Positions 1-43,018 of a stretch of 43,018 bases of DNA are shown one piece after another; within the stretch, counting starts at the first letter, position 1; every line of letters starts with the position of its first letter. The stretch is from Candidatus Gastranaerophilales bacterium. Its GTDB lineage: Bacteria; Cyanobacteriota; Vampirovibrionia; Gastranaerophilales; Gastranaerophilaceae. The notes under the pieces were generated by a model. That model had not been told where the DNA came from. It saw only the letters and a list, made by a program, of their open reading frames with translations, and searched no databases. The stretch spans positions 1-43,018 of the forward strand of contig CALUXX010000011.1 in the NCBI GenBank assembly GCA_944324845.1. The letters run 5' to 3'. Position numbers and translations under genes: made by a program.

Positions 1-366
1 GAAGTGATTTTTATAAACTGGAAAAGTTCACTGTTTATATTTAAGGAGAATTAATCAAATATTTATTCTCAAATAAAGTTAACATTTCTAAATTAAGTGT
101 AAAAAATAGAAATATTATGGAGATTGGATTAAAGAAAAAGGAGTTGCTATTGTAAGTTGCAACGATGGATTAAGACCGGTAATCTTCAAAATAAAAGCTA
201 CTGATATTGATTCTAAACCTACTAATAATTAATATCTTTTGTATCTTTATCTGTACACATACAACGATTATATTTAACTTTTTAAGTAAATAAATTCCAG
301 TTCGTATATTGAATAAAAATAAGGTATTTCTTTATAATAATGCAAAGGGTTCTATAACAGGCCACT
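1..366. other. Gene-poor left end with a possible decayed coding fragment
   Basis: No intact gene is seen here. On the + strand, 110-232 stays open for 40 codons up to a TAA and reads like protein (it includes DWIKEKGVAIVSCNDGLRP), but it has no start codon and a stop lies directly upstream at 107-109. Positions 1-54 are open in another frame and end at TAA. This may be the degraded 3' end of a gene that continues to the left of the window, or chance. The remaining bases are AT-rich with no recognisable element. Confidence 0.3.
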
Positions 367-1398
367 CTAGTTAGTAATAGCTATTTTTAAACAACCTTGC
401 GGCTTATTTTCAAAAAGCTTATAAGCATCAAGGATTTCATCTAATTTGAATATATGCGTTATTAAAAAGTCCGTTGAGATTTTATTTTCTTCAATTAGTT
501 TAACCAATTCACCACACTTATTAGCATCAACACCACCCGTTTTAAAGGTTAAATTTTTACCGTACATTGTAGGTAAAGGAAGGATTTGGTTTTCTTCATA
601 CATCGCAACCACACCGACTATGGCATTTGCACGAGCTATTTTCCAAGCTAATTCAAATGTTTCAGATGTACCGGCACATTCTATTACCCCATCAGAACCC
701 CTATTTTGAGTTAAAGCTTTAACCTCTTTTTCTACATCAATTTTTCTTGGGTTGAATACATAATCTACTAAACCTTCTTTTTTAGCTATCTCTAATCTGG
801 TTTCATCAATATCTATTGCCAAAATTTTCTTAGCGCCTAAGATTTTGGCACACATCATTGCGCATAAACCAACAGGCCCTGTTCCAATTACAGCAACAGT
901 GTCCCCGGATTTAATTTCACACATTTCGGCTCCAAAATATCCACTTGCCAAAATATCACCTACAAAAAGCGCATTTTTATAACTTACTCCATCCGGAAGT
1001 TTGACAAGCCCATTATCGGCATAAGGGACACGCACAAATTCAGCCTGACAACCATCAATTCGAGAACCTAATTCCCAACCGCCTTTTTCGCAATTATTAA
1101 CATAACCACGCTTACAAAAATAACACTCGCCGCAAAATGTTTCACAATTCGCACTAACTCTATCACCAACTTTTAAAGTTTTAACATCCTCACCAATGGC
1201 AAAAACTTCCCCAACAAATTCATGCCCTAATACAATACCTTCATTTGCCCGAGGAACAAAACCTCTTATGATATGTAAATCACTCGTACATATAGAAGAT
1301 AAGGTAACTTTTACTATTGCATCTTTGGGATCTAAAATTTCAGGATTTTTTCTTTCTTCTAAACTTATTTGGTTATTCTTATAAATCAAAGCTTTCAT
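367..1398 (-). CDS. Zinc-dependent (secondary) alcohol dehydrogenase, MDR family
   Basis: A 343-residue medium-chain dehydrogenase that would oxidise or reduce alcohols and ketones with NAD(P)H in the cytoplasm. The catalytic zinc site is visible as Cys37 (CTSD), His59-Glu60 (GHE) and Asp148 (VGD). This Asp-containing arrangement is known from secondary alcohol dehydrogenases of the Thermoanaerobacter type. A cysteine-rich lobe (Cys85, 89, 92, 95, 103) is typical of a structural zinc. The Rossmann motif GTGPVGL is at about 172-178. Length is normal. The start is the ATG at 1398: a TAAAAT box lies six bases upstream (1405-1410), so the mRNA is probably leaderless. It is a single gene. The substrate cannot be told from sequence; butanediol or sorbitol-type dehydrogenases are alternatives. 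Confidence 0.9.
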   Translation of the reverse strand: MKALIYKNNQISLEERKNPEILDPKDAIVKVTLSSICTSDLHIIRGFVPRANEGIVLGHEFVGEVFAIGEDVKTLKVGDRVSANCETFCGECYFCKRGYVNNCEKGGWELGSRIDGCQAEFVRVPYADNGLVKLPDGVSYKNALFVGDILASGYFGAEMCEIKSGDTVAVIGTGPVGLCAMMCAKILGAKKILAIDIDETRLEIAKKEGLVDYVFNPRKIDVEKEVKALTQNRGSDGVIECAGTSETFELAWKIARANAIVGVVAMYEENQILPLPTMYGKNLTFKTGGVDANKCGELVKLIEENKISTDFLITHIFKLDEILDAYKLFENKPQGCLKIAITN

Positions 1399-1428
1399 AC
1401 AATGATTTTAACATAAAATAAATAGCTA

Positions 1429-2373
1429 TTATGAATATTTGTTTATAAGTTCCGAGAATTTCAAATACATGTCGCGTATCTTCTCACCTTCACGAAACGC
1501 ATTTGCTTCTAATAAGTTATTTTTATATTCTTTCATTATTTGTTCAAAATAGGAGTCTCTGACCTTAATCCCGTTAAGCATACCGGGACTTTTATAATTT
1601 CTGGCCGCTTCCAAATATTTTTGGGCTTCTTCATATTCAGGGGTGTTTGGTAAGATTTTACCTTTTTTCTCGACTATTTCATCAAGAAATCCTGTTTTTG
1701 GCGACAGATTACCTTTAAGTTTTTTAATAAATATTTCAAGTTCTTCTTGTGGAATTTTATCAAAACTGGATTTATTAAATTCTTGCAAGCAGCATATAGG
1801 ATTCATTTTTAAGTGATTTATTGCTCGTTGAACATAAGCATCTAATAACGCATCTTTACCGAATGCACGATACATCATTTCGGTTTGTTTTGCGTGCTCC
1901 AACTCGTGACGAATAAAATTAAACTGATCCGCTTTAGATTTTAGACCTCCAAGACATAACTCTATAGTGTCAAAACTTGATTTGCTGCTTGCTTGGTTCT
2001 GCTTTATAATAAGTTTTGGTTTTTTCGTCAAGCCGACAACCTCTGCTAGTTTGTCATACGCAGTTTTTATAAATTCCTCTCCATTTAGTTTCTCTGTATC
2101 TTTAAAAATTTGCAAATAAGATTCATTTAATTCGCCATTATTGATTAATTCCTGAATTTTTGCCTTAAGTTTTGCAGTATTTCTTCCTCTAATCCCAAAA
2201 TATATTGCCGTTCCAAGCAGAGCAAGAGCAGCTGTTCCTGCTATAATTTTAGAAGTATTACTTACAGCTTTCTTTTCTTGGGGCTTTGTTTGTGTTTCTT
2301 CCATTACCCAAGAAGGCTTATATGTATTTTGCACAGAAACCGAAGCTGGACCAACAGAATTTAATGACACCAT
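1429..2373 (-). CDS. Predicted membrane-anchored zincin metallopeptidase
   Basis: A 314-residue protein I do not recognise as a named family. It has a short polar N-terminus, one hydrophobic segment (about 42-61) and a long soluble helical domain. Residues 156-160 read HELEH in the context FIRHELEHAKQ, a good HExxH zinc site. A possible third ligand is Glu289 in LLEANAFREG, an ExxA arrangement seen in gluzincins. It is therefore inferred to be an active metallopeptidase held at the membrane. The start is ATG 2373, preceded by AAGG. Upstream at 2431-2434 a CGCAAG sequence may be a weak copy of the AGCAAAA promoter found at neighbouring genes. The following genes on both strands are also lineage-specific. 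Confidence 0.7.
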   Translation of the reverse strand: MVSLNSVGPASVSVQNTYKPSWVMEETQTKPQEKKAVSNTSKIIAGTAALALLGTAIYFGIRGRNTAKLKAKIQELINNGELNESYLQIFKDTEKLNGEEFIKTAYDKLAEVVGLTKKPKLIIKQNQASSKSSFDTIELCLGGLKSKADQFNFIRHELEHAKQTEMMYRAFGKDALLDAYVQRAINHLKMNPICCLQEFNKSSFDKIPQEELEIFIKKLKGNLSPKTGFLDEIVEKKGKILPNTPEYEEAQKYLEAARNYKSPGMLNGIKVRDSYFEQIMKEYKNNLLEANAFREGEKIRDMYLKFSELINKYS

Positions 2374-2580
2374 ATAACTTTAACCTTTTTATTCTACACA
2401 CATGTTTAAAAAACATTTTTTTATAAAACTTGCGAGTATATTAAAATATTTTTACATTAGCAAGAAAATATAAACTTTTCTAATTAAAAAATCGAGAAAA
2501 TAAAACTACTCGATTTTTTGTAATTATTTGACATTTGCATTTATTAATTAGTCTAATATTTAGCAATTTCTATCAAATAT

Positions 2581-2781
2581 TTAATTAATCTTTTTGAAAA
2601 ACTTAATCATAGATTGAGCTGTCTTATAAATTTTCTTGAAATATGGATCATCTGATTTTAAGTCAGATATTTCAATATTATATTTTGATGCATCTTGTAC
2701 GATATTTTTGTCTTGAAGTTTTTTAAGTTCAAGTTTATTAGTTTTTATTACTAGATAATTTCCAATAGTCTGAATAGACAT
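2581..2781 (-). CDS. Small hypothetical protein (66 aa)
   Basis: A short lysine-rich protein with no recognisable domain, no signal peptide and no membrane segment; the C-terminus is a basic amphipathic stretch ending in MIKFFKKIN. It is supported as a real gene by a good ribosome binding site (AAGGGGATATAGT before the ATG) and by an AGCAA-type promoter about 30-60 bases further upstream. Function unknown. It sits beside other lineage-specific genes and is probably transcribed alone. Confidence 0.6.
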   Translation of the reverse strand: MSIQTIGNYLVIKTNKLELKKLQDKNIVQDASKYNIEISDLKSDDPYFKKIYKTAQSMIKFFKKIN

Positions 2782-2807
2782 ACTATATCCCCTTAAACCA
2801 TTTATAT

Positions 2808-2841
2808 ATAATAAAAATTAAAAACAAAATATAAAATTGCT
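2808..2841 (-). promoter_or_regulatory. AGCAA-type promoter of the 66-aa gene
   Basis: On the minus strand AGCAATTT begins at 2841 and a TATTAT box lies at 2813-2808. The spacing is a few bases longer than at the other copies. Confidence 0.4.
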
Positions 2842-2900
2842 AAATTTTTAACCACTAACTCTGTTTATTAACTAATTCTTTACAATAAATAATAAAAACT

Positions 2901-2933
2901 AGCAAAAAAACTTGATGACTGATTTAATATAAA
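2901..2933 (+). promoter_or_regulatory. AGCAAAA-type promoter of the ADP-ribosyltransferase-like gene
   Basis: CTAGCAAAAAAA starts at 2899, and a TTTAATATAAAT stretch at 2923-2934 runs directly into the ATG at 2935. The near copy at 3713-3748 precedes the next gene. No Shine-Dalgarno sequence lies between the box and the start, so translation is probably leaderless. Confidence 0.6.
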
Positions 2934-2934
2934 T

Positions 2935-3690
2935 ATGAAAATTTATAATATTACAAATATAACTTTCCAAAATTCAAATAACAGCATACCTTCAAACTTA
3001 AATAATCCAAAAACAGAAACTGGTCAATCAAAATTTGAGCAATTCAAACAAGACAAGGCTTTAACATACATAACAGGTGGACTCGGAATAATATTTTTGA
3101 TTGGTTTAGGAAAATTTGGGGTTCGTAAAATTGCGAAAGCAATAAATGCAGCAAGAACTCAAAAGATTTCGACTAATTCTGATACAATACAAAAGCCGCA
3201 ATTTTTATATCATATGACATCAATAGAAAATTATAATTCTATATGCGCAGATGGTTATATTAGAAAATCAATTATTGATGATGGAGTTTTTCTATCAGAC
3301 AAAAATACTATAAGAAACAAGTATGACGACAATACTCTAAAAAGAATGATTAAGTGGTATGGCGGATATATGCAGCATGTAGGCGGACCAATATCGCAAT
3401 CTCATAAAATCGTCATTTTAAGAATTCCAATAAATAAAAGTGAGGAAAATTTATATAAATGGAGACCTATAAAATTATTAGGGGGAAATAATGACGGGCT
3501 TAGCGATGCTTGGATAAACTTTTCAGATATTGGAAAAGAAGAGTTTAATAGATTATGGCAAAAACCAATAGAGTTTCTATACCAAAAAGAAATACCTACT
3601 GACAAAATCGAAAAAATTGCCGAAATTGACTTAACAAAATTGCCACAAAGAAATTCTATTTCAAAATTTAAAAAACTTAGCAACATATAA
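2935..3690 (+). CDS. Predicted ADP-ribosyltransferase-fold membrane protein
   Basis: A 251-residue protein with an N-terminal motif NITFQN (8-13), a single hydrophobic segment (about 43-60), a basic patch, and a C-terminal domain of about 160 residues. This domain begins LYHMTSIENYNSICADGYI (91-109), the His-containing first strand and helix typical of DarT, RNA 2'-phosphotransferase and related ART folds. GVFLSD (117-122) fits the second motif, and IEFLYQKEIPTDKI (212-225) fits the closing Glu motif (E213). Candidate catalytic residues are His93, Ser121 and Glu213. It would transfer ADP-ribose from NAD to an unknown target. The fold call is by eye. The start is fixed by the lack of another Met before residue 94. 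The gene next to it on the same strand could encode a partner or antidote. Confidence 0.6.
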   Translation: MKIYNITNITFQNSNNSIPSNLNNPKTETGQSKFEQFKQDKALTYITGGLGIIFLIGLGKFGVRKIAKAINAARTQKISTNSDTIQKPQFLYHMTSIENYNSICADGYIRKSIIDDGVFLSDKNTIRNKYDDNTLKRMIKWYGGYMQHVGGPISQSHKIVILRIPINKSEENLYKWRPIKLLGGNNDGLSDAWINFSDIGKEEFNRLWQKPIEFLYQKEIPTDKIEKIAEIDLTKLPQRNSISKFKKLSNI

Positions 3691-3714
3691 ACTAATAAAA
3701 TTTATTAACGAACT

Positions 3715-3747
3715 AGCAAAAAAATATTTGGAGTGATTTTATATAAA
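3715..3747 (+). promoter_or_regulatory. AGCAAAA-type promoter before the 138-aa gene
   Basis: CTAGCAAAAAAA starts at 3713 and TTTTATATAAAT ends at 3748, one base before the ATG at 3749. It closely resembles the promoter at 2901-2933, so the two genes are probably co-regulated but transcribed separately. Confidence 0.6.
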
Positions 3748-3748
3748 T

Positions 3749-4165
3749 ATGAAAACTAATTCTATATCATTCGGAACAACATACATAAAACCTTCTATCA
3801 ATCATTTATCCAAGGCAAACAAAGAAAAGGTTAAAAAACTAATCCCATTAGGACAAATTTATCCTGTTGATTTATTTTTAGGCGCTGATAGAAAAGGAAA
3901 TTTAACACTGGAAATTAAACAAACATTCATCTATGATCATCTGATTGCAAATGATCAACTTGATTTAACACCTCAAAATATAGCTATGTATAAAATAAGC
4001 AAAGCTGCACAAAATACATTTAACTATATTCACGGAGATAAAACACCGGTTCGAAAAGCAACAATAGAACATTTAGACGCAATACCTAAAGATATTTTGC
4101 CTTACTATGTTGCTGATGAAATCGAAGAATATGAAAAAACATATTCAAAGAATTTTTATTGTTAA
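3749..4165 (+). CDS. Hypothetical protein with N-terminal SISFG motif (138 aa)
   Basis: I do not recognise this protein. It starts MKTNSISFG, the short N-terminal F-G motif shared by several proteins in this window. There is no signal peptide or membrane segment, and the rest looks like a small soluble alpha/beta domain with an acidic C-terminus (DEIEEYEKTY). It lies 58 bases downstream of the ADP-ribosyltransferase-like gene under a near-identical promoter, so a partner or antidote role is possible but is only inferred from position. The GGAG at 3730-3733 is about 15 bases from the ATG, too far for a normal ribosome binding site. Confidence 0.6.
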   Translation: MKTNSISFGTTYIKPSINHLSKANKEKVKKLIPLGQIYPVDLFLGADRKGNLTLEIKQTFIYDHLIANDQLDLTPQNIAMYKISKAAQNTFNYIHGDKTPVRKATIEHLDAIPKDILPYYVADEIEEYEKTYSKNFYC

Positions 4166-4166
4166 A

Positions 4167-4433
4167 TTATAAATTTCTATACTTTTCCAATATTCGTTTA
4201 TCATCTTTTTCTTTCTTCTTTTTGAACAAAAAGAAGTAAAAAAGTCCTGAACCGAATATACTTATTACAAAAGCAATTACACCTAAAAATATAAACAAAA
4301 ATGCTGTTTTTATATCAAAGTAATAATAGAAAGGAAGACCTTCTATTGTTTCTTGTTGAATTGGTTGCTGAACAGATTCAATAGTTTTACGTTTTACAAC
4401 CACGTTATTCAAATTTAAGGCGACAAAATTCAT
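4167..4433 (-). CDS. Small single-pass membrane protein (88 aa)
   Basis: Unrecognised. A polar N-terminal half is followed by one strong transmembrane helix (about 44-69) and a lysine-rich tail (FKKKKEKDDKR), which predicts the basic tail in the cytoplasm. A TATAAT box at 4440-4445 lies six bases from the ATG, so the transcript is probably leaderless. It converges tail-to-tail with the 138-aa gene, leaving one base between stop codons. Confidence 0.55.
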   Translation of the reverse strand: MNFVALNLNNVVVKRKTIESVQQPIQQETIEGLPFYYYFDIKTAFLFIFLGVIAFVISIFGSGLFYFFLFKKKKEKDDKRILEKYRNL

Positions 4434-4476
4434 GCTTTGATTATAACATATTATTAAAGCAAATGACTATTTATAG

Positions 4477-5043
4477 TTAATATTTAACATCAGAAGTAAA
4501 AATAAAAGTATCAATATTCATAGATTTTTTGCTTTTATGTGTGTTTTGATTTAACTGAGGATTTGAATGAGCAGAACCATCCTTTTTAAAAAATTTCTTT
4601 TCTACCATTGCTGCCAAAGGAGTTGCCAAAAGTGGTACTAAAATTCTTTCTGTTATTACACCTGAGCCGATTAAAGCCAGAATTGTTGCAAAACTTTTTT
4701 TCGCCATTGCAATATTTTTAAACTGAGCATCCTTGAAAATAGCATTCCACAATTTATTTTGAACCTTTGGACTGGCAATCGCAAAACCGACAGAGATTTG
4801 AGCTATTGCAGTCACAACACCAGATGCCAAGTCCATTGCGGCAACAAAAGGTCTTCGTTTTTCAGGAATTTTCTTATTATTCATTGTAGTTTCATATCTT
4901 ACGGAATATGCAAAAACATCTTTTAGAACAGAGCATACTACGATTGTTTTGGCAGCAAAAGCATCATCATTTATAACTCGCTTTAAATGATTGTTAAAGA
5001 TTTTTGAATTTGTAATTGGGGTAATTAGATTAGTCATTATCAT
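4477..5043 (-). CDS. Hypothetical membrane protein, second of an overlapping paralogous pair
   Basis: A 188-residue protein without a recognised domain. It has two hydrophobic regions (about 70-90 and 118-142), and the C-terminal tail is polar. It appears related to the protein encoded just upstream. Both share a polar K/R-rich patch followed by a hydrophobic stretch (here KRRPFVAAMDLASGVVTAIA) and a second hydrophobic stretch near the C-terminus. Its start overlaps the upstream gene by 14 bases, so the two are translationally coupled. The ATG at 5037 (residue 3) is an alternative start. Function unknown. Confidence 0.6.
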   Translation of the reverse strand: MIMTNLITPITNSKIFNNHLKRVINDDAFAAKTIVVCSVLKDVFAYSVRYETTMNNKKIPEKRRPFVAAMDLASGVVTAIAQISVGFAIASPKVQNKLWNAIFKDAQFKNIAMAKKSFATILALIGSGVITERILVPLLATPLAAMVEKKFFKKDGSAHSNPQLNQNTHKSKKSMNIDTFIFTSDVKY

Positions 5044-5554
5044 TATCCTTAACTAATAAATCTGCCACTTTTGGAAATACTCTATTAGATATTGCAAGAA
5101 TTGGAACATATAATGCAATGGTTAATAAAGTTCCAATACGATCTTTAAATACGTCTAAACAAACTTTGTTTAATTCATCAACCGCTTTTGTTTTATCACC
5201 TTTTACTGCATTGATAACTGATTCAGGAAATACACCTGTTTTCTTGGCTTCTTCAACCAATTTAAATTTTATTTTACCTTTTGCCGCAAGTTTATCTATA
5301 CCTTTGAATAACAAACCTAGAGAAGCAATTTGAGCAGCTATTGTTATTACAGCTTCTACAGGTTGCTTAATTGCTGCCCATTTTTTATTCTCTTTTGACT
5401 CTTTGGTGAATGGATTATACATAATAACCAATGGGGCAATCGCAAATTTTCCACCTGCATTTATGTAATTTGCAATTTTTTCACCACCTTGTGATGAAAA
5501 TTTTTCCAGTGAATTTGCCATTTTTTGATTAAATCTTATTTGCGAAATTCTCAT
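5030..5554 (-). CDS. Hypothetical membrane protein, first of an overlapping paralogous pair
   Basis: A 174-residue protein beginning MRISQIRFNQKM, with hydrophobic stretches near 50-58, 86-104 and 142-160 and an acidic end (KDNDND). The segment NKKWAAIKQPVEAVITIAAQ corresponds to a similar segment in the downstream 188-aa protein, suggesting an old tandem duplication. No family is recognised. Upstream on the minus strand lies an AGCAAAG element (5623) with a TACATA box (5598-5593), a possible member of the shared promoter class. The leader is about 35 bases. Confidence 0.6.
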   Translation of the reverse strand: MRISQIRFNQKMANSLEKFSSQGGEKIANYINAGGKFAIAPLVIMYNPFTKESKENKKWAAIKQPVEAVITIAAQIASLGLLFKGIDKLAAKGKIKFKLVEEAKKTGVFPESVINAVKGDKTKAVDELNKVCLDVFKDRIGTLLTIALYVPILAISNRVFPKVADLLVKDNDND

Positions 5555-5696
5555 ATTTGCGTTTCCGTAATAGTATTCCCATTTTTATTAATTATGTACA
5601 GATTTTTTTTGAACATCTTTGCTGTAAAAAATTTACAATTCATAAAATTATATATGAATAAATATTAAATTTTATCCGCAATATTGATACTTTACT

Positions 5697-5729
5697 CGCA
5701 AAATTTAATATTTTTATGCTTTTATATAA
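5697..5729 (+). promoter_or_regulatory. GCAAAA-type promoter of the L,D-transpeptidase gene
   Basis: ACTCGCAAAATTT starts at 5694 and TATATAA lies at 5723-5729, five bases from the ATG at 5734. The box overlaps the more upstream in-frame ATG at 5716, which argues that 5734 is the real start. Confidence 0.5.
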
Positions 5730-5733
5730 GAAT

Positions 5734-6369
5734 ATGAAAATATTAGGTAGTAATACAAAATTAAACATGGGACTAGTTGGACTTATAACTTCAGCAGTAA
5801 TGCTTACTCAAAATCCAACAAAAGCACAAACTTCTGTAATTCTTGAACAACAGAAGATTGACACCTTCGAAAAAACAACAGAAATCACCCCAAAAGGCAC
5901 AGATGATAAAACTATTTTATTAAACGCGCCATCCGCGGATATAGAAATTAAAGGAGAAAAAAGAACCGCTAAAATAGTTGTAGATTTATCAACAAATGTT
6001 TTATATAAATATGATGAATTTGGAAATGCACAAAAAGCATATTTAATAGCAAGCGGCAAGAAAAAAACACCAACAGATGTCGGAATAAGAATAGTTTCTC
6101 ATACTGAAAAGTATCCATATAAATCAGCTCCTGAAACAACAAGACGTCACAAAGAACCTTGGCTCTATGGACCGAGAGCGATTATTTTAGATAAACTTGA
6201 CCCCGAAACAGGCAAAAGAAGTCAATGCGGAGAATTTATACATGGTAACAACAACCCTAAAAGCATTGGAAAATATGCATCGTTAGGATGTATGAGAATG
6301 GATAATGAAGTTATCAAAGAACTCGCCGCTGAAGTAAAACGCGGAGATATTGTAATTATTACCAAATAA
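5734..6369 (+). CDS. L,D-transpeptidase (YkuD family)
   Basis: A 211-residue secreted or periplasmic enzyme expected to cross-link peptidoglycan stem peptides or attach proteins to them. A hydrophobic N-terminal segment (about 10-26) ending near QNPTKAQT looks like a signal peptide or anchor. The catalytic signature is clear: His170 in FIHGNNN, then SLGCMRM with Cys186 and Arg188. A short YkuD domain (about 75-211) is the only domain. An upstream in-frame ATG at 5716 is rejected because the probable -10 box lies between the two. The gene carries the promoter type used by the small lineage-specific genes, linking that regulon to the cell wall. Confidence 0.85.
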   Translation: MKILGSNTKLNMGLVGLITSAVMLTQNPTKAQTSVILEQQKIDTFEKTTEITPKGTDDKTILLNAPSADIEIKGEKRTAKIVVDLSTNVLYKYDEFGNAQKAYLIASGKKKTPTDVGIRIVSHTEKYPYKSAPETTRRHKEPWLYGPRAIILDKLDPETGKRSQCGEFIHGNNNPKSIGKYASLGCMRMDNEVIKELAAEVKRGDIVIITK

Positions 6370-6374
6370 AATAT

Positions 6375-6692
6375 CTAGTGTCCTATTTTTAAAAGAATAA
6401 CACCACTGATGATTAACAATACCCCAAAAGCTCTCATTAAACTGAGTGAATCGTGAAAAATAATTACGCCTAACAAAAACGTAAAACTAGCACCAATTCC
6501 AGTCCAAACCGCATAAGCAGTACCAATTGGAATAGTCTTTTGAGCAAGAAATAAAAACACTCCACTTAAAGTCATTGCAATAATTGCAAATATTACCCAC
6601 AAGACTTTATATTGTCCCAAAGAAGCCATCTTTAAACCAAATGGCCAACCAACTTCAAATAATGCTGCGACTAATAAATATAACCAACTCAT
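6375..6692 (-). CDS. Small multidrug resistance family exporter, SugE/Gdx-like
   Basis: A 105-residue, four-helix membrane protein starting MSWLYLLVAALFEVGWPFG. The membrane-embedded Glu13 is conserved. The motif GLKMA and the stretch IPIGTAYAVWTGIGA are typical of the SugE/Gdx branch, whose known members export guanidinium. I see no guanidine riboswitch upstream. The start at 6692 is preferred over 6731: it matches family length, and a TAAAAT box lies seven bases upstream (6700-6705), implying a leaderless mRNA. It is a single gene, convergent with the L,D-transpeptidase gene. A different cationic substrate is possible. Confidence 0.85.
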   Translation of the reverse strand: MSWLYLLVAALFEVGWPFGLKMASLGQYKVLWVIFAIIAMTLSGVFLFLAQKTIPIGTAYAVWTGIGASFTFLLGVIIFHDSLSLMRAFGVLLIISGVILLKIGH

Positions 6693-6784
6693 ACAAATAA
6701 TTTTAACATAAAAAACATAAAGTCTTTTCATAATTTAATTTTGAGGTAATATATTATTGGATATTAAAGAAGGAGTATATGAAA

Positions 6785-7567
6785 ATGAAGAAGATTTTAT
6801 TTACTGTTATTGCTGCTTTCTTATTGATTTCACCATCATTTGCAGCCTACAATGCATCTACTCAAACACCTGTTGTTGGAGCTAATCTATTAACAAAAAA
6901 TGGAATTCCATCAACTAATGTAAAATTTATGGTTGTTTCAGGAAATGTTGATAATTCTAATTATTCAACAAATAAAACAATCAATGTATCATCTAACGAT
7001 TTAACATACGCAGGCAATGACAATGAAGTTGCTGCAGTTGTTGCAAGTGAGCTTGGACATATCATTAGCGGACACAGTGCAAGAGGCAAAGTTCTATCTC
7101 TATTTACAGGCGGAACAACAACTGACACAGAAACCCTAACTTCAAGTTTCGTATCAAGTTATAAAACACTAAAAGAAGATCAAGAAGCAGATAATGTTGC
7201 AGTTGATTTAATGGTTAAAGCAGGATACAATCCTCTTGCTATAATTGTTGTCTTAACAAAACAAACAGGAACATACTGGGAAACTATTCAAGGTAAACCA
7301 GCTAACGCTGAAAGAGCAATGAATGTTTATAATTACGTAAGCTATGCTTATCCTGAAAAAATTAAAGCAGGATACGGCTGCAATGAATATAGAAACTTTT
7401 TAACCTACGCAAACTCTGTTGTTGCGGCAAGAGATGAAAAAGCAATTTCCAAAAATACAAAAACCCAGCAGAAAGCAAAAAAGAAAACAGCCTCTAACAT
7501 AACAAAATTCAAAACAAGAGGCGGTTTGAGCGGCTGGGATGCTGCTTACGGTTTATTTACAAACTAA
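6785..7567 (+). CDS. Secreted M48-like protein with a degenerate zinc motif
   Basis: About 260 residues with a clear Sec signal peptide (MKKILFTVIAAFLLISPSFA). The body resembles M48 peptidases of the BepA/LoiP kind: NEVAAVVASELGHIISGHSA corresponds to the usual HExxH helix, and DQEADNVAVDLMVKAGYNP to the ExxAD third-ligand helix. The first metal-binding His is replaced by Ser, giving SELGH, while the Glu and second His remain. It is probably not a normal zinc peptidase and may act as a chaperone or scaffold. The C-terminus is lysine-rich and ends in a glycine-rich tail. GGAG at 6772-6775 fits the ATG at 6785 better than the one at 6779. Confidence 0.75.
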   Translation: MKKILFTVIAAFLLISPSFAAYNASTQTPVVGANLLTKNGIPSTNVKFMVVSGNVDNSNYSTNKTINVSSNDLTYAGNDNEVAAVVASELGHIISGHSARGKVLSLFTGGTTTDTETLTSSFVSSYKTLKEDQEADNVAVDLMVKAGYNPLAIIVVLTKQTGTYWETIQGKPANAERAMNVYNYVSYAYPEKIKAGYGCNEYRNFLTYANSVVAARDEKAISKNTKTQQKAKKKTASNITKFKTRGGLSGWDAAYGLFTN

Positions 7568-7576
7568 AACAGAATT

Positions 7577-7607
7577 AAAATACGGTCTTTATCGACCGTA
7601 TTTTTTT
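7577..7607 (+). terminator. Rho-independent terminator
   Basis: AAAATACGGTC and GACCGTATTTT form a perfect stem with a six-base loop, followed by a T-run. It ends the M48-like gene and separates it from the TPR gene, which supports a downstream start at 7644 for the latter. Confidence 0.9.
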
Positions 7608-7643
7608 CTTGAAATTTATCGGATATTAATTAAAAATAGAAAT

Positions 7644-9179
7644 ATGAGAAATTCCATAAAAAATAACATAATTCCATTTTCATCACATGCAAAAAAAAAG
7701 AGTCCAAATAAGGGTTTTGCCTTATTTAATGAAGGGTTATATTTTTTCAATAACGAAATAGATGATAAGGCTCTGGAAAAATTTTTACAGGCAGAAAAAC
7801 TAGGCTATGTATCTGCTGAAATGACTGCAGACATCGCATGTATTTATCATACTCTGGGAAAAGATGACAAAGCAAGAGAATATATCGATAAATCATTGAA
7901 AATTGATGATGAATTTGGTTACGCACACTTTTTCTCAGGGCTGCTGTATAATTGTGCAAATGATACAAACAGAGCACTAAAAGAATATTTGTGTGCCGAA
8001 AAACTGGGAAACCGCCAGTATCCGTTATTCAAATCAATTGCAAAATTATACAATGTTCAGTCGAATTATTTTAAAGCACTTGAATATGCCTCAAAACAAA
8101 TTAAATATTTTCCTAAAGATACTTATGCATACTATTGGAAAGGCGATTTGCTTTTTGAACATGATGAATACAATAATGCCTTACAATATTTTCTAAAAGC
8201 AGAAAAACTCGGGTTGACTACGGATAGCGAGATGTATTTTAAAATTTCATATTGCTACAGTAAAATAGGGAACCAGAAAACTGCAATAGAATATGCGAAT
8301 AAAGTAATATTTCTGGCAAAAGATGAATTTAAAGGCTACTACAGAAAAGGGTTTGCATATTTTGAAAACGGCGACTTTGAACTCGCACAGGAAAACTTTA
8401 TACTCGCAGATAAATACAACTGTCCATATTCAGATATGTATTCAAGACTTGCTTACACTTTTATATATTTTTCCAACCCTGATAACGAAAAGGCTCTGTA
8501 CTATGCAAATAAAGCCTTTACAATAAATAAAAAAGAATACGAAAGTTATTATATGCTTGGAGCCATTGCATCAAGATTTGATGAGGATGACAAAACCGCT
8601 GTAAAATATTTCAGAAAATACCTAAAAAAAGAAAGTTACCCGACTTGTGAGGCTTATTCAAATCTTTGTTGTTCGCTGATTGCAGTACACAGGTACAAAG
8701 AGGCAGACAAATATCTTGACGAAGCATTAAAACTATATCCGGATGATACATATCTGTTGTTCTTAAAAATTGTACATGCAAATCAAACCAGAGATACTAA
8801 AAAACTTTATAAATACTCCAGAAAATTATACAAAATAGACAACTCAAATCAAGTGGCAATATGCGGACTTGCGCTGTATTATTACAACAAAAAGCCAAAA
8901 GATATTAAAAAGTGTATAAAATACTGTAAAAAACTGCCTGAAGATGCTATGGATAAATTTGTACTGCTTGCTTTCTGCTATATAATTATGAAAGATTTTG
9001 ATAAAAGTATAACCTGTATGGAAAAATTTATCCTGAGTGAAGTCAAAAACAATTTATTAGTTAATAAAAACAACCGCAAAGAACTTCGGAAATACTGCAG
9101 CCACCTAAAGAAAGTAAGGCCTGATTGTTCGCTAATCAAACTTTTTGAAGAAACTTACCCTGAGATTATAAGTCCTTAA
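7644..9179 (+). CDS. Tetratricopeptide repeat protein (511 aa)
   Basis: A long array of TPR helical hairpins fills nearly the whole protein (from about residue 20 on). The pattern recurs about every 34-37 residues, for example YYRKGFAYFENGDFELAQEN. There is no signal peptide or membrane segment, and no enzymatic domain is visible, so it probably acts as a cytoplasmic scaffold. The start at 7644 (MRNSIKNNI) is chosen because the reading frame extension upstream runs through the terminator at 7577-7607. The gene is transcribed alone. Confidence 0.8.
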   Translation: MRNSIKNNIIPFSSHAKKKSPNKGFALFNEGLYFFNNEIDDKALEKFLQAEKLGYVSAEMTADIACIYHTLGKDDKAREYIDKSLKIDDEFGYAHFFSGLLYNCANDTNRALKEYLCAEKLGNRQYPLFKSIAKLYNVQSNYFKALEYASKQIKYFPKDTYAYYWKGDLLFEHDEYNNALQYFLKAEKLGLTTDSEMYFKISYCYSKIGNQKTAIEYANKVIFLAKDEFKGYYRKGFAYFENGDFELAQENFILADKYNCPYSDMYSRLAYTFIYFSNPDNEKALYYANKAFTINKKEYESYYMLGAIASRFDEDDKTAVKYFRKYLKKESYPTCEAYSNLCCSLIAVHRYKEADKYLDEALKLYPDDTYLLFLKIVHANQTRDTKKLYKYSRKLYKIDNSNQVAICGLALYYYNKKPKDIKKCIKYCKKLPEDAMDKFVLLAFCYIIMKDFDKSITCMEKFILSEVKNNLLVNKNNRKELRKYCSHLKKVRPDCSLIKLFEETYPEIISP

Positions 9180-9182
9180 AAA

Positions 9183-9680
9183 TTACATATTCTCAATGAA
9201 TCTGACCGCTTCTTCGTGGATAGATTGATTTGCTTTCTGGAGAAGTGCTTTTCTGTTCGGTGATATTTCCGGCTGTTTGGCAAGTTCTCTTGTAAACTTT
9301 GCAAGGAATGTAAATAACGGCAAAATGTGCCTGTCATTCGGCATTATGTTTATCCCGTTTAAAACAAAATTAGAGTTTGTAATTTCTCTTGCTTCATCCT
9401 GAACAGTACACCTTTTTACGGTTAATGATAAATCATCCTTGCTATTATTCAAAACACATCGTGCCTGATAACTGGCACTGCTTTTTGATAATGAATCCCA
9501 AAATTCAGTCAGGTGATTTCCTGATTTATCATTTGTAAATTTACAATTGATTGCAAATTCTTCGTATTTTTTTTCACCGTTTTTGAGTATCCCGCCCGGT
9601 GTAATATACGGGCCTAATTTAGAATATACTTTTTTGCCCGTATAAAGGCTGCTGATTCCAGTAAATGTAATATTTTGCAT
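9183..9680 (-). CDS. Hypothetical protein with N-terminal NITFTG motif (165 aa)
   Basis: Unrecognised soluble protein. It begins MQNITFTGISS, the clearest example of the shared N-terminal motif. The C-terminal third is helical and charged (ending HEEAVRFIENM). The start at 9680 is preferred over the GTG at 9695, because a TATTAT box at 9692-9687 lies only six bases upstream, making the mRNA leaderless; the motif also falls right after this Met. The AGCAAA element at 9714-9709 completes the promoter. It is convergent with the TPR gene, three bases between stops. Confidence 0.65.
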   Translation of the reverse strand: MQNITFTGISSLYTGKKVYSKLGPYITPGGILKNGEKKYEEFAINCKFTNDKSGNHLTEFWDSLSKSSASYQARCVLNNSKDDLSLTVKRCTVQDEAREITNSNFVLNGINIMPNDRHILPLFTFLAKFTRELAKQPEISPNRKALLQKANQSIHEEAVRFIENM

Positions 9681-9686
9681 ATATGT

Positions 9687-9714
9687 ATAATACACCTGAA
9701 TATAAAAATTTGCT
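9687..9714 (-). promoter_or_regulatory. AGCAAA-type promoter of the NITFTG gene
   Basis: On the minus strand GTAGCAAATTTTT begins at 9716 and TATTAT is at 9692-9687, six bases before the ATG at 9680. This is the best-defined example of the promoter with a leaderless start. Confidence 0.6.
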
Positions 9715-9804
9715 ACTTTAAATAAATTTTGTAAAGAAATGTTGTTGATTTTATTTGTTGTTTAACTTATATTATCAAATATTATCTGAAAGGAGTCTGG
9801 TATT

Positions 9805-10533
9805 ATGTTAGAAAGAATTGAAAAACTGCAAATAGCAATACTCGGTCTGCTTCTTGCTTTCGGGCTTATTATTGCTGTAAAATCAGGAGTTGCTGGAATC
9901 GCAAAAAATTCCATTGCCGTAACAGGTTCGGCGTACGAAATAGTACAATCTGATTCAGGCAAACTGGGAATTTCATTAAATGTGCGCAATGCCGACAAAT
10001 CCCGTGCATTCGCCATTGCGAAAAACCAAATGCCCGTTATTTTTGATTATTTGAAAAAGAAAGGTATTGATACAGAAAAAGATGTTATTGTAAAATCTCC
10101 AAACGGCTACTATACATATAAAACCGGCTACAATGGAATATCTACCGGAGAAATCGCACATTATAATCTTTTTCAGCCAATTTCGATACAATCAGATGAT
10201 GTAAACAAAATAAAAGAAATATCTCTTGATATCACATCTCTTATGAACAAAGGACTTGATATTGATATAAATAATACAAGTTATTTTTATTCCAAACTGC
10301 CTGATCTGAAAGTAAAACTACTGCAAAATGCGGCAACTGACGCTAAAAAACGCGCTGATGCCATGCTAAAACCTACCCATAACAGAGTCGGAAAGATACA
10401 ATCTGTCAGAATGGGCGTATTTCAGATTACACCGGTAACATCTACAGATGTATCCGATATGGGAATAAATGATACTTCAACAATAGAAAAGAAAATCACA
10501 GCAGTTGCTAATGTTGAATTTAAAATAAAATAA
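9805..10533 (+). CDS. SIMPL domain protein (DUF541)
   Basis: A 242-residue protein with one N-terminal membrane anchor (about 9-32) and an extracytoplasmic SIMPL/DUF541 domain. Family-like features are ITVTGS-type first strand (SIAVTGSAYEIV), the SPNGYYTYKTGY middle and the helix NAATDAKKRADAML. Some family members are periplasmic proteins linked to oxidative stress or kinase signalling, but the molecular role is generally unclear. A strong ribosome binding site (AAAGGAGT) precedes the ATG. Monocistronic, closed by the terminator at 10555-10590. Confidence 0.85.
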   Translation: MLERIEKLQIAILGLLLAFGLIIAVKSGVAGIAKNSIAVTGSAYEIVQSDSGKLGISLNVRNADKSRAFAIAKNQMPVIFDYLKKKGIDTEKDVIVKSPNGYYTYKTGYNGISTGEIAHYNLFQPISIQSDDVNKIKEISLDITSLMNKGLDIDINNTSYFYSKLPDLKVKLLQNAATDAKKRADAMLKPTHNRVGKIQSVRMGVFQITPVTSTDVSDMGINDTSTIEKKITAVANVEFKIK

Positions 10534-10554
10534 AATAAAATTTAAATTTAGACT

Positions 10555-10590
10555 AAAAAAAGACCGAATTTAATAAATTCGGTCTTTTTA
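10555..10590. terminator. Bidirectional rho-independent terminator
   Basis: AAAAAAGACCGAATT and AATTCGGTCTTTTT form a stem with a short loop. A-run and T-run flanks let it serve both the SIMPL gene and tsf, which converge here. Confidence 0.9.
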
Positions 10591-10608
10591 TTTATTATTT
10601 TTGAATTA

Positions 10609-11472
10609 TTAACCTTTAACTTGAGCCATAACTTCTTCTGCAAAGTTATCTTGACGTTTTTCCAGACCTTCACCTAATTCATATCTTGTGAATGCTTTAA
10701 TTGTTAATTTACCTTCAATTAATTGAGCGATAGTTTGGTTAGGATCTTTTACGAATGGTTGTTCTAATAAGCATCTTTCAGCCATTAGTTTGTTTACACG
10801 ACCTTCAACAATTTTAGCTCTGATGTTTTCAGGTTTTTTCAATAAATCTTCTTTACCCATTTCAATTCTTGTTTCTTCATCGATAACTGATTGAGGAATT
10901 TCTTCTCTTGAAACAAATTTTGGAGCACAAGAGGCGATATGTAAGCAGATATCATTCAATAATTCTTTATCTTCTTTATCTGCGCTTAACAATACACCAA
11001 TTTTTCCGTTGTGAATATATGATGCAACTGCTCCTTCATAGATAGCAAATCTTCTTACTGTAATTTTTTCACCGATTGATGCAATTTTTTCTTTTAAAGC
11101 ATCTTCGATAACTTTTCCGCAATCAGGGCATTTTGAAGCTAAGAATGCTTCTACTGATTCAGGTTTTAATTCAGCTACGTGTTTTGCCATATGAGAAACT
11201 AAAGTTTTGAATTCTTCGTTCTTAGCAACAAAGTCTGTTTCACAGTTAATTTCGATTAAAGCACCGCCGTTTGCATCAGTATAAGCGTCAACTCTTCCTT
11301 CTGCTGCGATTCTGCCCATTTTCTTTTCTGCAGAAGCAATACCTTTTTGACGTAATACTTCAGCAGCTTTTTCCATATCACCATCAACTTCTACAAGTGC
11401 TTTTTTAGCATCCATCATGCCTGCACCTGTTTTGTCACGAAGTTCTTTTACCATTTGTGCTGTAATATTCAT
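10609..11472 (-). CDS. tsf: Translation elongation factor Ts
   Basis: A 287-residue EF-Ts, the guanine nucleotide exchange factor for EF-Tu. The N-terminal UBA-like domain reads VKELRDKTGAGMMDAKKAL, a family hallmark, and the EINCETDFVA motif follows at about 74-83. Two dimerisation/core subdomains and the C-terminal helix are present. An unusual feature is a CPDCGK stretch (about 114-119). The start has a good AAGGAG site. It lies downstream of rpsB, the usual order, separated by a 120-base spacer with a long inverted repeat. Confidence 0.97.
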   Translation of the reverse strand: MNITAQMVKELRDKTGAGMMDAKKALVEVDGDMEKAAEVLRQKGIASAEKKMGRIAAEGRVDAYTDANGGALIEINCETDFVAKNEEFKTLVSHMAKHVAELKPESVEAFLASKCPDCGKVIEDALKEKIASIGEKITVRRFAIYEGAVASYIHNGKIGVLLSADKEDKELLNDICLHIASCAPKFVSREEIPQSVIDEETRIEMGKEDLLKKPENIRAKIVEGRVNKLMAERCLLEQPFVKDPNQTIAQLIEGKLTIKAFTRYELGEGLEKRQDNFAEEVMAQVKG

Positions 11473-11495
11473 GTTTTCTCCTTCATTTTACTTGT

Positions 11496-11579
11496 TGATA
11501 TTTGAAAAGGTGAGTCATAAACACTAGTGCTAAGTTTTCTTAGTTATACTAATCTTTTACAATTCACCTTTTCATATCA
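11496..11579 (-). promoter_or_regulatory. Long inverted repeat between rpsB and tsf
   Basis: TGATATTTGAAAAGGTGA (11496-11513) and TCACCTTTTCATATCA (11564-11579) are complementary except for a two-base bulge. Inside lies a smaller hairpin CTAAG-TTTT-CTTAG (11530-11543). The transcript could fold into a branched structure just ahead of the tsf ribosome binding site. There is no T-run, so it is more likely a processing or attenuation element than a terminator. Confidence 0.55.
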
Positions 11580-11592
11580 CAAAACTAATAAA

Positions 11593-12354
11593 TTATTCTG
11601 CTTTTTCTTCTACTCCAGCATCTGCTGCAGTAATTTTTTCAATTTTTTTAGATTCGTTTGCTTTGTTTTCTCTTAATTGTTTACCTTCTAAAACTGCATC
11701 TGCTAGTTTTGATGTAATCAATTGAATAGATCTGATAGCATCATCATTACCAGGAATGATATAGTTGATACCATCTGGGTTAGCATTTGTATCAGCTAAA
11801 CAAATAACAGGAATACCTAATTTGTTAGCTTCTTTAATAGCGATTTCTTCTTTTGTTTGGTCAACGATGAATATAACATCAGGAAGACCTCTCATATCTT
11901 TGATACCGCCTAAAGTTTTTGATAATTTTGAAAGTTGTCTATTGATTTGTGCAACTTCTTTTTTAGGGAGTTTATCAATATAACCGTTATTGATAAATTC
12001 TTCAAGTTCTTTCAATTTGTTAACTCTGCCTCTGATAGTTTCAAAGTTAGTAAGCATACCACCTAACCATCTTCTGTTGATATAGTATGCACCAGAACGT
12101 TTTGCTTCTTCAGCAACAACTTCAGCAGCTTGTTTTTTAGTACCTACAAAAAGAACATTTTTACCTTTTGCAGCATAATCTCTAACTAAAGCATAAGCTT
12201 CATCAAGTAATTCAGTTGTTTTTCTTAAATCAATAACGTAAATACCGTTTCTTGCACCGTAAATATACGGTTTCATTTTTGGGTTCCATCTTTGGGTTTG
12301 GTGACCGAAATGTACACCTGCTTCCAAAAGTTCAATCATAGATGCTGTTGGCAT
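11593..12354 (-). CDS. rpsB: 30S ribosomal protein S2
   Basis: A 253-residue S2 protein. Hallmarks are [20 protein letters not shown] near the N-terminus, IYVIDLRKT, the [11 protein letters not shown] motif and PDVIFIVD. The C-terminus carries a family-typical charged extension ([16 protein letters not shown]). The start has AAAAAGGAGA upstream. It forms the conserved rpsB-tsf operon, preceded by a leader of about 130 bases that may carry autoregulatory structure. Confidence 0.97.
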
Positions 12355-12531
12355 CGGTTTTCTCCTTTTTATTTTAATGTATTGTACTACGGGCTAAACA
12401 GTCCCATCATCAGGTTTTAACAAACATATTCCGCTATTTTCGGCATATTTTTATCAATTCCGTCTGACTAGGGCAAGCCTATCGGACTAGTATAACCAAT
12501 TATATTCTAGTATAAAAATATAATTATGCAA
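12355..12531 (-). promoter_or_regulatory. rpsB promoter and leader
   Basis: The minus strand holds TATAAT at 12504-12499 and two direct copies of TATACTAG about 20 bases apart. The leader down to the ATG is GC-richer than its surroundings. It contains pairing candidates such as ACTAG/CTAGT, CCG/CGG around AAAATAG, and GGG/CCC close to the ribosome binding site. S2 is known to repress its own mRNA in enterobacteria, so this may be a lineage-specific r-protein leader, but no described motif is recognised. Confidence 0.4.
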
Positions 12532-12699
12532 ATATTACGGCAATAAAACTTAATTTTTCGGGATAAAAAACCGCACAGAATAAGCCATTTCAACTTAAAG
12601 GGTTAAGATATGTAACAATTATATACTTTTTATGACAAAATGCGCACTTTTTCACTGAAAAATGTGTTTATACATATGTGACGAGGTATAATTAGATTC

Positions 12700-12885
12700 A
12701 TGGATGAGAAGACTGAACAAAACTTAAAATTAATTAAGGATGGATCGCAAGAGGCGAGAGGTAACGAAGTTCTTGAACAACATCAGCCGACTCTCCAGAC
12801 AAATCCTATCCAAAGAAAGCTGCTGGACTTTAGCTTGGCTAACAAAACCCGCAGATTTTCAGTGATTGATTTGCTTAAACGATAG
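12700..12885 (+). CDS. Possible 61-aa leaderless ORF or structured leader RNA
   Basis: A TATAAT box at 12687-12692 lies seven bases before the ATG, which fits the leaderless genes in this window. Residues 10-31 (LIKDGSQEARGNEVLEQHQP) faintly resemble the start of sigma-70 region 2, but the rest does not follow. Codon use (CTG, GCG, CTC) and GC content are higher than in neighbours, and the GC-rich character continues past the stop to about 12955. It could therefore be a truncated gene, a leader peptide or part of a non-coding RNA. No function is assigned. Confidence 0.35.
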   Translation: MDEKTEQNLKLIKDGSQEARGNEVLEQHQPTLQTNPIQRKLLDFSLANKTRRFSVIDLLKR

Positions 12886-12990
12886 ATTCGCGTAGCACGG
12901 TTTTATGAGGATCGACACGTACGGTAATTCGTATGGTTTGTGAGGAATCGAAAACTAGTTATACCTTCGTCTTTTTTAACGAAGTGTGAT
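12886..12990 (+). promoter_or_regulatory. Structured GC-rich segment upstream of the prmC operon
   Basis: Two imperfect copies of a motif occur: GCACGGTTTTATGAGGATCG and GTATGGTTTGTGAGGAATCG (about 12895-12950). A hairpin CGTACG-GTAATT-CGTATG lies in the second, and another stem CTTCGT/ACGAAG (12965-12984) has a T-rich loop. The segment ends just before the -10 of the next gene. No known riboswitch or ncRNA family is recognised. Confidence 0.35.
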
Positions 12991-13004
12991 ATTATTATTT
13001 CAGT

Positions 13005-13526
13005 ATGTATGAAATAAAAAAGCAGATATTTTTAGATTTAACAAAAAATCAAAAATCAGCCTTATGCAATTATTTACGAGCATTGGTAAAAAAATCACCG
13101 GACTTATCCTCAGATGAGATCTGGGAGAGTTTCGCAGCGGATGAAAGGTATTATCTTGAGCTGAATTGCTCTCGGTTTGAATTTTTAGAGCAATTACTTG
13201 ATGATAATAATTTCAAATCAGATGCAATAAAATATATTAAAGAATGCAAAAAATACTACGATTATAAAGAACAACAAAAACCATTGCGAGAAGCGCAAAA
13301 AGAATTTGAGCGTAAAAAACGTAAATTTCTTCAAGAAGTAAAAATGTCAAAAGAACCACCAACTAAAAAGCAATTATATTACTATGAAAAGTTATGCAAA
13401 AAATATGATATAGAAAAACGTGAACTATCATCAAAACTTGAAGCCAGAAACGAAATTGACAAAATTATAACAGAACACGCACCACAAATTAGTAAAATAG
13501 AATACAACGAACAGGAAGAAGATTAA
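13005..13526 (+). CDS. Hypothetical charged helical protein upstream of prmC
   Basis: A 173-residue soluble protein, not recognised. It is rich in Lys and Glu, and residues 85-150 look like a long helix or coiled coil (for example REAQKEFERKKRKFLQE). A TATTAT box at 12993-12998 lies six bases from the ATG, so it is probably leaderless. One base separates its stop from the prmC start, indicating translational coupling and possibly a shared role in translation, although that is only inferred. Confidence 0.7.
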   Translation: MYEIKKQIFLDLTKNQKSALCNYLRALVKKSPDLSSDEIWESFAADERYYLELNCSRFEFLEQLLDDNNFKSDAIKYIKECKKYYDYKEQQKPLREAQKEFERKKRKFLQEVKMSKEPPTKKQLYYYEKLCKKYDIEKRELSSKLEARNEIDKIITEHAPQISKIEYNEQEED

Positions 13527-13527
13527 T

Positions 13528-14367
13528 ATGACAACAATTCCCGATATTGTAAAAATACTGACAGATTCAGGCATTGAACAAAATGAAGCAAATATAGAAG
13601 TTAAGCTTTTGATAGAACATTTTGCAGGATATACGCTAACAGATATTCTTATGGGTAAGAAATTAACCGCAGAAAAATTAAGCATTGTAGAAGAAAAAGC
13701 AAAATTAAGAGCTTCAACAAGGCAACCCATTCAATATATAATCGGACAAGCAGACTTTATGGGAGAAAAATTCCTTGTTAATCCATCTGTTCTAATTCCA
13801 CGAGATGAAACGGAATTATTTGTTCGCCAAGCGATTGAAATTATAAAGAAAGAAAATTTCAAAGAAATACTTGATATGTGTACAGGAAGCGGTTGCATTG
13901 CCTGTATGATTGCAAAATTAACAAATGCACACGTAATTGGTGCAGATATTTCAACAGAAGCAATCCACACGGCTTTTTCTAATATGGAAAAATTTGAGCT
14001 TTTTAACAAAGCCGTATTCAGAAAATCTGACATTTATTCAAAAATCCGAGAGGATGAACAATTTGATATGATTGTATCAAACCCGCCGTATATACCACCG
14101 CAAATTAAAGCTCAAATCCAAAAAGAAGTAACCTTTGAACCAGATATTTCGCTATACACAAAAGATGATAAAGGACTTGAATTTTACGAAAAAATAACAA
14201 AAGATGCACATTTACACTTGAAAAAAGGTGGGTATTTGCTTTTTGAATTAGGAATAGGTCAAGCACAACTTGTGGCTCAAATAATGAATGATTGCGGTTT
14301 CAAAGGAATAAAAGTTCTAAAAGACCTAGCTAATATCGAACGTGTTATATATGGATATTTAGAATAA
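13528..14367 (+). CDS. prmC: Peptide chain release factor N5-glutamine methyltransferase
   Basis: A 279-residue PrmC/HemK that methylates the Gln of the GGQ motif in release factors using S-adenosylmethionine. The N-terminal helical domain (1-75) is followed by QPIQYIIG, the LIPRDETE motif, the SAM loop DMCTGSGCIA and the diagnostic catalytic NPPY (within IVSNPPYIPP). Length is typical. It overlaps closely with the gene before it (TAAT-ATG). In many bacteria prmC follows prfA; here prfA is not in the window. Confidence 0.95.
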   Translation: MTTIPDIVKILTDSGIEQNEANIEVKLLIEHFAGYTLTDILMGKKLTAEKLSIVEEKAKLRASTRQPIQYIIGQADFMGEKFLVNPSVLIPRDETELFVRQAIEIIKKENFKEILDMCTGSGCIACMIAKLTNAHVIGADISTEAIHTAFSNMEKFELFNKAVFRKSDIYSKIREDEQFDMIVSNPPYIPPQIKAQIQKEVTFEPDISLYTKDDKGLEFYEKITKDAHLHLKKGGYLLFELGIGQAQLVAQIMNDCGFKGIKVLKDLANIERVIYGYLE

Positions 14368-14385
14368 ATTTCATTAAGAAATCTT

Positions 14386-14413
14386 AACAAAAACACCAAA
14401 ACACCCCTATATT
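14386..14413 (+). promoter_or_regulatory. Possible AACAAAA-type promoter
   Basis: AACAAAAACACC at 14386 and TATATT at 14408-14413 have the same spacing as the AGCAAAA promoters. The downstream leader to the 121-aa gene is about 70 bases. Confidence 0.3.
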
Positions 14414-14485
14414 TATATAATTTATTAAATTTATAATAAGAAATGCCGATATTAAGGCTAATGAACAAAACTATAGAGGTATAAT

Positions 14486-14851
14486 ATGTTTAATTCAGTG
14501 AGCAATCCTTTTGGGCAAAAAATTGAATCCGCACTTTCTACAGGACAAGAAAAAAGACAACATCAACAAGAGCAAAATCAAGAAGAAGAAAAAAGATATC
14601 TTGAAAATGATGATAAAGATGAAGTTAATCTAAGTCCGCTTCCTGAACTTTCAGAAGATGATATTCTATATTTAACAAGAAATTATATAGATAAACTTAA
14701 AGCTGAAAATGAAGATAAACCTAAAACTATAGAAAAACTTGATAAATTTATGGCAAAATTTGATGTGAAAAAATTTATGAAACAAAATCCTAATATGACA
14801 AGTTCAGATTTTTATATGGTAATGTACAACGAAGTAGCAAGTCTTTTATAA
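14486..14851 (+). CDS. Hypothetical acidic protein (121 aa)
   Basis: Unrecognised. The N-terminus (MFNSVSNPFGQKIESAL) is followed by a highly polar Gln/Glu-rich stretch (25-50, QHQQEQNQEEEKRY) and then a helical domain with several Met and Lys residues. There is no signal peptide or membrane helix. A clear ribosome binding site (AGAGG) sits seven bases before the ATG. It converges with the WG-repeat gene. Confidence 0.6.
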   Translation: MFNSVSNPFGQKIESALSTGQEKRQHQQEQNQEEEKRYLENDDKDEVNLSPLPELSEDDILYLTRNYIDKLKAENEDKPKTIEKLDKFMAKFDVKKFMKQNPNMTSSDFYMVMYNEVASLL

Positions 14852-14855
14852 AAGA

Positions 14856-15755
14856 TTATTTTGCTAAGATTTCTCGATTTTTACCATTTATACCAACAAG
14901 AGTATTTCGTTCTAGCTTTATTTTCTTGTATCTGAAAGGTGCTAAAATCCTTCCATAAGAATCGTAAGCTGCCCATAGATTGTTTTTGTTTTTTACAATT
15001 ATATAATCACCTAAAACATCTATTTTATCATAGTTAGCTTCAAGTACCAAATTCCCTGACATATCTGCAAGCCCATATTTTCCTTCTTTTTTCAATTTAT
15101 ATACATAAAGAAATTCTTTAATTTCATCATATTCATTACGCAATAAAGAATGATTATCTAAATTAATCAAACCAAAATATCCGTTCAATTTTGTAATATA
15201 CAAACCATTATTAAAACTACCGGCATCAATTTGTTGATATTTTAGAGGTATAATTTCTTTTCCAGAATAATCAATAACACCTAAATGCGTTTTTACTAAA
15301 GATACATTCTTGGAAACTTTTATTCTATCATACGCAATAGGAACTGCTGAAACATACTCTTGAGCAGAGGTCATCCCGCCTCTATCATCTATAATTTTAG
15401 TTTTACCGTTTGCCTTTACAAGGAAATAATGTTTACCATCTTTATCTAAATGCTCAATATAATCAGCATTTGCAAAAATTACAAACCCGTTATTATCAAC
15501 AACCGAATACCACCGATAAGAACTGCTTGTTCTGTTTGAATACTCAGTGACAAGTTCATTAACCTTTAAAATATGTTTATCGCATCCCGGGAAAAACTCT
15601 TGATAGGTATTGGTATATGTAGAAATTGGAACAACAGGACGATAATACAAAGGATAATAAGGTGAAACATAATACCTGTAAGGACAATAATGAGCAAAAA
15701 CAGGCGTTGCAAAAAGTAAACAAAGTAACAAGAAGAAAAACTTAAACTTTTTCAT
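14856..15755 (-). CDS. Secreted WG-repeat protein
   Basis: A 299-residue protein with a signal peptide (MKKFKFFFLLLCLLFATPVFA) and a Tyr/Pro-rich start of the mature part. From about residue 110 it carries WG-like repeats of beta character, such as LGVIDYSGKEIIPLKYQQI, GYFGLINLD, GKYGLADMSGNLV and LWAAYDSYGRILAPFRY. WG repeats form beta-propeller-like folds of unclear function in bacterial envelope proteins. The start has GGAG at the right distance. It is monocistronic; nothing in the neighbourhood indicates a partner. Confidence 0.8.
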   Translation of the reverse strand: MKKFKFFFLLLCLLFATPVFAHYCPYRYYVSPYYPLYYRPVVPISTYTNTYQEFFPGCDKHILKVNELVTEYSNRTSSSYRWYSVVDNNGFVIFANADYIEHLDKDGKHYFLVKANGKTKIIDDRGGMTSAQEYVSAVPIAYDRIKVSKNVSLVKTHLGVIDYSGKEIIPLKYQQIDAGSFNNGLYITKLNGYFGLINLDNHSLLRNEYDEIKEFLYVYKLKKEGKYGLADMSGNLVLEANYDKIDVLGDYIIVKNKNNLWAAYDSYGRILAPFRYKKIKLERNTLVGINGKNREILAK

Positions 15756-15828
15756 TTACCTACTCCAATTCCGTACATAACTATAACGAAACGGAAAAAC
15801 AAAAGTTCATTTTTTATATTAAAAATTA

Positions 15829-16827
15829 TTAATAAATTCTATTTCCTGTAACTTTATCAAATTTATACATATCTGAAGATTTAATAGATATTTCAAAAGT
15901 TTTAGAAGGCTTTATATCGGATTCCAGTTTAGCTGAACATTTGCTATTTCCGATATTAAAATAAACAATAGTTTCACTTCCAAGCATTTCAGAAATTTCA
16001 ACATCTACAATACGCTTAATATCGCCATCCGTAACATTCATTTTTTCAGGACACACGCCATAAATAACATTTTCATCCAACCCAATATCTTTGCCTTCAA
16101 TAAAGTTCATTTGCGGAGAACCAACAAAGCCTGCGACAAACATATTTTTCGGATTGTTGTAAATTTCATAAGGAGTATCAACTTGCTGAATATCCCCGTT
16201 ATTCAAAACAACAATTCTATCCCCCATCGTTAATGCTTCTGTTTGATCGTGGGTAACATAAATAAATGTTGTTTGTAATTTTTCGTGAAGTTTTTTGATT
16301 TCTGAGCGCATTTGAACTCTTAATTTAGCATCCAAATTAGATAATGGCTCATCCATTAAAAATACTTTAGGATTTCTAACAATAGCCCGTCCTAAGGCAA
16401 CTCTTTGTCTTTGTCCACCTGACAACTGTTTTGGCTTTCTATCCAAATATTCACCAAGATTTAGAATTTCGGCAGCCTCTTGAACTTTTTGCTCAATAAT
16501 TTTCTTATCAACTTTGCGCATTTTTAACCCAAATGCAATATTTTCTCTTACTGTCATATGAGGATACAATGCATAACTTTGAAAAACAAACGCAATATCT
16601 CTGTCTTTAGGTGGAATATTATTTACTTTTTTATCACCGATATAAATTTCACCATCAGAAATATCTTCCAAACCTGCTATCATTCTTAATAAAGTTGATT
16701 TTCCACAACCTGATGCGCCAACTAATACAACAAATTCTTTGTCTTTTATCTCCAAATTAACATTATTTATAACGGTTTTGCTGTTATCATAAGTCTTTCG
16801 GATATTTTTTAATATAACTCCACTCAT
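15829..16827 (-). CDS. ABC transporter ATPase, MalK/UgpC type
   Basis: A 332-residue ATP-binding subunit of the carbohydrate-uptake class. Walker A (GASGCGKS, 37-44), Q-loop Gln83, signature LSGGQ (135-139), Walker B ending DE (159-160) and switch His193 are all intact. The C-terminal part (about 235-332) is the shortened OB/TOBE regulatory domain seen in MalK and UgpC. No permease or binding protein is nearby, so it is an orphan ATPase that could serve several importers, as MsmK does in streptococci. It follows a histidine-kinase-like gene with one base between them. Confidence 0.9.
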
Positions 16828-16828
16828 C

Positions 16829-17944
16829 TTATCTCTTTTCTATAGGCAAAATAATCTCGTATCTGGTACCTTGCATAACCTCAGATTTTACTGTAATAAA
16901 TCCGTTTGCTCTCTTTATTAAAATACTTGCTATTCCAAGACGGAATGAACGTAACAAATTCTTTTTCCCTTTTTCCAGTTGTGCATAAGGATCACATAAA
17001 TACTTCATATCTTCATCCGCAATACCTACTCCGGTATCTCTGATTATTATATGCAAATAATTTTTTGGATTTTGTATTCTGAAAAAAGCACAAATATCTT
17101 CTCTAGGATTTGTTAATTCTACTGAAATATAACCTTTTTCAGTCATTGAATTTGCGACTTCTAATATATTTTGATAAGCATCTTGAAAAGCGTTTAAATC
17201 AGTATAAATATTACGATTAGCAACAGAATCACCATCAATCGCAAATACAACACCTTTTTTGCTTAATTCTTCTTCAAATCCTTTTGATAAAGATTTCACA
17301 AGTTCAACAACATCAAACGTTTTATAATTTGACTCATATATAGACGATTCTACTTTTGAAAAAGATAATAACTTGTCCATAAACTCTGAAAGTTCAGTAG
17401 AATTTTTGTGAATAATTTTAACATATTTAGACTGCTTTTCTGATAATTCTCCGCCTAATCCGTCAAGCAAACCTTGAGAAAATCCTGAAATCGAGCTTAA
17501 AGGTGAAGTTATATCATCTTCAACCTTTGCCAACATTGCATTTTTTTCACTATTAAATCTGATAATTTTATCTTCATTTTTAATTTCATTTGTTAAAGAT
17601 GTTAAATCACGAATTACAATATGATACCCACAAAAACGAGAAACCGCATTTAATTCAACATAAAATTCACGATCCGGAAGTATGGCTGTTGCCAACACTG
17701 GTTTAAATAATTCCAATGATTTTGCCAAAACAGACTTATAATCCTTAATGATATCTTGCAAATGATATTTCCCAAATCCACCATCTACAAACCCGAATAA
17801 TTCCTTTGCTCTTTTATTATAAGATACTAACAAACCGTCTTTATCAGTAACAAAAACAGCATCGGGAAGATTATTTAAGATATAGTAGGAAGAGAAGAAC
17901 CAACCTAAGTGTTTAAACATTCTAACTAAATTCATAATTTGCAT
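16829..17944 (-). CDS. PAS / histidine-kinase-like protein lacking the phospho-acceptor His
   Basis: A 371-residue protein with a PAS domain (about 22-115, [18 protein letters not shown]), a HisKA-like dimerisation helix pair (130-200) and a HATPase domain with N box, G1 ([11 protein letters not shown]) and G2. The H-box reads [12 protein letters not shown] where active kinases have xSHELRTPLxxI, so the His is Asp143. It probably cannot autophosphorylate there and may be a sensor that binds ATP or pairs with another kinase. There is no membrane segment. TATAAT at 17958-17953 lies eight bases from the ATG, suggesting a leaderless transcript. It is coupled to the MalK-type ATPase gene. Confidence 0.8.
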
Positions 17945-18035
17945 TACATCCGATTATAGTATATAATACATCATAACATGAAAAATTTTTTGAAATATTG
18001 CATGTAAATTTTTGTAATCTTTTTATTAACAAAGT

Positions 18036-18069
18036 AGCAAAAAATTTTCTGGAGATGTTTTCTATTATA
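18036..18069 (+). promoter_or_regulatory. AGCAAAA-type promoter of the 110-aa gene
   Basis: GTAGCAAAAAATTTT begins at 18034 and a TATTAT box lies at 18063-18068. The leader to the ATG is about 52 bases and ends with AAGGTGAT as the ribosome binding site. Confidence 0.6.
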
Positions 18070-18127
18070 GGACGACATGATGGTATAAAGAAAATAGAAA
18101 TGTAATTTCTGAAAGTAAGGTGATACT

Positions 18128-18460
18128 ATGAGAGAAATCGACAACAAAAACGTTAATGGATTAAATTACAGCAAAAGCATCCAAAAACCAACAAATGATG
18201 GCGCTATTGTGCCAGAAACTCCGGCTATTTCGCAAGAAACAAAAGAAATTAAAGATCTTGCTAAAATGCCTGCTGCTTCACTTGGAAGATCTCAAATATC
18301 TTCAGACTCTACAGAAAGTGATATGATGTTTCTATTGAAAAACCCTAACGATGTTGCTCTTATGAATAAAATCATTGATAAATATCAAGAAAATCATTCT
18401 TATGAAGAAGCAACTCAACTTATCGATGCTTACAAGAACGAATTTCCGACTAAGAAATAA
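18128..18460 (+). CDS. Hypothetical small protein (110 aa)
   Basis: Unrecognised soluble protein. The first 60 residues are polar and probably disordered (for example SIQKPTNDGAIVPETP); the last 45 look like two helices (LMNKIIDKYQENHSYEEATQ). There is no signal peptide. It has the AGCAAAA promoter and the same AAGGTGAT ribosome binding site as the 108-aa gene at 22649-22975. The stop codon lies inside a perfect stem-loop. Confidence 0.6.
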   Translation: MREIDNKNVNGLNYSKSIQKPTNDGAIVPETPAISQETKEIKDLAKMPAASLGRSQISSDSTESDMMFLLKNPNDVALMNKIIDKYQENHSYEEATQLIDAYKNEFPTKK

Positions 18461-18477
18461 CAAGCCCGTTATTTCTT
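18452..18477 (+). terminator. Ten-base-pair stem-loop over the stop codon, no T-run
   Basis: AAGAAATAAC and GTTATTTCTT pair perfectly around the loop AAGCCC. The stem includes the TAA of the 110-aa gene. Without a T-run it is an unusual terminator and may instead protect the 3' end of the mRNA. Confidence 0.45.
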
Positions 18478-18605
18478 GGTCTGTTGTGTAATAGTTTTAT
18501 CAACGTTTACCTTTGTCCCCTTGGTTTTATTTCAATAAAGTTTTTAACATCCAAAATGTAGAGTTGTAATGTTTTCAAATTGTTTGATTTGAAAATTTTA
18601 CTATG

Positions 18606-19298
18606 CTATTTTTTAGCGGAATTTGCATAAAGTTTACTTTTATCAACTGTAGCAATAAATTTCACAGCTTCATTTGACGGAATTGCAAATCCAATACCTA
18701 TATTAGAAATATTATTATCAGGATTATAGATTGACTGGCTTATGCCTATTACTTCACCATCTGAATTAAGCAAAGGTCCGCCGGAGCATCCCGGATTTAT
18801 TGCAGCATCAGTTTGAAAACGATTTTTTACATAATCAATTCTTGATATTATTCCTTGGGTTAAAGTATTTGAAAATCCAAAAGGATTTCCGATAGATAGA
18901 ACTTTTTGACCAACCTTTACAGTTTCCGAATCCGCAAAAGAAACTGCCGTTAGAGATTTTTTAGGGTGAATTCTTATTAGTGCTAAATCTTTATTTTTAC
19001 CCATTTGAGCAACAAATTCAGCCTTGTATGTTTGTCCGTTATATGTTGTCACTGAAATTTCTTGAAAATTCTCGACAACATGAGAACCCGTCAAAATAAG
19101 TCCGTCAGGAGATACAATACAGCCTGTTCCTGCGGAAATTCCATCCTTTAATTGAGCTTCAATAGACACAATCGCAGGACTAATTCTTTCATATACGGCT
19201 ATTGCTGATAATTCTTCAGGGGTATAACTTGAATAAGCTATTTGGGGTGTTTGTAATAATGTTAATACTAAGAAAAATATAAATAAAAAATTACGCAT
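18606..19298 (-). CDS. HtrA/DegP-like trypsin-fold serine protease without PDZ domain
   Basis: A 230-residue secreted protease. After a signal peptide (about 1-23) comes a complete trypsin-like domain with the triad His73 (TGSHVV), Asp104 (KDLALIRI) and Ser172 (NPGCSGGPL; the usual Asn before Ser is Cys). The SIGNPFGF and FQTDAAINPG stretches are characteristic of HtrA. It stops right after the protease domain, whereas DegP and DegS carry one or two PDZ domains. It probably cleaves misfolded envelope proteins, with regulation different from PDZ-controlled relatives. Confidence 0.88.
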   Translation of the reverse strand: MRNFLFIFFLVLTLLQTPQIAYSSYTPEELSAIAVYERISPAIVSIEAQLKDGISAGTGCIVSPDGLILTGSHVVENFQEISVTTYNGQTYKAEFVAQMGKNKDLALIRIHPKKSLTAVSFADSETVKVGQKVLSIGNPFGFSNTLTQGIISRIDYVKNRFQTDAAINPGCSGGPLLNSDGEVIGISQSIYNPDNNISNIGIGFAIPSNEAVKFIATVDKSKLYANSAKK

Positions 19299-19379
19299 AC
19301 TAATAAACCTCTTTTATACAAATTATCCTATAGGTTGAGAAAAAATAAATACCTAGACAAGGTTTTTAATGTTTAGTTA

Positions 19380-19407
19380 TTGAAAATATTAAAATATTAA
19401 TGTATAA
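19380..19407 (+). promoter_or_regulatory. Canonical sigma-70-type promoter of ycf23
   Basis: TTGAAA and TATAAT are separated by 17 bases, followed by a leader with a GGAGG-type ribosome binding site. It is a useful contrast to the AGCAAAA promoters. Confidence 0.65.
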
Positions 19408-19449
19408 TTCAGTAAATAAAAGATTGTCATTGTAAATAAGGAGGAAATT

Positions 19450-20208
19450 ATGGCAAGAATTGATTCATTCAAACACGCACTAGAAGAAAAACGTGCAGTA
19501 AAAGTTATTGCAGGTATTGATAATTTTGACATTGAAAATATCAAAAAAGTTGTAACATCAGCACAAACAGCACACGCATCAGCAGTAGATATTTGTGCAA
19601 GAGAAGACATTGTTAAAGAAGTTCTTTCAATGACTGAACTTCCTGTATTCGTATCATCAATTGTACCGTCAGAGTTGGTAAGAGCGGTTGATTTGGGTGC
19701 AGATGCCATTGAACTCGGAAACTTTGATGTTCTTTATAAAAAAGGTGTTTCTTTTGATGTAAATGATGTTTTATCATTAGTTGAAGAAACTTTATCATTA
19801 TTAGGCGACAGAAAAACATTCTTCTCAGTAACTATTCCGGGTGAAATTTCAACAGCAGACCAAATTGCTCTTGCTGTTAAACTTGAATCTATGGGAATTG
19901 ATTTAATTCAAACAGAAGGACATTATTCAAACGACTCACACCTCGAAGGTGCAAGAGCATTGATGGATAGAGCAGAATTAACAATTTCAAATACAATTGA
20001 ATTAGTTAGAAATATCGAAACACCTGTTATGACAGCAACAGGTATCAACCCTACAACAGCACCGTTTGCATTTGCAGCAGGCGCATCTGCTATTGGTTGC
20101 GGATCTTGTGTTAACAAATTAACTTCAACAATTTCTATGATAGCAACAATCACATCATTAGTTGAAATCGCTAATAAAAATGCTGTTAAAGTAAAAGAAT
20201 TAGTTTAA
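19450..20208 (+). CDS. ycf23: Ycf23/DUF561 family protein
   Basis: A 252-residue TIM-barrel-like protein. The start ARIDSFKHALEEKRAVKVIA, then GIDNFDIENIKKVV and the late GASAIGCGSCVNKL stretch match the Ycf23/DUF561 family as I know it from cyanobacteria and plastid genomes. Its biochemical function is unknown; the barrel and phosphate-binding-like loop suggest a small-molecule enzyme. It has a strong AAGGAGG site and its own promoter and terminator. Its presence is the best single indication here of cyanobacterial ancestry. Confidence 0.85.
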   Translation: MARIDSFKHALEEKRAVKVIAGIDNFDIENIKKVVTSAQTAHASAVDICAREDIVKEVLSMTELPVFVSSIVPSELVRAVDLGADAIELGNFDVLYKKGVSFDVNDVLSLVEETLSLLGDRKTFFSVTIPGEISTADQIALAVKLESMGIDLIQTEGHYSNDSHLEGARALMDRAELTISNTIELVRNIETPVMTATGINPTTAPFAFAAGASAIGCGSCVNKLTSTISMIATITSLVEIANKNAVKVKELV

Positions 20209-20224
20209 ACTAATATACAATATC

Positions 20225-20261
20225 AAAAAAGACTTCTTATTTAATATAAGAAGTCTTTTTT
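20225..20261 (+). terminator. Rho-independent terminator of ycf23
   Basis: AAAAAAGACTTCTTAT pairs with ATAAGAAGTCTTTTTT around a TTAAT loop. Confidence 0.9.
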
Positions 20262-20290
20262 ATAGTTAATAATTTCATTTACGGTTTTAT

Positions 20291-20911
20291 CTATAATTTA
20301 AACTCTGCCCAGTCATTAATATTTACTTTATCAGCAACACCATCTTTGTTGAATACAATAAACATATGATAATTGCCATCAATATCCGGGAATTGCTTAT
20401 CACTTACGGTAATTTGGTCGAATTGTTTAGTTTGCGGATTTATCTGAAATATTGTATAGTCCTTCAAAGTGCTATCTTTTCGATTTCCATATTTTGTTAT
20501 AACAACTCTTTCTTTACCCCAAAATTGATAGTCAGCATCAATTGTGCGAAAATCAGAACCATTAGGAAATAAATCCCAATAAGTGCTTCCATTAGGATCT
20601 TTTGGGAGGTGTTTTGAAGAATCTGCTTTAACCTTGTCGATTTCACCAAACATTTTTAAGCCTGTTTTCTGAAGTTCTTTAACTTCATTCCTTAATTCTT
20701 GAGGCGTAATATTAAAAAGTTTATATAAAGTTGTTTCTTTAGGAGATACCAATTCCAAGAGTTTTTCAGCCATGGAATTATTTATGATAGGCGCGCCGGA
20801 GAAAGATACGCTGTCTTTACTTAAATTCTTATTATTAATACCAGCAGGCAAACCTCTATGGCTTCGGGTCTGTATTGAAATCGGTGTAATAGAAATAGGG
20901 TTAATGTTCAT
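20291..20911 (-). CDS. Hypothetical protein with SVSFSG motif (206 aa)
   Basis: Unrecognised. A polar N-terminal stretch with repeated Pro/Ile/Ser leads to DSVSFSGAP at about 32-40, the same F-x-G motif found near the N-terminus of other proteins here. A helical segment (45-90) is followed by a beta-rich C-terminal domain (110-206) with aromatic residues, such as YWDLFPNGSDFRTIDADYQF. There is no Sec signal. AAAGGAG precedes the start, and an AGCAAAA promoter lies further up. Confidence 0.65.
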   Translation of the reverse strand: MNINPISITPISIQTRSHRGLPAGINNKNLSKDSVSFSGAPIINNSMAEKLLELVSPKETTLYKLFNITPQELRNEVKELQKTGLKMFGEIDKVKADSSKHLPKDPNGSTYWDLFPNGSDFRTIDADYQFWGKERVVITKYGNRKDSTLKDYTIFQINPQTKQFDQITVSDKQFPDIDGNYHMFIVFNKDGVADKVNINDWAEFKL

Positions 20912-20960
20912 AATGAGTACTCCTTTTATATTTTAATTCCTTCTATATTTTATTGTATAG

Positions 20961-20990
20961 ATAGTAAAATGGATAAAAAAAATTTTTGCT
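20961..20990 (-). promoter_or_regulatory. AGCAAAA-type promoter of the SVSFSG gene
   Basis: On the minus strand AGCAAAAATTTT begins at 20990 and TACTAT lies at 20966-20961, the same spacing as in the other copies. Confidence 0.55.
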
Positions 20991-21072
20991 ATAAAAAATT
21001 TAATCTGTAACAATAGTTAACAATGAAAATATACTTGAACAGAAAGATTTTCGTGTTAGAATAATTGAGTAA

Positions 21073-21146
<74 letters not shown>

Positions 21147-21186
21147 AATAAGACAGGATAGAAAAACTATCCTGTCTTATTTTTTT
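21147..21186 (+). terminator. Terminator after tRNA-Arg
   Basis: AATAAGACAGGATAG pairs with CTATCCTGTCTTATT around AAAAA, followed by a T-run. Confidence 0.93.
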
Positions 21187-21187
21187 G

Positions 21188-21324
21188 CGATAGCGATGAG
21201 AACGCCAGTTTGCATTCGGAACGAGCGAGCCAAGAATGTAGCTGAGTGCCGATTAAATTGGCTGACCGCAGGTCAAAGAGGCACTCACGAAATTCGTTTA
21301 GGGCGAGCGAGGAATATATACTCA
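21188..21324. other. GC-richer non-coding segment with nested hairpin
   Basis: The stretch between the tRNA-Arg terminator and the acyltransferase stop is clearly richer in GC than the flanks. GAGTGCC (21244-21250) and GGCACTC (21280-21286) are complementary and enclose TGACC-GCA-GGTCA (21263-21275). GAGCGAG occurs twice (about 21223 and 21304). No open reading frame or known RNA is recognised. Confidence 0.4.
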
Positions 21325-22404
21325 TTATTTTTCGCAATCAACAGTCCGAAATAACTTTAAATTTGCGAGTTTTGATTTCATAAATTTCAAAAACTCTCCT
21401 ATATACGTTGTTGCGATTATTCCTACTACAAAGTAAAAATATGTTGTCTTTAGCGGGTAGTAAAACCAATATATATCAGAATTATTCTTAACATCAAAAG
21501 GTATCCCCTTCATCGCAAGAAAAGAATACGTTATTATATTAAACACAAGCAAATGATTTGCCATGATATGATAGGTATTTTGTCCGATTTTGTGAAGGAA
21601 AGTCCAATTCTTAATCTTTTCATAAAAACATTCAATAACAAATAAACTAATCCAAAAACCTGTAATGCTGGTTATTATTGGAACTATAAAATTATCAAAT
21701 TCACCCCAAACAAGAATATAACTTAACCCTATTCCATCTGCCGGCGTAAAATCTTTATTTGTAAGCCACAAAAGAGATTGCAATATTACAACAACCAAAA
21801 AGATTTTTGGCGTAAAAATATTATATTTTCCTTCAATTCTTGTCTTATAAACATGTCCTAAGTGAATTAAAAAAAGTGAAAACATTGTTCGCAACAGCAA
21901 TAGGATATACAAATTTTCGCTAAATCTTCCCAACTGAATAGCGCAAAGTGCAAAAATTGTATAAATACCCAGTTTTACAAAGTCATTACACCGAACATAA
22001 CTAAACAATTTATACACAATAAGACTTATAAATAACTGAGGAACGAACCACAATGGAGAAATTAAATCTATCTGATGCCCTGTTAAAAATGGAATCAATA
22101 ACTCATTTTTCAAAGTTATAGGCATCGCCCAAAACTTGCCGACAACAGGTGTAATTAAAATTGTAATACCTAAATAAACAACAGCATATATAAAATAAGG
22201 AACCATTAAAGACTTAAATCTTCTTTTCACGAACTCAAAGAAAGAATACTTTTCATTGAACAAAATTCCTGAAATAAAGAAAAATAATGCAACCTGAAAT
22301 GAGTATGGAGGAAACATGGGAATTAAAGAAAATTCCAAATGACCTGACACAACAATTAGAATTGCAAGAGCCTTTAATAAATTAATTTTATTATTATATA
22401 CCAT
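21325..22404 (-). CDS. Acyltransferase family 3 membrane protein
   Basis: A 359-residue polytopic protein of the acyltransferase-3/OafA type, which O-acetylates or acylates cell-surface sugars. The N-terminus reads INLLKALAILIVVSGHLEFS with the catalytic-type His, followed by LFFFISGILF and a RRFKSLMVPYFIY motif, then about ten membrane helices. The C-terminus is short and basic. The start at 22404 (MVYNNKIN) is chosen over 22458 because it matches the family N-terminus and follows AGG. No partner gene is adjacent, so the acceptor glycan is unknown. Confidence 0.87.
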   Translation of the reverse strand: MVYNNKINLLKALAILIVVSGHLEFSLIPMFPPYSFQVALFFFISGILFNEKYSFFEFVKRRFKSLMVPYFIYAVVYLGITILITPVVGKFWAMPITLKNELLIPFLTGHQIDLISPLWFVPQLFISLIVYKLFSYVRCNDFVKLGIYTIFALCAIQLGRFSENLYILLLLRTMFSLFLIHLGHVYKTRIEGKYNIFTPKIFLVVVILQSLLWLTNKDFTPADGIGLSYILVWGEFDNFIVPIITSITGFWISLFVIECFYEKIKNWTFLHKIGQNTYHIMANHLLVFNIITYSFLAMKGIPFDVKNNSDIYWFYYPLKTTYFYFVVGIIATTYIGEFLKFMKSKLANLKLFRTVDCEK

Positions 22405-22460
22405 ATCCGAACCTAAAGTATAATAAAGAAAAATATATTTCAACACGAAATATTGCACTA

Positions 22461-22490
22461 AAAAAGACTCTTTAAAATAAAGAGTCTTTT
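22461..22490 (-). terminator. Terminator after tRNA-Gln
   Basis: AAAAGACTCTTT and AAAGAGTCTTTT pair around a short loop, with T-rich ends in both orientations. Confidence 0.88.
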
Positions 22491-22495
22491 AAAAA

Positions 22496-22568
22496 CTGGG
22501 GCGGAAGGATTCGAACCTCCGAGATGGCTGGACCAAAACCAGCTGCCTTACCACTTGGCGACGCCCCA
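22496..22568 (-). tRNA. tRNA-Gln (anticodon TTG)
   Basis: Read on the minus strand, the acceptor stem TGGGGCG/CGCCCCA, the anticodon stem GCTGG/CCAGC with loop TTTTGGT, and the T-loop TTCGAAT are all present. The discriminator base is G, usual for tRNA-Gln. CCA is not encoded. Confidence 0.96.
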
Positions 22569-22648
22569 TTGGTTACGTGCCACATTTATTATTCTATACG
22601 CTAAATTATAATTGTCAATATCAAAACTAAATAATAATTAAATATCTA

Positions 22649-22975
22649 TTATAATTTTTTAATTGCTTTTTGTAAAAACTTGCCAACAACCAGTCCTAAT
22701 GCGCTTGTCCCGAAAAATGGCAACACTGTACCTATTCCTGCTAATATCCCCGGCAAATGCGGTGTTATTCCTTTTCGCATAACTCCAATTCCCATTGTTT
22801 TTACCGTTTGAATTTTTGTCAAACCTCTTGTATCTGAAAGCCTTTTTGCACATTTATAACCTGTTTGAACATCTCTTGGTAAATATGCAACTCCAAAAAC
22901 CTCTTTTGTTGCAGCTTTTGACAAATTTTTTGTATGATTATAACCAGATCTTACAACCTTTGAAACCTTACTCAT
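22649..22975 (-). CDS. Small basic protein with hydrophobic C-terminus (108 aa)
   Basis: Unrecognised. The first 70 residues are basic and polar. Residues about 72-98 (HLPGILAGIGTVLPFFGTSA and onward) are Gly-rich and hydrophobic, and the end (LQKAIKKL) is an amphipathic basic helix. This layout could insert into a membrane, as small tail-anchored or bacteriocin-like proteins do, but no family is recognised. The AAGGTGAT ribosome binding site and AGCAAAA promoter are the same as for the 110-aa gene. Confidence 0.6.
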   Translation of the reverse strand: MSKVSKVVRSGYNHTKNLSKAATKEVFGVAYLPRDVQTGYKCAKRLSDTRGLTKIQTVKTMGIGVMRKGITPHLPGILAGIGTVLPFFGTSALGLVVGKFLQKAIKKL

Positions 22976-22997
22976 AACACTATCACCTTTATTTCTA

Positions 22998-23031
22998 TAT
23001 ATATAAAAGCATTTATTTTTAGACTTTTGCT
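22998..23031 (-). promoter_or_regulatory. AGCAAAA-type promoter of the 108-aa gene
   Basis: On the minus strand CTAGCAAAAGTC begins at 23033 and a TATATA run lies at 23005-23000. Confidence 0.6.
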
Positions 23032-23158
23032 AGTAAATTATTAAAGCATGGCATATTTTTACAAGACTTTATACTTGTTATATATTTTATTTAACAAATA
23101 TATATTATCAATCGTTTACATTATTCCATTTTTTAGGTTTTTATGATATTTTAATAGT

Positions 23159-23824
23159 ATGAATAACACTATTAAAATTATAATTTTTGCAATAATTTTG
23201 CTAATTGCAATCGGGTTGGGAATTTTTGGATTATCTCAATTAAAAGTTGATGAATTTAGAAAAGCCGCCGTAATCTTTTTAGTTGATTCTTCTGCGTCTA
23301 ATCAAAAAGATTTAGCAGCTCAAAAAATGATTATTCGACAATTATGTTCTATGTTAGACCCTGAAGATCATATTAAAATGCTTAGAGTATCTGAAGATGC
23401 TTATATTATTTACGAAGGTTCTCCTCAATCAGGTTCTGATATTCGAAAAGCAATGGAAAAGTTTACACAACTTGATTCAAAAGAATACGGAACGGCCTAC
23501 GGTTTAGGACTTGATAAGGCTTTCGATCATGCTATTAATATGTCTAACGAAGGATATATTCCTGCTGTAGTTATTATTGGCGACTTGGAAAACGAAGGTG
23601 ATATAAACAAACAAATCGACTGGGAAGCTTTACCTAGCGAAGTGTCTAACGTTAGAAATAAAAATGAAGAATTTTCAATGATGTTCTTATACGCATCCCC
23701 TAAAAAATTAGATACAGTAAAAGAAGTTTTAGGACCTGTTTTAGGTGAAAACAATCTTATATTAGGTAATGAAGTAACAACAAGCAAATCACTTAGAAAA
23801 TTCTTACATGCTATAGGGAGGTAA
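23159..23824 (+). CDS. Membrane-anchored von Willebrand factor A-like protein
   Basis: A 221-residue protein with one N-terminal membrane helix (4-27) and a VWA-type domain. Strand one reads AVIFLVDSSASN, giving the metal site D43-x-S-x-S. TAYGLGLDKA could supply the third ligand Thr, and VIIGDLEN the later Asp. VWA domains bind protein partners through a divalent metal. It is the first gene of a tight three-gene operon (gaps of 2 and 6 bases) with a polytopic protein and a TonB-like protein, suggesting one membrane complex. Confidence 0.75.
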   Translation: MNNTIKIIIFAIILLIAIGLGIFGLSQLKVDEFRKAAVIFLVDSSASNQKDLAAQKMIIRQLCSMLDPEDHIKMLRVSEDAYIIYEGSPQSGSDIRKAMEKFTQLDSKEYGTAYGLGLDKAFDHAINMSNEGYIPAVVIIGDLENEGDINKQIDWEALPSEVSNVRNKNEEFSMMFLYASPKKLDTVKEVLGPVLGENNLILGNEVTTSKSLRKFLHAIGR

Positions 23825-23826
23825 TT

Positions 23827-25434
23827 ATGGAAATAGAAATTACCTATGGAGAGGTTTCCAAAAGGTTTAAGGATCTATCCACCATTGTTATCGGAAATAA
23901 CAATGCGGATTTTGTAATTCCTGAATTGTCAGATAATGAAGTATTAAAGTTAATTTATACTGATAAATATAATAATTATGTTTTAATAAACCAGTATAGG
24001 AATATGAACATATTATGTAATGGTAGGAATTTTTCTAAAATTTTGGTTACTCCTGAATTTGAAATATCTATCAATTCTTTAAAAACATCAATTACCGCAA
24101 AAATAACAAATTCAGAAGAAATACCTAAAAAAAATGTAGAAATTGAACAACATACGATTACAAAAAACGAAACACCAATACACACTAATACTACAATTAA
24201 ACAGGAGCATGTTATGCAAACTTCTAATAATATTTTTGATTGCGAAACTGAGAAAAATAGAATTTCTATTATTAAAGAAATTGGCTTTAAAGCTGCTGAA
24301 TTTAAACAAAATATCAAAACCGCATCTAATATCAATTTCATTCTTACAGCTGCAATGGGAATATTATCAATTATTTCAGCATTTGCTATTACAAATTACC
24401 TATTAGGTTTAAAAATTGATAGCTCATCTTCTACCATAAATTTGACTACAAATTTTTGGTTTTTAGCAGGTGCTGCATTAATAATTTTAGCAGTATGTAT
24501 AACACTTAAATATGCCGTAAGCTCACTTGTTAACTTTAACTCTGCTACTACTAGAGCTTTTGGAACAAGTAGCGTCATTCAAAAAACTATTATTGGCATA
24601 TGTCTATGCTTCCTTTTTGTAATTTATGTTTTAAATTTATCCTATTACAAGCCTGTTTCAGGATTTAGTGCGTTCTTTATAGCACTTTTATTTGTTGGGG
24701 GATTAGGCGTTGTTACTATTGGCAGCGGATATTTTCACGGACAAATAAAAATTCTTAAAAGACACCTTGATGGATACGAATATAGAGAAGATTTTGAAGC
24801 TGTTATCAAAAATTATAGAATTTTGATTTCTACTTACTTAAATAAATTAAGCACAAATAAAATCAATTCTATAAAAAGTAATCTTGTAAACAATCAACTA
24901 AAAATGGTATTGGAAGGAATGATTGGTATTATAACAGCTCCATTCCTTGCTTATGGTGTTTCTAATACTTTAGCAAGTTGTTTCCCTGAAGCTGCAAACT
25001 GGGTTAGAATTTCAGGATTAAGATTTAGTCCAATATTCCTTGTTCTTGCTACTTTCTTAATTATTTTCGCATTTTTCTCTTTTGTCAGAGCTTTTACTAT
25101 CGGAAAACAAATAAAAGGTTCTGAAATTATAAAATATGATGGTTTCCATGACTATAACAGACATGGCGTTACTATCTTAGGTCTTGATTCAATGAGAAGC
25201 CTTGAACGCGAGAAAAAAATCGTTATGTTTATCGCTTGTTCTATTATCATTATTGAATTTACAATGAACGTTTCATACTTCATTACAGAAATTGGCGGAG
25301 ATATTCAAGGAATGTTTTTGAGTATTATGACAGCTTTTGTTCCTACCGCATTATTGATTGCTGAAACTCATATGCTTAGTGCAACTATGTATAAAATTCA
25401 TAATTTGAATGAATTATTAGAAAGTTTGGATTAG
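23827..25434 (+). CDS. Polytopic membrane protein with FHA-like N-terminal domain
   Basis: A 535-residue protein. Residues 1-95 form a beta-rich domain (TIVIGNNNADFVIPELSDNE) that resembles a degenerate FHA domain, lacking a clear Ser-x-x-His. A polar Thr/Glu-rich linker with QHTITKNET (about 105-135) follows, then roughly eight membrane helices between 165 and 520 in two blocks separated by a soluble helical segment (about 305-355). No transporter family is recognised. A GGGAGG site precedes the ATG. As the central gene of the operon it is probably the membrane core of the complex. Confidence 0.65.
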   Translation: MEIEITYGEVSKRFKDLSTIVIGNNNADFVIPELSDNEVLKLIYTDKYNNYVLINQYRNMNILCNGRNFSKILVTPEFEISINSLKTSITAKITNSEEIPKKNVEIEQHTITKNETPIHTNTTIKQEHVMQTSNNIFDCETEKNRISIIKEIGFKAAEFKQNIKTASNINFILTAAMGILSIISAFAITNYLLGLKIDSSSSTINLTTNFWFLAGAALIILAVCITLKYAVSSLVNFNSATTRAFGTSSVIQKTIIGICLCFLFVIYVLNLSYYKPVSGFSAFFIALLFVGGLGVVTIGSGYFHGQIKILKRHLDGYEYREDFEAVIKNYRILISTYLNKLSTNKINSIKSNLVNNQLKMVLEGMIGIITAPFLAYGVSNTLASCFPEAANWVRISGLRFSPIFLVLATFLIIFAFFSFVRAFTIGKQIKGSEIIKYDGFHDYNRHGVTILGLDSMRSLEREKKIVMFIACSIIIIEFTMNVSYFITEIGGDIQGMFLSIMTAFVPTALLIAETHMLSATMYKIHNLNELLESLD

Positions 25435-25440
25435 GTTTCT

Positions 25441-26358
25441 ATGGAAAAAATCGGGTGTGCATTTGGAATTCTTGTTTTCATTTTCGTTACAATGTTAGTA
25501 ATGTTTACTGATATTGCCGACTTTGAGCACACTGTAACTTTTTCAAATCAGAATTTAGCATTCAATCAGCAACAAAAATCTAACGTTGAAAATGTTACAA
25601 CTCCAGTAAAAAATACGGAGCAAAAAATTAGTAATCAAACAATCTCTTATGGAACTACTAATTTTGATTTAGAAACTAATGAATTAAATAGCAGTAATAT
25701 AAACTTTGAAAATACCGGTTCTCTTAATAATCAACAAAACAGACTTTCAAACCAAGGAAGCTTAAGTAATGGAGGTTCTTTTAATAATCAACAAAATAGA
25801 CTTTCGAACCAAGGAAGTCTAAGTAATGAAGGTTCTTTTAATATTAAACAATCAGATATAAACAACTTAAAAACCGGATTTAAAAACTACGGAAATTATT
25901 CTAACAAAAAAATCAAATATAATAATAACAATACATCCGTAAAAAATTATAATAACAATGTTAATAATGCAAATATTAATAATGAGAACTATGCGTTAAA
26001 AAACATCGATTGGAATACTTGGAGAAGTAATTTCGTAAACAAAATTACTGATGATACTTTCTACATAGAAGAATTGAATAAATACCCAACGGGTACTTTG
26101 TTCCACTACTCATTTGCGGTTGATAATACAGGCAGAGTTTATAATGTTAAAATTACATCTTTAACCATCTCAAAAGAAGATCGAGATAAAATTGCAGAAT
26201 TAATAAAAGGATATTCTTATACTGACATTACTAAATTTCCACCAAATTCAAAAAGGAAAACGGCTAATGTTTCTGCAATTTTACTATTCTCTAATGAAAC
26301 TGAATACTCATCCCCTAGTGATTTCCACGATTTAGAACAAATTAAAATTAAATTATAA
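25441..26358 (+). CDS. TonB-like C-terminal domain protein with Asn-rich linker
   Basis: A 305-residue protein with one N-terminal membrane helix (6-23), a long low-complexity Asn/Gln/Ser linker (about 30-185) containing two 19-residue tandem repeats, and a C-terminal domain (190-305). This domain reads GTLFHYSFAVDNTGRVYNVK and TDITKFPPNSKRKT, the layout of TonB C-terminal/energy-transducer domains. It would span the periplasm and contact an outer-membrane partner. The terminator at 26364-26394 closes the operon. Confidence 0.7.
   Translation: MEKIGCAFGILVFIFVTMLVMFTDIADFEHTVTFSNQNLAFNQQQKSNVENVTTPVKNTEQKISNQTISYGTTNFDLETNELNSSNINFENTGSLNNQQNRLSNQGSLSNGGSFNNQQNRLSNQGSLSNEGSFNIKQSDINNLKTGFKNYGNYSNKKIKYNNNNTSVKNYNNNVNNANINNENYALKNIDWNTWRSNFVNKITDDTFYIEELNKYPTGTLFHYSFAVDNTGRVYNVKITSLTISKEDRDKIAELIKGYSYTDITKFPPNSKRKTANVSAILLFSNETEYSSPSDFHDLEQIKIKL
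25717..25842 (+). repeat. 57-bp tandem repeat within the TonB-like gene
   Basis: Two full copies (from 25717 and 25774) and a partial third (25831) encode GSLNNQQNRLSNQGSLSNG-like units of 19 residues. The copies differ at a few sites, mostly third bases. The period is a multiple of three, so copy number can change without a frameshift. Confidence 0.85.
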
Positions 26359-26363
26359 ACAAC

Positions 26364-26394
26364 AAAAAAGGAACTTTAATAAAGTTCCCTTTTC
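26364..26394. terminator. Terminator between convergent genes
   Basis: AAAAGGAACTTT pairs with AAAGTTCCCTTTT with one extra C. It serves the VWA/TonB-like operon and, on the other strand, the 173-aa gene. Confidence 0.8.
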
Positions 26395-26414
26395 AATCCC
26401 TAAAATCTATTTTA

Positions 26415-26936
26415 TTATACTAATTTCTTTTTTGCGATATTGGTTACCAATTCCATTATATACTTATCTTGTCTCATATCAGCAAAACTATCAAAAAATC
26501 TTTTTACTGATTGGTGATATGTACGGAAGATTTTCACACAAATACCTTTATCTGTTTCTCCTAAAACATTTCGATAAACTTGGACAATTCCTCTACCTTC
26601 ATTTGAAATAAGAACTGTTGCATTATCTAAATATGTTCTTTTTCCATCAATCATAACTTCTTTCATATTTCGAATAAGTTCTAATTTTGGCGTAGTTTCT
26701 GTCGGTAATTTAGTTGTAATTTTATTGATAAATCCTTTACCTCTATAAGCTTCTATTTTACGATCGCCCCTGAAATTTTCTAATGGACGTCTTTCTTTTA
26801 TTCTGGAATTTTCGAAGAAATCATGTAATCTTTCATCAACAGTTTTTCTTCGTGGAGCAATAGGATTGGTATTTGCATTGTTGATATAATTCATATTATA
26901 TGTACTTGTTGCTACTAGTGGAACTTGCAAAGGCAT
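26415..26936 (-). CDS. Hypothetical basic protein (173 aa)
   Basis: Unrecognised soluble protein. The first 30 residues are Asn/Thr-rich (SGF-like hydrophobic signal absent). A basic region (ENSRIKERRPLENFRGDRK) comes next, then an alpha/beta domain with TVLISNEGRGIVQVYRNV and a C-terminal helical part ending IAKKKLV. The 130-aa protein encoded at 36407-36799 contains a similar VVISNRGKGI stretch, perhaps a shared short motif. AGGGG stands eleven bases before the ATG. A promoter of the AACAAAA class lies upstream. Confidence 0.6.
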   Translation of the reverse strand: MPLQVPLVATSTYNMNYINNANTNPIAPRRKTVDERLHDFFENSRIKERRPLENFRGDRKIEAYRGKGFINKITTKLPTETTPKLELIRNMKEVMIDGKRTYLDNATVLISNEGRGIVQVYRNVLGETDKGICVKIFRTYHQSVKRFFDSFADMRQDKYIMELVTNIAKKKLV

Positions 26937-26985
26937 AATAATTAAACCCCTTCATCTTTCTTTTTGTGACCTCTAATTTTTCTAT

Positions 26986-27013
26986 ATAATAACCGTAAAA
27001 AAATATTTTTGTT
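26986..27013 (-). promoter_or_regulatory. AACAAAA-type promoter of the 173-aa gene
   Basis: On the minus strand GTAACAAAAATATT begins at 27015 and TATTAT lies at 26991-26986. It differs from the consensus by A instead of G. Confidence 0.45.
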
Positions 27014-27101
27014 ACTTTTATAGTAAAAACTTTACAATTACTTAATAAATATCATATTTTCAGATTATTAGTTTATACTCATCCTGTGGTATCATATTTT
27101 T

Positions 27102-28778
27102 ATGGATATTGAGAATTTCAAATCTCTGCTTAATTTAGATTCCGTATTTTGTGAAAATACGATCATCAGTTCTGAAATTCTTCAAAGAATAGATTGTATT
27201 TTGAAAAATTCCCTAAACAATATCAGTGATGAAAGTTTAGGAGTGTATAAAAAGTTTGTTGTAATGAAACAAGAAGCTCCTGAAGGAATGAAAAAGGAGC
27301 TTTTTAAAGTAATTAAAAATTATCAAAAAGAAAAAATCGAACAAAAAGATTTTTTAGACGCACTTTTAATGAACAGATTTCTAATAGTTAAATCGAAACT
27401 TGATGCTCAAAGTTATTACAATATTGCAGAGATACTCTTGAATATTAAAGAAATAGAGCTTTCTAAAATTTTTCTAGACTATTATCTAAAATCTGAAACT
27501 AATTTACCTCTAAAATTGTTAACCGTTGCCAATTTTTATAATCTTAATTTAAAAGATTATAAGTCAGCAATAAAATATTATGAGCAATATCTAAATATTG
27601 AAGAAACTAAGCCTGTAATATTTACAACATTAGGGAATTTATATAAAAAAGCCTATGGCGATGAGAGTTTAAAAGAACAAATTTATTATTTTGAAAGAGC
27701 TTATCAACTAAAACCAAATGATAGATTAACCCTCCATAGTTTGGCTTTTGACTACGAAAAAATAGGTGATAAAAAAAATGCAAATAAATACTACTCCGAA
27801 CTTTTAAACAATAATCCAACTGATATTGACTACTATAATTACGGAGGATTTTTAATAAGTTGCGGGGATTTGTATAACGGGCATAAATATCTTACACATA
27901 GATTTTTAATAGATGACATCAATCTTAAATATCCGCAAAATCTTGATATTATGAAAAAATGGAATTTTCAAGATGATATTTCGGATAAAACAATACTTGT
28001 ACATTATGAACAAGGTTTTGGAGATACATTTATGTATTGTAGGTTTGTGCCACTTCTTAAAAATTTATGTAAAAAAATAATTTTTGTAGTACAAGATGAA
28101 GTTTTTGACTTAATAAAAAATTCTCACCTTATAAGCAATAATATTGAAATAATATCATCAAAATCAAACATTCAAAACATTGAATATGATTATAGTATAG
28201 CACTTATGGATTTGCCATATATATTAAAAACAACAACTCAAAATATACCATTTTCTCAAGGGTACTTAGAAATAGATAACAAGAAAATTAATGAATATAA
28301 AGAAAAATACTTAAAAATATCTAATAATTTAAGAGTTGGAATAGCATATCAAGGTAATAAAAAGGCTAATTACAAAGGTAGAGATATTGAATTTAGTAAA
28401 TTTTCTAAAATGCTCGATTTACCCGGAATTGATTTTTACTCTTTCAATATGGAAAACGAAAATGATACAAGAATTAAAAACTTAAGCCAAACTTTCACTA
28501 ATTTTACACCTACCGCTTGTGCCATAAAAAATATGGATATTATCGTTTCAACTGATAATGTAATTCTTAATCTTTCGGGTGCATTAGGCGTTAAAACAAT
28601 AGGCTTATTTAATAAATATCCAAACTTTAGGTGGTACAAACTTTCAGGAGAGAATATCGGATATTATAGCTCAGTTACCCCGTTGCAAGTCGAACAAGAA
28701 GATTTGTGGGCTACAGTAATTTCACATACAATAAATATTCTAAAAGAATACAATAAAACATATGTAAAAAAAATTTAA
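27102..28778 (+). CDS. TPR protein with glycosyltransferase-9-like domain
   Basis: A 558-residue protein. The N-terminal half (about 100-280) has TPR repeats (for example YKSAIKYYEQYLNIEETKP). The C-terminal half (from about 295, ILVHYEQGFGDTFMYCRFVP) resembles the heptosyltransferase/GT9 fold often fused to TPRs. It includes a late motif STDNVILNLSGALGVKT and the RWYKLSG region that corresponds to the nucleotide-sugar site. It may transfer a sugar to protein or glycan in the cytoplasm, but catalytic residues are not certain. TATCAT at 27090-27095, six bases from the ATG, makes it a probable leaderless gene. Confidence 0.78.
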   Translation: MDIENFKSLLNLDSVFCENTIISSEILQRIDCILKNSLNNISDESLGVYKKFVVMKQEAPEGMKKELFKVIKNYQKEKIEQKDFLDALLMNRFLIVKSKLDAQSYYNIAEILLNIKEIELSKIFLDYYLKSETNLPLKLLTVANFYNLNLKDYKSAIKYYEQYLNIEETKPVIFTTLGNLYKKAYGDESLKEQIYYFERAYQLKPNDRLTLHSLAFDYEKIGDKKNANKYYSELLNNNPTDIDYYNYGGFLISCGDLYNGHKYLTHRFLIDDINLKYPQNLDIMKKWNFQDDISDKTILVHYEQGFGDTFMYCRFVPLLKNLCKKIIFVVQDEVFDLIKNSHLISNNIEIISSKSNIQNIEYDYSIALMDLPYILKTTTQNIPFSQGYLEIDNKKINEYKEKYLKISNNLRVGIAYQGNKKANYKGRDIEFSKFSKMLDLPGIDFYSFNMENENDTRIKNLSQTFTNFTPTACAIKNMDIIVSTDNVILNLSGALGVKTIGLFNKYPNFRWYKLSGENIGYYSSVTPLQVEQEDLWATVISHTINILKEYNKTYVKKI

Positions 28779-28784
28779 ACAGAT

Positions 28785-28814
28785 AGCAAAATTTATTTTC
28801 AGGGTTTTTACAAT
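28785..28814 (+). promoter_or_regulatory. AGCAAAA-type promoter of the 109-aa gene
   Basis: ATAGCAAAATTTA begins at 28783 and TACAAT lies at 28809-28814. The leader is about 30 bases with a CAGGAGA ribosome binding site. Confidence 0.6.
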
Positions 28815-28849
28815 AAACGTAAAGCCAAAAATCTAATCAGGAGAAAATT

Positions 28850-29179
28850 ATGCAAATATCAACTCAAAACAATTTAGCATTTAGTTCAGTACATTTGAAA
28901 ACTAAAAATATTCCGCTATCAAAACCACTTGATATGATTGAATCTTGCTTTGAATTAAAAGGATTCTATAACCAAAAACCTGAAATCGTAAGAAAACAAC
29001 TAACAGGAAGCCAAGCAGGCATTGTTTTAGATAAAAACGGAATAACACTAGTTGGTCAAGATCGTGAGGCAGATGAGTTTATTGCGCGTCAAATGACTAA
29101 AGGAAATATCGAACATACCTACGTTCAAGATACTCCTGAAACAAATTTTGACGGTCCTATATTTGAACTTTTTGGATAA
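28850..29179 (+). CDS. Hypothetical protein with NLAFSS motif (109 aa)
   Basis: Unrecognised soluble protein starting MQISTQNNLAFSS, a variant of the shared N-terminal motif. The body has an alternating pattern (AGIVLDKNGITLVGQDREAD) suggesting a small alpha/beta domain. There is no signal peptide or membrane helix. A good GGAG site supports the start. It is monocistronic, with its own promoter and terminator. Confidence 0.62.
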   Translation: MQISTQNNLAFSSVHLKTKNIPLSKPLDMIESCFELKGFYNQKPEIVRKQLTGSQAGIVLDKNGITLVGQDREADEFIARQMTKGNIEHTYVQDTPETNFDGPIFELFG

Positions 29180-29196
29180 GAAAATTATTACAAATA

Positions 29197-29232
29197 AAAG
29201 TGGCGAAACAATTCTTGTTCCGCCACTTTTTT
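29197..29232. terminator. Bidirectional terminator
   Basis: AAAAGTGGCG and CGCCACTTTT pair, and the stem continues through AACAA/TTGTT. It separates the 109-aa gene from the convergent ligase gene. Confidence 0.9.
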
Positions 29233-29244
29233 GAATTAAAAAAC

Positions 29245-30912
29245 TTATGCCATAACTTCTTCTTTTACAACATTTCTTTTAACTTTTCTGGTTGCAGTTC
29301 TAGGTAGTGGTTCTTTTCTTACAACGATATTTACAGGTCGTTTATAAGGTGCTAACTGAATAGATAATTTCTTAACCTCATGAACAACATATTCTTGCAA
29401 TTTATCATCATCTGTAAATCTACTTAGAACATCTTGGGTTGGAACAATAACGGTCATAATTTCTTCAGTTCCATCTTTTGCTCCGGAACTTCTTGTTGCG
29501 CCAAACACGCAAACTTCTGCAAATTCTTTATTTTGTTCCAATACCGCTTCAACTTCTTCAGGGAAAACTTTCTTACCACCGGATAATACAATCATATTCT
29601 TAATTCTACCGGTTATATAAAGTCTTCCATCATCATCAAATCTTGCAATATCGCCTGTATGGAACCATCCATCAGGTTCTAATACTTCTGCTGTTTTTTC
29701 AGGATTGTTGTAATATCCCTTCATTACTGAAGGTCCTTTAACAAGTAATTCTCCTGTTTCCGGATCAATTTTTGCTTCATAAGAATCTAATACAGGACCT
29801 ACTGATAAAAGTTTTCTATCTTCGCCTCTATCAACTGAAATAATAGGGCTTGTTTCTGTTAAACCATAAGCTTGGAATACTTTTATACCAATTCTTTCGA
29901 AAAATTCACCAACTGAAGCTTCTAACGGTGCACCACCTGAAATAAATCCGTAGAAATTTCCGCCAAATTTTGCCAATATACTTCTAAATAATTGACGTCT
30001 TATTGAATAATCACTTATATATTCCGCTGCAGCATAAGATTTTTCAAACAACAATCTTTCCTCTTCAGGAAGAGATCTGATATCTGCTTCAATCGTAGTT
30101 TTTAACAATTTCATAAATGCTGGAACTACAATCATAAAATCTATTTTCTTTTCTCTCATATCGCCTAAAACATCTCTTGGTTTCAAGCTTTGAGGATAAT
30201 ATATAGAACAACCTCTATTTAAAAACGTAGAAAATCCAACTGTCAATTCAAACAAATGATTCATAGGTAATATTGAAAGTAAATTAACCTGCTCACTTGG
30301 TAAAATTTCAGATAATCTACCGACCAAACCCAATACTTGAGAAGTCATATTACCAAATGTTGTCTGAACTCCCTTTGGTGCTCCTGTTGTTCCTGAAGTA
30401 TAAATAATTAATGCAGTATCTCTTAAAGAACGATGACGCCATTTGCACTCTTCACCTTGCGGCAATGTATATAAACTTGGAATATCAATATTTTGGTTAT
30501 GTTCATCCATTAAAATCAAATGCTTTATGGACGGAACTTTTTTCTGTAATTCTTTACCTTTTTCTAAATTTGCTAACGAAACTACTAATACTGACGGTTC
30601 ACAATTTGATAAAATTGATACTAATTCATATATAGTTAATTTATTATCTAAAGGTACAGTAACCATACCTGAAATAACAGATGCAAATACACAAGCACCC
30701 ATCTCCGGCATTGATTCTGCTAAGATTGCTAATTTATCACCCTTTTGCATTTGCAAATCAGAAATTAAATAACTTGCTAATTGTTTTGTTAAAAGACTTA
30801 AACCTTTATAAGTAAGCTCTTTCCAACCATATTTATTTCTTTTTCCAAGTGCAATTCTTTCACCATACAATTTCGTATTTTTATCCAATAGTGATAAAAC
30901 ATTCTCTTTCAT
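29245..30912 (-). CDS. AMP-dependent acyl-CoA/acyl-ACP synthetase
   Basis: A 555-residue adenylate-forming enzyme that would activate a fatty acid with ATP. Motifs in order: LIIYTSGTTGAPKG (P-loop), YGLTETSP, a YYNNPEKTAEVLEPDGWFHT region with the catalytic Asp of the HTGD motif, and the hinge RIKNMIVLSGGKKVFP. The C-terminal catalytic Lys is likely within RTATRKVKRN. The start at 30912 (MKENVLSLL) is preferred over 30942 because GGGGAG lies nine bases upstream. It follows an acyl-ACP thioesterase gene on the same strand, so the two could recycle acyl chains. Substrate chain length is not visible. Confidence 0.92.
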   Translation of the reverse strand: MKENVLSLLDKNTKLYGERIALGKRNKYGWKELTYKGLSLLTKQLASYLISDLQMQKGDKLAILAESMPEMGACVFASVISGMVTVPLDNKLTIYELVSILSNCEPSVLVVSLANLEKGKELQKKVPSIKHLILMDEHNQNIDIPSLYTLPQGEECKWRHRSLRDTALIIYTSGTTGAPKGVQTTFGNMTSQVLGLVGRLSEILPSEQVNLLSILPMNHLFELTVGFSTFLNRGCSIYYPQSLKPRDVLGDMREKKIDFMIVVPAFMKLLKTTIEADIRSLPEEERLLFEKSYAAAEYISDYSIRRQLFRSILAKFGGNFYGFISGGAPLEASVGEFFERIGIKVFQAYGLTETSPIISVDRGEDRKLLSVGPVLDSYEAKIDPETGELLVKGPSVMKGYYNNPEKTAEVLEPDGWFHTGDIARFDDDGRLYITGRIKNMIVLSGGKKVFPEEVEAVLEQNKEFAEVCVFGATRSSGAKDGTEEIMTVIVPTQDVLSRFTDDDKLQEYVVHEVKKLSIQLAPYKRPVNIVVRKEPLPRTATRKVKRNVVKEEVMA

Positions 30913-30978
30913 ACACTTATACTCCCCTATACTCATAAACATTCTTGAATGGATTATACCATAAATTTACGTATTTGA

Positions 30979-31752
30979 CTATATCTTTTTATATTCTATT
31001 TTTAACAAACACAAACTATCACCTGTGTTTGCGTTCTTTATCAAATGCTCAGTTGCCGAATTTTCTTCATCTATATAAACTTGTGAACAAATTTTATCTC
31101 CATATTCAACATCACGTTTGAAATAAACGTCTATTGATTTGATAATATGATTTTTTCTAAATTTATAATCCAAAGCCTCTAATGCCCAAGAGATATAAAC
31201 AGTATTGTTTACATGGTTATTAATATCTAAATCATCATATCTTATTTCAAAAAACTTCTCTTTTGTAACTTGCGTTAAAGGTTTTAATTTCTTTAATTGT
31301 AAATCATCTTCTCTTGGCGTATATTGCAAAAATTCAGGGTACTCTTTTTCAATATTTACAATAGACTTTTGTGCTAAATCTACAACAAACCAACTTGAAA
31401 CAGCTCGCAAAATTCTTTGCTTTGAATTATTATCATAAATCTCAAAATCCCTATAAAAAGTAGATTTCTGACAACCGCGACTTTCTGTTTTTATATTTAT
31501 ATTCTTCAAGTCAGACAAATAATTCTCAAACTCAATTCTATATCTTATAATAAACCAACCATAACCTTTTTTAGCTAAACCTTCACAACTGTACTGTTCG
31601 CCTATTATTGATATTGATTTCTCGGCTAAATCCTGCATATAATTGAACAATACTACAGGTTTTACACGGTGTGAACACTCTGTTTCGGAAACAGATATTG
31701 CATAATCTTTTTCTAAAATATATTTACTGGCTTGTTGTTCTAAAATAGTCAT
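30979..31752 (-). CDS. Acyl-ACP thioesterase (FatA/FatB-like)
   Basis: A 257-residue double-hotdog thioesterase that releases fatty acids from acyl carrier protein. The N-terminal hotdog includes HRVKPVVLFNYMQDLAEKS; the C-terminal hotdog carries the active-site pattern DLDINNHVNNTVYISW (N178-x-H180-x-N). Length matches bacterial members. It ends 66 bases upstream of the ligase gene and starts only seven bases after the Na/Pi transporter gene, so the three may be co-transcribed, although the transporter is functionally unrelated. Confidence 0.9.
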   Translation of the reverse strand: MTILEQQASKYILEKDYAISVSETECSHRVKPVVLFNYMQDLAEKSISIIGEQYSCEGLAKKGYGWFIIRYRIEFENYLSDLKNINIKTESRGCQKSTFYRDFEIYDNNSKQRILRAVSSWFVVDLAQKSIVNIEKEYPEFLQYTPREDDLQLKKLKPLTQVTKEKFFEIRYDDLDINNHVNNTVYISWALEALDYKFRKNHIIKSIDVYFKRDVEYGDKICSQVYIDEENSATEHLIKNANTGDSLCLLKIEYKKI

Positions 31753-31759
31753 AATTATT

Positions 31760-33526
31760 TTACCTATCCAATACTAAAGGATCAACAGCATATTTTCCCT
31801 TAAATTCTTCAACTTGAGCTGCAAAATCAGCCATCGTTACTTCTTTCAATTTATTTTTAAGTATATGTCTTGGAATAGCACTATTATTTGCTTGAATTAT
31901 ATTTGTTGCAATATTTGAACAATGATCTGAAATTCTTTCTAAATCATTCAAAATTTCAACATATACAAACCCTCTTTTAATATGAGTTCTATCTCTTTTT
32001 ACACGTTTAATATGATTTTTCTTAGCTACATATGCTATATCATCTACTACTTGCTCTAATGGTTCTACGTGGTGTGCTAAGCCTAAATTATGTTCAACAA
32101 ATGAATTTACTGTAATATCAAATACTTCTTTTACGGCATTTACAACGTGCTTTAATTCCTCAATAGTATCAGGTGAAAGTGTCCATTCTTTTCTTTTTAT
32201 TTTTGTTGCTAAATTCAATATATGAATTGCGTGATCGGCAATTTTTTCAAAATCTGATATCGATAAGATTAATTGAGATATTTTGTTACTATCTTCATCT
32301 GACAATTCTCTTCCTGATAATTTCTGAAGAAAACTTTCTAACATATCCTGGTATTTATCAATCAAAACTTCATTTTTTGTTATAACTTCTGCAACTTTCG
32401 GATTGTATTGTTTCAACATTCTAACTGACATTACAAGAGTTTCTCTGGTTATTTTTGCCATAGTTGCAGTCACTTTATAACATTGAACTATCGCAATAGA
32501 TGGAGTTAATAATAAACGTTCATCCAAAACAACAACTTTTTCGTCTTTTTCTTCCTTGATAATATAATATGCAAGTTTTTCAAGCAGTTTTGAAAATGGG
32601 AATAATACCATAGTCGTTAGAACATTGAATATTGAATGCACTATTGCAATTCCAAAAGGATTAACTGCTTCTTCAAATGGATAATTTATAAAATAATGAC
32701 CAAATTCATAAATAGGTAAAAATATTAACGCACCCAAAACATTAAATACAACGTGTACTACAGCAACTCTTCTTGCATTAGTATTAACACCGATACTTGA
32801 TAAAACGGCAGTAATACAAGTTCCGATATTTTGACCAATAATAATAGGAACAGCCATTGCATAAGAAACACTTCCAGTTAATGACAAAGCTTGCAACATA
32901 CCAACAGAAGCTGCTGAACTTTGGATAATCGCTGTAACAACAAGCCCAACCATCAAACCAAATAAAGGATTTTTAAATGCTGTTAATACATGTGCAAAAT
33001 TTGGATCATGAGCCAATGGACTCATTGAAGATGACATCAAGCCCATACCAAACATCAATACTGCAAAACCCACAAAAAATGTCCCGAAGTTTCTCCTTCT
33101 GGACATACTGTTTTTAGAGGTCATAATCATTATTACACCGATTAAAGCTAAAATTGGAGTGAATGATTCAGGCTTTAATAATCGCATAAAGAAATTATCA
33201 CTGCTAATACCTGACAAACTTAAAATCCAAGACGTTATCGTTGTTCCGATATTCGACCCCATTATTACGCCTATTGCTTGGGATAACTTCATTATTCCTG
33301 AATTTACAAACCCAACAAGCATTACGGTCACTGCTGAAGAACTTTGCACTGCCATCGTAATTCCTACACCAAGAAGAAGCCCCTTCCAAGAACTTGATGT
33401 CATTTTTTCCAACATCTTTTCCATCTTGCCGCCGGCAATTTTTTCCAGACCTGTTGACATTACAATCATGCCATATAAAAAGAATGCTAATCCCCCACAC
33501 AACGTAAATATCGCAAATACATCCAT
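31760..33526 (-). CDS. Na/Pi cotransporter family protein with PhoU-like domain
   Basis: A 588-residue membrane protein of the NptA/PF02690 family, which takes up or exports phosphate with sodium. The two inverted-repeat signatures are clear: AVQSSSAVTVMLVGFVNSG (about 60-78) and IIQSSAASVGMLQALSL (about 200-216). About nine membrane helices fill residues 1-330, and the last 240 residues form a PhoU-like helical domain (SDFEKIADHAIHILNLA; NDLERISDHCSNIA). A GGAGA site precedes the ATG. A 16-bp perfect palindrome lies in the promoter region, and a PhoR-like kinase gene is upstream, suggesting phosphate-linked control. Confidence 0.92.
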   Translation of the reverse strand: MDVFAIFTLCGGLAFFLYGMIVMSTGLEKIAGGKMEKMLEKMTSSSWKGLLLGVGITMAVQSSSAVTVMLVGFVNSGIMKLSQAIGVIMGSNIGTTITSWILSLSGISSDNFFMRLLKPESFTPILALIGVIMIMTSKNSMSRRRNFGTFFVGFAVLMFGMGLMSSSMSPLAHDPNFAHVLTAFKNPLFGLMVGLVVTAIIQSSAASVGMLQALSLTGSVSYAMAVPIIIGQNIGTCITAVLSSIGVNTNARRVAVVHVVFNVLGALIFLPIYEFGHYFINYPFEEAVNPFGIAIVHSIFNVLTTMVLFPFSKLLEKLAYYIIKEEKDEKVVVLDERLLLTPSIAIVQCYKVTATMAKITRETLVMSVRMLKQYNPKVAEVITKNEVLIDKYQDMLESFLQKLSGRELSDEDSNKISQLILSISDFEKIADHAIHILNLATKIKRKEWTLSPDTIEELKHVVNAVKEVFDITVNSFVEHNLGLAHHVEPLEQVVDDIAYVAKKNHIKRVKRDRTHIKRGFVYVEILNDLERISDHCSNIATNIIQANNSAIPRHILKNKLKEVTMADFAAQVEEFKGKYAVDPLVLDR

Positions 33527-33569
33527 TATTCTTTCTCCATTAGATTTTCATATTTTATAACGTTTTGTT

Positions 33570-33585
33570 TGTGCATATATGCACA
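33570..33585. promoter_or_regulatory. 16-bp palindrome upstream of the Na/Pi transporter
   Basis: TGTGCATATATGCACA is a perfect palindrome. On the minus strand it lies just upstream of a TATAAA box, at about the -35 position, where a dimeric regulator could block or aid transcription of the transporter gene. It does not resemble the PhoB box. Confidence 0.55.
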
Positions 33586-33673
33586 CAGAAAAATTATCCG
33601 ATAAAAAAAATTATTTTTCAATAAATTGGAAAATAATTAAAATTTGTTTACTTAAAGATTATTTACAAAAATT

Positions 33674-35482
33674 CTATATCAAATTATCACTATCTTTAGG
33701 TTCTAATAAAGATAAATCTATAGGTAATGAAAATCCAAATGTAGAACCATTGTTAGGCTGAGAATTTACAAAAACATGACCATGATGATGTTTTTCTATT
33801 GTCGTTTTGACAAGATGAAGCCCTAGTCCTGTTCCTTTTACGCTATGAGTTTTATTTTCAACTCTGAAAAATCTTTCAAAAACTTTCTTTTGAAACTCAG
33901 GAGCAATACCTATTCCTTCATCTCTTACAGTTACAGTTACAAGATTTTTATCTAACTCTTTATACAATCTGACTTTTATAACTGAATCTTGCGGTGCATA
34001 TTTTATTGCATTTGAAAGATAATTGGTAAACGCTCTTGCTATACTGTCATAATTACACGTTATTAATGGTATATCAGAATCTTTTTCAACTTCTATTTTC
34101 AAATTATGTTCTTTTAATAAAACTTCTACCTGAGAAACACAAGAATCAACAAGTTGTGATAAATCGTTTTCTGATTTTTCTATCTTTGCATTTGATTCCA
34201 ACCTTGAAAAATCTAAAATATCATTCACCATACTATTAAGTCTTATTATTTCAGTATTAATAGTTCCGATAAATTCTTTTTGAGTTTCATAATCAAATTC
34301 ATTTCCATAATTATACAAAGTATCAATATAACTTCTTAAAACAGTCACCGGTGTTCTCAACTCGTGAGAAACATTTGAGATAAATTGTGATTTCATTTGA
34401 TCCATTTCTGTTTCTCTTGTTACATCAATCATTACAATTATATACCCCAGATAATCATTACTTTGTGAAAACATTGGACAAATTATTGATTTTAAAATTC
34501 TTCCATCAATAGTAATGTTAAAAGTAATAGGTTTTGATGATTTTTCATTAAGTGAAAGTTTTTTATACTCGTTTATTTTCTCTGCAAAACAAAATTCGCC
34601 TTCTGTATCGACATATTGTTGGATATTTGTATTTAATAATTGATCACCTTCAATTTCCAAAAGCTCTTTTGCATGATTATTCAACAAAACAACATTGTCA
34701 TTATTATCGCATACAACAACACCGTTTGCGATACTCATCAATACAGCTTCCAATTTATTACGTTCTAGCGTTAACTGTTCAATATTTTGTTCTTCATACA
34801 CATTTAACCTTACTGACATATCATTAAAAGCGTTAAATAGTTCCTGAACTTCTTCACTAACTTCTTTTCCTTCAATTCTGTATCCAAATTCACCTGAAGA
34901 AATACGTTTTACACCGTCATGTAAGATTCTTAATTCTCTTGTTATCAGATATGTATTTATTAAAATTACAAAAGCAAAAACAAGCCAAACTATAGCAAAT
35001 ACAAATAGAATAGACATTCTTGTAGTTGATGAAATTTTACTTACAAAGGTTCCTGATAAACCTATTGCAACAGAACCTATTGACTTGTTATTTGAATAAT
35101 CAATCATTGGAGATGATACAGAAATTCCTCTTTTATTAAAATTACTCAAATCTTTATTTTTTGCACTGTAAATAATTTTCCCGTTATTATCGCGAAACTC
35201 AATAAAAACAATATCAGGATGAGATTTTATAATAGAATTTGAATGAGATTTCAAGATATCAAAAACCTGATTTTTTGAAGCATTTTTTGTAACTTCCACA
35301 CTTTCAATAGCCAAAATTTTCGACAATACTTGTCCGAAATTTTGGTATGTTTCATTTAGGTTTTTTTGAATATTATTAATTGCAAATATTGCAATCGCCA
35401 TAATTAACAATGTGCTTAAAACCAAACCAAAAATAATCAGTCTATTCTGTGTAGTAAAACTTATCTTCTTATGCTCTCTCAT
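33674..35482 (-). CDS. PhoR-like sensor histidine kinase
   Basis: A 602-residue membrane kinase. A first membrane helix (about 15-35) and a second (about 160-185) flank an extracytoplasmic sensor region; then follow HAMP (about 185-235), PAS (about 245-350), HisKA with an intact SHELRTPVTVL box and HATPase with N, G1 (DEGIGIAPE) and G2 (GTGLGLHLVK) motifs. It should autophosphorylate and signal to a response regulator, but none is encoded nearby. The start at 35482 is chosen because TATAAT at 35494-35489 is six bases upstream, giving a leaderless mRNA; the longer form from 35542 runs through that promoter. Confidence 0.92.
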   Translation of the reverse strand: MREHKKISFTTQNRLIIFGLVLSTLLIMAIAIFAINNIQKNLNETYQNFGQVLSKILAIESVEVTKNASKNQVFDILKSHSNSIIKSHPDIVFIEFRDNNGKIIYSAKNKDLSNFNKRGISVSSPMIDYSNNKSIGSVAIGLSGTFVSKISSTTRMSILFVFAIVWLVFAFVILINTYLITRELRILHDGVKRISSGEFGYRIEGKEVSEEVQELFNAFNDMSVRLNVYEEQNIEQLTLERNKLEAVLMSIANGVVVCDNNDNVVLLNNHAKELLEIEGDQLLNTNIQQYVDTEGEFCFAEKINEYKKLSLNEKSSKPITFNITIDGRILKSIICPMFSQSNDYLGYIIVMIDVTRETEMDQMKSQFISNVSHELRTPVTVLRSYIDTLYNYGNEFDYETQKEFIGTINTEIIRLNSMVNDILDFSRLESNAKIEKSENDLSQLVDSCVSQVEVLLKEHNLKIEVEKDSDIPLITCNYDSIARAFTNYLSNAIKYAPQDSVIKVRLYKELDKNLVTVTVRDEGIGIAPEFQKKVFERFFRVENKTHSVKGTGLGLHLVKTTIEKHHHGHVFVNSQPNNGSTFGFSLPIDLSLLEPKDSDNLI

Positions 35483-35577
35483 AAACCGATTATAACATAT
35501 AACATAAATAAAGAAAGTCGAAATTTGATAATTAAGAAACAAATTTACAACTAAAATTTTATGCTATAATCTGAAGT

Positions 35578-36312
35578 ATGGAAGAGAGTAATTTAACAAT
35601 TTCAATAGCACATTTATATCCTGAATTATTAAATTTGTATGGAGATTTGGGAAATATAATAACATTAAAAAAACGCTGCCAATGGCGTAATATAAAAGTT
35701 GAAATTACAAATATAAATATGGGAGATAAAATCGGTAAACACGATTTATTTTTTATAGGCGGCGGACAAGACAAACAACAAGAAGATGTCGCTCAAGAAT
35801 TGTTTTCTCACAAATCTGAACTACAATCACAAAGAGATGACGGAGCTGTATTTTTAGGAATTTGCGGTGGTTATCAACTATTTGGTCATTACTATCAGCC
35901 GCATGGAAAAGATAAGTTACAGGGAATCTCATTAATGGATGCATATACAGTTGCAGGGAAAAAGAGATTTATCGGAAACGTGACAATAAAAACAGATTTT
36001 CTGACACCTGATACTCTTGTTGGTTTTGAAAATCATAGCGGGCTAACTTACCTTGAAGGAGATACAAAACCTTTAGGCAAAAGTATTGTAGGATACGGCA
36101 ATAATGGCACAGACGGATTTGAAGGAGGAAGGTACAAAAACGTATTTGGAACATACCTTCACGGATCATTACTCCCTAAGAACCCTCATTTTGCAGACTA
36201 CTTAATTGAATTAGCTCTTGAGAAAAAATATGGAGAACAAATTAAACTATCAAAACTTGATGATAAAATTGAAACAGAAACTCATAATTCACTAATTGGT
36301 AAATCTTATTAA
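35578..36312 (+). CDS. gatD: Lipid II isoglutaminyl synthase, glutaminase subunit GatD
   Basis: A 244-residue class-I glutamine amidotransferase of the CobQ-like branch. The start LTISIAHLYPELLNLYGDLGN is diagnostic of GatD, the nucleophile is Cys96 in GICGGYQ and the catalytic His195 is in YLHGS. GatD supplies ammonia to MurT, which amidates the D-Glu of lipid II. murT is normally adjacent, but here the next gene is on the other strand and murT is not in the window. A TATAAT box seven bases from the ATG (35565-35570), with TTTACA upstream, indicates a leaderless transcript. Confidence 0.88.
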   Translation: MEESNLTISIAHLYPELLNLYGDLGNIITLKKRCQWRNIKVEITNINMGDKIGKHDLFFIGGGQDKQQEDVAQELFSHKSELQSQRDDGAVFLGICGGYQLFGHYYQPHGKDKLQGISLMDAYTVAGKKRFIGNVTIKTDFLTPDTLVGFENHSGLTYLEGDTKPLGKSIVGYGNNGTDGFEGGRYKNVFGTYLHGSLLPKNPHFADYLIELALEKKYGEQIKLSKLDDKIETETHNSLIGKSY

Positions 36313-36340
36313 CATAAATAATAAAAAAAATTAGCAATAA

Positions 36341-36365
36341 AAAAGAGGTTTTAAAAACCTCTTTT
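36341..36365. terminator. Terminator after gatD
   Basis: AAAAGAGGTTTT pairs with AAACCTCTTTT and has A/T-rich flanks on both sides, so it can also end the convergent 130-aa gene. Confidence 0.88.
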
Positions 36366-36406
36366 ATTATATATGAAATTTAACCTATCAATATAGATTA
36401 TAATTA

Positions 36407-36799
36407 TTAACTAAGTGCCATTAAAGCTTTTACAGAACGAGCATTTTCTTTAACTTCATCATCGAATGAATCAGATGAAATTGTACTTTCTAAAACTTTC
36501 ATTGCTTCTTCTTTATTTTCTAAAGATAAAAGTTCATTTATTGTACTCATAGCAACAACAGTTGACATATCGTTGATACCTTTTCCTCTGTTAGAAATTA
36601 CAACTGATAAAGAACCGTGTTCATTTCTTTTTACTAATGCTCTTGAAGTTAATTCTCTAACTTCATCAATAGAAGAATTAGTACCGATTTCTTCTAAAAC
36701 AGCAACTGAATCAGGATTAGGGTTAATAGTTAATGATTCAATAATATTGCTTACTTTGTTAAAGTTTTTATTATTTTTAATATTAAATTTGTTTTCCAT
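36407..36799 (-). CDS. Hypothetical helical protein (130 aa)
   Basis: Unrecognised, probably all-helical, with a possible HEAT-like pattern (SVAVLEEIGTNSSIDEVREL). There is no signal peptide. It lies nine bases downstream of the 188-aa gene with an AGGAGG-type site, so the two form an operon. The stretch VVISNRGKGI recalls a segment of the 173-aa protein at 26415-26936. Function unknown. Confidence 0.65.
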   Translation of the reverse strand: MENKFNIKNNKNFNKVSNIIESLTINPNPDSVAVLEEIGTNSSIDEVRELTSRALVKRNEHGSLSVVISNRGKGINDMSTVVAMSTINELLSLENKEEAMKVLESTISSDSFDDEVKENARSVKALMALS

Positions 36800-36808
36800 C
36801 TAATCCTC

Positions 36809-37372
36809 CTATGCTGCTGCTACCATATCAGCTTCAAGTGCAGATAACGCTTCTGATAACATTGGTTTTACCTCTGAATGAGGATCCATTTTTGCCATCT
36901 TAGCAATTTCACGTTCTTTTGGTTTCGCAAATAATGATGTTATATCCATTGATAACATATTTTTTGCACCTTCAAATGAAACTTCTTTATTTAGAATGTT
37001 TTTTGCACCTTCTAAACTGATTTCTTTATTTCCAATTTCTTGAATTTTATTCCATGTATTAACAATACCGTCTCTTACACTTTTACCAAAAGCAACTATA
37101 CTTTCAATACCTTCGTAGAACTTGTTGCCTAAATCACTAAGAGAACCAACAAATGTTGAATAAATTCTCTTTGAACTTGCACTCAAGTTACCTGTAAAAC
37201 TAACATTTTTTGCCTCTTTTGCTTTGCTTGGTTCAAAAACATCTTCAGTTAAGATGTTTTTTTGAAAATTTGAAGCAGCAAAAGGATTACTTGTTCTTGA
37301 AGTATTTTGCTCATTCACACTTGTATTAAAAATGCGATGGCTTAGTTGGGTAATTTTCTCTACTGTTGACAT
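36809..37372 (-). CDS. Hypothetical protein with NVSFTG motif (187 aa)
   Basis: Unrecognised soluble protein. The N-terminal third is polar and probably flexible, and holds KNVSFTGNLSAS at about 56-67, the shared F-x-G motif. The middle carries a short internal duplication (KEISLEGAKNILN followed by KEVSFEGAKNMLS), and the C-terminus is helical. The start at 37372 follows GAGG; the longer form from 37399 lacks a site. It is the first gene of a two-gene operon with the 130-aa protein. Confidence 0.65.
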   Translation of the reverse strand: MSTVEKITQLSHRIFNTSVNEQNTSRTSNPFAASNFQKNILTEDVFEPSKAKEAKNVSFTGNLSASSKRIYSTFVGSLSDLGNKFYEGIESIVAFGKSVRDGIVNTWNKIQEIGNKEISLEGAKNILNKEVSFEGAKNMLSMDITSLFAKPKEREIAKMAKMDPHSEVKPMLSEALSALEADMVAAA

Positions 37373-37467
37373 GGTTAAACCTCTTTCTTTCCTATCCACG
37401 TTTAAAGTTTATCACACTGTTGAATTTTTAAATCCACCTTTTGAATGATTTGTGATAAAATAAAGCT

Positions 37468-38235
37468 ATGAAATATAAAAACCTGGAAGAATTGATATCA
37501 ATAATAAGTAGATTAAGAGCACCTGACGGCTGTCCTTGGGATAGAGAACAAACACACTATTCATTGCGTCCCAATATGCTAGAAGAAGCGTATGAAGCTG
37601 TAGATGCCATAGATGACAATGACATGAAACATCTTAAAGAAGAATTAGGAGATGTTTTATTACAAGTTGTTTTACACTCTCAAATCGCCTCAGAAGAAGG
37701 TGCTTTTGACATAGAAGATGTAGCGGAAGACCTAAATAAAAAGTTAATCCACAGACACCCTCACATCTTTGGAGATGCCAAATTAAATAATGCAAATGAA
37801 GTTTTAGCCGCTTGGGATAAGTTAAAAGCAGAAGAAAAAACACACCGCAAATCCGCAATGGATGGAGTATCAAGAAGCCAAGCAGCATTGATGGCAGCTC
37901 AAAAACTTTCTAAAAAGGCAGTAAAACAAGGATTTGAATGGGCAAATGAAGAAGATTTATATACTTGTATCAAATCCGAATTTGAAGAATTTAAACAAGC
38001 AAAAGAAAAAAACGACAAACAAAACATGGAAGAAGAATTTGGAGATATATTGTTTGCCGTTGTAAACCTTGCTCGCTGGAATAAAATAGATGCCGAACAA
38101 GCATTACTAAAAGCGAACAAAAAATTTGAAAAAAGATTTCGCAAAATGGAAGAACTCGCCGAAAAACCACTAACCGAATACACAATTGAAGAATACGACA
38201 AATTGTGGAAAAAAGCGAAAAAAGAATGCCACTAA
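37468..38235 (+). CDS. mazG: Nucleoside triphosphate pyrophosphohydrolase MazG
   Basis: A 255-residue protein with two MazG domains. The first (about 1-120) has RLRAPDGCPWDREQTHYSLR and EELGDVLLQVVLHS with the EExxE...ExxD metal site; the second (about 150-250) repeats EEEFGDILFAVVNLARW. It hydrolyses non-canonical or excess NTPs to NMP and pyrophosphate. A TAAAAT box six bases before the ATG suggests a leaderless mRNA. folE2 follows after 26 bases, so the two are probably co-transcribed. Confidence 0.94.
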   Translation: MKYKNLEELISIISRLRAPDGCPWDREQTHYSLRPNMLEEAYEAVDAIDDNDMKHLKEELGDVLLQVVLHSQIASEEGAFDIEDVAEDLNKKLIHRHPHIFGDAKLNNANEVLAAWDKLKAEEKTHRKSAMDGVSRSQAALMAAQKLSKKAVKQGFEWANEEDLYTCIKSEFEEFKQAKEKNDKQNMEEEFGDILFAVVNLARWNKIDAEQALLKANKKFEKRFRKMEELAEKPLTEYTIEEYDKLWKKAKKECH

Positions 38236-38261
38236 AAACAAAATAAACGAAAGAAAAACAA

Positions 38262-39041
38262 ATGAAAGATGTACAAAATATACAAGATAACAGAAATGTA
38301 GATATCCAAAAAGTCGGTATAAAACATGTAGAACTACCTTTGATAATTCAAAGAAAAAACAAATCCGACAAAGTAGTATATGCAAAAGCAAGAGCATGTG
38401 TATCCTTACCAAGAGATTACAAAGGAACACACATGAGCAGATTTGTAGAAGTTTTAAACGAATGGAGAGGCAAAAACTTACTTGGCATAGATATAAAAGG
38501 CTGCCTTGAAAAAATAATAAAAAAATTGCAAGCTCAAAGTGGCGAGTTGGAATTTGATTTCAAATATTTTATAGATAAAAAATCTCCGGTAACAGAATTG
38601 GCAGCACCAATGTGTTATGACTGCTCTTTTGAAGGTGTAATAGATAATGATAATTACAAATTTATACTTGGAGTAAAAGTACCGGTAACAACACTTTGTC
38701 CATGCTCAAAAGAAATCTCCGAAAACGGAGCGCATAATCAACGAGCAATGATTTCAGTTAAAATATCCTATGATGAAAAAGACCATGTTTGGTTGGAAGA
38801 TTTAATTGAATTAATAGAATCTTGTGCATCATGTCCTGTTTATCCATTGCTAAAAAGACAGGATGAAAAATATGTAACAGAAAAAGCTTGGGACAATCCT
38901 AAATTTGTAGAAGATGTCCTAAGAGATGTAGTAGTAAAACTAAGAAACCATCCTATAGTAAAATCATTTGAAGTGGATTGTGAAGCTTTTGAAAGCATCC
39001 ACAACCATTCAGCTTGGGCACATCAAAAAGAAATTAAATAA
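38262..39041 (+). CDS. folE2: GTP cyclohydrolase I type B (FolE2)
   Basis: A 259-residue FolE2 that converts GTP to dihydroneopterin triphosphate, the first step to folate and to queuosine-type modifications. Hallmarks are VELPLIIQ near the start, KGTHMSRFVEVLNEW and the PCSKEISENGAHNQRA region with Cys146/Cys148 (LCPCSK) and His158. The C-terminal HNHSAWA motif completes the site. FolE2 does not depend on zinc as strictly as FolE. Sharing an operon with mazG, which can act on NTP-like compounds, suggests pterin or nucleotide housekeeping. Confidence 0.93.
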   Translation: MKDVQNIQDNRNVDIQKVGIKHVELPLIIQRKNKSDKVVYAKARACVSLPRDYKGTHMSRFVEVLNEWRGKNLLGIDIKGCLEKIIKKLQAQSGELEFDFKYFIDKKSPVTELAAPMCYDCSFEGVIDNDNYKFILGVKVPVTTLCPCSKEISENGAHNQRAMISVKISYDEKDHVWLEDLIELIESCASCPVYPLLKRQDEKYVTEKAWDNPKFVEDVLRDVVVKLRNHPIVKSFEVDCEAFESIHNHSAWAHQKEIK

Positions 39042-39044
39042 ATT

Positions 39045-39905
39045 TTAATATGATATTGTAATAATTGGTACAAAACCAAATAACTTTATACATATTTTAA
39101 ATTCCTTTTGATATATTTTTAATATAGTAAATCCCCAGAATTTTATAATATATCTTTTGCCTAAGAAAGAATTATTTTCTATTTCTATATTATTTTCATT
39201 AATATATTTTTGAAATTCAGAAATTGCCCAATAATAGTCCTGCTTTTTCTTGATATTTTGTCTGTGAACAATAGAATCAGGATTTTTTCGATAATAGTAA
39301 TACACATCTGGTACTGTAACCATATCACCCATTGTATTTAGAATTTTAATGACAATTTCAATATCCTCAAAAAATCTACCTTCGGCAAACTTAAAATTAT
39401 TATTTATAAAACTTTGTCTCAGAAATATTTTATTCCATATGTAATTATGTTTCGGAATTTGCTCAATTTCAATTTTTTCACTTATATTTTTTAATACAGC
39501 AACCTTACTAATTTCTTTTTTTACACTTTTTCTAATACCACTTACTTTGATAAAACCAGAACAGGCAATTTCACAATTATTAGTAACGGCAGATTGATAT
39601 AATTTTTCTAAATAATCTGAATCTACATAATCATCCGAATCAATAAAACAAAGAAACTCACCCTTTGCCAATTTCACACCAGCATTTCTTGCTGATGAAA
39701 CACCTTTATTATTTTGATTAACTATTATGATACGAGAATCTAATTTAGCATATTCACATAACAAGTTGTAAGAATTATCTGTGGAACCATCGTTAATACA
39801 GATAATTTCAATATCTTTAAGAGTTTGAGCACATACACTATCAAGACACTGGTTCAAATATTTTTCAACATTAAAAACTGGAATTATAACACTCACTTTT
39901 ATCAT
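39045..39905 (-). CDS. Family 2 glycosyltransferase
   Basis: A 286-residue GT-A fold enzyme. VSVIIPVFNVEKYLNQCLDS, the IICINDGSTDNS nucleotide-binding motif, and CFIDSDDYVDSDY (metal-binding DxD) are all present. The C-terminal third is less conserved and ends in a hydrophobic stretch (KLFGFVPIITISY). It probably adds a sugar to a surface glycan. AAAGGA stands before the ATG. No other polysaccharide genes surround it, so its acceptor is unknown. Confidence 0.92.
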   Translation of the reverse strand: MIKVSVIIPVFNVEKYLNQCLDSVCAQTLKDIEIICINDGSTDNSYNLLCEYAKLDSRIIIVNQNNKGVSSARNAGVKLAKGEFLCFIDSDDYVDSDYLEKLYQSAVTNNCEIACSGFIKVSGIRKSVKKEISKVAVLKNISEKIEIEQIPKHNYIWNKIFLRQSFINNNFKFAEGRFFEDIEIVIKILNTMGDMVTVPDVYYYYRKNPDSIVHRQNIKKKQDYYWAISEFQKYINENNIEIENNSFLGKRYIIKFWGFTILKIYQKEFKICIKLFGFVPIITISY

Positions 39906-40062
39906 ATAAAGTCCTTTCTAATATAGATTAAATATATTCTTTAAGATAATTTTATACACTAAACTTAATGTGTCAATATATTTAATATAATAATGTATAG
40001 ATTAGATATATTTGTCTTAATAAAAATAAGAAAATATAATATATGAATAAGAATAAGTAAAA

Positions 40063-40389
40063 ATGACATCAGAAATAAATAAACAAATAGGAAAAAGAAT
40101 TCAATATTTACGCAAACAAAAAGGGTTAAGCCAAGAAAAATTAGCTGAAGCCTTGAATATTGCAACGACTTCACTAAGTTATATCGAAACCGGTAGAGGC
40201 TTTATGACTTTGAATACACTTGAAAATATGTCAAAAATACTTGAAGTTGAACCTTACGAAATTTTTCAGCATATTAGTATTAATACAAATGAAGAAATGT
40301 ACAACTATCTTTTACAGAAGCTTGATAATATAAAAAATAACACGCAAAAATTAAAATTATTATATGACCTTTTTAAGGTTGTTTTATAG
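40063..40389 (+). CDS. XRE-family helix-turn-helix regulator
   Basis: A 108-residue DNA-binding protein. Residues 8-66 form a standard HTH_3 domain (IGKRIQYLRKQKGLSQEKLA, then a recognition helix in ATTSLSYIETGRG). The remainder is a short helical extension. TATAAT at about 40036 lies 22 or so bases before the ATG, and no Shine-Dalgarno is seen. It stands alone between the glycosyltransferase and the subtilase operon; the target is not visible. Confidence 0.87.
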   Translation: MTSEINKQIGKRIQYLRKQKGLSQEKLAEALNIATTSLSYIETGRGFMTLNTLENMSKILEVEPYEIFQHISINTNEEMYNYLLQKLDNIKNNTQKLKLLYDLFKVVL

Positions 40390-40417
40390 AAATATTTTCT
40401 GACATTTTGAAAAGAAA

Positions 40418-41770
40418 TTAAATAACACCTTCCATCATATCGTTAAGTGCAAGTTTTGCAACTCTTATAGGAGTAGAAACAGAAGTACCCGTTATTTTAT
40501 CCATAGGAACCTGATATTTTCCATCTTCGACACGCAACTGACTCATATAGTCAAATATTCTGCGAGATCTTTGGGTATAAAGCATTTTTTGCTTTTCTAG
40601 CAACGCCTTTTCTTTCATAATTTCAGGTAATGGTCTTTTAGATGAAAATAAACCAAATGTTTCTTTTTGAATATAACGCAATCTACCGTTTATAACATCT
40701 AACAAATGCTTTACCTTATCACAAGATTTACCTATCAAAGGATTTGTCGCAACGTCTTGCATTTTTTTAGACAAAAAGCCGATATCTGTCCCTGGTAAAC
40801 CTGTCAAATTTATACCATCTTTTGTCAACGTTGGTTGAAATTCCCCAAGTTCATAATGTTGAGTCAGATTTGAATTTCTTGAAAGTGAAAAATCAGAAAT
40901 TTTACCGGTTTGAGGCGATAAAGCTCCAACACCTTCGACTTTAGAATTAATCACGAGAATATTATTTGAAATAGAATTAACTTGTGACAAAGATTCTGGA
41001 GAGGCATTATTTGCAGCAGATAAAATTCTTGTACCATGCTGAGAAGAAAGCCTGTCATATATTTGCTTGTCTGCAAAGAACTTACTATACTCAATCGGCA
41101 GTTTCTTTTTTGAAAATACATCAGTGCCATAAGAACAAGATAAATAATCCAGTTTTCCACCTTTTTTGATATATTTAAAAACATTATCGAGTTCTTTAAA
41201 ATCTACAATCTCATTTCTTGTTATAGGGAAAGGTACATATTTTGCAAAAGGGTTGTTGCGACGTGCAAAAGTTGTAACCATTTCACCATGAGAAAGCCCT
41301 AAACTGCTAACCACATCTGAATAATTATCAGGAATACCAATAACTTTTGGTGTTAATTCTGCATCTTTAATAAATCCACCATTTTCATCAAGAATTCTGA
41401 CAGAAACGTTACCGCTATTTGTCTCACCTTGTTTGAGAATATTATATACCTTACCATCTTTCGGATTTACCCATTCAACTCTGGAGAAACTATCTTCTAT
41501 AGAGGTTGAAGTCAATTGTTTTAAATCCTCAGGAGTAGCTGCTGAATAATTTCTTACCAAAGGCTTTTTTACTTGTCTTATAACATTTTTATTCATATTG
41601 AGAGCAGTTTTCATTTCTTCGGTACAAAATCTTGGCAACTCAAAACTCTTACCTGTTTTAGGATAAGTCAAAACAGGATTGATACCATGGAACTTTTGCG
41701 GTTTAGTTCTTAAAACGCTTCCACCTTTCCCAACAAATAATTTTACACATTTTTGAATAGATAAACCCAT
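40418..41770 (-). CDS. Highly divergent subtilisin-like serine protease
   Basis: A protein of 450 residues (from 41770). Numbered from the longer start at 41809, the order of motifs is that of family S8: Asp141 (VRILDENGG), His174 (GLSHGEMVTT), the substrate strand KLDYLSCSYGTD (219-230), the oxyanion Asn in ILSAANNAS (267 or 268), and Ser443 in GTSVSTP. About 175 residues separate the Asn and Ser motifs, more than in subtilisin. There is no Sec signal. The ATG at 41770 is preferred as start, just after the stop of the upstream gene and preceded by GGGA. It would be a protease, but each motif deviates from consensus, so activity needs caution. Confidence 0.62.
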   Translation of the reverse strand: MGLSIQKCVKLFVGKGGSVLRTKPQKFHGINPVLTYPKTGKSFELPRFCTEEMKTALNMNKNVIRQVKKPLVRNYSAATPEDLKQLTSTSIEDSFSRVEWVNPKDGKVYNILKQGETNSGNVSVRILDENGGFIKDAELTPKVIGIPDNYSDVVSSLGLSHGEMVTTFARRNNPFAKYVPFPITRNEIVDFKELDNVFKYIKKGGKLDYLSCSYGTDVFSKKKLPIEYSKFFADKQIYDRLSSQHGTRILSAANNASPESLSQVNSISNNILVINSKVEGVGALSPQTGKISDFSLSRNSNLTQHYELGEFQPTLTKDGINLTGLPGTDIGFLSKKMQDVATNPLIGKSCDKVKHLLDVINGRLRYIQKETFGLFSSKRPLPEIMKEKALLEKQKMLYTQRSRRIFDYMSQLRVEDGKYQVPMDKITGTSVSTPIRVAKLALNDMMEGVI

Positions 41771-41774
41771 ATTA

Positions 41775-42290
41775 TTATTTCCCATTAAGAGGTATTGAAA
41801 CCCCGACATTTACACTGGTTGTATTTGCATTAACCCTTGTAACATCATAAATTTGACCTTCAACAAAAACATTAACTTTGCCAACCTTTGTTGAAACTCC
41901 AGTAAAATTTCCAACTGTTGTATCTACACCACCATTTTTATAATTAACTTTTGCAGCAATATATGGAGTAGTATAAATACTAGTATTTTTACCAACAGGA
42001 ATAGTCACAGTCGCAGGTTGAATCCTAAATTGAACAGTTTGACTATTTTCCCCAAGATTATTTCTAACTCGAAATCCGCCGGAAACACAGCTTTCACCAT
42101 AAGGCATAGAACCTTTGAAATCAATAACAGCACTCATAGGCTTACCATCAAAAGTCGCACCTACACCTGAATAAACGCCAAGGTTACCATTACCAACCTT
42201 GAATGAATTATCAACACCAGCGGTAGAAAAATTTGTCCCATCACATTGTTGAAAACTTGATACAGAAACTTTTGTATTAATATCAGGCAT
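41775..42290 (-). CDS. Beta-strand-rich hypothetical protein (171 aa)
   Basis: Unrecognised. The whole sequence alternates polar and hydrophobic residues with many Gly, Asn, Val and Thr (for example TVGNFTGVSTKVGKVNVFVE) and ends in a strand (SVNVGVSIPLNGK), as in beta-barrels or fibre-like proteins. There is no Sec signal peptide, so a normal outer-membrane barrel is unlikely. Its stop sits four bases before the preferred start of the subtilase-like gene, so the two are coupled. A GCAATTT/TATATT promoter of the shared type and an AAAGGGGAAAA ribosome binding site lie upstream. Confidence 0.6.
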   Translation of the reverse strand: MPDINTKVSVSSFQQCDGTNFSTAGVDNSFKVGNGNLGVYSGVGATFDGKPMSAVIDFKGSMPYGESCVSGGFRVRNNLGENSQTVQFRIQPATVTIPVGKNTSIYTTPYIAAKVNYKNGGVDTTVGNFTGVSTKVGKVNVFVEGQIYDVTRVNANTTSVNVGVSIPLNGK

Positions 42291-42317
42291 AATTTTCCCC
42301 TTTTAAAATCCCCTAAT

Positions 42318-42349
42318 AATATAAAGTAAATAGAGAAGAAAAAATTGCA
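42318..42349 (-). promoter_or_regulatory. GCAATTT-type promoter of the beta-rich/subtilase operon
   Basis: On the minus strand ATGCAATTTTTT begins at 42350 and TATATT lies at 42323-42318. The spacing matches the other copies but the left half is weaker. Confidence 0.4.
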
Positions 42350-42383
42350 TATAAAAGGAAAATAATATTAAGAATTATTTCTA

Positions 42384-43018: not shown

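Follow-up and report, generated by a model that had tools for sequence, protein, structure and literature searches.

A divergent, leaderless subtilase encoded behind a predicted ten-stranded β-barrel protein in a Gastranaerophilales bacterium

Two genes lie in tandem on the minus strand at positions 40418-42290 of a 43,018-nucleotide stretch of a Candidatus Gastranaerophilales genome (the window), and they raise the question of what enzyme the downstream gene encodes and whether its product works together with that of the gene upstream. A sequence-only reading had taken the 463-residue downstream product for a cryptic subtilase, perhaps secreted, and its repetitive β-strand neighbour for a carrier or inhibitor. 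Both reading frames exist as described. As raw frames they overlap by 35 nt; a protease start at Met14 (ATG 41768-41770), 4 nt past the stop codon of the upstream gene, abolishes this overlap and agrees with the N-termini of relatives ('MGLPIGK' in L034, 'MGLSVNK' in L076), and Met14 is therefore the best start. In comparison with a relative of 89% identity, dN/dS comes to about 0.13 for the protease and about 0.06 for the β protein. By this measure both genes are under purifying selection and the 463-residue frame is a real protein. The coordinates of all features are collected in the table.

Table. Positions of the features discussed, with the basis of each assignment (window coordinates unless a locus is named)
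Feature	Coordinates	Strand	Basis or remarks
463-aa ORF, raw	40418-41809	-	ORF list
Subtilase-like protease, signal-less; likeliest start Met14	40418..41770	-	ORF, homologues, alignment, start spacing, AlphaFold model me82901020f85, PDB matches
171-aa signal-less 10-stranded β-barrel protein, transmembrane type by pattern	41775..42290	-	AlphaFold, PDB matches, face analysis, distribution
N-terminal extension, residues 1-152	41354..41809	-	Model secondary structure, pLDDT; conserved TNPKDGK.Y and VRILD motifs
F/I-HGINP motif, residues 40-45	41675..41692	-	Alignment; sits in low-confidence N-terminus
Putative catalytic Asp161	41327..41329	-	D in 36/37; near-invariant with distant outgroups, motif VIDxF; end of strand 156-161
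Putative catalytic His174	41288..41290	-	Invariant; aligned to CylA HG motif
Putative oxyanion-hole Asn268	41006..41008	-	Invariant; aligned to AGN motif of solved subtilases
Variable helical insert, residues about 345-436	40502..40777	-	Helices 348-354, 363-388 and 394-423 in model
GTSVSTP motif, with putative catalytic Ser443 at 40481-40483	40469..40489	-	Invariant GTS
ISFTG/INFTG motif, examples	20291-20911, 9183-9695, 36809-37399; L116:930-2960; L035:8143-8631

Single-sequence searches of Pfam, NCBIfam and the PDB with the protease gave zero matches, in keeping with the earlier remark that it is far from textbook subtilases; a search with PF00082 likewise gave no match to the window protein or elsewhere in its own genome. 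Homologues were found in 32 of 194 related genomes (E ≤ 0.01), and by this distribution the family is clade-restricted. The window's own genome has a single copy, and in G009, G248 and G401 the gene is broken into fragments. Searches of phage and plasmid records gave no match, and an anti-phage or mobile-element role was set aside on that account. A library of defence systems gave just one weak match, within the coiled insert, and the literature searched on subtilisins or secretion in Gastranaerophilales or Melainabacteria yielded no title on this family. Among the relatives, the Pfam S8 profile (PF00082) was matched by 20 of 37 at E ≤ 0.1 (best 4.5e-6) and, in a wider set, by 9 of 20 at E ≤ 0.01 (best 1.7e-7). 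The protease alignment comprised 37 relatives, with class-wide outgroups added in a second alignment. With the family profile, PDB matches were obtained to CylA and to an intracellular serine protease of the Bacillus type (7xr8), and they strengthened to between 1.8e-6 and 3.7e-6 once the outgroups were added; subtilisins were likewise among the solved structures matched by these profiles.

The S8 order Asp-His-Ser, together with the oxyanion Asn, is present in the family and is kept with the class-wide outgroups, where the successive motifs read VIDxF, HG, a Ser that follows the next strand, AGN and GTSFAxP. His174, Asn268 and Gly441-Thr442-Ser443 are invariant in all 37 aligned relatives, and Asp161 is found in 36. 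The motif order read from the window sequence thus stood for His174, for the Asn placed near 267 (Asn268) and for GTSVSTP, but not for the Asp, which had been put at position 141. That position is D in just 21 of 37 relatives and N, S, T, G or Y in the remainder, so Asp141 is not the catalytic residue and was rejected in favour of Asp161.

The fold was examined in an AlphaFold model of the protease (mean pLDDT 84.8). A comparison with subtilisin BPN' using VIA-align gave Z 17.0 over 177 residues at 3.0 Å, and Foldseek returned subtilisins in all of its top four rows (best E 5.3e-4); the subtilisin fold, whose absence was to have counted against the assignment, is present in the model. BPN' (S8A) and the protease share this core and the Asp-His-Asn-Ser order, although they are only about 19% identical. 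Residue 463 was aligned with BPN' residue 241, at a 20-residue offset from the aligned serines (Ser443 and Ser221), and BPN' continues for about 35 residues beyond the point at which the protease domain stops. BPN' is a secreted enzyme, made with a signal peptide and a prodomain. Judged by alignment and model together, the window protein is a divergent subtilase (clan SB, S8-like) with a predicted subtilisin fold and a complete catalytic set.

Around this core the architecture is unusual. In the model, the N-terminal extension has a disordered start, followed by helices and β hairpins, ahead of the strand that carries the catalytic Asp; it resembles no known propeptide and may nonetheless act as a pro-region. 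Only 13 residues separate Asp161 from His174. The large insert noted earlier before the Ser motif was recovered as a variable helical segment, missing from the short relatives L052, L053, L055-L058 and L061. The chain ends 20 residues past Ser443, and 30 of 37 rows share a spacing of 23 residues between GTS and the C-terminus. Cysteines number between 0 and 11 across the family and are unconserved. No hydrophobic leader or signal peptide was found in the window protease or its 37 relatives, bar a doubtful start in L060; the earlier remark on the missing signal peptide was therefore correct, and the description of the protease as secreted finds no support in its N-terminus. A missing Sec signal is no proof of a cytoplasmic location, since the neighbouring barrel, seemingly membrane-bound, also lacks one.

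The closest parallel in known systems is with the Bacillus intracellular subtilisins (ISPs; 7xr8, 6f9m), which are among the best profile matches and, like the window protease, combine the S8 catalytic set with the absence of a signal peptide. ISPs are held shut by a short N-terminal propeptide with a LIPY/F motif (PMC6220982). The window protease, in contrast, has an N-terminal extension of about 150 residues without LIPY/F, and since this defining motif is missing it is not a member of the ISP group. It differs from ISPs further in its early end after the Ser, its short Asp-to-His spacing and its helical insert, and single-sequence similarity to them was not detected. CylA, a lantibiotic leader peptidase (9ekq), was aligned with the protease across the His, Asn and Ser motifs, but its N-terminal part differs and lantibiotic genes were not recognised beside the window protease.

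The partner protein has no match in Pfam or NCBIfam. A model built with 30 homologues (AlphaFold, pLDDT 92) has ten antiparallel strands and zero helix, so that the repetitive β-strand protein described earlier is predicted to be a 10-stranded antiparallel barrel. Among PDB structures the closest is TMB10_163, a transmembrane barrel designed with ten strands (8uzl; Z 16.9, 141 residues, 2.1 Å), and further matches include porins, adhesins and autotransporter barrels, mixed with the soluble barrels nitrobindin and CpeS (Z 11.0-12.7). Each strand has one hydrophobic and one polar face, and the summed face difference exceeds that of all 20,000 within-strand shuffles. In nine of ten strands, conservation is higher on the polar face and the hydrophobic face is variable; of the conserved strand glycines, 7 of 10 lie on the polar face. 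Transmembrane barrels have a conserved polar inside and a variable greasy outside. Several distant members end in SYNF, SWAF or SYKF, with a final Phe, and many outer-membrane proteins end in Phe. By this pattern the partner is predicted to be a 10-stranded barrel of the transmembrane type, resembling outer-membrane barrels and TMB10_163 in its ten antiparallel strands and the character of its faces, but differing from them in lacking both a sequence match and a signal peptide. The latter was absent from every barrel member examined; relatives start alike, and the window frame allows just four extra codons. The genome's own Omp85 proteins have leader-like N-termini, so the standard route to the outer membrane is available in this organism. 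The barrel is a conserved single-copy family with an outer-membrane look and no signal peptide. Were the outer membrane truly its place, the rule that a Sec signal is required for proteins of this kind would be called into question; were it not, the presence in the cytoplasm of a barrel with a hydrophobic face would need explaining.

Whether the two proteins form a functional pair was judged from their distribution. Of 194 genomes, 46 have the barrel gene, as do 94 of the 382 in a class-wide draw, with one match per listed genome, and a protease lies directly behind it in nine of the 46, one of these being a broken remnant; most protease relatives are not adjacent to a barrel gene. In the linked genomes the spacing is 2-15 nt and the gene order is barrel, protease, in some an HTH gene and a glycosyltransferase, and then folE2, whereas in several protease-free genomes the barrel gene directly faces folE2. 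The broken remnant, L067 (G009:C12), is flanked by folE2 and by a barrel gene that is still intact, and it shows that the protease was lost and the barrel retained. The barrel-linked proteases cluster on the tree, with L045 loosely placed. In about 117 genomes of family f1, the two genes co-occur in 17, a mild enrichment (Fisher p 0.017, without kinship correction). In a second protease clade (L039, L040, L041 and L043) a different protein of 166-172 aa, starting near VSTINIRPPQEYAKYEYEVEIDGKKQMA, is encoded 6-7 nt upstream, that of L039 without a Pfam match, and a β partner is therefore not a rule for the protease family. The low adjacency, the grouping of the linked proteases on the tree and the other upstream gene of the second clade mark the pairing as a lineage trait.

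An obligatory protease-inhibitor pair was rejected on this distribution, the barrel often being alone and most protease relatives lying elsewhere; the carrier or inhibitor role first proposed fares no better with a transmembrane-patterned partner. The tandem probably gives joint expression rather than an obligatory pairing of an enzyme with an inhibitor or carrier. In the window, two genes, one for an HTH protein and one for a glycosyltransferase of family 2, lie at 39045-40389, between the protease and folE2. Both occupy the same place in L034, and the HTH gene is also found in L033; they are absent from the other linked relatives.

For the function of the protease, we lean, with slightly better than even confidence, towards a catalytically competent leaderless subtilase, most likely a cytoplasmic, self-restrained endopeptidase like the ISPs. 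The protease would be made without a signal peptide and stay in the cytoplasm, its N-terminal extension would shut the active site, and cleavage or displacement of the extension would release an active endopeptidase, while the upstream gene would supply a separate, more widespread barrel protein that is co-expressed with it. A rather unlikely alternative is that both proteins leave the cytoplasm without a Sec signal and that the barrel serves as anchor or gate for a protease acting at the outer membrane or outside it. The shared lack of signal peptides, the transmembrane pattern of the barrel, the close spacing of the linked genes and the mild co-occurrence in family f1 are consistent with such an export, but the rarity of the adjacency is not; moreover, a 10-stranded barrel is too narrow for a folded protease, and export machinery was not recognised nearby. 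We consider it improbable that a transmembrane barrel and a subtilase, a lineage-specific pair without Sec signals, are co-made and follow an undescribed path that takes them to the cell envelope or past it.

The β protein might instead be a soluble, calycin-like barrel that inhibits an intracellular protease or feeds it substrate. Its missing signal peptide and its matches to nitrobindin and CpeS would fit, and Bacillus subtilis does have an all-β inhibitor of its intracellular subtilisin, IPI, whose gene is not beside that of the protease (PMC3901451). IPI, however, has an Ig-like fold and not a barrel, and differs from the partner also in its gene's location. Furthermore, the best structural match of the partner is a transmembrane design, its variable hydrophobic and conserved polar faces are the opposite of what a soluble barrel would lead one to expect, and in the majority of genomes with the barrel gene no protease gene adjoins it, all of which makes this reading quite unlikely. 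Least probable of all is that the protease is a decaying, functionless accessory gene whose place behind the barrel is accidental: its patchy presence and the fragmented copies point that way, but the window copy is intact, keeps all its catalytic residues and has the low dN/dS given above. The protein represents a further subtilase subfamily, restricted to a clade and overlooked by ordinary annotation, since this member has no hit in Pfam or NCBIfam, and places a familiar enzyme type in an unexpected setting, leaderless and behind a leaderless barrel.

Two further features of the window were noted. An N-terminal ISFTG/INFTG-like motif is found in several proteins that begin with low-complexity sequence, among them a 4-alpha-glucanotransferase and a DSP-type phosphatase. 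Across 565 clusters its density within the first 60 residues is about 4.9 times that elsewhere (15 versus 14 hits), compared with 0.6 times for the reversed motif, the pattern having been picked partly after examples were seen; the motif may serve this lineage as a targeting tag. Upstream of the barrel gene, where the contig ends, positions 42384-42952 contain a tandem array with a 48/97-bp unit and the arms CTCCCTCTCC and GGGAGAGGG, and the 118-aa ORF found there is repeat sequence.
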